Source of the DNA: Bugula neritina
Lineage: Eukaryota; Bryozoa; Gymnolaemata; Cheilostomatida; Bugulidae
Direction: 5' to 3'
Assembly (NCBI GenBank): GCA_964035545.1
Contig: OZ037765.1
Coordinates: 432,001 to 496,000, forward strand
Length of the DNA stretch: 64,000 nt
The translations under genes and the position numbers were made by a program. The notes under the pieces were generated by a model that saw only the letters and a list, made by a program, of their open reading frames with translations, was not told where the DNA came from and did not search any database. Below, piece after piece: positions 1 through 64,000 of this stretch; within the stretch, counting starts at the first letter, position 1; each line of letters opens with the position of its first letter.

Positions 1-1930
1 TTGAAATCTCATTTACAATTCTTTTGATTAAAACTAAAATGTAAAAAGTATTAGATTGATATTCATTTTTCACTATCACCATGACCATCACCATGACAAT
101 CAGTGTGACTATCAAGTATCAAATTCAAATGAATAATAACTAAATAAAATGATTATAATAATCCTAATCATAATGATAATATTAATAATGATAATCAAGA
201 ATGATTAAGTCTAGGACTAATGAGTTATGAGTTGATAACTTTAATTTATCAGTATTACTGAGTTACTCTTAGACTCTAAGTTAGAGTTGGTGCCACATTT
301 ACTGCAAATGTTTGACTCAGAATTAGACTTAGAGTTACTGTTAATGTTTCAGTTTGTGTAGGCCAGGGGCACGACTTGTCAATCAGTATCACTCAAAGTC
401 AAACTCAAAGTCAATCAGAATCACTCAAATCTCAATCATTCAATTTCAATGTGAATGTTTAATTGTTTAAGTCAAAGTCAAACTGTAGCGACTTTAAGTA
501 AAAAAAAACATAAATATGAAGTTGAACATCAATTATTTATAAGAACAATTTATCAAATTAACTTCATTACTGCATAATATAAAATTACTATAACTATTAG
601 ACACTTGTTGAGTTCTTAGGACATAGTTATAGAGTTGATCACAATTCCCGCCACTGAAACGAAACTACGGAGTGTTGGTGTGAACACATTCCGAACTTCT
701 CGCCCTTCTACTGATATTTGTGTTTATCTCGAATCGCGGCAAAACTGATCTTTATAGCCTGCGATTTTATTACATAATGTCTTGTCATATTGTATACATG
801 TTTGATACGCCTCTTTAATTTCATCAAAAACGGCGTACAGCCCATCATGTTCCGCTGTGCTCAAATTGGGTTTTCCTCAAGTAAACGGCAGTCTAATTAC
901 ACTTTACTCTTTCCCAAAAGCAAATAAATTTTCTAATTACAAGTTTTGATTGCCTTTTTCACGTTGAATTTCTTCCAGCTAAACTCAAGTTTTAAGTCAT
1001 GAAGCTCGAGTAATTTATATTCCTTGGTGATAACTGAAAAAAGCTGTGTTTGTGTACACTTACAGTAACTGTAAGATTAAGACAAGAGTGACACTCGCAC
1101 TAACAGTCACCAGGACTCACAGTGAACGTGACTATCGTTGAACTCGAAGTTGAGGGCATACTGATACTCTTAAAGTAAAAGTGATTGTAAATCAGACACC
1201 CTCAAATTACATCAACTTACATAGTAGACGTAATAGTCAACTTTAATGTGACACTGACAGTTTAGACTTGGACTAATTTAGGCTAAGTCCGAGGGCAATC
1301 TTTTTTGGAAGAGTCGCTGTAACTTAGCAAGTAAGTAATCAAAATTATGAAAATTATTCAATTTAAATCAAAATAAAAGTTTGATTATGCTTTCAGCACA
1401 ATTAGTAACTAATATCATTAGTGTTAGTATTGCTATCAGCGCTAGTATTACATTTACTATTACTATTAGTATTACTATTAGTATTAATAATGTTATTCAA
1501 TTATTATCGCATTTAGTTCATTTACTAGTACTTGTAGTATTACTATTATTATTAGTAATAGCAGCTACTATCAGTTAACAACCCATCTATTCATCTTGTT
1601 TGCTTCAAAGTTAAAACATAAAATAAAAGTATTCACATATGCCTATGGCCTTTGGGTGTATTGCGCCTATTGATTTTATTTGTAAATGAATTTAGTATAT
1701 ATATAATTGTTATATGTATTGGTATTATTAAATTTAATACAAATATTTTAATAACTCAATTACGAAATTATCATTATTACTGTCATTTCACAATATCTCA
1801 TTTACTGATTGCTATGTGTATTTTAATAATGTTGTCTAATTGTAGCCGTAAGTAGTACTATTATTATTAGCCTGTTACATGAACTATGATATCTGTGTTG
1901 GGTATTCATTGTTAATTTCCATCCTTGTGT
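1..1930. other. Upstream intergenic DNA with cryptic patterned sequence
   Basis: No coding region is visible. Long parts (about 60-500 and 1040-1290) are built from loosely repeated short words such as AGTCAAA, ACTCAAA, AGTGTGAC and AGTAACTG on both strands, without a fixed period. From 1380 to 1570 the text is a degenerate TTA/GTA-type trinucleotide run, which alone explains the short hydrophobic open frame there. It may hold the promoter and first untranslated exon of the kinase gene at 2001, but I see no clear core promoter element. Confidence 0.5.
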
Positions 1931-1935
1931 TTCAG

Positions 1936-2024
1936 TCAACCAACCAATCATACGAAAGCAGTTGACAGAGAGCCGGCATCTGATTGGATGATCCTAAAGG
2001 ATGACCGAGATGCAGCAGGATGAG
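1936..2024 (+). promoter_or_regulatory. IKK 5' leader: splice acceptor and overlapping upstream ORF
   Basis: A pyrimidine-rich stretch ending in TTTCAG at 1931-1935 looks like a 3' splice site, so the IKK start codon probably lies in the second exon of the transcript. An upstream ATG at 1989 opens an 11-codon frame that ends at 2024. It overlaps the main ATG at 2001 in another frame. Such an overlapping uORF would be expected to lower translation of the kinase. The start at 2001 is chosen because the frame runs directly into the glycine-rich loop. Confidence 0.4.
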
Positions 2025-5000
2025 GGGGAGTGGATCAAGGAGATGAAACTTGGCCAGGGGGGTTTTGGTCAAGTCTACCTCTTTAAAAACACGGTATTGT
2101 GACTTGTATTACATAGACACATGATGTTAAGGAAGCATCTAATATCAGAGCGTATTAAAGTATTGGCTGTGAAGTTGTCTATAATTACAAATATACACTA
2201 TTTCTGGTTCTTGAAATAATATCCTTTACCCTTCTTGACCATGTTGCACAATATTCTAATGATAATAATTTACGTTTAGTACAATAAAATAGGCAGGTTA
2301 CATGTGAAAGTCTCTAAATACACTTTTTACATCATGAAGTTTGTTATTTACTCTTCTTTCATAAGAAAGTTCACAAATGCCAAGAATTGTTTCCTGATTT
2401 TGTTATTGTAGGAACACAGTCTAACATTTCTAATGTAGGAACACAGTCTAACCTTTCTAATGCTGAAAAAATGCCAAACAACTTTGAACTTCAATCTTGT
2501 TTTCATTTTGTTTTTGTCGTGAAGATTTATAACAAAGCGATAGTATACAGTTGTATTCTTTAAAACTACTCTATCAGCCAATCAAATAGAAGATTACTTA
2601 GTTTATCAGCCAATCAAATAAATGATTACTCAGTTTATTATTTGCTGTTGTTTAGAGGTCAGGGGAGCAAATAGCTGTGAAGAAATGTGGAGCAAACAAT
2701 GAGCTCTCCACTAGAATGAGAGAGAAATGGGATGCTGAGGTAGAGATCATGTCTAGAATCAATCACGACAACATAGTCCGAGCCCTGCCAACTCCAGCCC
2801 AGTTTCTCCCTCAGGCCAACGAGCCTCCAGCCCTGATTATGGAGTACTGCTCAGGGGGAGACCTTCGTAATGTGAGTTATTAGTTAGTAGTGTGAGTTAT
2901 TAGTTAGTAGTGTGAGTTATTAGTTAGTAGTGTGAGTTATTAGTTAGTAGAGTGAGTTACTAGTTAATAATGTGAGTTATTAGTTAGTAGTGTGAGTTAT
3001 TAGTTAGTAGTGTGAGTTATTAGTTAGCAGTATTGAGTTATTAGTTAGTAGTGTGAGTTATTAAGATGAGATTAGAGGCTGATCTATCATAGAATAAATA
3101 TTAATTTATGAACTCGGTTAACCAGAAAGTCTGCAATTTATAGCGTAGTTTTGTAAAAGGAGGATATATCTAGCTGTACTTTAGTGTTGGAGGTAATAAG
3201 GCGTGGCCCACCCTAACATAAAGCTACACTTATTTCTGAATCATAGCAATTCTAGCCATAAGTACTTAAATTTCCTTCTAGTTGCCGCCTTAAATTCAAC
3301 TCAACTGATTGATTGCTAAATGATTTATTTACCAACTGTTGTTTAGGTGATTGTGTTTAATGCATCACGGTATTTAGTGAGTTAATAATTGGGATTTCCC
3401 GGAACTACCAGGAAGTACTGCATAGGGTGTAGTGCCGTATACATTTAAATGTGATACAAGGAAATATATACTCTACTATTTGAGATGTTCCTGTACTGCT
3501 TGCTGTCAGTCTATTTGCCAACTGGAGCCAGTCGTTCATATTATTACAATATCATTGGCTTCTCTTGACACCCTGTTTATATCAATACATTGTATCTTTT
3601 GACCATATTAAATTTAATTTGAAATTACTATTCCCTTGTTTAAATAAAAAAAAGTTCTAAATGGAATCAATGAATTTCATCAACAAATTTGTTGACATGC
3701 AGCCAATGTTTGAGGGAATGAGTTGAAACGACACTGGCGCAATTCAGGGTTTATTTTATTGTATTATATATTCTTCTATTATAACTGTTTCGTTATATAT
3801 CTTGTACTATATACACTATGTTATGTATATTATATTCTCACATGTTAACGTGTTGCAGTTGCTGACAAAGACGCCGTGTGGAATGAAGGAGTCTTCACTA
3901 CGCTGGCTGGTCAGTAACATAGCTAAGGGAGTCGAACATCTACACTCTCTCAAGATCACTCACAGAGACTTGAAGCCTGAGAACATAGTTATAGCTAGGA
4001 AAGGACCCCGGGAAGGCGATGTAAGCACCCTACTCACCCACAGTAACACCCATCTGTTCTCAGGCTATTACTAAATGTCTTTATACATAGTATCACACTT
4101 ACAACTATTCCATTTTGTTCAGTTCAGCTGTTACTACCTATTGTCCAATCAAGCTCTCACTATCCTTACACCACAATAAGCAGCACATAGCCTCGTTGCA
4201 CTGGCCCAGCTCTCTTAGGGGATCTGTACCCTCCACCCTTACAGTCTGAATGTTGTAATCTAAAGATACTAAGGCTATTCTATTGACAGGTTCTCTACAA
4301 GATCATAGACTTGGGATACGCTAAGGAGCTGTTTGATTCCAGTATCCTCTACTCCTTCGTCGGCACCATGCAGTACTTGGTGAGTATAATACAATAATAT
4401 AATATTCTATGTGATATTATACTATATTATATGATATAATACTCTAATATGATATTATACTATATTATATATAATATAATACTCTAATATGATATACTAT
4501 ATTATATAATACTCTAATATGATATTATACTATATTATATAATATAATACTCTAATATGATATTATACTATATTATATAATACTCTAATATGACATACTA
4601 TATTATATATAATATAATACTCTAATATGATATTATACTATATTATATAATATAATACTCTAATATGATATTATACTATATTATATATAATATAATACTC
4701 TAATATGATATTATACTATATTATATAATATAATACTCTAATATGATATACTATATTATATAATATAATACTCTAATATAATATTATTCTATATTTCAAT
4801 GTAACCCAACATCATGCGGAATGTTAGCTCACGCCTCTATTGACCTCTACTGCACAACTCATTGCTTTCTGTTGACTAGGCTCCAGAGCTCATGTCCAAG
4901 AAGGGCTACACTCGAACCGTGGATTTCTGGTCTTTTGGAGTTGTGCTCTTTGAGTGTATCACTGGAGTCCGTCCCTTTTTGCCTAGCGAAGTGCCTTTCA

Positions 5001-8000
5001 GATGGTAGGCACAGTTATATAGACTGTCTACTTACTGCCAGCCTTGCTTCTACCTGCTCTGTAGGAACTTTCTACACCCTAGGCACTACTTAAAGTTGTT
5101 TGTTTGTGTTGCTCCTTCTAAAGGTTTCCTGTTACTTTGTACACAATGCAGCAGTATAGTATAATAGCTGGGTTATATTTTATGAATAAATTATTTATTT
5201 GAATTTCCAGGTTTGCAGAAGTGCAGAAGAAAAAGCCAGATGATATTTGTGTTTACTACAACATAGACGGGGAAATCACCAACTCTGATAGACTAGTGTT
5301 TCCCAATCACCTTTGTAGGTCAGTGGTCAGTCTGTCAGTATGTAGTAGTCAGTTAGTATTTAACTAATAGTCAGTGTGTATTCAACTAGTAGTCAGTGAA
5401 TAGTCTGTAAACTATTATTTGAAGTGATTTGACCAACTTTGCTCTTTTTAGAACCTCTCGAGCGTTTTTTGAACAATTCTTGAAAGTGATGTTGAGGTGG
5501 GACCCAGAGTCGCGGGGTGGTAGAGCCGAGTCTGGAAGTGTGGACAGAGATAGATGTTGGAAACTTCTGGATAATATACTCAGCTCACCTGTTAGTGTGT
5601 CTCTTATTTACCTTACTATATTACACTTGTTAGTGTGTGTCACTTGTTAGTGTGTGCCGTACTTCATATTACAGCTACTCTTCATATACTGTGTACCACT
5701 AAACAAGCTACTAACCTACCCTGTGGAAGACAAGCACACTATCAAAGACGTGCTGAAAGCGTTGGAGCGCGAGACCTCTATACCAATGACCGAACTCGAG
5801 CTGCTCACAGTGCAGGGGACTTTTCTCTCTCTCAACCAAAGAGCTCGGGATATGGCTGGTCAGGTGAGGGGACAACTCCCTAGCACTTCTAGTAATAAAT
5901 CAAATCAGTCAGTCATTTTAGAGTTGTTTTCACATCATTAATAATACAGCAGCATTCTCACAACTGCATTTGGATACAGCTACTGCCACTTGCCTTTTTA
6001 ATGTAGTTTATTACATTACACTACATCTTATTGCGGTATCTCATTATATATTATGTTATATTATTTATATCATATTATGATGTTGTAATCCCTGAGTGTC
6101 TTGTAGGACGAACAGCCCAGTCTCTACGTCTTCAGGAAGTTCAAAGGAGACAACCAAGATGAAGTCCTGCCGCCTCTTCCCTCTGACGGTAAACTGTTTC
6201 CTGAACTTGTCCAGTTTATGATACAGAGAGAGGATATAGCTCTCAACAGTGAGGTTAGTGCAGACGTGTTACTGTACTGCAGACGTATTACTGTACTGCA
6301 GACGTGTTACTGTACTGCAGACGTGTTACTGTACTGCAGACGTATTACTGTACTGCAGACGTGTTACTGTACTGCAGACGTGTTACTCTACTGCAGACGT
6401 ATTACTGTACTGCAGACATGTCCCTTCTATTCTGCAGGATCAGGTAAAGTTCATGTCCCAGGGGGCATACTACTGTGGAGAGAAAGCCAAGGAGTTCTTG
6501 AGAATATATCTGTCCTCAAAGGCCATCTGGTAAATATCTTTCTGCTGCACATGGATGTTGTTATTATAGTCTTAGTTAATCAGTCCTGTACCTCACTTCC
6601 TGTATGCTACTTCCTGTGCACTACTTCCTACATACTACTTCCTGTATGCTACTTCCTGTGCACTACTTCCTGTACATCACTTCCTGTATTCGACTCTTTT
6701 CACAGGTACAGCCTCATGAGAGAATTATCAGATTTTGTGAAGAATAGAAATATTGTGAGAGCTGAGCTGTTTAATCTACACATTCTAATAGACTTCTGTG
6801 ACCAGGGGTGAGTATCCTCATGTGTTATATGATAGGGTGAATATCTTTACATGTGTCTAGTATAGTAGGGTGAGTATCCTTACATGTGTCTAGTATAGTA
6901 AGGTGAGTAAGGCTGTATGTATAATTATGTATCCTCTTATAAACTGTCTCCTTACAGATTCCAAACAGACTTGGCGCAGTACGAGAGCCAAAGTCAAGAT
7001 TCCACCGGAGGCGCTAGGTTTGGTAAGTTTTCCACTGTCTCTCCACTCTGTGTGCCTCAGTATAGCTTCCGGTGTGCCACTGTAATACTAGAGCTGTGTA
7101 TCAGAGAGTGTACCACTGTAATACCGTATGTTTCAGAGAGTGTAAATACGATAAAGAGTTGGAATGACATGAGAGCAGAGCTTAAAGCCATGAAAAGTCT
7201 TGTAAGTCGTATTATATTAATCTCTCTGTGTATTATATTACTCTCTCTGTATTATATTACTCTCTCTCTGTATTATATTACTCTCTCTCTCTGTATTATA
7301 TTACTCTCTCTGTGTATTATATTACTCTCTCTGTGTGTATTATATTACTCTCTCTGTATTATATTACTCTCTCTCTGTATTATATTACTCTCTCTCTCTG
7401 TATTATATTACTCTCTCTCTGTATTATATTACTCTCTCTCTGTGTATTATATTACTCTCTGTATTATATTACTCTCTCTCTCTGTAATATATTACTCTGT
7501 CTGTATTATATTACTCTCTCTCTGTATTATATTACTCTCTCTCTGTATTATATTACTCTCTCTCTGTATTATATTACTCTCTGTGTGTATTATATTACTC
7601 TGTCTGTGTATTATATTACTCTCTCTCTGTGTATTATATTACTCTCTGTATTATATTACTCTCTCTCTCTGTATTATATTACTCTCTGTATTATATTACT
7701 CTCTCTCTGTAATATATTACTCTCTCTGTATTATATTACTCTCTCTCTGTATTATATTACTCTCTCTCTGTATTATATTACTCTCTGTGTGTATTATATT
7801 ACTCTGTCTGTGTATTATATTACTCTCTCTCTGTGTATTATATTACTCTCTGTATTATATTACTCTCTCTCTCTGTATTATATTACTCTCTGTATTATAT
7901 TACTCTCTCTCTGTAATATATTACTCTCTCAGTATTATATTACTCTCTCTCAGTATTATATTACTCTCTCTCTCTCTCTCTGTGTATTGTATTATATTAT

Positions 8001-10208
8001 ATTATATGATATTATATGATACAGGAAGAAGAGTTGAACCAACTGAGCACGCTCTATGACCAGCTGCAGATGTCTATTGAGGAGTTGAAGAAGAAGCCCT
8101 TCTCAGTCTATCAGCAGTATCCCGGGGCCGGCATTCACCAGCTGTAAGTTCCTCGGCACCAGCCTCTTTCTCACTCAACGTCTGCCTATTTCACATCCTG
8201 TAGTAACTTCCTCTGTCCTATCACCTCGGGAACCTCTACCACATATAGTTCACTCACGTCCTCATGTCTAGTCTATATAAAGTAGATATAATTCAGTGCA
8301 CTAGCTAGCTGTAGAACTCAGCTAGTTAGTGTGGCTGTAGAACTCAGCTAGTTAGTGTGGCTGTAGAACTCAGCTAGCTAGTGTAGCTGTAGAACTCAGC
8401 TAGTTAGTGTGGCTGTAGAACTCAGCTAGTTAGTGTAGCTGTAGAACTCAGCTAGTTAGTGTAGCTGTAGAACTCAGCTAGTTAGTGTGGCTGTAGAACT
8501 CGGCTAGTTAGTGTAGCTGTAGAACTCAGCTAGTTAGTGTGGCTGTAGAACTCGGCTAGTTAGTGTGGCTGTAGAACTCAGCTAGTTAGTGTAGCTGTTT
8601 AGGAATTTAGGAGTTACCTCACCCTGTCTATATCAGACCATCAGGGGAGACAACTCGCAACTAAATGTTCCTCTTGTAGATTTGAGAAGAGCCATCAGCT
8701 CTACATAGACATCCGAAAAAGATCTCGGGGTAAGTTTTCTGTCTGCGAGTCCATGTTTCCTGTTACCTTTTATCTGTAGAATTTTCCATCTATTATCTAC
8801 ACTCTATTATCTACACTGTAGGTGAGACAGTGAAACCAACCAATCAGGACATGCTGTCGTGTATCTCACAGATCACTGCGCTGAGTGAGAGACAGACTAA
8901 CGGACTACACGCCTACTGCAGGTACAGTCTCACTCCGTCTCCCTCCAATCTGCAACTTGTAGACGGAGTTGTCACTCTACAGAGTTGTTATTCCTGGTTA
9001 AATATAACTGAGGATGTGCAGTCAGTCTATTCAGTCACATGGGAGAGTTGTGTTACCCTGTAGAGTAGGAGTTGTGTTACTCCGTAGAGTAGGAGTTGTG
9101 TTACCCTGTAGAGTAGGAGTTGTGTTACTCTGTAGAGTATAATATGTGTGTAGAGTAGGAGTTGTGTTACTCTGTAGAGTGATGATGGAAAAGAGGCTGA
9201 AGATAGCCAGCCTAGCCGAGCAGCTCAGCTCCATCATGACCAGAATCGGAGAGTTTAGGGAGCAGGTCAAGGCCTTTCAGCAGAAGAGACAGGAGGACAT
9301 GTGGAAGTTCATTAAACTAGCAGTGAGTGTGCAGTGTTACTAGTAGTAGTAGTAGTTGTCAGTTGGACTAGTAGTCAGTTGGACTAGTAGTTAGTATACT
9401 AGTAGTCAGTTGTACTAGTAGTCAGTATACTAGTAGTTAGTTGTACTAGTAGTTAGTTATACTAGTACCCAGTCATACAGCTACTCATAGTGTTGCCCTC
9501 CATTTCACAGTTAGCCAGCAAACCCTCGGGAAGATCAACTCCCAGTATGGGTGTCAGTCCGGCCCTCCAAACTACTGTGATGATAACCCGGGGCTCCCTA
9601 GACTCTATGCGCACTATGACTCAGTACGAGCAGGTGAAGTCAAAGTGAGTATCTCTTTCTCTTTTCTTTGAGATATCTCGTGTATTCTCACATTATCTCG
9701 TGTATTCTCACATTATCTCGTGTATTCTCACATTATCTCGTGTACTCTCACATTATCTCGTGTATTCTCATATTATATCGTGTATTCTCACACTATCTCG
9801 TATATTCTCACATTATCTCGTGTATTCTCACATTATCTCGTGTATTCTCACATTATCTCGTGTATTCTCACATTATCTCGTGTATTCTCACATTATCTTG
9901 TGTATTCTCACATTATCTCATGTATTCTCACATTATCTCATGTATTCTCACATTATCTCGTGTATTCTCACACTATCTCGTGTATTCTCACATTATCTCG
10001 TGTATTCTCACATTATCTCGTGTATTCTCATATTATCTCGTGTATTCTCATATTATCTCGTGTATTCTCATATTATCTTGTGTATTCTCACATTATCTCT
10101 TCTTGTTTTGTCAGATCTGGATCGCTGATGAACGAGAGAGGTTCTAGTCCACAGTCTGCATCCAGCAATGCTGATTGGTCGTTTCTTGACCCAGATAAAG
10201 CTACGTGA
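2001..10208 (+). CDS. IKK: IkB kinase (IKK-alpha/beta type), 19 exons, 744 aa
   Basis: Predicted catalytic IkB kinase of the NF-kB pathway. Exons: 2001-2093, 2656-2871, 3859-4020, 4290-4379, 4880-5004, 5211-5318, 5452-5590, 5675-5863, 6107-6253, 6438-6529, 6706-6807, 6958-7022, 7137-7201, 8025-8143, 8680-8729, 8822-8921, 9178-9322, 9511-9644, 10115-10208. All joins keep phase and give 744 residues, against 745 for human IKK-alpha and 756 for IKK-beta. Visible: loop [13 protein letters not shown] lysine, [10 protein letters not shown] hinge, HRDLKPEN (about 138-145), the IKK-type DLG (164-166), and an activation loop with serines at about 175 and 179 matching IKK-beta S177/S181. A ubiquitin-like domain (about 312-374) and a helical scaffold/dimerisation region follow. 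The C-terminus carries ADWSFLD (about 733-739), like the IKK-beta NEMO-binding LDWSWL. Identification is strong; alpha versus beta cannot be assigned and it may predate that split. Confidence 0.95.
2872..3065 (+). repeat. 20-bp tandem array starting at the IKK intron 2 donor
   Basis: About nine to ten copies of GTGAGTTATTAGTTAGTAGT. The first base of the array is the first base of the intron, so the real 5' splice site (AAT|GTGAGT) is unit one and each later unit repeats a GTGAGT donor core. The remainder of this 987-bp intron is unique AT-rich sequence. Confidence 0.9.
3391..3400 (+). promoter_or_regulatory. kB-type site in IKK intron 2
   Basis: GGGATTTCCC fits the Rel/NF-kB consensus GGGRNNYYCC exactly. 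It lies inside the gene for the kinase that activates NF-kB, so a feedback role is conceivable. A few chance matches are expected in a window of this size, so this is only a candidate. Confidence 0.3.
4381..4795 (+). repeat. AT-rich tandem array filling IKK intron 4
   Basis: Degenerate copies of a unit containing ATAATACTCTAATATGATA and its near-palindromic continuation occupy most of the 500-bp intron. The array begins just after the GTGAGT donor and stops about 85 bases before the acceptor at 4879. It can fold into AT-rich hairpins. Confidence 0.8.
6264..6418 (+). repeat. 19-bp array of acceptor-like units, IKK intron 9
   Basis: About eight copies of a unit reading ACGTGTTACTGTACTGCAG. Each ends in a CTGCAG that matches the true acceptor of this intron (TATTCTGCAG ending at 6437), so the unit looks like a multiplied 3' splice site. 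It sits within a 184-bp intron. Confidence 0.85.
6590..6690 (+). repeat. Short CTACTTCCTGTA array, IKK intron 10
   Basis: Several imperfect copies of a TACTTCCTGTATGC/ACACT unit (11-13 bases) precede the acceptor of the 176-bp intron and supply its pyrimidine-rich tract. Confidence 0.6.
6806..6911 (+). repeat. Three-copy donor repeat, IKK intron 11
   Basis: The intron starts GGGTGAGTATCCT. Related blocks beginning GGGTGAATATCT, GGGTGAGTATCC and AGGTGAGTAAGG follow at roughly 33-43 base spacing with TCTAGTATAGTA between them. The donor has therefore been copied downstream of itself at least twice. Confidence 0.6.
7210..7990 (+). repeat. CTCTCTGTATTATATTA array, IKK intron 13
   Basis: Roughly 40 copies of a TATTATATTACTCTCTCTG unit with a variable number of CT steps. 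The array fills nearly the whole 823-bp intron between exon 13 (ends 7201) and exon 14 (starts 8025). It is open in two frames over long distances, which creates spurious open frames rich in YYITLS. These are not coding. Confidence 0.9.
8305..8600 (+). repeat. 26-bp tandem array, IKK intron 14
   Basis: About eleven copies of a unit containing GCTGTAGAACTCAGCTAG and TTAGTGTG. Copies differ mainly at single positions (AGTGTGG or AGTGTAG). The array is central in the 536-bp intron and does not touch a splice site, although each unit contains CTGTAG and CTCAG trinucleotides typical of acceptors. Confidence 0.85.
9046..9180 (+). repeat. 26-bp acceptor array, IKK intron 16
   Basis: Five copies of a unit with TGTGTTACTCTGTAGAGTAG run up to the acceptor. 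The true site (TTACTCTGTAG ending at 9177, then exon 17 beginning AGTG) is the last unit. Each earlier unit repeats TGTAGAGT, the acceptor plus its first exon bases. Confidence 0.8.
9340..9470 (+). repeat. ACTAGTAGTCAGT array, IKK intron 17
   Basis: Degenerate 16-19 bp units of the form TTGGACTAGTAGTCAGT occupy the first part of the 188-bp intron, beginning about 17 bases after the GTGAGT donor. Confidence 0.7.
9668..10100 (+). repeat. 20-bp tandem array, IKK intron 18
   Basis: About 21 copies of ATTATCTCGTGTATTCTCAC with few substitutions fill the last IKK intron (9645-10114). The array is pyrimidine-rich on the transcribed strand and abuts the final acceptor region. It is open in three + strand frames, which explains the long spurious frames there. 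Confidence 0.9.
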
Positions 10209-10243
10209 CACCCAATTGGTCGTTTCTGTGACCCAGTTAAGTC
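10171..10243 (+). repeat. Duplicated NEMO-binding-motif segment across the IKK stop
   Basis: The stretch coding for the C-terminal DWSFLDPDK (10171-10198) is repeated at about 10215-10243, seven bases after the stop codon. Both copies share ATTGGTCGTTTCT and GACCCAG; the second has one extra base and is not translated. This is a local tandem duplication spanning the end of the reading frame. Confidence 0.7.
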
Positions 10244-10747
10244 CAAATATTTTCCTTGACAATAGACCTTCGCACACCCAACACGGGCCGTCTAATTGGT
10301 CCGCCGTATACAATGACTACCTGTGATTGGATGCCTTCAGTCATGTGACCAGCAACATTCAATGCTCATTGGTTGTATAGCTCTAACCACGTCACCAGTT
10401 GCCCAACTTTTCACATATTTTTTTTAGCTTTCAATTTATATTTTAGGGGAATTTTTTTAATTATTTATGCTGTATTATATCTGCACAGGACTGCGCACTG
10501 CGTATGGGGTAGTTAGGCTGGTGAATTATTGTAGCATGTCTTTTAGTTTTTATATCAATTACAAAGTAATTCTTCAACTGCGACACTCGACTATGAATGC
10601 CGTCTGCATTATTGTATATTTGTTTTGTCTACTCCCAGCTATTAGCTGGGTTTACTTAATTCAGCCCAACAGTTGAGCTAATCGCTGCTTCCAGCCATCT
10701 CCACTAGCAGCCTTGACTTCAGTTCTATGTTTATACTATATTTAGAT

Positions 10748-10753
10748 AATAAA
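10748..10753 (+). terminator. IKK poly(A) signal
   Basis: AATAAA about 540 bases after the IKK stop, the first canonical signal downstream. The intervening sequence is an ordinary AT-rich 3' UTR. Confidence 0.55.
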
Positions 10754-12197
10754 TATATCTTTCTCACAAAGTAGCTGCTTTTATTATACTCTTTATCAAA
10801 TGCTTGTTTTCTAAAAGAGCTAACATTTTTAAATTTACAGTTACTGGCAAATAATAATTCACAACTGGTAAAATACTGAATTCTTTAAACTATAGTGAAT
10901 TCTTTCATTTCTACTGAGTCAATTTTCTCTCTTTCTTCAGCCTATTTGATTAACATGGCCTTATTCCACCTGCCCTTTGCATTCACTACTCCTTCCTCCT
11001 GCAGGCTACAACACAAACACTATAATATAATTTATGAAGTTCTTGTGTTTGCAAACTCAAAGTTATTAATAATTGCTAAACCTGGAGGCTAGACTAATAA
11101 TAATGAGAATAATTAGCTGCTATTACTATTGTTCCTTAGCTTTAGTTGAACATCTACTGGAATTCTCTTCCTATTCATTAACTATTTAACTTTATCTGCT
11201 CCTCTTTGTTTTCACTTGAAATAACCAAGTCAGTATCGACCTGCATGTTTTCTATTATTGTATTTCAGCTAATTAACATAATTAGATGGTAATAGGCTGG
11301 CGGTTTCATCATTGATTTGGACAGTTATGTGTTGATGTGCAGAATCTGAATAGCTTTCACCTCATCTAATTAATCAATTTGTAACAAACAATAATTTGTG
11401 TAATTATTGTCAGGAAATCAGATATCAAGATGACTTTTACAAGTCGATAAGTTATTGTCATTGTGATAATGAGTTGTTATTCATTGCCTTAACCACTAAT
11501 ATATCATCACATTTAAACAATGCAGGAAATTCCTATTAACAAACAATGAGCCCAGTTTTTAACATGCATTATTACATAATTGTGCATTTCATTTTGGAGC
11601 AGTTTTACTATTCCTAACTTTATCCATTCTTAACATCCACTCTAGATATATTAACAACTTAATTCAGTGAGACAGATGCAACTATAACTGTGTGATGGGA
11701 ATAGCTATTGGCAGCTGAGGGGGAAGGGGCAGCCATTCTCATGTCATGACATCTTCCACAATGCAGCAGTTGTGTCCTCAACAACAAAGTAGTATTAGTT
11801 ACACTCCTGTAGCTGCTAAGATGTGGGGTTGACTAAAGATTTTATTAAGTGTTATACTTCATCAGATTACGTAATGTGTACGTTTTTAACTTATTATGTT
11901 ACAAAAAATGTACTTTTTGGTTGTTTCCCAGGAAATGTATTACCTAGTTTTGTTCTGTTATATTAAACCTGATGACTGTACCACAGTGACAGTTCATCAC
12001 ATTGTTTCAACTCGCTGTTCACTATGAGTTTGCTGAACTTCTTCCAACAATGCTAAGTTGGAGCATATTTCCTCACGACCTCATTATTGAGCTCGACGTC
12101 CGGAATGTGTTGAGATACGACATGACACAACGTCCTCCTGTGTTACCAGACAAAGGGCAGCATCTCGTAAGTTGTCTATCACCTGGTAACATGTAGT
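10754..12197. other. Intergenic region between IKK and the orphan kinase
   Basis: AT-rich unique sequence with no convincing exon. A 64-codon open frame ends just before the kinase start at 12198 but has no ATG and no recognisable content. A CTC|GTAAGT donor-like site at about 12167 could mark an untranslated first exon of the downstream kinase. Confidence 0.4.
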
Positions 12198-15100
12198 ATG
12201 GGCTCCGTTTTCTCTCGCATCATGAGACGATCAAATTCATCCAGTAGTGACCGCCAGAGTGTCAGTCAAAGTTGTACTCGCAAGGTTAGTGGTGAGAGTC
12301 ACTCAGTCATATTCAAATCTAGTTTAAAGCAGAGTTACTTTTAGTATGAGAAAAGCTGAAGTCATGTCTGTTGAGAAAATGTTCTCTAATCTTCAACTTC
12401 CTGTTTGCAAGTGTTTAAAATCCAAATACTTACAGAAACACCAGAAGGAAGAAGATGTGATGAAGTCCGACTCAGACGAAATGTTAAGTTTCTCTTACAA
12501 CTCGCAGACGGCTGACGTCAGCATCTCCAGTGACTCGAGTCGCTCTCGTAGCTCCCAGGTAGGGTGCTGTACTCTCAGCTAGGGTACTGTACTCTCAGGT
12601 AGGGTACTATATCCTCTCAGCTAGGGTACTGTATCCTCTCAGCTAGGGTACTATATCCTCTCAGCTAGGGTACTGTACTCTCAGCTAGGGTACTGTATCC
12701 TCTCAGCTAGGGTACTGTACTCTCAGGTAGAGTACTATATCCTCTCAGCTAGGGTGCTGTACTCTCAGCTAGGGTACTGTATCCTCTCAGCTAGGGTACT
12801 GTATCCTCTCAGCTAGGGTACTGTAATTCTTCACTTTTTCTGGTATTTTCTTTTAGGAGAGTCGCAGTGCGTCTGCTTCCAGCATGTCGTCGTCTGCTAT
12901 GGACTGTCTCACCACCAAGTCCACCAGTAGCCGAAAGCCACTCAAGACTGACTCACCCGTGACTCACTCTAACCATCCGTCTGCTAATGTACGACCAGAC
13001 ACACCCCACCTGGTAAATACCAAACCTCTCCGTCCAATCACGTCGCAGTACCAGAGTATGACATCACACCTTCACAAGTTAGTTTACCCGAGTCTTTAAT
13101 TGCGGAGTGATACTGGTAACACCAGCCTGTAGAAATCATGTACAATTAGTTTAAACCTTTGAGTTCAACTTGCGAAAAAAAATTTATATGTTGAGTCATC
13201 TGTCTATATGTTTAGTCATCTGTCTATATGTTAAGTCATCTGTCTATAAGTTGAGTCATCTGTCTATATGTTTAGTCATCTGTCTATGTGTTGAGTCATC
13301 TGTCTATATGTTGAGTCATCTGTCTATAAGTTGAGTCATCTGTCTATATGTTGAGTCATCTGTCTATATGTTTAGTCATCTGTCTATGTGTTGAGTCATC
13401 TGTCTATATGTTGAGTCATCTGTCTATATGTTGAGTCATCTGTCTATAAGTTTAGTCATCTGTCTATATGTTAAGTCATCTGTCTATAAGTTGAGTCATC
13501 TGTCTATAAGTTTAGTCATCTGACTATGTGTTGAGTCATCTGTCTATATGTTGAGTCATCTGTCTATAAGTTTAGTCATCTGTCTATATGTTAAGTCATC
13601 TGTCTATAAGTTGAGTCATATGTCTATAATATGTTGAGTCATCTGTCTATATGTTAAGACATCTGTCTATATGTTAAGTCATCTGACTATATGTTGAGTC
13701 ATCTGTCCATAATCTCACTTGTGTCAGACCCTCGACATTCTGTGTTGAAGATGTCAAAGTGAGCCGCTGTCTTCCCTCCCTGGCCCCTCCAAGCCAACCC
13801 ACCGCACGGTTTCTGAACAGCCTCTCTTACCAGATGTCAACCGCAAGCCGCATCACCTCATCAGGAACGCAAATGGAGCTGCCAGAAACACAACTGGTGC
13901 TGCCAAACACATGGAAGGTGCTTCCAACTATATCTCGGACAGATATGGTTCCCGGGTTACTCCACTCAACATTGGTTAGTTAGCTAACACTTCTCTCCTC
14001 CTGGTCTCTCTCTGTGTGTCGAATATTTCACAGAAATGTTTGCAGTTTGTAACCTTTACTTTTAGTAGCATTCCTATTCCATTGTTTTCAACTTTCATGG
14101 TTATTGCTGCAAAAATAATAGGAAATATCAGCTTGAAGGAAAAGAAATGTTAAAGCCTTGTAATCTATATATTTTTACTATAACCTTATTATCAAAGGAA
14201 TAAACTTTATTTTATATATAAGTTCTGGTATATTTCAGGGGATGGTGTGCGGCCGACCCCTAAACTAGAAGGACACTCCGCCCCTGTTTCTTCACGGCAC
14301 TTGCAGTCACCAGGTTCTGTTGTCGAGTCGACAGGGACAAGAGAAAAAGAGTCCCCTGTGGCCTGGTCAGTAGAATGTTAGCCTGCAAGTCATAACATGA
14401 TAACTATTCATGCTCTATGGGGCGTGAGCTTCAACAACCTGTAATCACTTGAGTGTACAATGTGAAACTTGGGCTATTAAGTTACCTGAAGCTCAATCAG
14501 TATAACTGAGATATTCACCTGGAAACTTTATTTAAGTCAGAATATATATTCAACTCTTTATTTCTTACTTTTGTTTATATGGTAATTCTATTAATAGATT
14601 TGATACTCTTTTTATAACCCGATCAGGTCTATGATTCTCTTTAGTCTGGTTCGAAGCATGGAGCACGTCGCTTCAGTCATGAAGAAGAAAATCTTTCCTC
14701 CTTTATACGAGGCCAACAAGAGTGCCTTTGTGGAGAAGATTCTACCAACTTCTCAAGTCCAGTACGGCTATCAGGGTGACAGGTACGCGTCCCTCACATG
14801 GGCCACAGAACTCAGTCTAGCCTGAAATGGATACTTTGTAAAATAAATTATTTGTCTACAATTATTTTAAATTTATAAAAATATTTCAGATGTAAGAATG
14901 TAGCGCAATATTAGCTTTAGAGTTCACATTATCATATTAGTATGGTTGGGGTTGGCGATACTCCCACCCTCAGTGAGGAGGTGGGATAGCTGAGGACCAA
15001 GTGTGTATAGCTGAGTTCTGTTTGTAGATACATCACAGTTGGGTCCGGGGAGTTTGGGGAGGTGCTGTACGGCAAGATGAAGAGCTCGGGTAAGCTGGTG

Positions 15101-15808
15101 GCTATCAAGGCACTGAAGAGAGACAAGAGTGACATGTACGCCCTCCTCCAGGAGGCCTTCCTGCTGCAGATTGCCAGTACCACAGGCTACGCCGCCCACT
15201 ACCGCGGTCTCGCCTCTTTCTGCGCCCTCGGAGGAGCGTATCTCGAGTGGGCCATCGTCTGCGACTTTGTGGGCTCCTCATCCGGCCCGGACCCCTACGA
15301 CTTCCGGCAGACGTTGAAACAGGCCCACAATGCACCAAAGACGATACAGCTCATCCTAGACTGGGTCCTCACCTGCAGCAAGATTGCGTTTGCGGTGAAG
15401 CAGTTCCACGCCATGGACATGTTACTCAACGATATCAAAGCAGACAATATTCTCCTCCGCCCTTCCGGTACAGGAAGCTACGACCCGGTGTTTGTGGACT
15501 TCGGCCTCGCCTCCATCGGGGAGGGAATCACTTTGGCTCTAGAGGTGAATGACTCCAACAGAGCGAAGATATTGAAGGAATACAGCCACATAGCCCCAGA
15601 GGTGCTGTTCGGGGGTGAGACCAACGTCCTCAGTGATATGTTCAGTCTCGGCAAGGCTCTAAGTCTAGTCTCTGAGGCTTTCCCTCTTGAGCCTCTGGTC
15701 AACATCATCTCCCGGTGTACTCTGTGGAACGTCGACCAGCGTCCCTCAATAGACGAGCTGATTGATAGCCTACACTGGGTCAGCAACAACATGCTGCTCA
15801 AGGCCTGA
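12198..15808 (+). CDS. Orphan protein kinase, possible N-myristoylation, 572 aa
   Basis: Exons: 12198-12284, 12436-12558, 12857-13077, 13751-13974, 14239-14365, 14627-14782, 15028-15808; all joins keep phase (1719 nt). The start is chosen for the N-terminus MGSVFSR, which fits the MGxxxS myristoylation pattern. A serine-rich, probably disordered region of about 260 residues follows, then a C-terminal kinase domain (from about 300). Visible: GSGEFGEV loop, VAIK lysine, DFG in VFVDFGLAS, and APE in HIAPEVLFG. The catalytic loop is LNDIKADN instead of HRDxKxxN, so the catalytic Asp, Lys and Asn remain but His-Arg are Leu-Asn. The lobe is otherwise complete, so activity is likely. The family is not recognised. 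The exon 4 acceptor is uncertain (13751 or about 8 bases later, both in phase). Confidence 0.85.
12559..12825 (+). repeat. 20-24 bp array starting at kinase intron 2 donor
   Basis: About 12 copies of GTAGGGTACTGTACTCTCAG, some with an extra ATCC. The first unit is the intron's own donor (CAG|GTAGGG), and each unit ends in CTCTCAG, so it carries both a donor-like and an acceptor-like end. Confidence 0.85.
13183..13712 (+). repeat. 20-bp tandem array, kinase intron 3
   Basis: About 26 copies of ATGTTGAGTCATCTGTCTAT with TTG/TTT/TTA and ATG/AAG variants. It fills most of the 673-bp intron and ends shortly before the exon 4 acceptor. The variant pattern suggests copying of short blocks of units rather than single units. 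Confidence 0.9.
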
Positions 15809-15887
15809 TGCCGTGTAGAGAGCTTCTTGATGATTGGCTAATCTTTAGTATTCTGTGTTGCTCACTATTTGTTATGAGAACTGAATT

Positions 15888-15893
15888 AATAAA
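15888..15893 (+). terminator. Orphan kinase poly(A) signal
   Basis: AATAAA 80 bases after the stop codon at 15808, in an otherwise short 3' UTR. Confidence 0.65.
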
Positions 15894-17650
15894 ATGGCTG
15901 AACATAAAGTATTGAGTTGTGTGTTAGAATATAGCTAGCTAACAGTATACTGTACATATAGCTAGCTAACAGTACATATACTGTATATATAGATAGCTAA
16001 CAGTATATATACTGATATACTGTACATATAGTGTCATGGTTTCCTATGCTGGGAATATTACAAGAAGTTATATAACATAAGAAGCTGCCAGTCTCTACTA
16101 AACTCCTCACTTATATGTCAACATACTGATTCTATGCCAGACTAATGTATAACTTATTATAATAATTTATAAAGTAACACAACACTACATTAACAGACTG
16201 TTTGCTGCCAACTGAACAATTACTTTCATGTTGTTGTCTTCTCAAAGCAAATCTTCATGTCCTTCCTTTGACCTCAGGTCAAACTGATTGCGCAACAAAA
16301 TCTGTCAATAGTCTGAAGGTCACGCAACCAATCAAAGTAAAAACAACTTAGGATTTGTTTTAATAATATCCTGATTTATTCCAGAATATTATAATACCGG
16401 TATTATATTACAGCTCTATAATATTATATTATATTGCAGCTGAGTTTTATCATTAATTTGTACTTTCCTTTCTCTTACAACTAAACTGTCTCTTTTTGCA
16501 AGAAAAAAACACGAATAATCTGTTAAGATTTCCGGAGATTTGAGACAATATAACGACATGGATTGTGCTACTTTATTTTATGTCTGCATATTAAAATGTC
16601 TGGATATTTCGTATGCTTGGCTACATTTAATGTGAAACAAAACAACATAAATGGAAATTTTAATAAATTTTCTATTGAAATGGTCAAATTCGGGAAAAAT
16701 AGAAGTAGCTGCCAATTATAAAACATAAAATAGTTCATTTGAAAACCAAATGAATTTCATACAGAAATCTTTGCTGATTTCATTTCAATTAATCTTTACC
16801 TCTCCAGGGAGCTGTGCTCAGAGTGAATATATGTATTCTATATACTACAGCCATTAATATCCATGTCAAGTAGACCGAGTAGAAACATGCATGTGACACG
16901 ACTCAATGTAATAAATATAAGGCAGCAAGCTGACCCTTTCTTTTGAAGAATTTCTAAAGCTGCCCTCGAATGTCTGTCTGCGTCTCTTGCCAAAACCACT
17001 TTCTGTAGGCCGATTCTTTTGATACTAAGAGCCCAGTTTCCTGTCTAGAAGTCAACAACAAGCGGCTCTTCCAATAAATATATTCCTCATAAAACATGTC
17101 GTTGCAAATGACTCTAGACAACAATGCATCGTTTTATTAATAGTGTAATTATTTCTGGTGAGTAATTCAATGAAGTCTACAGGCCCTGGGTGTATTGGAA
17201 GACGTTCAGTTTGGTGGATGCCAAAGACATTAACATATTTGGTCTGAACCCACAATTAAGTACCTGGATGTAATGGTTTTACCATACCTGCTATGTAGTG
17301 CATGTGAGCCTTCATTCAAGAATCTAGTTCAGTAGACCACCCACCAAGTGCGGTATGTCAAACCATGAGTCATCTCTGTCAACAATTTCATAACATTTCA
17401 AATTCTCAGCCACAAAACCATGAAATAGCCTACGTTCTAAGTTCAATCATTGAATGTCCTAGTCTGACAAAAAGCTATTTATAGCTAAAATACTGAGCTC
17501 TATGTAATTTTTCCTTTATCTCTGTTAGTGTAATTCTACAAAACTTTTATATCTAGTCTTCTAATGTGGTTTTAAATTTGTTACTAGCATTATTCTAGGA
17601 TGCTGTTGATGTCTTTTTTACCAGCTCATCTTCTTGTCTACCAAAAGAAT
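15894..17650. other. Intergenic region, no gene seen
   Basis: Short AT-rich repeats (ATATAGCTAGCTAACAGTAT, 15935-16030) are followed by unique AT-rich sequence. Short open frames on either strand have no recognisable features. Confidence 0.5.
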
Positions 17651-17968
17651 TTCTGAACAGGTGAGTTATTACTCTGAACAGGTAAGTTATTACTCTGAAC
17701 AGGTAAGTTATTACTCTGAACAGGTAAGTTATTACTCTGAACAGGTGAGTCATTACTCTGAACAGGTAAGTTATTACTCTGAACAGGTGAGTCATTACTC
17801 TGAACAGGTAAGTTATTACTCTGAACAGGTGAGTCATTACTCTGAACAGGTGAGTTATTACTCTGAACAGGTAAGTCATTACTCTGAACAGGTAAGTCAT
17901 TACTCTGAACAGGTGAGTTTTTACTCTGAACAGGTAAGTTATTACTCTGAACAGGTAAGTCATTACTC
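17651..17968. repeat. 21-bp array of perfect splice-donor units
   Basis: About 15 copies of GTAAGTTATTACTCTGAACAG or its GTGAGT variant. Each junction between units reads CAG|GTRAGT, the ideal U1-complementary 5' splice site, preceded by TTACTCTGAACAG, which resembles an acceptor. Because 21 is a multiple of 3, it is open in frames on both strands, and the apparent 118-137 residue frames are artefacts. No flanking gene is recognised, so this may be the remnant of an intron of a lost or unrecognised gene. Confidence 0.9.
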
Positions 17969-20061
17969 TTCCATTCAACTCCTACAATCCACACAAGAAA
18001 AGCTACACAGCAAACAAATCGGAAGTTTATCTGAAAACAGCAATTAGTAGGAATATTATCAACACTACACCACAGACTCTACCAAATAGATAAATATTTT
18101 GGCACATGCAAAACAATATTCAGTTATAGGAACTCAAAGCATTAGCCCAGCTTACAGAGAGCCTTGTTAATCGCCCTTAACTCATCGAATCGGTAGACAA
18201 GATTTAAGGCTATGTCATTTGAGTGTGAGCTATAATAAGGACAAAAGATTCACTCTGGTTGTGTCAACATGACTTCAAGTCAATTCATTTAAGTGTCATC
18301 AATCAAATGTATCAAATTATATAAAGACTGAATGGCCAGGCCAAGTGGAGGTGTAAAAACTATTCAGAAATCCAATAAAATTTCATGTCAAATATGGCTG
18401 ACTCACGAGTTATTGCGTGTCGTCTGCGTGCTCAACAGACCGTGACATCTAATTGGAATGTCTCAAATTCTCTCAGATTGTACTCTCATTTTATTCACTT
18501 TGAAATACTTGAGTTTAAAATGTCAACTACTTGCTTGAGAGAACAGAATAAGAAACTAATAAATTTATAAAATACTATTGCACCAGCATATTGTAGTTCT
18601 TAAAATATATATAAAATGGACTCACTTAGTGGTGCTCAGCCTGCCATTCAACAATATCCAGTTACACTACAGGAAGGAATTACTAGATAGAGAGAAGTAA
18701 TTATCAAGACTTTTGTCTCAGCGAGATACAAGTGAAAGTGAGAGGCCCGGCGGTCACGGGAAAGCAGAAATGTTCATCTAGCACTCATCGGCAGCTTTGA
18801 GGTGCTGCCAAGTTGCAAGTGGCCACTTGAGTTCTGTTTCCTCTAGAAAGAGTTCTATTCTTCCAGCCACTCCATTCACAGAGCAGCTTTCAATAAATCA
18901 GTGTCAGCATCTCCACTAATTAGACTTTCAGTGTGAGACCTGATTGAATATCATTCAGTAAACATGAAATGTAGAATACAGGAACTGATGTGTTAATAAT
19001 ATCTGTACTTGTATAGCAATACTCATGTATAACAGTCCAGTCACCATGGCTTTGTATATAATAATAGAGACAATCTACATTAATTATCATCTAACTGTTG
19101 ACAAGCTGGTCTTTTGCTCTACATCTGTTATCTTGTTTATCAGAGAGTTCAATGCAAACTACAAGCCAAAAGCACTGCTTGTGTGTATTATTGCTGGCAT
19201 GGCCCCAATAGCTTTATAATTCCGTAATTACCTTATTAATTGATATGTCATCATTTGTATATAATCAGAAACTGTGTTGAAACATTTGATTACTAAGAAT
19301 AGAATGCTGTCACGGCAGCTCTATAAATAGATTCCGGTTCTTTGTGATTCACCGATAAAGCATTTTGCAACACAGAAACTTCTGTCCAGTAAATATGGCT
19401 GAGTGATGGAGTTATCTATCCCCTAGCATTAGATACTCGACATAATAGTGCGAGGGTGTTCAGGTATCGCTACACACCACCTTTCTATGGAAACTAAGCC
19501 AAGGTGTGTGCAGAACTGTGTCTCACTAACTAAAATAAATTTTAGAAATCTTAAGCTGGAAAAATTGATATTTGACTGCAAATATATTAGGCTTATTTCT
19601 GTGGTATAGCCGTTAATTTATTTACATCATATTGCTTCTCATTTTATATTTAAATACTTCTAAATACAACTTAAGTGTATTCAATTTTTAGTAACTATTC
19701 CTTTAATATATTAGGATTTTTTGAGCAAATTAGAACAATTTTTGAATATTTTTTTATATTTTGTGTTTTATTTCACAAAAATATGTAGTTTAATCAATAA
19801 ATTAAATCTAAAAACCAAATATTCTATAACTGTAACAATATCTGGAGTGCTTTGTACAAAGAGGCTATAGTGAGCCCCTACGAGTATGACGTATGCACAG
19901 AAGGGCAAGAAAGAGGGGTGGGTAGCGACATGCCCCCACCTTATATAGTATAATATAGTTGCACTAATATCATGAAAACAGATCTGGTGGAATTGTATTC
20001 ACAAAAATATAGCCATATCTATACATTGATTGAAATTTTTTGGAGTTGAGAAATATTTGAG
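17969..20061. other. Intergenic / Noggin 3' flank, no gene seen
   Basis: Unique AT-rich sequence with only short unconvincing open frames. The distal part probably includes the Noggin 3' UTR on the minus strand. Confidence 0.5.
19767..19772 (-). terminator. Candidate Noggin poly(A) signal
   Basis: TTTATT on the + strand is AATAAA on the minus strand, 290 bases beyond the Noggin stop. Other AT-rich signals are nearby, so the choice is tentative. Confidence 0.35.
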
Positions 20062-20871
20062 TTAGTAGTCTGCGTCAGACTGAGGGGGGCAAGCGCAGGT
20101 GCACTGCGACAGGATGGGGTAGGATATCTTTATCCACTCGCAGTTCCCTTTATACGGACAGTAATATCGCAATAACTTAATATTTTTCATTTTAGTTGGT
20201 TGGCAGGACATGCCTGCTGGTATACTACAGGAGCGTCTGTTATCACACCGGCCCTCTTTGATCCAGCGAGGCCAAAACCTGATAGAAAGCTCTTTCCACT
20301 TGTACCTTACCGGACAGTAACTGTACGACCACAAAAACTTTTGTATTTTCTTTTTAGTTTTTCTATTAAATTTCACTCTCAGTTCGTAGCCGTCCGCCGA
20401 GAGCTGTATAGCTTTTTGTGTCAGAGCCTCGATTTCATCCGGCATTTTCCCTCTAGGCGTATCCTCTTTGGTGAACTGATAGAGCAGCGTGCCATTTGGG
20501 TTAGAGGTCATCTCTGAAGGTCGTCGAAGTGACATGAAATGACTGTCGTAATCTTCTCCCATTATGTCAAGCAGGTGGAACTGGTCAAGGTTATTGACAT
20601 CTGGGTCAAGGTCAGAATTGACAGTTTCCTGGAGGTCGAGAGGAATCATAACTAGAGAGGGTTTGAGAGGTAGATTCGTGTACACCGAGTCTGCTGCTGC
20701 CGCGTCAGCGGAGTCTCTCCGACTGCTGCCGGACTTCCCGTGTCTGCGATTGTTTCTGGTTGATGGCTCCTGGCTGTTTATACTAGCTGCTGTGGTGAGC
20801 AGAGGCAGGGTGTACATGGCACCCACCCATAACAACAGCATACTGCAGTCCTTGGCTCTCAGTCTCACCAT
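20062..20871 (-). CDS. NOG: Noggin (secreted BMP antagonist), 269 aa, single coding exon
   Basis: Secreted cystine-knot protein expected to bind and block BMP ligands. The N-terminus has a basic start and a hydrophobic segment (SMLLLWVGAMYTLPLLTTAA) that fits a signal peptide. Noggin landmarks in order: SLVMIPLDL (like the BMP-contacting clip segment), GEDYDSHFMS (human GGHYDPGFMA), KMPDEIEAL (human AMPSEIKGL), a basic stretch RKTKKKIQKFLW, then the C-terminal knot with CPVRYKWKELSIRFWPRW, CDNRRSCSIPAGMSC and CTCAC. The knot region has nine cysteines in the human noggin spacing. The intronless coding region is also typical of Noggin. It is slightly longer than human noggin (232 aa), mainly from a Ser/Arg-rich insert after the signal peptide. 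The tail CPPQSDADY extends past the usual CSC end. Confidence 0.95.
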   Translation of the reverse strand: MVRLRAKDCSMLLLWVGAMYTLPLLTTAASINSQEPSTRNNRRHGKSGSSRRDSADAAAADSVYTNLPLKPSLVMIPLDLQETVNSDLDPDVNNLDQFHLLDIMGEDYDSHFMSLRRPSEMTSNPNGTLLYQFTKEDTPRGKMPDEIEALTQKAIQLSADGYELRVKFNRKTKKKIQKFLWSYSYCPVRYKWKELSIRFWPRWIKEGRCDNRRSCSIPAGMSCQPTKMKNIKLLRYYCPYKGNCEWIKISYPILSQCTCACPPQSDADY

Positions 20872-20873
20872 CT

Positions 20874-23064
20874 CTACAAGTATAGAATAATATTATTCTA
20901 TTTAAACAGAGATGTTTGACTGCATCACGGCAAAAAAAACTGAAGGAAAATACTTTCCAGGTTTAAGTCACAGCATGATAGATGAAGACAGAATAAACTT
21001 ATATATATTCCTTACATGAGCACTAAGCTGCTTGTGTTAGATTATGTGAAAGTTGACAGGCAAGAGTGATAGGTCTACTGTCAAACAGTAATGGGGGGGG
21101 GGGGCTGAATGGAAAGACATCCACCCCTGAATAAGTGGAGGTATTTAGCCGACTGACACGTGACACAATAATACTAATAAATCTCATAAAGACCATCTAT
21201 TCTGGCAGATCCCTCCACTAGAGATGGAGATGGCCAATTTGTGGCTGGCTACAGACAATAGTAAAAGTGACACAAGCCCCACCTCTCTACTTCCCTTTCT
21301 ACAAGGCAGACAATTGCACCTTTCATAAGCTGCACAAACACTGCATCATTTATCTTCATAACAAGGGGATAAATATTATTACAAACAGTAAGGCAGTATA
21401 TAAAACAAATCTATAATACGTAGAGTTTGTGAGCAATTTCCTCAGCTCTCCTAAGAAATGGTAGCAATTAGCATCTGCACAATCGAGGCATTGAATCTTC
21501 GCTTTGACTTCAACAGCAGTGCTACTGTTGCTTGTAGAAATACACACAAAGATGTTATTGACATTGTGTATCATTGTATACAACTATCACACACTTCTGC
21601 AGCACTGCCTCTATCACACAGCATCTATACGGCTAACAAATACCCTTTCAAGTATCATACTATTGAATAGACACACAGTCAACTCTGCCCAGATGGCGCC
21701 TTGCTACCTACTTCAATTATTATATACCTACTCAGTATCTTTCCTTTAACACTTTCAAACCTTTTAAATTCTCTAATCATCTTTCCTAACTTTTGTCATG
21801 TTTTAAACTACATTAAAGCTCTCTTACACTACACACTACAGTACTGTACTGTTACACTACACACTACACACTACAGTACTGTACTGTTACACTACACACT
21901 ACACACTACAGTACTGTACTGTTACACTACACACTACAGTACTGTACTGCTACACTACACTCTACAGTACTGTACTGTTACACTACACTCTACAGTTTAG
22001 TGCTGTTACACTACACACTACAGTATATTACTGTTACAATACACTCTACAGTATATTACTGTTACACTACACTCTACAGTATATTACTGTTACAATGCAC
22101 ACTACAGTATAGCACTGTTACACTACACTCTACAGTACTGTACTGTTACACTACACACTACAGTACTGTACTGTTACAATACACTCTACAGTATAGTACT
22201 GTTACAATACACTCTACCATTACTTGCAGTCTACAGTATTGCTATAGACTGAAAAGCTAGGTGACAGAATAGCCAAACTATTCACTGTCCAACATAGTTT
22301 ACTTTCCATACTAATTCTAAGGTTAAAGTGAGTGGATTAGTGTTAAAAATTTGATGAAATTTCATTTCATAAATTTGACTTTTTTTATGTAACTAAATTG
22401 CAGCATAAGCATGAGAGAAATGATGCCCCACTCGACATCTAAATGTAAGGTTTACAGCAATTACTATAAACACTTGTGTCTAAAAAAATATCAATATATC
22501 AAATATCAATTAGAATGAATTGTGGGTCATCTCTCCACCCGATGTTTTCCTAAAAGACTCCTCCGAAACCCACTTCACCAGTACAAAGCAAAAGCAGGTT
22601 GAAAATTCACTTCTGAGGAAATTGTCAAACCCCGAAGCATGAAAAATAATTTCCAACAAGTTTCACATGGCACCTCTCTCTATTAAATTCCCATCAGCTA
22701 TAAATATGTGAAACTTGCCTTACCACACCCCATGGGGTCCTCTGATGAGGGGGTTGTACCCCAGGACACTGTGGGAGTGCGTATGCCCTAACGTGTAATT
22801 AAATATATTTCCCATAGTTTAGAGTTGATACAAGAAGTGATAAAATAGCTAGTCACAATTACCTGTATTGTTGTTGTAGCTGCTTCCACCTGGAATATTT
22901 ATACTCCACTCCGGTCTCTCCACAACATCATAGCAGCGTATAAGAGTATCGCGGAATATTATAATGAATGAGTATATTATATGCGTTAGTCACAGTAGTG
23001 GGTAGTTGCTGTAAGGTAGAACTTAATATATCCTCAGTATGTTGCAGAGTAGATAGTTTATATA
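20874..23064 (-). promoter_or_regulatory. Tentative Noggin 5' leader: acceptor, donor and TATA-like boxes
   Basis: Two bases before the Noggin ATG the minus strand reads TATACTTGTAG, a plausible 3' splice site. About 2 kb upstream an ACAG|GTAATT donor ends at 22863, preceded by TATAAATA (22896-22903) and TATATAAA (23057-23064) on the minus strand. A leader exon of about 170 bases driven by the distal TATA box would explain these. The model is inference only. Confidence 0.25.
21826..22225. repeat. ACTACACACTACAGTACTGT array
   Basis: Composite tandem array of TTACACTACACACTACAG and TACTGTACTG blocks, 13 to 28 bases per copy. It lies upstream of Noggin and would fall inside the tentative leader intron. 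On the minus strand the units read CAGTACTGTAGTGTGTAGTG. Confidence 0.8.
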
Positions 23065-23679
23065 CAGGGAAAGATGTAGCACGCCCTCAGCTTAAAGTTT
23101 ACTCTCTAGAAATGAAGTGAAGCTGCTAACATATAGTTATTATATGAGTGTCTCAATGCAGTGCTGTGAGCTTGCACCTGATTGGCTAACTGCAAGCCAT
23201 TCACGAAGATCCAGTACAATATAGTTTTTGGTTCTTTAAGCAGAGGAAGGGGGGTGATCAGTATTTATTTTAGACCTTAAGGCTATGTACTGAAAATTAG
23301 TTGTTTTAGCAAAATTATACAACAAGTTAAATTAGTTTTGCGTCTTTAATTTTAAAGCTGTAACAAAAGTCAGCCAATGTTGAATAATTAATTAAAAACG
23401 ATAATAAAATGTAGTAAACTGAATAAAGTTATTGATGAATTATAAAAATATGTTGTACACGATAGTTTGTGTTCAAGCAAGCATTTAATTTAATATTATA
23501 GAAATTCAATTGTATGGCCGTTATAATAGAATATTTCTAAAATACAATAATTTGTCAAATATTTCAAAGCTTTCTGTGTTTATATGCATGTATAGATTTT
23601 TTAATGTTCAATTACTTTATGTATCATATTATAAACTCTTAAAGACCTCATTTTAGCATAATTTATTACACAATTATAT

Positions 23680-23882
23680 ATAATATACATAACATAATAT
23701 TAACATAATACAACATAACATAATGTAATATAATATAACATAATATACATAATATAATATAACATAATACAGCATAACATAATATAATATAATATAATAT
23801 AATATAACATAATATAATATAACATAATATAATATAGTATAATATTATATAATATAATATAATATAACATAATATAATATAT
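23680..23882. repeat. TAATATAACATAATA microsatellite
   Basis: Degenerate repeats of AATATAACAT and AATAT units over about 200 bases, almost entirely A/T with interspersed C. Confidence 0.8.
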
Positions 23883-26489
23883 TACACAACTACTTAGACA
23901 TTTCTCTCATAAATAAGGACAGGAAACTGTGAAATTCATCTCGTCAGATTAATCCCTCCCATTCAGCTAATTATAGTAGCCTTAGAACTACGGCCACTCT
24001 AGTGAACAGAGCGGGCAGTCTAACAGTCCTACCAAACATAATCAACTTGAGGATGAATTAGCACAATCTTAATAAAACTTTAATCACTTTCAAATTTTCT
24101 TAAATCTGCAAGTTGATTTTTAATTGTGATGAATAAGTATTACGTAATAAGATAATTAGAAATGCCACAGCTGGAATGCTACAGGGGAAACTAGCTTGGC
24201 TTTCATCTTGTAAAATATGCAATGGAAAGCAATAAAATTATTGCAATAATTTATTAATTATAAAAATAATATTTAATTGACATACAAAGAAATTAAATAA
24301 GGTTGTTAAATTTTGTAGATTATAATAATTTATGAGGTCATGTGACAAAGCTTTCACTAAGAACTTTGCAATCAGCAATACTAGAGTTGTATACGATTTA
24401 TACGCACAGGAAGTACCATTCCCTCATCACGTATAGTTGGGGTGTGTAGAGGCAGGAGTGTAAAAGCAAAAGGTAGTTTGAGATTACAACATTGATAGAG
24501 CAGCCCACACAAGTCACGGCATTTCTTCCTGATATAATGAAAAGCTTAGGTTTTGCATGAAATATTTCACAATAAAAGACACTAAGCTATACTATCTCAG
24601 CTTAACCTGTCATGTTAGATAACTATGACATGGCGGAAAACTGTTAAATATTTCAGTATCTTTCACCTCCGTCAACCCTATTGTATATTACACATGTGCA
24701 CTAAGGCTAGCCTACCCTCCCCCACCCCTCTCCTTCCCTCCCCTCCTCTCCCCTCCTTCCCATGCAGTGGTCCTGAAATTGACACATGAATCTAGTATAA
24801 TGCTCATCATTAACAGTTACGAATATTTGTGTAGAAAAGTGGAACCGAGCAGGCGTATAGAAAAATAAGTGCTGGAGCTTAAATTAAGCAACTTTAAAAG
24901 ATAAACAATTGTTCAGTTTAACAAATGCGGTGCTAAAGCTTTCACAAAAACTGTTAGCTACTAGCAAATAGCAGAAAATTAAATTAAAGTTAGTCTATGC
25001 AATACAGAGATGACTGCAACCCCTTGTTTCGAGTTATTCCTGTATCCACTCGTAGGTCATTGACGAGCCTTGTTCAAACACGGATGAATTGAAAGTGATG
25101 GAATATCGAATTACGGGCCCCTGTTTGTTTGCTGAGCATTGTGTTCACTCTGAGTGTATATTGACAGACCAACTAGCTATTGGAAGCTAGAACTATCTCT
25201 ACTCATCACCCAACTTGCTCGAGCTCATCTGGAGGAATAATTTATGGAGCTATTACTAGTAGAAACACGTTCTTTTTCCTTTGAATTATTTTACTTTGGA
25301 ATTGAAAAATATCTGTTGATGTAACTTTTCAACTTCAGAAGTCAATCTAGCTTATATAAATGCTAATTTTAGACTCTCATAAATTTTTTCTTTCATTTTA
25401 AATTTATTTTTGAAACAAACTATCAAAATAATGATGGAAAATCAAACAAAGCTAATTAAATGTCAATTAAACTTACTGTTATAAAAAACTAATAAAATAT
25501 TGATTTAGAAAATAAATAATTTTTATTGCGAAATCTACCTTTATCTTTCGATTATCAGGTTATACAAGAACCAAGATTATGATAGCCTGCATAAGGGGTG
25601 TATTCCAGCCACCCCTAAAGCTAGTGTGAAAGTGTAGAGAACAGTTCCAGTGGTGTTGAGGGGTTCAAAGCACCACTGAGGAAGGGGGGGGGGCAGATTT
25701 ATGAACTCAGTGTGAAAGTAGGTTATGCTAGCAGAGAGAAATATTTCTCACCGTCCTGTAAGAGACGGGCTGTTCACCCGGGACTTGTGTACAGAACTTC
25801 CTGTTATGTTGAGTTAAACTCACGTAACCCAAAGCTGCAGTCTGCATAGACGTAGGTGTGATGTCATGTTGTAACAGTAACTCCATGCAATATGATGACA
25901 CTGTTTTATTACAGTAATATATCCTTTAATATAGTAATATATCTTGTAATATAATAATATATTCTGTAATATATTCTACATGTAACCCAATGCGTGAAAG
26001 AAACTTTATAACCCTTCGAGTAGCATATTGATATTGAGCTGCTCATGCTACTAATTAGTCAGTGTTTATGTATAAAGCACTAAACTATACAATGATAGAG
26101 TATGTACATGTAAATAATAATAACTAACAATAATTAATTATAACCATAAAACTTTATTAAAATAATGATAAATTTCCCATAAAAAAGGGAATATAAATTA
26201 TAATGGAAGTGAAAACAATATCCCCTGGAGACAAAGTGCATCTTGCAAACCATGTCTACTAACATTAACATTAAAATATGCATATAATTGCTGCAATTAA
26301 TTAAAAATTTATAGCCATTGTAATTATAATAAATTCACTGATGAATGTATGTACTAACAGCATATTGAGTGAATATAAAGACTATAATAATTATGATAAT
26401 GTACACCACTGTGGGTGTTTATTAGTGTCCAGAATAACTGTACAAGTATTTCCCCCACAGCCATTGTGTCCAAACCACACGATACTATA

Positions 26490-26665
26490 GTCCTAGTACA
26501 CGATACTATAGTCCCAGTACATGATACTGTAGTCCTAGTACATGATACTGTAGTCCTAGTACATGATACTGTAGTCCTAGTACATGATACTGTAGTCCTA
26601 GTACATGATACTGTAGTCCTAGTACATGATACTGTAGTCCTAGTACGTGATACTGTAGTCCTAGT
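26490..26665. repeat. 21-bp tandem array
   Basis: About eight copies of GATACTGTAGTCCTAGTACAT. The unit is nearly free of internal variation after the first two copies. The period is a multiple of three, so it is open in several frames on both strands and produces spurious 60-110 residue frames. Confidence 0.9.
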
Positions 26666-28621
26666 GTCACAGCCATTAAACCACACCATTCAATCATAAT
26701 TAATTATCACTTATTACAATAAACAGAGTTTATTAATTAACAGCTTGTACTGATGAATTCCACTTACACTAGTCGATAGCTCCAATATAACTACAGCATA
26801 AATTTAATTCTGTTGGTAATATATGTGTATGTTAATTTATATAGATTTATTTACTTGCAAAGTTCAATGCAAGGATATCAGCATGTGTATTGAGTAAGTT
26901 ACAATACCAACATTAAGAAATATAGTTTCACAACTTTAGTGTGTTTTCTTAGAAATGAAAATAGAATAAATACGTTTATGAAATTGTTGCAAACTGTTTA
27001 TAAAAGACAGATATTAAAGCAGACTATCTAATATGGCGCCAAGAGTATTATGAAAGTCCATCGTGTGTCTACGTTTACTCAGAGCTGGTGGGAACTCAAC
27101 TGGGAAGGTATGAATAAGAGGGCAAGAGAGAGATTGTACTCAACTTTTAGCTGCAGCCACTGAATTCACGCCAAGTAAGTAACAATAAAACATTATCTTT
27201 CAATAGAATAGAGCTGGCCGACAATTCCGTATTCTAACTGAAAAAAAGATGACTTGTTGAACTTCTCACCCGATTGATGAAGCTACACATATGTAGCCTG
27301 TGCACCTACGTCTCGGACTACGGGGCGTGAGAGGAAGCCACATTAAACAAAGGGCTATAAGCCTAGGAAAGGGAGTCTATTTGATGCTGAAGGGCATGGT
27401 CTGGGCCTACAATGCTCACAATACAAGCCAGGCTGCCACACATCCTCTCTAAGCAAGCCAATGCAGCCATTTGTATGGGAAAATTCAAATGATACACGGA
27501 GCTGTTGTGTTCTTACACAATAAATGGAGTATTTGTGTATAAACATTCCAGTCTGTATAGTAGTGTGTAGCCAGGGGCCTGTGTAAACACTGACTGGTCA
27601 TGTGACCACAAACCGTACGTATGGAGTTGTCTTCTTCATAGATAATTATTAGCACACTATTCTGCATGAAATTTAACTCAAGAGAGGAGGGGGTGTGAAT
27701 TTCCCACAAAACCTATTTAGCCTTTGTATATTTCCACCGAAACTCTCATGGAGATGGTTGAATTAACCATAAATTAGTTTCCATCAACACTTCTGCCATA
27801 TGCACTACTAGCATAAATAAAAGTGGGTGTGAAACCAGAGTACAAATAAACTTCAGCTGGAGCACAGGCATACCTTTGAGCATTTTTCTCTCCCTTATTA
27901 TTTAAATAACTATTTTAGTTGGCGCTGAGACGGGCAGTAGATAGCCTGTATATCTACCACAGTGTGCGGACTATATTAGGGCAAGTATAAAGCTAACCCT
28001 ATCTTGGGTTGCATTATATATTTTCAAAATAGATGAAAGAAATACTGAGTACTAGGGCTGGGTCAGTTAATAGTTTGAGCTGGGATAGTGATATAGTAAT
28101 ATGTTTGGTGCAGTTATTGTTGGTATCTATGATAACATATTATGATCAAATATTAGAGAAGTTAAAATTCTGTAATTTTTTTCTAATATATTTGGCTTAA
28201 AATTTGAATTATTTAGTGACCATCGCAGCTCTACGCGTACCAAAAGAAGGCAAGGAGCCAACTGGGGCGGCTAGACAACAAGTTGTTAGGGAAAACCTAA
28301 ATATTAGTTTAATATTAATGAAAACTGCTTCACATGGGAACGGAAAGTGCAGAACCTCTTCACACTCTTATCCAGAGTTGTCTTCTTTTATTGTTATTCT
28401 GTAAATCAGTGTGTTGCAGAGCAGTGATAAGAAATGATGCGAGTTTATTTTCTGCCCGTTAAAGCCTTTCTTTGTCCTTACACATCAAGGCACTCCAAAT
28501 ATGTGTGTAGATAAATAAAAGTTTTAGACTATGTTTTGCAGTGAAACTCAATTGTTGCTGCCACCGAAAACTTCTCTAAGGGCATCAAATGGCGATTAAG
28601 TGAGTCATATTTTACTATTTA

Positions 28622-29045
28622 GCAGGGTTGAGGTAATTGTGATTGTAATTAGTTGTAATTGATTACATTTTTTCAAGTAATTGAAAGTAATTTGTAATTG
28701 ATGAATGAAAATGTAATTGTAATTAATTACATAATTGCTAATGTAATTGAATTTTACAATTACTTATAATTACACAACAATTCTTTCGAATTTTGTAAAA
28801 TTCATATTTTTCCTGCCTTGTCTACAATTAATAAAAAATTCAGATTAATTTAATCTTATATTTATGACGCTATTCGTTACTGTTGAGAACAAGGAAGGTT
28901 TTCTGTTGTCAAAATTGCCCTGGGTAGTTCGACCCCAGAAGTGAGATTATTTAACTTTTATTTGTCTCTTGTGACAACAAAAGTAATTACCATGTAATTG
29001 CAATTGTAATTAATTACATTCATATTTAATTGACCCCAACCCTGC
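28622..29045. mobile_element. MITE-like element with inverted ends, hAT-like duplication
   Basis: The left end GCAGGGTTGAGGTAATT and the reverse complement of the right end GCAGGGTTGGGGTCAATT are inverted copies. Inside, both ends are rich in GTAATTGTAATTG-type text. Flanking 8-mers are ACTATTTA (28614-28621) and AGTATTTA (29046-29053), a 7/8 match that fits an 8-bp target duplication. At 424 bases it has no coding capacity, so it would be non-autonomous. The hAT assignment rests on target-site length and the CAGGG start, and is inference. Confidence 0.6.
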
Positions 29046-29301
29046 AGTATTTAGAGGGTGAGCTTTCCTATCAATATGATTTTAATAAATTGCAGTGGAG
29101 ATATAAAGGAGTCATCGCCAAGTGAAACTAACTTTTTTCATAGAAGGTTTAAATGCACTTTTTAGAACAAGAATATCCCCCTTCCCTGCATACAACCATC
29201 TGTATCCACCACCTTATCATAGTGTCGAACTCAACAGGGAGGGACAACTCTGATATAACAAAATATTGTTATGGTAGATGCTAGTTGAACTCAACAGAAT
29301 T

Positions 29302-29307
29302 TTTATT
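29302..29307 (-). terminator. Candidate UTP6 poly(A) signal
   Basis: AATAAA on the minus strand 200 bases beyond the UTP6 stop; a second copy follows at about 29313. Confidence 0.4.
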
Positions 29308-29506
29308 ATTCATTTATTTGATACAAGAATGAGTAAAGAAATAGAAAATAATGCAAGAAAATCTTTACAGTCAAACAATAATAATAATAATAATAGGAGA
29401 CAGAAGTTTCAGGAAAGACACCATGTTCTGATAATGACAATTGAGTATAGACAGACTGAGAAAAGTAACTAGTACAGCATCAAGTGTTGAGCCAAGGTGA
29501 AGGTCA

Positions 29507-32500
29507 CTAATTAGTGCCACCCTTGGTGGTGCTCTGCCTCAGAAACTCGCCAATCAGGTTGTCCGGGAGAGACTTCTTAGCCTGGGAGAAGAGAACAGAG
29601 ACTCTGCTGAGGTCTCCGTGAGCTTGTTCCCAGGCCATGGCGTCCAGCCACACGTCTGCAACAGTAATATGACCTCTAGAGTAGCTAGAGTAACTAGACC
29701 TCTACACCTTATACAGAAATTAGCGTATTGCGCAGCCAGCGAAACAAAGGAAACGCCATCTCTTTGTTAACTTCAGTGTAGCCACAGATCTCACAGTCTT
29801 CACTACACATACAGAGAAGGGAGAGGTACCAGCCCAGCCCTGCTGTGTGTAAGTAAAGAGCTGAGGCCAGCCCAGCAGATATTATCAGATGGAAGGGGTC
29901 TTAAGATAGAATCAGCTGAGATATTATCTACAGCATAGCATAGCATAGAGGGGTGGGGGGAGGAGAGACGGCACAGTAACACAGACTAGCAGGTATAAGG
30001 TCCACAGTCTAACTAGTTAACAGATTTGGCTGAGCTCTCTGCATTGTCTCACACAGCAGCTACACTAGCCTGCTATCAGGTATCACACAATAGAAAGGAC
30101 GACTCCTAACTCACCTGCATACTATTTACTAGAGTGGAATGGAAACCGTGTACTGCTGAAATAACAAACTTACCAACTGATTTGGTGCCGAATTCTTGGG
30201 TCAAGTGAACGTGCGCTGCCCGAACTTTTTCCGAATCAACTTCACACTAGAGAATATGAAATATACAATGTGGAGATAACTTCACACTAGAGAATATGAA
30301 ATATACAATATGGGGATAACTTCACACTAGAGAATATGAAATATACAATGTGGGGATAACTTCACACTAGAGAATATGAAATATACAATGTGGGGATAAC
30401 TTCACACTAGAGAATATGAAATATACAATGTGGGGATAACTTCACACTAGAGAATATGAAATATACAATGTGGGGATAACTTCACACTAGAGAACATGAA
30501 ATATACAATGTGGGGATAACTTCACACTAGAGAACATGAAATATACCATGTGGGGATAACTTCACACTAGAGAACATGAAATATACCATGTGGGGATAAC
30601 GAGCTCCGAAGGTGCAGACAAACAGACAGACTGACCTGAGAATTCTCGATGTCTATGTACTGCTTGAAGAATTCTTCCCTCAGACCGACAGTACGTCTGA
30701 GTCTCTTGTAGAGAGCTCTGGTCTTGTTGATACCTCTGAATAGGAACATCCAGTCGAGGTATTTCTCCTTGAGGACTGCAGCTAGGGACTCCTCACACTC
30801 CCCCACTCCAATCTGCAAGGGAACACAGGCTATGGGGCTACATTATACAGAGTATGTAATACACAGCAATATGGTATATAATATACAGTAACACGGTATG
30901 TAATACATAGTAATACAGTATATAATACACAGTAATACAGTATATAATACACAGTAATACGGTATGTAATACATAGTAATACAGTATATAATATACAGTA
31001 ACACGGTATATAATACACAGTAATACGGTATATAATACGCAGTAATACGGTATATAATACACAGTAATACGGTATATAACACACAGTAATACGGTATATA
31101 ATACACAGTAATACGGTATATAATACACAGTAATACGGTATATAATACACAGTAATATGGTATATAATACACAGTAATACGGTATATAATACACAGTAAT
31201 ACAGTATATAACACACAGTAATACGGTATATAACACACAGTAATACGGTATAGTACCTCGAAGAGAGTTGCTGTGTGGAGGTCTGTGTAGGCGTTAGCAG
31301 AGAGGGAGAGGACGACTTCCCAAACTCTCAGCGTGTCCTGCGGGTAGACAGTGTAAGCATATCAACATCTCATATCACACGAACCAATCAGCTGGCTGTT
31401 CTCAACTATCTGACCAATCACAACTCACCTTCCTCACTTTTCTCGTCTCGATAAAGAGGTTGTGCGCTGCCTCACAGCCCTTCTTCTCAGCGAGGTAGAG
31501 GAGGTAGTTACACCAGAGGTCCTGCGATTGAGGGAACAGCTGAACTCCTTTACTAAACAGCTCCAGTGTGAGGTCACCGTCAGCGTAGTATTGGTATATC
31601 TTCACCTGTCAGACAGAGTACTTACTGTATATTATACTTACTGTATATTACACTTACTGTATATTATACTTACTGTATATTATACTTACTGTGTATCATA
31701 CTTACTGTATAGTACACTTACTGTATATTATACTTACTCTATATTATACTTACTCTATACTGTATATTATACTTACTGTATATTATACTTACTGTATATC
31801 ATACTTACTCTATACTGTATATTACACTTACTGTATATTATACTTACTGTATATTATACTTACTGTATATTATACTTACTGTATATTACACTTACTCTAT
31901 ACTGTATATTATACTTACTGTATATTATACTTACTGTGTATCATACTTACTGTATATTATACTTACTGTGTATTATACTTACTGTATATTATACTTACTG
32001 TATATTATACTTACTGTATATTATACTTACTGTATAGTATACTTACTGAATATTATACTTACTGTATATTATACTTACTGTATATTATACTTACTGTATA
32101 GTACACTTACTGTATATTATACTTACTGTATATTATACTTACTGTATATCATACTTACTGTATATGATACTTACTGTGTATTATACTTACTGTGTATTAT
32201 ACTTACTCTATACTGTATATTACACTTACTGTATATTATACTTACTGTATATTATACTTACTGTATATCATACTTACTGTATATTATACTTACTGTGTAT
32301 TATACTTACTCTATACTGTATATTACTCTATACTGTATATTATACTTACTGTATATTATACTTACTGTATAGTACACTTACTGTATATTATACTTACTGT
32401 ATATTATACTTACTGTATATCATACTTACTGTATATTATACTTACTGTGTATCATACTTACTGTATATTATACTTACTGTATATTACACTTACTGTATAT

Positions 32501-35500
32501 TATACTTACTGTATATTATACTTACTGTATATTACACTTACTGTATATTATACTTACTGTATATTACACTTACTGTATATTATACTTACTGTATATTATA
32601 CTTACTGTATATTATACTTACTGTATATTATACTTACTGTATATTACACTTACTGTATATTATACTTACTGTATATTACACTTACTCTATATTATACTTA
32701 CTGTATATTATACTTACTGTATATTATACTTACTGTATATTACACTTACCCATAGAATCATCCAGAACTCCGAGAGAGAACCGAATCTCTCCACGAAGGC
32801 GAGGAGAAGGAGGAACTTCTGGGTGGTGGTGGGACAGGGGGAGAGCTGTAACAGTCTGTAGTTTATGTTGAGGAACACGTCCCACGTTTGTTCTGTAATG
32901 TGGCCAATCACAGCAGATGTTAGTAAATCTGAGCAGGAATTAGCCAATCAGATCTGAGATAACTCTCACTGACTGAAAGAAGGTTGAGACTAGAGAGAGA
33001 AATGTACTATAGAGTCACGTGATGAGTGAGTTACAGTGTAGATGTTGGCTAGTGAGTAGATAGAATGAGACAAGCAGCTGGCTGTATGCAGACAGACAGG
33101 GGGTGCTATTATTCCTGTATTAACTAAATAATGTAATATAATAGAGGAATAATGTATTACATACAGGTGTTTAGTTGGTGAGTCACACACTATGAGCTGG
33201 CAGGGAAGGTACAGGGAATTGTCTTCCCTTCCCAGTGGAAGTGAATAGAATAACTACTGTAGGAGCACACAGTTGAAGTCATGTCGCGTTGAGCCTCAAT
33301 AATATTTATTAGAAATAAGACAACTTCCAATACCACACGAGTCTTAATCGTTCTAGTCAGTGCCTAGTCAAGGAAAGTGGTATTGTGTGAGTGCAGGGGG
33401 AAGGGGGTGTAGCACACAGTGAGGGGGAGGGGGGTGTAGCACACAGTGAGGGAGGGGGGAGTGTAGCACACAGCGAGGGAGGGGGGAGGGGGTGTAGCAC
33501 ACAGTGAGGGAGGGGGGAGGGGGTGTAGCACACAGTGAAGGAGGAGGTAGATAAGCACCGGCTTCCCATGGACCAATCTCAGATCGATCTTAGAGAGATC
33601 GATCCATCCATGGAAAGACGCCAAAGATCGATCTCCATCGATCTGAGCTGGTCAGTCCGTGGAGCTTGAACTCAGATCGATCTCAAGGCAATAAGACCAT
33701 GGAAAGACGCCAGATCGATCTGAGAAGTAGAAAAAGACTGCGCGCAACAATGTTGTCTGCTAATAAAAATGATAACTTACTGATAATTACTAAGCAAAGT
33801 ATTAAATAATTATGATTGCCACCTTTCCAGATGCCAAAACTTTGACTTTCAGTCCAATGATTAAGAAAACTCAATTATATGCAGTAGAAGGTAGAAAAAA
33901 TGGGAGAATTTAAATTGAATTTAAATGACTGATAAAACTTAGTTTCGTTAGCTATTTTCTATGAAATTTTAAGCCTAACAGTCCTGTAAGTTTATTAATA
34001 ATCTGCAAGACAGCCATTATTGTTATATAAGCCGCCAAGCTAAAAAAATTAAAACTAATTATTTTAAATTGGCTATATTACCATACACTAAAAGCTTTGT
34101 TGCGTATAGTTTATAGCTGGGATTAAATTTTAGACTAAGACCATCTTGTTTTCAACAGTACTCAGTAGTAGCTTTAATCACTCAAATAGATGAACAAATT
34201 ATACTTTTAAAGTATCCTTCACTTAAGAGGAGGCAACTTCGCGAGATCGATCTGACACTCTCATGGAAAAACGATCGATCTGAGCACATTTTCTCAGCGA
34301 GATCGATCTGAGATTGATCTGAGATCGGTAAATGGAAAGCCCGTGAAGTTAATCTTGTCTAGAGGTTATAGTTCAAAGGTTACTGTGTGGTAATAATTCA
34401 CAACATGGCTGCTGTGACAGGAAACATGAAATCTCCTGTCAAAGGAACACAAATGTGCAGCTTCAACGCCGCCAGATATTCAGGTTTGAGAGGAGAATTT
34501 GGCAGAAAAAAGTGGAAACGGATGCATCTGCTTGACAAGTTGTTTTTGAAACAAAAAAGAGATGAAATCTCCACCAGGAGCTGGTAGTGAGGTATGTTTA
34601 CAGCTAGCACTGAGTGTTGATATGTTTACAAGTATAGAATATGTAGCACTCACTAGTTATGTTATATTTACTATGTTAGGGAAGGATTTACAACTTGCAA
34701 TGGACTGTTCACCAGAAAACAAGCTTCAGAAATGAGGTGCAGAATTAAAGTGTTTATAGAATAGCCCTAGCTCCAGTAGAACTGCACACCAGAAGTGGTG
34801 GGGCCTGCGCAATAAATCAGACCCCACCGCACCAATGCTAAACTCTATAGACTGAAGCTAGGTAAAGACTCTGTAGCCAGCTGTGAAGGTGCAGGTAGCA
34901 CAAGGAGTGTGGTTAAGGTGGAATATAACATGGTGGAGTTTTGCATAATACCAACACCTATCAATATGTAATAATCAATACTTGTTGGAATTAATTTACA
35001 CAAATAATAATATCTTCAGGTTGGGTGGCAGGTAGGTTGATGGATGGAATATTTAGAGAAGAAAGCTGAATAAATTATAACCGAGCAGCTAAGAGAGATG
35101 AAGTAAAGAAGTATTATCACGTAGCAGCAGTAGCAGCAGTAGCAGCAGCAGTAGCAACAGCAGTAGCAGCAGGGAGGTATGTACTTGCGTTTGCAACCAA
35201 GCTTGGAGAAAATTTGCCCCCAACAAAAGTTTCTCAAATACCAACAAAATTGTTTCCCAATTAATAAATTTCTAAACAAATAATTGTGGCTGGTCGTGTG
35301 TTTCAATGATAGAATTTAATTACTGAATATTTTAGCATATAATATTGAGAGTATTGAAAAGAAACAAGAATATTATGCATATTAATATGCAGCCCAGTAC
35401 ACATTAGCATATCTAATGGAAGGAATGGACCACCACTCGCTCTAATTACAGACCTGGAGGAGCACAATGCAGCCAATTAAACACTTATTCTAACCATTTC

Positions 35501-38500
35501 TATTTTATCTCTTTTATAATCTAGAATTTTACACATATCTTACACATTAGGCCTTTGAATACCCTTGAGACAGAGAGACTGTAACCTCAAACAGCTCTAT
35601 CGTCTGCTGTCATTACTCGTTAGACATGATGCAGAAGACTCATTAATTAAAGCCACAAAAATTCCGCTATGATGAATATCTTTTTAAAGTGATAAAAATA
35701 CAATAAAATACAGAAATGAATTATTTATAAAATAATCAGTTTACTTTGTTTCAACTACTCAAGAATTTCCCAGCAGACCTTTCAAATATTTCATAGCTGA
35801 CTGCAGCCCAACTGTTACTTGGTAGTGAAGTATTAACCAACAGCTGGTAAAGGTTTGTTTCCATGAGAGTTTAAGGTGCAAAAAATGTTTTTGTGTTGAA
35901 AGGAACATAAAACGGATAAAAAGGTGATCAATTATATTGATGGAGATGATATAGCAGGAGGATGGAGTCAATTCTATCATATAAATCACTAGAGCAATAA
36001 TTACTCCTAGAAATGTGTAATTTAAACCTAGAAAATTCATTACCTTGTTTGAAAATAGATTAATGTACAACAAATAGGGCACTTATGGTAAACAATGGAC
36101 TGGCCAAATTGTATTATATTGTAATAAATATTATAATCCAATATATTTCATTGATACATTATGATGAATTATAATATTATAATATATGACACTATTAACA
36201 TATAGTAATATATTTCAGGTGTTTTAGACCCACATACTTTTATAATCTATTTATTACTAACAAAAAAAATGCTTGTAACTAACTATTTTACTTTTCTCAT
36301 GTTATTTGTCACTACTAACCACCTCAACTCAAATATTGAATATTGGAAATGGATTGACAGCCAGAACAAGTTCAGCACTGCTCATAATTCACGCAACAAG
36401 TAGTAAATAACTGGCTCAGCCCTAGTAAATGCCCTCCATTTCAGAGAGAAAACTTCAAGTGAGATGAAGAGTAGAATTGGAGAAGATATCTGTACTGAAA
36501 GGTGCAGTTGGGAGTGACTGTGGTTTAGAGAACATATTTTCATATGAGTATAAATTAAATAGATTAGAATGATTAACATTATCACCCTATTGTCTGCCCC
36601 ACAATGTAAACAAAGGACTATAAACTCCGTCTAGTAGATAGCACATGGTGCGTGCAGACAGTAGTGAGGTGTCAGCCAATCACCACTGAGGTTACATGAA
36701 GCTAGTCACCCTATTGGCTAGTAAACTGAGCCTGAGGGGATGTAGTGGAGATATTTATGAGAGAATAACAGAGAGTATATACTAGTAGTTGGGAGTCGTG
36801 CAGCATACCTGCACAGGTAATATTAATACAGGTAATAGTAATACAGGTAATGTTAATACAGGTAATACTACATCAGAGCTAGACACTTGGACAGTTACAT
36901 GGTTGGCATTGATCAAGAGGTAAGACTAGATATATAGATATATTGATTGATTGATTACATAATATGTTAGCATTGTGAGCTTGATATACTGAGAGCTTGG
37001 TAAAACCAGCTGAACACACAGTTATATCTTATTGCATGCTATCAAAGAGCACTAAATAGAAAAGAGAGAGCTAGATACTGTAGTTGTAGCAGTAATTTTC
37101 TGCTCTTAGATTGAGAAAACAAGATTTTAAAGAGATGAATGCTAGCTTAACCACTGTTACACTTTATATACACATATTTTATACTATGTCAATAACCTTG
37201 TATACACAATACATGCACACCTTTTAGTGAAGTAGTAGCATCATTACACACTACAAGATTTGTTTCTTTAACAATGATAGTAATTGCTGGCAGGTGTAAT
37301 GGCCTGTGAGGTGTGTACTGGTAGACTATACAGTGTGTAGTGGTAGACTATACAGTGTGTAGTGGTATACTATACAGTGTGTAGTGGTATACTATACAGT
37401 GTATACTGGTATACTATACAGTGTATACTGGTATACTATACAGTGTATACTGGTATACTATACAGTGTATACTGGTATACTATACAGTGTGTACTGGTAT
37501 ACTATACAGTGTGTACTGGTATACTATACAGTGTGTACTGGTATACTATACAGTGTGTACTGGTATACTATACAGTGTGTACTGGTATACTATACAGTGT
37601 GTACTGGTATACTATACAGTGTGTACTGGTATACTATACAGTGTGTACTGGTATACTATACACTATACAGTGTGTACTGGTATACTATACAGTGTGTAGT
37701 GAATAGAGTTGAGTTAGTGCTCCGGCAGTCTTTTTATTGCACAGAGTTGAACATTTCTATACGTAGATCGACTGGGGGTTCAGGGAGATAGACTGAGGGT
37801 TCAGGGAGATAGAATGCTATTCAGTTACAATAAACATGTCACATGCAATCAGTGTGACATGTGGACAAGCAGTGCCAACTGCTCTCCAATTGCTCCCTTG
37901 TCCAACATCAAAGTGAATTTTATCCAGAGCTATAACAATTATTTTCTGCTCCGTGATGAAATAAAGACAGTGTTTTGACATGGGATAGCCAGTGCTTTGA
38001 TGAACATGGCTTTTATGTAGATTATTAGATTTATTTTGGTAATACAGTAAATAACTGTTTGGGTAGCATGACTCTACTTACTTACCCTGCTATTGCATTT
38101 ACCCTACCTCTATACTTACTCTACCTCTATACTTACTCTACCTCTATACTTACTCTACCTCTATACTTACTCTACCTCTATACTTACTCTACCTCTATAC
38201 TTACTCTACCTCTATACTTACTCTACCTCTATACTTACTCTACCTCTATACTTACTCTACCTCTATACTTACTCTACCTCTATACTTACTCTACTGTTGC
38301 AAGTTTTGGTGCAATCTACACAAACTAAAATGCCAGCTAACTTGCAGTTTCAAGACTTGTTGGTTATTGTTGACTTGTTACTTTCTATTCAACAGAAACT
38401 TGAGTACACACTACTACTATCTAAATAATTCATCATTTTTCAACAAATTCTACAAATAGTTTAGCCAGTGCATCTTCTGTTATGATTGTTTACATTTTGC

Positions 38501-41500
38501 GTAGAGAGAAATATTGAGTGCAGGAGCTAGTTGTTGGTTGAATAGATAAGTTGTGAGTGACCCTGTGTGTAGAGATGTTAGTTTGATATGTCCACTGACA
38601 CAGAATGTAAAACATCATGCTATACCGCACCTTGCATTCCTCTATCAACTCAACAAAAGAGGCTTTGTTATCTCACAAACAAGTATGATGTTTCGCACGC
38701 ACTGTATAACCAAGATACCTCGGTCTAAACTAGCAGGAAACTTTTCAGTATAGCTGAGTAAATGTGTTAATACTTCAGAGTAGAACAGATGCTGCTCGGC
38801 ATCATGTAAATGTGGTGGTGGTTGCTGCATGTGGGAACTTCATTATGCAAATGTTTTGTTTTGTTCTGTGAGGGGTAAATGCTAATGAGATTGAGGTTTA
38901 TGAAATATTCATATCCCGGAGGTACATCAGCCCAACTGTTGGCAACTGCTGTGTAAGATTATAGTAATTTATGTTAACTGAATGTTTGGTAGTCTATGGA
39001 ACAAAGGGCTGAGCAGTTGGAAAGCTTCACGGAGCAGTTCAGTCAAATGTGGAAGCTTCGAAAAGCTCGTTCTATATTTAGGGAGTTTCTGTGCAATTTT
39101 GTAGCCAACTTTTGACTGAATAATTGCTAGGCTAGCAGACATTTGTCTGGGGAGAGAGGTGAGTGGTCTGGGGGTATAAACAGAGTGACTGTGAGAGGGT
39201 AGACTTGAGAGGGATGCAGTATCGCTTACACAATACTCTGTTTGTATTCAACATGATTGATTAATTAGCCCAATTACCTGCAGCTTATTGTCACATGAAT
39301 GGTTTGTGTAACATTGATCAACAGCCTCTTTAGCAAGCTACTGAATTAATCAAAGCAAGAACTGAGTATAAATATTTTATACTTGAGAGTACAACAAATC
39401 TTTGTATTACTCCATTGCTGTATTCTACTGCAAGGTGCAACATCTAATACTCAAATATTGGCAGCGTTTTGCCTCACAAAACACTGCATGACCATCTTTC
39501 AGTGGATTACTTCAGTATTCATTTTTAATAAACAAGAAATGCTTTTTTTTGGCTGTGGTAATACATAAACAAATATTGCACAAATACCAGAGAGTATTTT
39601 AACATGAATAATTTGACTCCAGTCTCCAATATTTGAACAGAGAGAATTGTACCAATGAGAGTATTTGTTGGAAAAGTGTAGCTACAACTACTAACAGCTC
39701 AATAATCACTTCGCTAAACAAACAATGTGTTCAAACAACTGGAGAAATATTGTCCAGGTGCAAACATTTGTGATTTCATCTCTCAGCTAAATGTTAATTG
39801 AAGACTATACAATGAAGAGTATTGAGAGAGGATATGATGAGAGCAAAGTTGAATGCAGGCAAAACTGCTGAAGGTTTAGCAAGGGGCAAGTGAACACCAA
39901 CAGCAGGAAAAATCAATTTTTTGGATATACAAGAGTATTTCACAAGAGCAGTTCACTAGAGCAAATATGATGCAGGTGGTGCTGCAAATGATGGGGGGTA
40001 TCAGTTGAAAAGATGTCCCTTTCAACACCTGGCTGTTGGTTCACACCTACTCATGAAAATTAGCTATTATCGTAAATCATAGAGATATTATTCTTGTATC
40101 AAACAATATTGATTCTGTATTTGTTAGGTATACAAAGCAGCAATAAAATACAATCACTAGGAGATTGATTGGTCTGAAGAAGAGAGTACAACATGCCATC
40201 AGACATAGCAGTGCTGTTCTACGTGGGGATACTTATCCCAACCATCATCACCATAGCAGTGTTTCTCGGCTTCCTATTATGTCTGTATAAACACAATCGG
40301 AATAAGAGGCAGCAGGCTAGGCTGACCCACCGAGCGCTGCCAGCCACGCCCCCTCACCACAAGAAAAAGCACAGTTCAGACAAGTGTTCACAGCACAGCG
40401 CCGACAGCGCCATAGACCTGGGAGAGGTGGACACGAGTATAGATGAGAAACTGGGAGGTGCCGGCGTCATACTGGACACGAGGAAACTCCGAGAGAGCCA
40501 CCACGCTTACCAGAACGAGGCAAGTACATTTCATTCTCATATGAGTGGTGTTTGGCATCAAGTGGCCTGTTTTGACACTGTTGGGGAATGAACAAGTTGC
40601 CATTGATAAACAGGATGAGGCACTTCATACCCTTTCTTCATAGCAAGCTGAAACGTTGTCAGAGTTGTGTAAGTAGCACCAATTCAAAGCCACACACTCA
40701 GGGCTAAATTAAAATTCTTCAATATTCCCATGGGCAGAGTAGAACTGCCTGTTCAAACTAATTCAGTAACAACTGATATACATGTTACAGGTGATGCAGC
40801 ATAGTGCAGGAGTAGATGTACACGCTGGAGCTGATGGTACCCTGAGAAAGGGGTTCTACCCTTCAAGGGAGACACTCAGTGCTGAAATACACAGTCCAGT
40901 AAAAATATATGAGAAAATGTCAGACGTTCAGATACTGGCCCTGCAGATACAAGAAAAAGGAGAAATGGATAGAGAATGTGAGAAACAGTTAGTATCGCCA
41001 GGAGACAAGGCGGGGAGAGGTGAGTCAACAATAACCAGGTACCCGAAGGAGAGCTCCATCTCTAGATACACCTCAGCCAGTAAACTGGTGGCTGGTGTAT
41101 GTCCACCTACAAACAATCAGCTGGATAAGTCAGCCACCAACTACGCTGCCTACTCGTCCTCCTGGTATGACTCTACCGACAGCGTCACCGAGTCCAACAG
41201 ACACAACCTTGACATTTATCGACACCAGATGTACAAGTGTAAACCATCGTGGAAACCGAACATAGCGGCCAGTTGCTCCTCTAACACTGATAACTACTCC
41301 TCTATGGAGTCTTCTCAGGTTTAGTGGAGTGAGTAGAAGACAACTTCAAATGATGCAATCATTTGGGAGAATTATCAAACTGAGTGGGTTGCTAAGATGC
41401 TAAACACATCAAACAATCATCAAAACAACTTCAGAACATTTATTTTGAAAAATAACTAACTGGTTGCGTATATGCATGACAATCAATGTGTCTTTTATCA

Positions 41501-44500
41501 CTCTGATAATCTCTTCTCAATATATAATTTATTGTGTAACTCAAAGAGGAATCTAGCACTAAGCAAATTTTTCCTTTCTAATTATATTCTGCCACCTGGA
41601 GTTTGCATATAATTTAGAGAGAATTAAAAGCTCAAAGCAGAAGTAATGTGTATAAAGCTATTATATTTTCACACATAATCAAATAAAACATATTAATTAG
41701 TATTCCTAATCAGTCCTGGGGTGTTGTTAGTAAATGAAAAGCAATGACATATCACAATCTTATGTGTGCTTTATGTAAAACACAGACTAACACACCTATC
41801 TCCATTCAAGTTTGAACAACTCTTTTAAAATGCCATTAGTGAGCCTTGCTCCTATTACAATGCCCTATCATATATATTTGCATACTCGGGCATCCATTAA
41901 ACCTTCTCTAATGGAACTTAGTTATTGTGAAATGAATACAGCCAGAGGCAAATACGATACACTTTTTGTCCCATGTCAAACAACAATTTACACTGCATCC
42001 GTATTCTAAAGTTGACATGTTTTAACAGGCTCTTTTGTAAATAGATGTTTTATGGAGTGCCCTCGCAGTATGAGAGAGAGATATGGTTTAAAATTGCCTT
42101 GTCTTAAAAAGTATAAGTTGCAGTGGAGAGTTTAATAAACACACTAGATTGTTGGAAAACTCTTCAAAGAACAGAAGTTTGGAATTTCTGCAGAGCAGCA
42201 GTTAGCCCTACACATGTATCTACACTTGTATCTACACATGTATCTACACATGTATCCACACTTGTTTTTAGACATGTATCTACACATGTATCTACACACT
42301 TGTTTTTAGACACCCCACAACAATTATTCAGTTTTTTGCCGTGTCAATCAACTCAAGCTGAGTAGATATGCTCTAATCAAATCACGAGATAAACTGGCCA
42401 CACCACGACCTGCCATTCATCTTTCTCCTGTCACCAGATTGTGTAAAACACAGAATAACCAACTCTGAATATTCATGAATGGCTTGTTGTGTCAAGACGG
42501 AGTGACAATTGGCAGCTGTTAGCATTTACTGTCAGTTTCAGGGCAACATTCACCAACACTATATAACCTTCAAACTTATACAATATACTAATTATAGAGA
42601 GTATACTAAATAAACTAGAGTTCTCTTACCACTTCTCTCAACGGCCATCATCTGTTTGAGCAGAACGTCACACTGTTTCTGTAGGGTGGAAAGTGTGCCA
42701 CAGCCTGGAGATAATATAATAATTGAAGTAAATACAAGAAATACAACACCTGACAGGTAAAGATACTTATCGACCCCATGAAGTAGCAGCCCTACCAGCA
42801 TGGGCTGAGGAAACAGTTTAAACAGTTTATAAACAGTAAGCAATGCACGTTTACTTTCAGAATATCCCATTTATTTATCACTGTGATGTGAACATGTAGT
42901 AGATAATGCACTGAAGGATTGAGCTAATGGAGTGATTCACAGGAGTGTACAAGGGGTGCAGGAGTGTACAAGGGTGTGCATGAGTGTGCAAGGGGGTGCA
43001 GGAGTGTACAAGGGGAGGTGGACTGAGTCAAGGATAAACTAGTAACATGACAAGGAGGAGACAACTCCATTTAGAAAACTATGAGAATTAAAGTAAATTT
43101 AAGGAGAAGAAAGATTACAGGATCCCTGAGGGTACAAATTGGAGTTGTTCTCACTATTAAACGTTGGAAGGACAATTCCAAAGTTGAATGACAAGTTGAA
43201 ACTTAGCAAACAAAATATTCTGCATTTCCTTTCCTTCTGAAGCAAAGAGCAACCCACCTGGTGCTTTGGCCTCAAACGCCTGTATAAGCCGCGTGCACTT
43301 CAACTCGTACAGTTGGGGCTGTTCCGGGAAGCTTTCAAACATACTGCAACATAAACAGAGGGGCTGAGGCTACAAAATAAGAATATATTAGAAGAGTTGA
43401 TGAAGTTTGCGAGACACACAGACAGAAGAGAGAATAGAGTGGTGAACTCACAAGTCAAACATTTCATTCTCCAAATCTGTGGCCCACTTGAACAACTTGA
43501 CTATGTGGATGAATCCGGCAGCCAGATTCACACTTCCTGTGAGAGCATAACCAGAGTATATATATGAACATAACCAGAGTATATATATTGTATAACGTAA
43601 TCACCCTGCATATTGCCATGTATTATGTACTAGATTATAACATTAGACTACTTTAGATATATTATAATGTTCAACAAACCACTACTAGAATATACTCTAA
43701 ACAAGTCGTACTAGAAACCTCACCTGGGTTCTCGATCATGGCGTGTTTGAAGACGGTTTGGGCCACCTTCCCCTGCAATACCTCTTCACTCACAGAGTCG
43801 TTGTGTGCGTACTACAACAGGATATGCTCTAGAATATTCTATTGCTTGACTGTGAGTACGTAGTAACTGTGAGTACGCAGTATCTGTGAGTACACAGTAA
43901 CTGTGAGTACGCAGTAACTGTGAGTACGTAGTAACTGTGAGTACACAGTAACTGTGAGTACATAGTAACTGTGAGTACGCAGTAACTGTGAGTACGTAGT
44001 AACTGTGAGACATAGTAACTGTGAGTACACAGTAACTGTGAGTACGTAGTAACTGTGAGACATAGTAACTGTGAGTACACAGTAACTGTGAGTACACAGT
44101 AACTGTGAGTACACAGTAACTGTGAGTACATAGTAACTGTGAGTACGCAGTAACTGTGAGTACGTAGTAACTGTGAGACATAGTAACTGTGAGTACACAG
44201 TAACTGTGAGACATAGTAACTGTGAGTACACAGTAACTGTGAGTACATAGTAACTGTGAGTACGCAGTAACTGTGAGTACGTAGTAACTGTGAGACATAG
44301 TAACTGTGAGTACACAGTAACTGTGAGTACACAGTAACTGTGAGTACATAGTAACTGTGAGTACGCAGTAACTGTGAGTACGTAGTAACTGTGAGACATA
44401 GTAACTGTGAGTACACAGTAACTGTGAGACATAGTAACTGTGAGTACGTAGTAACTGTGAGACATAGTAACCGTGAGTACGTAGTAACTGTGAGTACGTA

Positions 44501-47500
44501 GTAACTGTGAGACATAGTAACTGTGAGTACACAGTAACTGTGAGTACATAGTTACTGTGAGTACTTACTCTGGGTAGAGAGACTTTCTTCAACAGACCCT
44601 CCTTCTTTAGAATGTTTCTCCGCTTTATCTGTCAACACAACACAGAGAGTATCACGGAGGGAGGGGAGACAACGTCCCGCCTTAACCAACACAGAACCAC
44701 AGCTATTTGATGAACACACACTATATATACTTACTTGATGTGCGTACAGCAGCTCCAGTCTGAACAGCTGTAATATAAACAGTAGAGTAATATAAACAGT
44801 AGAGTAATATAAACAGTATAGTAATATAAACAGTAGAGTAATATAAACAGTATAGTAATATAAACAGTAGAGTAATATAAACAGTATAGTAATATAAACA
44901 GTAGAGTAATATAAACAGTATAGTAATATAAACAGTAGAGTAATATAAACAGTATAGTAATATAAACAGTAGAGTAATATAAACAGTAGAGTAATATAAA
45001 CAGTATAGTAATATAAACAGTAGAGTAATATAAACAGTAGAGTAATATAAACAGTATAGTAATATAAACAGTATAGTAATATAAACAGTAGAGTAATATA
45101 AACAGTATAGTAATATAAACAGTAGAGTAATATAAACAGTATAGTAATATAAACAGTAGAGTAATATAAACAGTATAGTAATATAAACAGTAGAGTAATA
45201 TAAACAGTAGAGTAATATAAACAGTAGAGTAATATAAACAGTATAGTAATATAAACAGTAGAGTAATATAAACAGTATAGTAATATAAACAGTAGAGTAA
45301 TATAGACAGTAGAGTAATATAAACAGTAGAGTAATATAAACAGTAGAGTAATATAAACAGTAGAGTAATATAAACAGTAGAGTAATATAAACAGTATAGT
45401 AATATAAACAGTAGAGTAATATAAACAGTATAGTAATATAAACAGTAGAGTAATATAAACAGTAGAGTAATATAAACAGTATAGTAATATAAACAGTAGA
45501 GTAATATAAACAGTATAGTAATATAAACAGTAGAGTAATATAAACAGTAGAGTAATATAAACAGTAGAGTAATATAAACAGTGTAGTAATATAAACAGTA
45601 GAGTAATATAAACAGTAGAGTAATATAAACAGTAGAGTAATATAAACAGTATAGTAATATAAACAGTATAGTAATATAAACAGTATAGTAATATAAACAG
45701 TATAGTAATATAAACAGTATAGTAATATAAACAGTATAGTAATATAAACAGTAGAGTAATATAAACAGTGTAGTAATATAAACAGTAGAGTAATATAAAC
45801 AGTATAGTAATATAAACAGTAGAGTAATATAAACAGTATAGTAATATAAACAGTAGAGTAATATAAACAGTAGAGTAATATAAACAGTAGAGTAATATAG
45901 ACAGTAGAGTAATATAAACAGTAGAGTAATATAAACAGTAGAGTAATATAAACAGTAGAGTAATATAAACAGTAGAGTAATATAAACAGTATAGTAATAT
46001 AAACAGTAGAGTAATATAAACAGTATAGTAATATAAACAGTAGAGTAATATAAACAGTATAGTAATATAAACTCACCTCGTGCCAGAGTACGGCAGAGCC
46101 CTTGTTGAAGGAGATCCCTTTAAGGAGAATGTGTCGTGCTGACTCTACAGAGAGGATGGCTTCCAGTTCAAACTTGGCAGCAGACAACCACAGCGCTACA
46201 ATACAACAGTGTAACATATGTGACTACAGTGAAACATGTGTGACTACAGTGAAACATATGTGACTACAGTGAAACATATGCGACTACAGTGTAACATGTG
46301 TGACTACAGTGTAACATGTGTGACTACAGTGTAACATGTGTGACTACAGTGTAACATATGTGACTACAGTGAAACATGTGGGACTACTTACAAGGCACAT
46401 TGGTGATTACTTGCAGAGCTCTGGTATACAATGAAGATACTTGAGTTCGGTTTTTCTGTAAAGCAAAATATTATTTAATATTATAATTATATAATATTAT
46501 ATTATATAGTATATATATATATAATCCATAAAGGTCAAGGTTAAAAAAAACACTCACCACAACTTTTTTCACAAAGTGGATTCTATTTTCCCACAGTTCA
46601 GATGCCTGCTACAAAACAATAATATAATACATTAATACAGTAGTATAACATAGTATAATGTGCTACAATACAGTAGTATAATATAGTATAATGTGCTACA
46701 ATACAGTAGTATAATATAGTATAATGTGCTACAATACAGTAGTATAATATAGTATAATGTGCTACAATACAGTAGTATAATATAGTACAATGTGCTACAA
46801 TACAGTAGTATAATATAGTATAATGTGCTACAATACAGTAGTATAATATAGTATAATGTGCTACAATACAGTAGTATAATATAGTATAATGTGCTACAGT
46901 ACAGTAGTATAATATAGTATAATGTGCTACAATACAGTAGTATAATATAGTATAATGTGCTACAATACAGTAGTATAATATAGTATAATGTGCTACAATA
47001 CAGTAGTATAATATAGTATAATGTGCTACAATACAGTAGTATAATATAGTATAATGTGCTACAATACAGTAGTATAATATAGTATAATGTGCTACAATAC
47101 AGTAGTATAATATAGTATAATGTGCTACAATACAGTAGTATAATATAGTATAATGTGCTACAATACAGTAGTATAATATAGTATAATGTGCTACAATACA
47201 GTAGTATAATATAGTATAATGTGCTACAATACAGTAGTATAATATAGTATAATGTGCTACAGTACAGTAGTATAATATAGTATAATGTGCTACAGTACAG
47301 TAGTATAATATAGTATAATGTGCTACAATACAGTAGTATAATATAGTGTAATGTGCTACAATACAGTAATATAATATAGTGTAATGTGCTACAATACAGT
47401 AATATAATATAGTATAATGTGCTACAATACAGTAGTATAATATAGTATAATGTGCTACAGTACAGTAATATAATATAGTATAATGTGCTACAATACAGTA

Positions 47501-49983
47501 GTATAATATAGTATAATGTGCTACAGTACAGTAATATAATATAGTATAATGTGCTACAATACAGTAGTATAATATAGTATAATGTGCTACAATACAGTAG
47601 TATAATATAGTACAATGTGCTACAATACAGTAGTATAATATAGTATAATGTGCTACAATACAGTAGTATAATATAGTATAATGTGCTACAATACAGTAGT
47701 ATAATATAGTGTAATGTGCTACAGTACAGTAGTATAATATAGTATAATGTGCTACAGTACAGTAGTATAATATAGTATAATGTGCTACAATACAGTAGTA
47801 TAATACCACGGACAACAATAGACCAGTCAGTACCAAAAGTGTCAGATGTTAGTGATACTTACCGGCCAGTTCCTGCAGGCCAACCTAAACAGCTTGCTGA
47901 TTCTCTGCAGGATAGCTCCTTCTATTTCTACTTTCTTGTCATTATAGCCTCTGGTCTAATATAACAACATGCTACACAGTGTCATATGATAACAACAACA
48001 TGCTACACAGTGTCAGATGATAACAATATGCTACATAGTGTCATATGATAACAACAACATGCTACACAGTGTCATATGATAACAACAACATGCTACACAG
48101 TGCCATATGATAACAACATGCTACACAGTGTCATATGATAACAACAACATGCTACACAGTGTCATATGATAACAACAACATGCTACACAGTGTCATATGA
48201 TAACAACAACATGCTACACAGTGTCATATGATAACAACAACATGCTACACAGTGTCAAATGATAACAACAACATGCTACACAGTGTCATATGATAACAAC
48301 AACATGCTACACAGTGTCATATGATAACAACAACATGCTACACAGTGTCATATGATAACAACAACATGCTACACAGTGTCATATGATAACAACAACATGC
48401 TACACAGTGTCAAATGATAACAACAACATGCTACACAGTGTCAAATGGTAGTGAGATGCCAGCCATTACTAGCACCAGGTACAGTTTAGAGAAAAATGTT
48501 GCTCAGCATAAGATATGCGAATAAACCAATCAGCAATGCGATAACAAAACCCACCTTACGACGGAGCCAAATGAGTTCGAGCAACTTCGTCTCATACTTG
48601 ACATACATCAAATAATCCTGCTTGTCTTTCACTCGTCTCCTCAGTTTGTATTCAAACAACTTCCTCCTACTAACTATCTTCCTGCATCACAAGAAACAAA
48701 ACCAATTGCTCTTGAGCTAATACTAGTATATGCTACATTCCAGTAGACTGATACTAGCATCTTGATAAGACCAGCAACTGAGCAAGATTCATAACTAAAT
48801 TATTTACTAAATAAATTTACTGTTACTTCATCGAGAGCAATTCTTAACTTTTCTTGCATTCAAAATAAAAAAATGTTTTATTGTTTTATTTAAACCTGGC
48901 ATTTGCTAGCGAATTTGTGTTCTTGAAAACAAAAAGCAACATAAAAATATGTCATAATAAAATACTACTCTGTAAGTATAGGTATATTCATATTAATATA
49001 TTTTGTTTTAAATCACATTGTTCAAAGTCTATTACCAATGTATGTAGGTACGATAATAATAAAATGATGGCCAACAAATTTGCTATTTATATTGATCATT
49101 GAGATTATGCTTCTACTTATAAAGACAGAGTGAGACGTGGATATTCATATCAACAAAATAACATAAAAATAACTTGCTAACGGATAACAGTTAAATTTTA
49201 TAATATAAATAATCATAATGATAATGAACTGTGGGTGAGTAAAAAAAATTAATTCAAAATTTAAATTATATATTCAATTGGTTACAAATAAATATATTAT
49301 TATTAATAACAATATGAATGCTTAAATTTGATTATATTGAGTTTGACTATGTCTATTGAGTATTGAAATAAAGTTTAAAGCAAAATCACAAGTTTCAATA
49401 AATCGATTTAAGTTTAAAACAATAAAATCAAATGATAAAACTAAAAGTTAAAGCCAACACTAAACGTATAAGTAATTGTAAATAAACTCAAAATTTACAG
49501 TAGTTAGAGTAGCAGTAAGTCAAAGTGCAACACTAGAATACTTTCTTTATTAGCGTTACAAACAACAGCACCACTCATACTCATAGTAACAGTAATTGCA
49601 GCATTAAGTCTAACACCAACAGTTACAAGAACTGTAAGTGTTATATATAACAACAAACAACTCAAAGTGAAAATGTAACTCACACTCAAACTGTAAGTGT
49701 TAGTGTAAGTCGAAGCGGCCCGTACCGGGGGTAGTGAAACTAAAGCCTAAAGTTAAACAGTTTGAGTAAACGTACTTTGATTACGGCAACTGTTCAACTT
49801 CATATTTTTTCAGAGTACCATTGTGATTGTTGGCTTACAGTTACAGCTACTTGGACTTTTACTTTTAATTACGGCTTACAGCTCAACTTACTTTACTTCC
49901 GAATGATCAAACAGTCCAGCATGTTCAAGTTGTTGAACTTCATTTGTCATTTCCTCGAGGGTCTGTTGCACATACTCCCCCAT
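29507..49983 (-). CDS. UTP6: UTP6, U3 snoRNA-associated protein (SSU processome), 590 aa
   Basis: Nucleolar HAT-repeat protein of the small-subunit processome, needed for 18S rRNA maturation. Eighteen exons in order: 49892-49983, 48555-48681, 47863-47955, 46558-46608, 46392-46455, 46077-46195, 44735-44767, 44569-44628, 43724-43811, 43452-43536, 43258-43343, 42630-42704, 32750-32892, 31429-31605, 31257-31337, 30636-30812, 30174-30246, 29507-29655. Phases agree throughout and total 1773 nt, close to human UTP6 (597 aa). Recognisable stretches: MGEYVQQTLEEM at the start, SRRKLFEYKLRRR, ISKLFRLACRNW, LWLSAAKFELEAILSVESAR, LKEKYLDWMFLFRGINKTRA and the terminal VWLDAMAWEQAHGDLSRVSVL, all colinear with the family. 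HAT helices carry the usual W and E/Y positions. Intron 12 (32893-42629, 9.7 kb) holds a nested gene and most of the locus's repeats. A missed small exon pair in intron 12 cannot be excluded. Confidence 0.93.
30241..30600 (-). repeat. 40-bp array made of the UTP6 exon 17 acceptor
   Basis: Nine units of exactly 40 bases. On the minus strand each contains TTCTCTAG followed by TGTGAAGTT, the same as the real acceptor and first nine bases of UTP6 exon 17 (which starts at 30246). The exon-proximal unit is the functional site and the other eight are copies in the upstream intron. Variation is limited to single substitutions. Confidence 0.93.
30845..31250 (-). repeat. 22-bp array next to the UTP6 intron 15 donor
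   Basis: About 18 copies of AGTAATACGGTATATAATACAC (+ strand sense). The array abuts the donor of exon 15 (GAG|GTACTATACC), whose first intron bases resemble the minus-strand unit (ACCGTATTACTG). It is open in three minus-strand frames, so the 128-132 residue frames there are artefacts. Confidence 0.88.
31618..32748 (-). repeat. 16-bp array of GTAAGT donors filling UTP6 intron 13
   Basis: About 70 copies of a unit that reads CAGTAAGTATAATATA on the minus strand. The true donor of exon 13 (TGG|GTAAGTGTAATATAC) is the first unit, and the last unit (AGTAAGTACT) ends 15 bases before the acceptor of exon 14. The intron is therefore almost nothing but repeated AGTAAGT donors. Confidence 0.93.
33395..33540. 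repeat. G-rich array with quadruplex potential
   Basis: Four to five units of GTGTAGCACACAGTGAGGG with runs of three to six G between them (for example GAGGGAGGGGGGAGGGGG). The + strand could form G-quadruplexes; the minus strand is the UTP6 transcript sense and is C-rich. Confidence 0.75.
33556..34345. mobile_element. 790-bp inverted-repeat element rich in GATCGATCT
   Basis: The left end CACCGGCTTCCCATGGACC and the reverse complement of the right end CACGGGCTTTCCATTTACC are inverted copies that continue through ATCTCAGATC and GATCGATCT motifs. Both flanks carry AAG (33553-33555 and 34346-34348), a possible 3-bp target duplication. Subterminal copies of CCATGGAAAGACGCC with GATCGATCT occur on the left side. 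There is no transposase frame inside, so it is non-autonomous. The superfamily is unknown; a CAC start with a 3-bp duplication recalls CACTA-type elements, but that is weak. Confidence 0.55.
34405..34587 (+). CDS. Small ORF of 60 aa inside UTP6 intron 12, doubtful
   Basis: An ATG in a good context (AACATGGC) opens 60 codons rich in Lys and Arg (for example FGRKKWKRMHLLDKLFLKQK). No domain is recognised and no splice partner is evident. It starts 60 bases after an inverted-repeat element. Its amino-acid makeup is less biased than the repeat-derived frames nearby, but length and isolation make it doubtful. Confidence 0.15.
   Translation: MAAVTGNMKSPVKGTQMCSFNAARYSGLRGEFGRKKWKRMHLLDKLFLKQKRDEISTRSW
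35121..35171. repeat. GCAGTA/GCAGCA trinucleotide repeat
   Basis: About 17 triplets of AGC/AGT type. On the minus strand it encodes a Cys/Tyr run in a spurious frame. It lies within UTP6 intron 12. Confidence 0.8.
35172..37300. other. UTP6 intron 12, unique part
   Basis: AT-rich intronic sequence with no supportable exon. Short CAGGTAATA repeats occur at 36815-36865. Confidence 0.45.
37308..37700. repeat. 22-bp tandem array in UTP6 intron 12
   Basis: About 17 copies of GTGTACTGGTATACTATACAGT. The unit contains the near-palindrome TGGTATACTATACA. It is open in three + strand frames and gives spurious frames of 92-135 residues. Confidence 0.9.
38103..38292. repeat. 17-bp array with minus-strand AGTAAGT
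   Basis: Eleven copies of TACCTCTATACTTACTC. Read on the UTP6 strand, each unit contains AGTAAGTATAG, a full donor consensus. It lies deep inside intron 12, far from the real donor at 42629. Confidence 0.88.
40193..41324 (+). CDS. Nested single-pass membrane protein, 286 aa, unknown family
   Basis: Two exons, 40193-40519 and 40791-41324, lie on the strand opposite UTP6 and inside its intron 12. The intron uses a GC donor (GAG|GCAAGT) and a standard acceptor (TGTTACAG), phase 0. The protein begins with about eight residues, then a hydrophobic segment (residues about 8-31, FYVGILIPTIITIAVFLGFL) followed by the basic KHNRNKRQQAR, which predicts a signal-anchor with the long tail in the cytoplasm. 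The tail is rich in Ser, Thr and Tyr and has a proline patch (ALPATPP). It ends SSMESSQV, whose last residues S-Q-V match a class I PDZ-binding motif. No known family is recognised; a scaffold or adhesion-linked adaptor is only a guess. Confidence 0.75.
41682..41687 (+). terminator. Poly(A) signal of the nested gene
   Basis: AATAAA 358 bases after the stop codon at 41324, the first canonical signal on this strand. Confidence 0.45.
42208..42310. repeat. ACATGTATCTAC short array
   Basis: About eight 12-bp units (ACATGTATCTAC or ACTTGTATCTAC) in UTP6 intron 12. Confidence 0.7.
43850..44562 (-). repeat. 17-bp array grown from the UTP6 intron 8 donor
   Basis: About 42 copies of AGTAACTGTGAGTACAC with shorter variants. 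On the UTP6 strand the intron starts AGA|GTAAGTACTCACAG, and the units read GTAACTGTGTACTCACAG, so the donor region merges into the array and each unit ends in an acceptor-like CTCACAG. Three overlapping minus-strand frames of 228-268 residues are artefacts. Confidence 0.9.
44771..46070 (-). repeat. 17-bp array grown from the UTP6 exon 7 acceptor
   Basis: About 76 copies of TAATATAAACAGTAGAG or its TATAG variant. On the UTP6 strand the exon 7 acceptor is TTTATATTACAG|CTG and each unit reads TTTATATTACTCTACTG, so the array starts at the splice site and repeats its pyrimidine-rich part. It fills the whole 1.3-kb intron 6. The 498-codon frame here is an artefact. Confidence 0.93.
46200..46385 (-). 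repeat. 20-bp array, UTP6 intron 5
   Basis: About nine copies of ACATATGTGACTACAGTGAA or its GTG variant. On the UTP6 strand each unit contains CACTGTAG, similar to the real acceptor of exon 6 (TTGTATTGTAG). It fills the 196-bp intron. Confidence 0.85.
46622..47808 (-). repeat. 33-bp array, UTP6 intron 3
   Basis: About 36 copies of a 33-bp unit with AATACAGTAGTATAATATAG and TATAATGTGCTAC. On the UTP6 strand the unit contains CTGTATTGTAGCACATT, similar to the true acceptor TTGTTTTGTAG|CAGG. The period is a multiple of three, so minus-strand frames of 327 and 412 residues appear. They are not genes. Confidence 0.93.
47962..48445 (-). repeat. 31-bp array, UTP6 intron 2
   Basis: About 16 copies of a unit with AACAACAACATGCTACACAG and TGTCATATGAT. 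It lies directly upstream of the exon 3 acceptor; on the UTP6 strand the last unit grades into GTTGTTATATTAG. Confidence 0.9.
48682..49891. other. UTP6 intron 1, with patterned sequence
   Basis: No exon is seen. From about 49440 to 49880 the text has the same style of loosely repeated words (AGTCAAAG, AGTAACAGTAA, ACTGTAAGTGTTA) as the left end of the window. Confidence 0.45.
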
Positions 49984-50610
49984 GGTTGCTTAAAGTGTAA
50001 ATTACTTACAAAAGATATTGAAGCAAGGTAAGGAAAAACGCTGACAACGCTTTAGAGTGTAGAGAGGGGAAAATCAATTCAATTGTCTAACTTAAATTTG
50101 AAACTGCAACTCCGGTTTCAGTTTGTGTCAACATGTTGTCTTCCATGCCTTCTTAGTTTGAGAAAAATTTAGGGCCTTTTTAACTATAGTTTTTTTTATG
50201 AGTTATAATAAAAACAAATACGACGGCAATTTAATTTTAACCGATCCAATAACACCTATTGTAACAATAATAATAAAAAAAGAATGCTATAGAGTTGCCC
50301 TCTCTTAAACGGCATTGCCACTAGAATGACGCTGTATATTATTTCGAGCCTACGGGCGTGTATTTAAAAACTCACAAGAAGTTGTCTAAACTTTCATCCA
50401 CTGATATCTTCGTAAACAGAATTACAAGGCTTTGAAAGTAGAGCTCGTGCAGCTGCAGACGTCGATAGCAGCAGACAGCGGTAGAGTAACTATTTTGCTA
50501 GTTCCACCACCTCCTAATTCTTACCTCATATTTATATTTGATATCATACGTCCCAGTTGCTAAAAAGTCTTCAATTCCTACATTACTAGTTTGAATTATA
50601 CAATTGAAAA
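49984..50610. promoter_or_regulatory. UTP6-DMC1 divergent intergenic region
   Basis: The UTP6 start (minus) and the DMC1 start (plus) are 627 bases apart, head to head, so this interval must hold both promoters. No TATA box is obvious near either start. Confidence 0.5.
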
Positions 50611-53600
50611 ATGCAAGCTGATCAAGTAGTTGAAGAAGAGTTGGACCATGCAGATCTTGATGATGATGTATGTTTATTTACATTTACTTTTACTTTATGT
50701 TGTAGTTTTAAAAAGAATTAGAATGGCTAAAAGTAAATCTAATCAATTGTTTATAATAATAAATACGATCATTAATAATATCTTACTCTACTAAATATTA
50801 TAACGTTTAATATTATAAATCTATAATTATATTTATTAATCATTTTTATTCATGTCATTCAGTTAGACTGTTGACGGTGTGATAGCTATTAATTATTTAA
50901 TAAAATACTATTATAAATATAATTTATTAATTATTATTATAATTATTAAATTTAATGATTATATTTATTGTATTAAATTTAATTTATAATTTTCAACTGT
51001 TTGTTATCATTATGACTAGGATTTACTAAAATATTTATCTTTATTCAATTTTAGAAAGCTTGCACTTCAGTAACGGTGACAGTCTATCAGTATGGAATAA
51101 AAACTACATTTACCTTAAACTTAAAGCTTTGGGATCCTGTTGGGTTACTTACTTCTATAACTGGTTTTACCAATGCCAGCTCACGTTATAAATAAAAATG
51201 AAAATAATACTTTAGTAAAAGTTATATCTGATCACTTGGCTTTGTCCACAGTTGACTGAATTTAATTAACTCTGCTCATTTTCTAAAATTAAATGAATAG
51301 TTTTAGCGTAATTATAAAATATAGATCTAGCAATAATAATATAATATTGATTATAAAGGTGTACAATACTATAATAATATTAATATAAGGCCCATATGTG
51401 TTATCAATTTTTTGTAGCTTCGAACCAGCGTGTTTTTATGAATATAATTAATTCACAATAAAATTTAGTTTAATGAATTTTTCTGTCTCTAGCATATAGG
51501 TTTTGATATTATTATTATTTTCAGCACATTACCGTAAAACATTTAAATTGTTTTCTTTTATTTGTTTCAGGAATCTTTTTTCCAAGATATAGATTTGCTT
51601 CAAAATCATGGAATTGTAAGTAAGCATTTAAATTTGAATAATAAATTGATTTCAATATTTTTAAATTTTTATGCACAACTTAAATATAACCAACAATTAT
51701 TTAAATTGTTCTAACAATATATTTTAAATTACCGCACTTCTTTCACACTCCAATCACTCACTTCCAAATAGTGAACTCTCCTTTTACTATTTAGAATGCT
51801 GCTGATCTAAAGAAGTTGAAGCAAGCTGGAATATGTACAGTGAAAGTAAGACTATATATGATTAGTTTCTATATACTATCAATCCACCTGAGTCTAATAT
51901 TACTCCACCTATATGATCACTTATATAATGTACACTGTATACTTATATAATGTACACTGTATACTTATATGATGTACACTGTATACTTATATAATGTACA
52001 CTGTATACTTATATAATGTACACTGTATACTTATATAATGTGCACTGTATACATATATAATGTACACTGTATACTTATATAATGTACACTGTATACTTAT
52101 ATAATGTACATTGTATACTTATATAATGTACACTGTATACTTATATAATGTACACTGTATACTTATATAATGTGCACTGTATACTTATATAATGTACACT
52201 GTATACTTATATAATGTCCACTGTATACTTATATGATGTGCACTGTATACTTATATAATCTACAGGGCGTTCAAATGACTACGAGAAAGCGTCTCTGTAA
52301 TATCAAAGGTATCTCAGAGGCTAAAATGGAAAAGATTAAAGAAGCATGCACGAAAATAGCTGGAGTAAGATATATATATAATATAATATAGAACAATATA
52401 ATATAGTATAATATACTATAATATGATATGATACAGTGTAGTATAAGATAATATTCCTATGCTATACTATAATATAATACAGTGTAATATAAGATAATAT
52501 TCCTGTGCTATACTATAATATAATACAGTGTAATATAAGATAATATTCCTATGCTATACTATAATATAATATATAAACACTTCGGCAGGAAGGAGGATTC
52601 TGTACAGCTCTGGAATTTGCTGATAAAAGGAAATCAGTGTTCCAGTTGTCTACTGGTAGTGCAGAGTTGGAGTGAGTTCATATGGTTGTCTAAATAATAT
52701 ACGTTGTGTGGTTGGCCGAGTACTGACTATGTATGATTTCTGTGTTCACAAGCTCACAGCTGTGTAAAACATGTGAGTATTATTGCTGAATTTTATAGTA
52801 AACTGATAGGAGGAGGAATTGAAAGTATGTCCATAACTGAAGTGTTTGGGGAGTTTAGATCAGGAAAGACACAGCTCTCCCACACTCTCTGTGGTAAGAT
52901 ATGAACACTCAAGTTAAATCACAGCAATTACAATTATCATACATTATATAACTTATTATTATATTTATTTATACTTGTTGAGTATTATATATTACCACTT
53001 GATGATGTGTGTAGTGCTCTACTGTGTGTTACAGAATTTACAATGTGTAAAATAACATTCAGATTGAATAAGAGATTGCATACCTTAAAACAGGAATGGA
53101 ATATCTAATTATATTTCAGCTACAACCTTGCAGTTTTAGAGTTGTGTGCACATGTGAATTGATATTTACTAGAATATACCCATAATCTCCATTCACTCAG
53201 TAATCATCTTATTGCTGTAATTAGCTCTGTGAGCATAATCAAAAAAAGTTTTGCATAAAAACTGACTGATATATTTGTGATGATTTGTGAATTTAAATAA
53301 AATCTACCTGAATAGAAGTTGGCAACAAGCAAAATGTGTTCACCAGGACTTAAAATTTTATTTTTCTCAAAGTACCATTTGTGCTTTGACTGTAATTTTC
53401 TTCGTGGAGTGCAAAGTTAAAGATTAACTGTCAAACTATTTTTAAATACTAGGATATAATTGGGGAAATTATTTACTGAGTTTTTAAAAACTGATGTTGG
53501 CGAAGCATTTGCAATTGATTGAAACTCTACTTCCACATATTATGTTTGCTGGCTAAGGTGTGTTTGAATTATTCTAAGCTAAGCTGCCTGGTAATATAAC

Positions 53601-54989
53601 ATACAGCAGTGTCTCAGTGTACTCATTGTAGTGACAACTCAAATGCCTGGATCAAATGGCTATTCTGGTGGCAAGGTTATATTTCTAGACACGGAAAATA
53701 CGTTGTATCCTTCTAATACGATTATTACTCGCTATCATTCTACTTTAATATAGATTGATCTACCTTCAATATATTATAATAAAACAAAGACAAGTTGCTG
53801 GCAGTTGTCATCTCTTGACTTCAGCTATACCATAACATGTGTCCTCTTACTCATTTCCTTAACGCTCATGCTACTCAGTCGACCAGATAGACTGAGAGAC
53901 ATTGCCGACAGGTTTAACCTTGACCAAAGCGCAGTGCTAGATAACGTGCTATATGCTCGGGCTTACACCAGTGAGCACCAGTTTGAGCTGCTCGACTTTG
54001 TGGCAGCTAAATTTCACGAAGAACCTGGAGTATTCAAACTTCTGGTAGGAATTCTTCTGTTATATAACCAACAGTAGCTTATATTGATCTTCTCTCTCAC
54101 TCACTGCTATAGTATATCACACAGTAGGTGCTAGCTCTGCTATAGTATATCACACAGTATGTGCTAGCTCTGCTATAGTATATCACACAGTATGTGCTAG
54201 CTCTGTATAGCATGTTCTGCTTGGTTCTTGTATATATAGGTGGTGGACTCCATCATGGCCCTATTCAGAGTAGATTTCACTGGAAGGGGTGAACTGGCCG
54301 ACAGACAGCAAAAACTGGCGCAGATGTTGTCCAGATTACAGAAGATTTCAGAAGGTAAGTTACAAACCCTCGCTAGTTCCCGTTGTTATACAAGTAACTA
54401 TGTATAGTAAGTACTAATTATGATGGTACTAACGTGAAGTATCTCTGTCGCCAGAGTTCAACGTAGCCGTCTTCATAACCAACCAAATGACGGCTGACCC
54501 TGGTGCCACCATGTCTTTCCAAGCGGACCCCAAGAAACCAGTCGGTGGCCATATCTTAGCCCATGCATCTACCACTCGAATTTCTCTCAGAAAGGGAAGG
54601 GGTGAACTGAGAATAGCTAAGATATATGACAGGTAATTCAAGTATTCAACCCATTGAAGTTGAATGTAAACTTTTGCCATGCTTATATCTATTATAAAGA
54701 GCTGTTTTTATAGTTCTTTGTATAGTACTAATGTATGTTGTCTATTCAGATAGCAGATTTGTACAGGGATATTCTCAGTTTCACGTATTCTAATGGGTAA
54801 ATGAAATTATTTAGGACTGAGCGGTGTTTTAAAGCACAACTAAGGTATATTTAGACTCCTATAACATGTAATGACTATTGCAGAAAGTTATTTATTACTA
54901 ATATATTGTTTGCTTGTAGTCCAAACATGCCTGAAAACGAGGCCACGTTTGCCATCACAGGTGGTGGAATTGCTGATGGGAAAGAATAG
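50611..54989 (+). CDS. DMC1: DMC1 meiotic recombinase, 343 aa, 11 exons
   Basis: Meiosis-specific RecA/Rad51-family recombinase that forms filaments on single-stranded DNA and drives strand exchange between homologues. Exons: 50611-50667, 51571-51615, 51795-51845, 52266-52364, 52589-52671, 52799-52893, 53632-53704, 53879-54044, 54240-54354, 54455-54632, 54920-54989; phases agree (1032 nt), against 340 aa in human. Visible: [20 protein letters not shown] and the helix-hairpin-helix-type N-domain, GIQMTTR-like [15 protein letters not shown], Walker A GEFRSGKT (about 129-136), Walker B LLVVD (about 222-226), [20 protein letters not shown], and the C-terminal [17 protein letters not shown]. The hallmark MTTR segment and colinearity with DMC1 rather than RAD51 make the assignment firm. 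Intron 1 is 903 bases and intron 6 is 738. Confidence 0.96.
51920..52258 (+). repeat. 22-bp array, DMC1 intron 3
   Basis: About 15 copies of TATACTTATATAATGTACACTG filling the 420-bp intron. The final unit ends TATAATCTACAG, which is the functional acceptor of exon 4 (ends 52265), so the acceptor is a variant unit. Confidence 0.9.
52366..52570 (+). repeat. AT-rich array, DMC1 intron 4
   Basis: Begins at the donor (GTAAGATATATA) and continues with three copies of a roughly 60-bp block that includes AAGATAATATTCCTATGCTA. The block repeats the donor-like TAAGATAAT. Confidence 0.75.
54100..54208 (+). repeat. About 43-bp triple repeat, DMC1 intron 8
   Basis: Three copies of CTGCTATAGTATATCACACA plus GTATGTGCTAGCT within the 195-bp intron. 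Each copy contains a GTATGT donor core and CTATAG. Confidence 0.75.
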
Positions 54990-55140
54990 AGTCTTGGATT
55001 CTACTATTAGTGTTATTATTGACTCTAACTCAATTTGTTGTTACTCTTTGTTATATTATATGCTAGTTTTTATTGTTGATTGAAATGTATATATTTTTAT
55101 AAACCCACTCAATTTATATTACTATTGTGTTCTGTTATGA

Positions 55141-55146
55141 AATAAA
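55141..55146 (+). terminator. DMC1 poly(A) signal
   Basis: AATAAA 152 bases after the DMC1 stop. Confidence 0.6.
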
Positions 55147-55993
55147 CCACATAGCAGAGCTAAACTAGGTGGCTGTTTGCTGGACCAGTACTGTGACACT
55201 TCAATATTTTAAATTTGAAGTTTGTTGAACTCACAGTTGTTGTAAGCTTGCTTATACAGCATTTCTTATACAACCTCCACAAAAATATGCAATGTGATAA
55301 TTTTGTCTTACTCCAATCTCGAAACCTTCAACCCACAGTAGCAATATGAACGTATACAAGTTGCTTATCAATGTTTGGAAGCGTCTGAATATAATCTATA
55401 ACTAAATTTAATATTTCAAGCAATAATTTTACAGTATATTTATGTAATGGAAATTATCAAACTAGAATACCAACTATACAGTTATTTATAATTGCAAATA
55501 GCAAAACATCAATCCAATATTCAATACAGTTCTCAGCTAGAGTAGTTGCATTGTAGTGTACATGGCTAATAACTTTCCTTTAATCTAATATTTATTTATT
55601 GTCTCATGCAAAATAAATAGCTGCAATATGTAATTATAATTGATTCAGTAATTATAGAGGTCGATGCAGAATAATAAATTAGATACTTAAAACTTATACG
55701 ATTACACAAACTATAACTTGTAAGGATAAAATAGTTCTGTACATATAGTTGGCTACACCTTAAAAAGTTGTTGTTGCACCTGAACATTATAAGAAGAAGA
55801 AAACATCATTAGCATGGGTTTTGCTTTTCAAAATAATCTACATACATTTTATAATAATATGCAACTTAGATTATGTAACTGTCATATATAACATTATGTA
55901 ATGCAATAAAACAGGAAATAATATTACTATAAGCAACAGATATCAAAAACCAGAACACGGTGTGACATAGGGCTATATTTGAACAGCTCATTG
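55147..55993. other. Convergent DMC1 / Roco-caspase 3' region
   Basis: AT-rich sequence between two convergent genes, with no coding signal. It should contain the Roco-caspase 3' UTR on the minus strand; a candidate signal (AATAAA, minus strand) lies near 55591-55600. Confidence 0.45.
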
Positions 55994-58900
55994 TTATTTT
56001 GAAGGGAGTTTGTTGGGAAATTTGGGAAAGAAAAAAAGCTTCCTGAGATGAGTGAAGGAGCATTCTAGTCGGGTTGGCACATTCCCGCCAGTCTGATCTC
56101 CTGTTTTCTTGCAGTAAGCAATGCTGACCTGTCTAACCCTGTCCTGTATCTGCAAGTAAAATAGTCACTTGTGAGATGGTTTGTCGAAAAGTTTTAGTGT
56201 ATCAATATTCAGTTATACTTGACCACAATGCATAGTCAGAAATATTTTTCTATATAGCATGATATTAAAAAAGACAAAAGTTTTTAATAAAATATTATGC
56301 AGTGTAATGCTAGCAAAATAGAATTTTTTTTCAATACTAATAGTATAAACTATAAGCCATTTCTTCTAATTGTAAACCAACTCAATGTGTTTGAATAAAT
56401 TACCAAAAAAGGTTTAAACTGGTTGTCCATAAATTGACACATTTAGGCAGTATCTCCCCACCGCAAATTTATATTTATATATTTGAGTCATTATAGTAAA
56501 TAAATATTTAGGTCACCCATTACATAATGGCATTGCACAATTTTTTGTTGAGCTATCCGTAGGTTAGAAATACCTCGCAATAACTTACAATCTTGAAGAG
56601 TTCATCAACATCTCTGTGGCAACTGTGTTTATAAAATGTAGCCACTAGTATTCTAATAAACCATGTACCATAAGCGTCGTGTCTACCAGCTTTATACACT
56701 GCAACATCAATATAACATACATTAGGTTTTGTGTTTAAGATAATATAATATATTGATAAAACCTAAACTTCAAGACTTGTATATGTTTCATACATTCTGC
56801 ACTTGGTTTTACAATGTAGAAGTCATCTACATCCAGGTGTGTGAATCTATTGAAGTCAGCATTTGATTGGGTGTGTTGATCTGGTGAAACTGTGGAGGGA
56901 GATGAGGGTAGAGGCGCTGCTGTTGGTGATTGTTTGGTAGAGCTTTTTGACTGCAAAGCAGTACCAAAATCAGATCTACCTATAATAGTAGAAGATGAAA
57001 AACATACAGAATTAAATTATTAATGAGGGTGGTATGTAGGAAACACGCGTAACCTATGTTCACTAAACTTCTGGTATGATAGGCAATGCTAGACATTTTT
57101 TGCAGCATTATAATTTAAATGTTTAGAATCATCGCTCAGAATTTTACTTTAGCCATGAAGGTTAAAAGTCTTATAGCACAATGCTACTTTACATATATTC
57201 GCAGCAATCTGTAACACCAGGTATGTTCAAATAAAGGGCAACTGCTAAAGCTATGTAGAATAATATGAGAAGTTTAGAATATAATTTAGTAGCTTTTAGT
57301 AGTATGAAACAATTACGCAAGCCTTCATGGTTTATATGGTAATGTTTCTTTAGAGAAAATTTCTGGTTGTAATAAGACCCATACACTTTTTGGTGTATTT
57401 TATTTCGAAAAGCTTTTTTAAGACCCCAAGTCATAATGAACACGGGTGATAGCTGTACAGCGCAAACTTTTATAAAATAAGCATGGTGGTTTTTGAGCTA
57501 GATTCTTAAAGATGGCTTGAGTTTTTTCAGGTTTAACTCTCAATTAAATTTACAGCAAACAGGAATAGAATAATTTTAGAAAAACTCATCTATCTTACTT
57601 CCTGAGCATGCGTGGAATATAATGAGTTTGGGCTTTCCTCCCATAGCAGGAAACTTGCTAGCTGAGAGTAATTCTTTAATTTCCGAAAGGTTGACAGGTG
57701 TACAATCTCTGTCGTAGAAAACATTGCCCAAAGTTCCGTGAGACATGATGACTAGTACAAACATGCTCAGGTGATTGTGCTCTTCCTGATCAGTCTCCAT
57801 CTTTAACTCTGCTAGTGTTTCCTGAAATAGTTAGACCAGTACTAATTATTCCTTCCACATATCTTACTGAGATTTAAAAATATATGTATCACCTTTTAGC
57901 TGTTTAAAATAAAACCAATAGTTCAACAATTTAGGACTCAGCTTGAAGTTTGAGCATACCTGAAACAATTTTTAACTTGGGTTTTTACGTACTTTGCAAG
58001 AGTTTGCCTAAAAGTTAAAACTAATGCAGTACTCTGCCAAAAATGCAAGCTACCTCCTTTGTCAAATCAAACATAGGTTCATCTTCTTTGACTACAACAA
58101 ATCCCATGTCTTTGAACAACTTTTTGATATTGTAGTAGTCTATGTGTGAGCCATGGCGAGTTGCTTTTGTATTTTCTCTGCCTTCTTTTGTGAAGAATCG
58201 TTCGTAGTTAATAATCATGGCCCGACCTTGGACAGGGTTGCTCACTGCGTAAACCTACAACGAGAAAGTTGTGCAAATCGATGGTTCATATAGAGAATGA
58301 CTTTTACAGGAATTTTTCAGCAGGTTTAGGAGTACAAGACTGTGGTGCTGTAATGCTCCAGTAACTATGCACTATAGTGCAATGGGTAGCTCACGCTGAT
58401 GTTCAAGTTAAGGACAAGGGGGGGGGGGAGAGGGGTAGTAGTTTTACTGAAGGAAATATCAGAGGTGACCTGTTTGTGATTGCTAAATAGCTTCTTAATC
58501 TTTTCGTTAGTGGTGGGCTTTAGCTCCATGTCTTCTATCAGAGAGATGAAAGGTTCAAGGTCACTTTGCGTAAAGTCAGCATATCCCCTGTCTTCGATGT
58601 CGGAGCATTCACTGATTTCATCATCTTCGGCTTGCAGATGCAGCATCTCTTCCTTCACCACATCTACAGGTTTCACAGTTTAACACAGAATAGTAGCTGT
58701 GCGGCCAGTGCAACTACTCGTATTTTGATATACACTTGGTGACTCAAACTTATACATTTTCAATGTATCTCCGTCGAGTGAGTATTTTAATTTAGAGGCA
58801 GCCATAAAGTGTTAATAGCAGCTGCATTAGCTGCTACAAATATTTAAATATAGTATTTATTTTACTGCTAGGCTATTTATAATGACGTATATAGCATTCA

Positions 58901-61900
58901 ATCAAAACCTCAACACTGAAATTAATATAAAATTGTCATGCTACATTGCATTGACCAAAACTTAACTTACAGTAATTTACCAAATAGATTAGTGTTATTG
59001 CTAATAGCATTATTCTTGACCCCTGCTAAGGGCTTAGATTTTTTTGTACAGTACCTTTCATCTATATGTTATATAACTATATAACATATTTCAACACTTT
59101 TTTATTTGTATGCAAGTATATAGAATAATTATATAATGTACTCATATAATCTAATAACACAATGACTACTGGAATTATCATACCAGAGAGAGCAGTTGCA
59201 CTCTGTTCTTTTTCTAACTTCATTTGATTCACACAATCTTTTATGTAATCAGCCTCTTTTTCAGACAGGTGCTCACCTGTAAACGGAAATAAAATATAGA
59301 GTAAAGAATACAATAAAACTCACTAAAGGGAAACATTTGTGAAAAGCAAGAGAAGGACAGAAACATACATGGGTGGAGAAGGGCTGTAGGTATTTCTTCA
59401 TCTTCACACAGAATTGTTGAGGATCCACTGCTAAGTTTGACATCTGGTTGCAGGTGTTTCAAAGAGTGAACACACCATTGAGGATTGACCAATCTCGTTG
59501 GACAAGGACGTTCTAGTAGCAAGCAGTGGGCACAGTAGCATGCAGTGACTGGTCTACTTGCTGTCCAGTTCTCTAGAACATGTCTCAGACTGTTGTTGGT
59601 CACTGTGACGAGTCTCTCCCACATTTTACTAGTGTTTATGGCATTAGATGACACAAAGAAAACCACCTTTCTTGACGCAGAGTCATGCACCAGTTGTATG
59701 TAAATACCATCCTGGTATACATTAACTCCATTCTTTTTAACTTTGACTATGGAAAACTCATATGGAAACAATTCTAGTAAACCAATAGTCATTTGATGAT
59801 AGATGTACTCTGGCAAGGCTAATCCGTTGAATTTGGTCTCGGCTTTCAAAAGTATGCTTTTTGGTGCAAAATAGAAATTCTTATACAAATCATTGGCAAA
59901 CTGAGGCATAATGAAAACCTGTTTTTCAGAATTGCTTTTTATTGGACCATGCAACAATCGGAAAGCCTTGAGCAAACAAATGGCAACTTCTACATCTTTC
60001 AAAACTTTAAAAGAAGTTTCCTTCTCTATCAAATAGATGAGTAAAACATCCATCATCAGGCCGGTGTTGGTAAAGTGATTCACATACTCGGCGAATTCTT
60101 GCTTTTCAATGCACTGACCATTTGGAGAAACGTACGGCAGAAACTGGTCAATTCGACTTTTCCACCTTGTGCTATAATCATGGTAGTACAAGACACATAA
60201 GAGTGAAGTAATTTCTGTGATTTTAGGGAAAATATAAGGCTTGCGAGAATCAATATCTTTATACCATAAGATTTTGCCACAATCGTGCATATACGTGAGA
60301 ATTATCTCTAGCTGCTTTGATTCAATGTCAATTTGTTTTGTTCGCAGCATAAGTAAGATGTACCAAAATGAGTGATAGGCCGACGGCAGGCCTGCTATTC
60401 CTTCATTGACTTCTTCCCAAACTTGAGGCAATGGCTTGATGAAGTCTTGACTGCTTTGAAGAAGAGATTCTCTGATCATATTGAATACAGCATATTTGTC
60501 ATCATTCCCTATTTCATATATATCTTCGGCTAGAAATATATTGTCAGGTGATTTATTAAAATGTCCGATTCGAGCAAAGTCGCCACCTAGTGCTTTTTCT
60601 TCGTTGACTATTTTCCTACATAGCTGGTTAGAGCAGTCAAGAAAGCTTTGCCGAAGCTTTTGAAATTCTGCACTTGGATATTTATCTTTATGAGTTAGAA
60701 TGAGTTTTGGTGCTCCGAGAGTTGGGTTTGCAAGATACAGATGAGACATGTAGTCAAAGGCTAACCTTCTAACAGCCTTTTTACATGTTAATTCTTTGGA
60801 AATTTGGTCATACTGCTCCATGTTGACTACTATGACTGGGATGCAATTTTGCTTCAGTGTCAGTTGATAAGTGATATGGTAGACCTCCTGGCCTCCCATA
60901 TCAATGAGACGAAGTACTGTACCATCCACCTCCACCTCCTCAACATTAAACACTTTTGTTGTCTCGTCTTTCACAGCATCCGGACTTCTGTCAGTCAGTA
61001 TTCTCTTCTTATCAGCATTCTGTAATGTTCTAATCAAGCTAGTTTTCCCAGCCATTGTATTACCCAGCACAGCTACAGTAGCAAATGGTAGACTTCTACC
61101 AGCACCTTTAGCCAAGTCTGTGTAGTATTGTCTCACAGCATCTACTCCTCTCTTACATATTTCTAGTGGAGGAGATGCTAGTGATTCACAGTTTTCTACT
61201 TGGAGAGTACGAAGTTGACCTAGCCTTATGATTTTAGCATCCAGAGATTTTAGATCGGTGTTATAGGATACGTCCAACTCTCTCAGATTTAGCAACCCGC
61301 ACACAGACAAAGGCAAGGCAGTAAAACCATTCCCTGCAATGCTTAGTTTTTCTAGCTTCTGCAAACTTTCTATACTGAAAAGTTATATACAAAATATATT
61401 AGCAACTTATACATAATGTATCATAACAAGTAATATGAGAAAACTTGATATTATTGAAATAGTTGAGTATATCATTACTTTCAGCAAAGCAGCACAAGTC
61501 TTTGTTATTACAAGCATAGGCTAATTTTTCTAAAAGTAAAGGACAAACAGGCTGTGCAATCATAATGATACTATAATATACACACTCATTTGACAGGGTT
61601 TTCAGTCGGCAGTTGCCTAAGTGTAACTCTCTCAGTTGGGAAAGAAATGTAAAGATGCCATCAGGTAAACCATCTGAAAAGTCATTCCATTGAATATCCA
61701 AAACTTCTAATTCAGTGAGTAGTAAGGTGCTACAAGGTTAAAGAATTACAATTTACGTTGTCAGAGTTAGTATGAGAGTGTTTTGACAACTATATAATAT
61801 TTTTCTGAAAATTTAAGAGAGGTAAACTAATAAGTATAGGTCTAAATGTTAGGCTTAGCCTTTTACAAGATAGTTCCTTTATATGCAGCGGTTTAGCTCA

Positions 61901-63702
61901 TAGATAACTTTGCTCTTAAATAGTCAACAATTGTCTCATTTTAGTGAGTTTTCAGTCAATTATTTGAGTTAGAGCTGGTAGGTCTATTGCTAAAAGTGTC
62001 CCAATTCTCTGGCTGTTTGATATAAAGGAAAGTTAGACCCACCTCTTGGGTAGAGTCACCAGATCACAATGGTGCATGTACAATTCTCTCAACTTCAGTA
62101 GACTTTCGAATATGTTGCCATGTAGACCTTCAGAAAGGTTGTTTCTTGATATATTCAACACCTCCAGGTTTTCAATATCAGATATGCTGTAACATTCATA
62201 AACACATTCATGAAAAGGAGATAAGAGCATCTATAATACATAATATGCAGTCTACATTTATAGACCAACAAGACCCAGCAACATACCTCAGCACACCTCA
62301 CCTAACTGAATGACTGTTCATTGAGTAAGAATTGCACACTATTTAGATGCTTTAGCATGCCTGACCCATACTTTTACTAGAAGAATTACTTGCAGGGCTG
62401 CAATACAATATTTTAGCCTAAGCAGTACTTTTACTACATTGATTTCCTGTTTAAAGCATTAAGAAGCACCCTGCGTTTTAAAAGCCGCCACAAGTTACTA
62501 TACAACAGACTAATAACAGACTAATAATGGACTGATACCAGACTGATAATGGACTGATACCAGATTGATAACATACCTTCTTGAGAGGGTTTCCAGCTTG
62601 CAGTTTTCCATGTTCAATTCTTTCAACGAATCCATGTAGAAGAATATATCACAGGCTAGCTTTTCTGATAAAGCATTTTCAGACACATTTAGCATTTCAA
62701 GGCCCTCCATGCAGAATAAACTATAAAATAAATGCAGTTAGGTTGATATGCAGAAAAACAATTAAAAACGCGGGGAAAATAAACATGACGAAGATTCAAA
62801 AGCCTCTACTGTCCTTGTAACTATTGAAGTGTATTTGTTTACAAAATACAGAAATGTGTTCGTTGTAAGTTACCAAACCAATTGGCAGTTACACATCTAA
62901 TATCAAAAAAAATATTTTGTCAACTAAATTGGGATATTTTAATATCTGATCTTCCATGCAGAACTGAGACATGATGACATCTTGAAAAAAAATTATTTTA
63001 AAAGACCACACAAAAATATATGCTAACATATGCTAACATATGCTATTGTAAACTAATATAGGTTATTGTATGCTAAAACATGCTATTGTATGCTAATATA
63101 TTCTATTGCATGATAATAAATGTTATTTGCATGTAGGCTAATTGATGCTATTGTAAACTAGTATATGCTAATGTATGCTAGTTCCTTCTTGTACTAAAAA
63201 AGCTGAAACATTTTATTCTGTAATAAAAAGATTTGCTTGTGTACCTTTGAGTTTAAATAGTTTATAGGTTTTATATACTTTAAATTTTAGTTAGCAAGTC
63301 TCATTTACCAGGTATTAACTTGATAAACATTAAACCATCATAACCTTGCTAAAATATGTGTGTGTGTGTTCATAGGAAATAAAAAATGACAATGCAACTT
63401 AGAAATATTAGTAGCAGCTATAAGCCTATACAGACCATTAATAATATTACACTACCTGTCCCAGTTGGCATTTTTAACCACTTTTCCAATTCTGAGACAT
63501 CCAAGCCGAGGAAACAGCTCGTCCATGTTTGGAGGGATGTTATTTCTCAGAACAGCATGTGTCACCATGTGGTCGACGTGTGTCAGCAAGTGTGTGTGCA
63601 GGTGCTTGATGCCATCAGTTGTATAATCTACAGTCTCACTGCTCACCCATTGCTCATCGTCTGCTTCTATCGGACACGTATTGAACCACAGGGTGTATAA
63701 AT
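55994..63702 (-). CDS. LRR-Roc-COR protein fused in frame to a caspase (5' partial)
   Basis: Predicted Roco-family GTPase with a C-terminal caspase. Exons in order: 63456-63702, 62577-62720, 62043-62186, 61586-61729, 59369-61374, 59184-59276, 58395-58663 (or 58470-58663), 58054-58254, 57599-57821, 56794-56979, 56589-56698, 55994-56149. All joins keep phase and give about 1306 visible codons. Parts: leucine-rich repeats (LEVLNISRNNLSEGL type); Roc with P-loop GNTMAGKTS (61041-61064), DMGGQEVYH and THKD; COR; a Cys cluster CYCAHC; an acidic linker; then the caspase. Caspase landmarks are RHGS, the His in MSHGTLGN, the Cys in FHACSG (usually QACRG), the p10 start DVDDFYIV, GTWFIRIL, and the end KLFFFP. 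The N-terminus is missing, as the first visible exon starts mid-codon. Two adjacent genes remain possible but need an ATG not seen in a good position. Confidence 0.82.
62500..62575. repeat. GACTGATACCAGA short repeat beside an LRR exon donor
   Basis: Imperfect copies of ACTGATAATGGACTGATACCAG directly follow the donor of the LRR exon 62577-62720 on the minus strand (AAG|GTATGTTATCAATCTGG). On that strand each copy reads CTGGTATCAGTCCATTATCA. Confidence 0.65.
62721..63455. other. Intron of the Roco-caspase gene, with ATATGCTA repeats
   Basis: AT-rich intron. From about 63020 to 63180 it has loose copies of ATGCTATTGTATGCTAATAT. No exon is seen. Confidence 0.5.
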
Positions 63703-63804
63703 CTACAGAGAAATATCATTTGTGCATACAGAAACTCACACTGTTGATATAGCAACTATCTGTACAACATCTACATATATCAGTACTTATTCTTAGAGCT
63801 AGGT

Positions 63805-63945
63805 CAACGTAGCAACAAGTCAAGTCAACAGCTAAGTCAAGTCAACAGCTAAGTCAAGTCAACAGCTAAGTCAAGTCAACAGCTAAGTCAAGTCAACAGC
63901 TAAGTCAAGTCAACAGCTAAGTCAAGTCAACAGCTAAGTCAAGTC
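63805..63945. repeat. 18-bp tandem array upstream of first visible Roco exon
   Basis: About eight copies of AGTCAAGTCAACAGCTAA with almost no variation. It lies just upstream of the first visible exon of the Roco-caspase gene, probably in an intron that leaves the window. Confidence 0.88.
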
Positions 63946-64000
63946 CCGTCTATGGGGGAAAAGTTTCAAACTGAGTCAGTTTGGGTTAATTAAGTCAATA

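What the first reader, a model, noticed from the sequence alone, without database searches (positions are those of the whole stretch)
55994..63702. A Roco GTPase continuous with a caspase: LRR-Roc-COR-caspase
The minus-strand exons of a typical LRR-Roc-COR protein connect through five phase-matched junctions to a complete caspase p20/p10 module. Seen: matching phases at 59369/59276, 59184/58663, 58395/58254, 58054/57821 and onward, and no well-placed ATG before the caspase exons. Known: Roco proteins (LRRK, MFHAS1, DAPK1 in part) carry kinases or death domains, and caspases are usually recruited through CARD, DED or death domains. Inference: here the sensor (LRR), nucleotide switch (Roc) and protease may be one chain, a self-contained inflammasome-like device. 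I do not know this combination as a described family.
Basis: partly seen in the sequence, partly recalled or inferred. Interest (0 to 1): 0.9.

Follow-up and report, generated by a model that had tools for sequence, protein, structure and literature searches.

The report
Animal LRR-GTPase-caspase fused receptor family
In a moss animal (bryozoan) genome, one gene appears to encode a sensor domain, a GTP-driven switch and a cell-death-type protease in a single protein, and it belongs to a large family seen in two bryozoan species, which suggests a built-in, adaptor-free alarm unlike our own inflammasomes.

Summary
Twelve minus-strand exons (63702-55994) read as one frame through 11 GT..AG introns, with one stop, at the end: LRRs, Roc, COR, Asp-rich linker, then a caspase with catalytic His and Cys. 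Watersipora subatra proteins P0013 and P0021 are the same fusion and, aligned to the window independently of my model, recover all 14 internal exon borders from 59369 to 56149. The genome is Bugula neritina (nine chromosome lengths match). There, 36 of 39 long Roc exons have a linker or caspase exon within 6 kb downstream; 0 of 39 upstream or antisense. The three exceptions carry caspase exons on spliced alignment. Twelve of 20 Watersipora relatives returned have a Pfam caspase. LRR-COR-caspase proteins are described in bacteria (PMC8195603); my nine paper searches found none in animals. Paralogs exchange Roc-COR and caspase modules, and some have lost the catalytic Cys. No transcript was seen. 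Likely role: one-chain death or immune receptor switched on by Roc-COR dimerization (inferred).

The parts
63456..63702 (-). Exon 1 seen in the window: conserved N-terminal region before the LRRs (start exon lies further 5', not found)
   Evidence: Open frame, GT..AG; Watersipora P0027 maps onto its 3' part, 63574-63456
62577..62720 (-). Exon 2, LRR
   Evidence: 144 nt, phase match
62043..62186 (-). Exon 3, LRR
   Evidence: 144 nt; same borders from P0013 (3' border) and from P0024, P0026, P0028, P0037
61586..61729 (-). Exon 4, LRR
   Evidence: 144 nt; same borders from P0026, P0027, P0028, P0037
59369..61374 (-). Exon 5: last LRRs, Roc GTPase (P-loop GNTMAGKTS, DMGGQE) and COR in one 2-kb exon
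   Evidence: Pfam LRR and Roc; model of P0013 matches Roco/LRRK structures over residues 1-726
59184..59276 (-). Exon 6: helical end of the Roco half, first linker exon
   Evidence: Both borders recovered with P0013 and P0021
58470..58663 (-).
   Evidence: conserved motif in the alignment; linker hits at paralogous loci
58054..58254 (-). Exon 8: caspase p20, first part (S1-pocket Arg in TRHGS)
57599..57821 (-). Exon 9: caspase p20 catalytic part, His codon 57740-57738 (MSHG), Cys codon 57608-57606 (HACSG)
   Evidence: codon positions read off
56794..56979 (-). Exon 10: p20/p10 linker and start of p10
56589..56698 (-). Exon 11: p10 (second S1-pocket Arg in AGRHDAYGTWF)
   Evidence: Alignment to caspase-9
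55994..56149 (-). Exon 12: end of p10 and stop codon TAA

Best explanation
A single Bugula neritina gene encodes LRR - Roc - COR - Asp-rich linker - caspase, one member of a large bryozoan family of one-chain sensor-switch-protease proteins. Shown by sequence: continuous frame, conserved intron borders, the same fusion in Watersipora, many paralogs, intact catalytic His/Cys and P-loop in the window copy. Inferred mechanism: the variable LRRs (and N-terminal region) sense a ligand, the Roc nucleotide state changes, Roc-COR dimerizes or rearranges, two C-terminal caspase domains are brought together and are activated by proximity as initiator caspases are, they cut themselves (the conserved Asp-rich linker between COR and p20 and the p20/p10 linker are the candidate sites), and the freed or tethered protease drives cell death or immune signalling without a CARD, DED or death-domain adaptor. 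My odds: one chain about 0.93; death/immune receptor with dimerization-driven activation about 0.5.
For: One frame, 12 exons, one stop. Pfam C14, LRR, Roc; phmmer to caspase-9/CED-3/caspase-3. Watersipora P0013 aligned over 100% of the Roc-to-caspase query at 35% identity; P0013 and P0021 recover all 14 internal borders 59369-56149. 36 of 39 long Roc exons with a linker/caspase exon within 6 kb downstream, 0 upstream, 0 antisense; of 22 of those 39 loci fetched, 21 have caspase exons above the control scores, L008 not. 12 of 20 Watersipora proteins returned carry Pfam C14. Linker dN/dS 0.19-0.89 in 9 pairs. Model of P0013: Roco/LRRK fold then caspase fold. All 10 Watersipora rows and 15 of 22 B. 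neritina loci plus the window keep both His and Cys.
Against: No transcript or protein was seen. Watersipora proteins are automatic models and could share an annotation habit. 8 of 20 Watersipora relatives returned show no caspase: partial models, Roco-only genes or isoforms. Exon 7 has an in-frame ATG. The Roc-COR and caspase halves have partly different histories, as two adjacent genes could also have. The S1-pocket Gln is His in the window, and several paralogs lack the catalytic Cys or His, so the protease may not be the function in all. Roc is barely over its Pfam cut-off and below it in the 6 Watersipora proteins scanned.
Confidence: 0.7

Rival explanations
1. Two neighbouring genes: a Roco gene ending after exon 5 or 6 and a separate caspase gene starting near exon 7, always duplicated together.
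For: In-frame ATG at 58646 in exon 7. Sequence similarity between paralogs L013 and L020 stops at the end of exon 5. Eight Watersipora relatives returned have no caspase domain.
Against: Phase-matched junctions, borders recovered with independent Watersipora proteins, the ATG position not conserved, the linker exons mostly constrained, and 12 annotated Watersipora proteins with caspase attached.
Confidence: 0.06
2. One locus, two products: alternative splicing or polyadenylation gives a Roco-only protein and the LRR-Roc-COR-caspase fusion, so the caspase is an optional effector.
For: Watersipora P0022 ends just after the exon-6 equivalent; other Roco models without caspase exist; P0028 is named 'isoform X2'.
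Against: Those models may be partial; no isoform data were available.
Confidence: 0.2
3. The caspase domain works mainly as a scaffold or dominant-negative decoy in much of the family, with proteolysis secondary.
For: Among 22 B. neritina loci aligned, Cys is Ser in 5 and Tyr in 1, and His is Leu in 1; L028, read by eye, has Ala. Bacterial conflict systems have many inactive caspase effectors (PMC7159879, passage).
Against: The window copy, 15 of those 22 loci and all 10 aligned Watersipora copies keep His and Cys.
Confidence: 0.2

Closest known systems
Bacterial LRR-AP-GTPase(Roc)-COR proteins with C-terminal effector domains (Kaur et al. 2021, PMC8195603)
   Same: LRR, Roc, COR, then an effector at the C-terminus; caspase is one of the listed effectors; multicopy in one genome (section 15). 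A bacterial LRR-Roc-COR-TIR protein, P0046, also appeared.
   Different: Here an animal gene with introns; the caspase half matches animal caspases -9, CED-3, -3 and -6. I did not compare it with the bacterial caspases.
MFHAS1 (NCBI's name for most of the Watersipora relatives)
   Same: LRRs followed by Roc-COR.
   Different: MFHAS1 is described as the simplest arrangement, LRR plus ROC-COR (PMC4104024, passages); no caspase.
LRRK1/LRRK2 and DAPK1
   Same: Roc-COR switch joined to a catalytic domain on one chain; best solved-structure matches of the P0013 model include LRRK1/2.
   Different: Their catalytic domain is a kinase; here it is a protease.
Trichoplax Roco proteins with CARD, death or TIR domains (PMC4104024, passages)
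   Same: Animal Roco proteins tied to cell-death or immune modules.
   Different: Adaptor-type death folds rather than the caspase itself.
NLR inflammasomes and the apoptosome
   Same: LRR or repeat sensor, NTP switch, caspase output (general knowledge).
   Different: Roc GTPase instead of a NACHT/NB-ARC ATPase; protease on the same chain; no death-fold domain reported by Pfam in the window protein.

Membership tests
Roco (Roc-COR) proteins | Roc GTPase with P-loop | tested here: met
   Pfam Roc 28.3 bits, cut-off 27; P-loop Lys in the window and all 22 B. neritina loci aligned, and in 9 of 10 Watersipora rows, the tenth (P0021) lacking that part. Below the Pfam cut-off in the 6 Watersipora proteins scanned.
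Roco (Roc-COR) proteins | COR domain after Roc | tested here: met
Animal caspases (C14A) | Catalytic His-Cys dyad in a p20/p10 domain | tested here: met
Animal caspases (C14A) | S1 pocket Arg, Gln, Arg (names recalled) | tested here: inconclusive
   Both Arg positions kept, Gln replaced by His in the window; Gln in all 10 Watersipora rows.
Animal caspases (C14A) | Cleavage after Asp | not testable with these tools
   Needs enzyme assay.
Bacterial LRR-Roc-COR-effector conflict proteins | LRR-Roc-COR-effector order | tested here: met
   Order met; comparison by description in PMC8195603.
Bacterial LRR-Roc-COR-effector conflict proteins | Common descent with bacterial fusions rather than a new fusion in animals | not tested
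   No bacterial Roc-caspase protein was placed in a tree.
NLR / NACHT receptors | NACHT or NB-ARC ATPase | tested here: not met
   No such Pfam model on the window protein at E<=1; the switch is Roc.
CARD/DED/death-domain caspases | Death-fold prodomain | tested here: not met
   No CARD, DED or Death model on the window protein at E<=1; the 5' end is incomplete, so an N-terminal one is not excluded.

The most novel reading that the evidence does not exclude
Cheilostome bryozoans carry an NLR-independent receptor system: an expanded family of one-chain LRR-Roc-COR-caspase receptors (at least 39 long Roc exons in one genome, 38 with a linker or caspase exon by search hit or spliced alignment above controls plus L008 by linker hit alone), in which sensor/switch and protease modules are reshuffled at a phase-1 intron, active and inactive copies coexist, and the related caspase cassette is also attached to ankyrin arrays. 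It would serve pathogen sensing or colony allorecognition through direct, adaptor-free caspase activation.
Probability: 0.45. Interest if true: 0.9.

Novelty: new variant of a known kind. Interest (0 to 1): 0.8.

Why it matters
Animal caspases are normally recruited through death-fold adaptors. A family where sensor, GTPase switch and caspase are one chain would show a different, self-contained route from detection to protease, reached in animals as in bacteria. It offers a simple test bed for how Roc-COR proteins (the LRRK2 class) transmit nucleotide state to a C-terminal enzyme, because the output is protease activity. The size and module exchange of the family make bryozoans, colonial animals with little-known immunity, a candidate system for receptor diversification and possibly allorecognition.

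Tried and rejected
Rejected: splice artefact or chance open frame. Not resolved: the 5' start exon (the two candidates found scored low). Counting all Roc-COR copies with the 669-aa exon-5 query never ran: searches were unanswered, so counts rest on the capped Pfam Roc search (150 of 338 candidates scored), the capped caspase search (134 of 317 scored) and the linker search (78 of 78). L002 and L008 were dropped before the alignment (incomplete or broken caspase models); P0029 and P0038 too; L013 fell out of the caspase tree for lack of length. L020's model holds one in-frame stop in p10 and was aligned with X there. Many small exons that my aligner adds at the 3' ends of the divergent loci are probably noise; I rely on the exon-5 to exon-9 part. 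A Mantel test of Roc-COR against caspase distances is positive (r 0.65, 27 rows, 0 of 2000 shuffles), which fits shared descent, yet individual pairs are discordant, so both are told. Paper searches gave no animal Roc-caspase fusion; PMC3501461, PMC3196919 and PMC13326412 (passages only) did not mention one in the passages returned. The library holds open-licence papers only. The third protein search reached no named animal other than Watersipora; that tool needs shared 5-residue words, so absence elsewhere is not shown.
Full report
Identity of the genome. The window is positions 432,001-496,000 of contig 1 of a 215.8-Mb genome in 295 contigs. The lengths of contigs 1 to 9 returned (35.64, 33.58, 32.42, 24.80, 17.72, 16.05, 15.81, 13.35 and 10.88 Mb) equal those of chromosomes 1 to 9 of Bugula neritina tzBugNeri2.1 in Table 3 of PMC11480708 (passages; 216.00 Mb in 320 scaffolds there). 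I take the organism to be this cheilostome bryozoan.

Gene model. Twelve minus-strand exons from 63702 to 55994 join into 3848 nt, open in one frame with one stop at the end; all eleven introns are GT..AG. The LRR exons 2-4 are 144 nt each with introns after the second codon base; the Roc and COR regions sit in a single 2-kb exon (61374-59369); two short exons (59276-59184, 58663-58470) form the linker; five exons (58254 to 55994) encode p20 and p10. The chain starts further 5': stretch L001 and a scan for a start exon did not reveal a convincing first exon.

Domains. On the joined protein Pfam reports Peptidase_C14 (E 4.1e-28), LRRs, and Roc just over its cut-off; no COR model at E<=1. The caspase half matches solved caspase-9, CED-3, caspase-3 and caspase-6 chains (best E 4.6e-19), the Roco half mainly LRR proteins and, over the LRR-Roc part, the Chlorobium tepidum Roco protein and LRRK2. 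The window copy keeps His in MSHG, Cys in HACSG, both S1-pocket Arg positions and the P-loop Lys; the S1 Gln is His (residue roles recalled).

Independent test with another genus. The protein search returned annotated Watersipora subatra proteins, P0013 (1105 aa, aligned over 100% of the query region, 35% identity) and P0021 (853 aa). Aligning each to the window DNA with my splice-aware aligner, which saw only that protein and the DNA, gave the same 14 internal borders from 59369 to 56149; this fixes the exon-7 donor at 58470. P0022, a Watersipora Roco model without caspase, supports the Roco exons only. Over, 20 distinct Watersipora proteins were returned; 12 carry Pfam C14 (P0013, P0021, P0024-P0029, P0035, P0037, P0038, P0041) and 8 do not. 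The only named organism with both halves was Watersipora. The Watersipora project has RNA-seq, and its Ensembl annotation is described as built mainly from transcript alignments (PMC12902671, passages); the proteins I used are NCBI models whose support I did not see.

Recurrence in the same genome. From the Pfam Roc search (150 matches scored of 338 candidates) I took the 39 places in open frames of 460 aa or more, like the window's exon 5. A caspase p20-exon hit lies within 6 kb downstream on the same strand of 18 of 39, a linker-exon hit of 29 of 39, either of 36 of 39; upstream on the same strand 0 of 39, on the opposite strand 0 of 39. I fetched 22 of the 39 (L002-L023), including the three exceptions (L007, L022, L023). 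With the caspase half as query, 21 of these 22 score 174-1035 against 48-88 for 25 antisense and five other-window controls; L008 scores 91 and is not counted. In 16 of the 20 loci the p20 catalytic exon is 223 or 214 nt (223 in the window) and in 15 of 20 exon 6 is 93 or 87 nt; the 3' exons of divergent loci are less certain. All counts are lower bounds because the searches were capped.

Selection. For 9 close pairs, counting dN/dS gives 0.12-0.31 (Roc-COR), 0.19-0.89 (linker exons) and 0.13-0.53 (caspase). The linker is thus mostly, not uniformly, constrained. Across the window-type paralogs and Watersipora the linker keeps an acidic motif of the form SD(I/V)SD(V/S)E..GY(A/C)D (alignment; ECSD in B. 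neritina copies), a candidate autoprocessing region (inference).

Module exchange. Roc-COR trees (33 rows) put the window and 21 of the 22 B. neritina loci in one clade apart from Watersipora, L025 falling with Watersipora. The caspase tree (32 rows) instead groups the window with L011, L018, L020, L024, L025 and, at 94/87 support, with eight Watersipora rows, apart from 16 other B. neritina loci; the deepest split has support 87/87, below the starred level, and the root is a midpoint. Within one Roc-COR clade (97/94) sit both caspase types. The sharpest pair is L013/L020: Roc-COR exon 88% identical, dS 0.25, but exons 8-9 36-47% identical with saturated synonymous sites; L013/L019 show the reverse (75% and dS 0.72 against 87-89% and dS 0.33). 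At DNA level L013 and L020 match only over the exon-5 stretch (90.8% over 2028 columns), ending about a dozen bases into the intron, while L011 and L020 match across several introns. Recombination or gene conversion at the exon-5 borders fits; since these introns share a phase, swapped modules stay in frame (inference).

Active and inactive copies. Of 22 B. neritina loci aligned besides the window, 15 keep both His and Cys; Cys is Ser in five chromosome-6 loci (L007, L009, L010, L016, L017), Tyr in L023; His is Leu in L012. All ten Watersipora rows keep both. Divergent B. neritina copies also mostly have Glu for the S1 Gln.

Other sensors on related caspases. Of three further caspase hits sampled, L028 is another Roco-caspase, while L026 and L027 lie downstream of long open frames of ankyrin repeats (Pfam Ank_2 E 2.7e-81 and 6.2e-32); joining those frames to the caspase exons was not tested further.

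Mechanism. Established (recalled): Roco proteins signal through nucleotide-dependent dimer changes, and initiator caspases are activated by proximity. From the order of domains I infer that LRR sensing and Roc-COR rearrangement bring two caspase domains together, followed by self-cleavage in the acidic linker. Nothing here tests ligand, GTP dependence, activity or cell death.

Known or new. Kaur et al. 2021 (PMC8195603; passages, section 15) describe bacterial LRR-AP-GTPase-COR proteins whose C-terminal effectors include caspase, and PMC7159879 (passages) notes many inactive caspase effectors in bacterial conflict systems. Animal Roco proteins with CARD, death and TIR domains are described in Trichoplax (PMC4104024, passages). 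Nine paper searches showed no animal Roc-caspase fusion. I therefore call it a new variant of a known kind: the bacterial design, present and expanded in an animal phylum with an animal-type caspase.

Noticed in passing
L026:1924-4950 and L027:2634-4286 (chromosomes 2 and 9): Long ankyrin-repeat open frames upstream of related caspase exons: the caspase cassette may also be fused to ankyrin sensors in the same genome.
   Followed up: partly
L013 versus L020: The Roc-COR exon is 90.8% identical at DNA level but the attached caspases are of different types: exon-bounded recombination or gene conversion.
   Followed up: partly
L007, L009, L010, L016, L017 (chromosome 6, 2.6-4.1 Mb): Caspase copies with Cys replaced by Ser, so a set of predicted inactive Roco-caspases.
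   Followed up: partly
Watersipora P0027 and P0035, N-termini: They begin MGAKSSK and MGCSLSR, resembling N-myristoylation signals (recalled motif), which would suggest membrane anchoring.
   Followed up: no
L001:2951-5100 (+), 6532-7395 (+), 7600-9900 (-): Upstream neighbours look like a trypsin-type protease, a reverse-transcriptase fragment and a GRASP-like gene; named by eye from the ORFs, no search made.
   Followed up: no
window:63820-63945: Tandem repeats of a 17-base-like unit (ttgacttagctg...) just upstream of exon 1; L001:1133-1430 has another simple array.
   Followed up: no
G000 unplaced contigs such as C58, C90, C99: The best Pfam Roc matches in the genome lie in short frames with several in-frame stops on small contigs; small GTPases or foreign DNA, not examined.
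   Followed up: no
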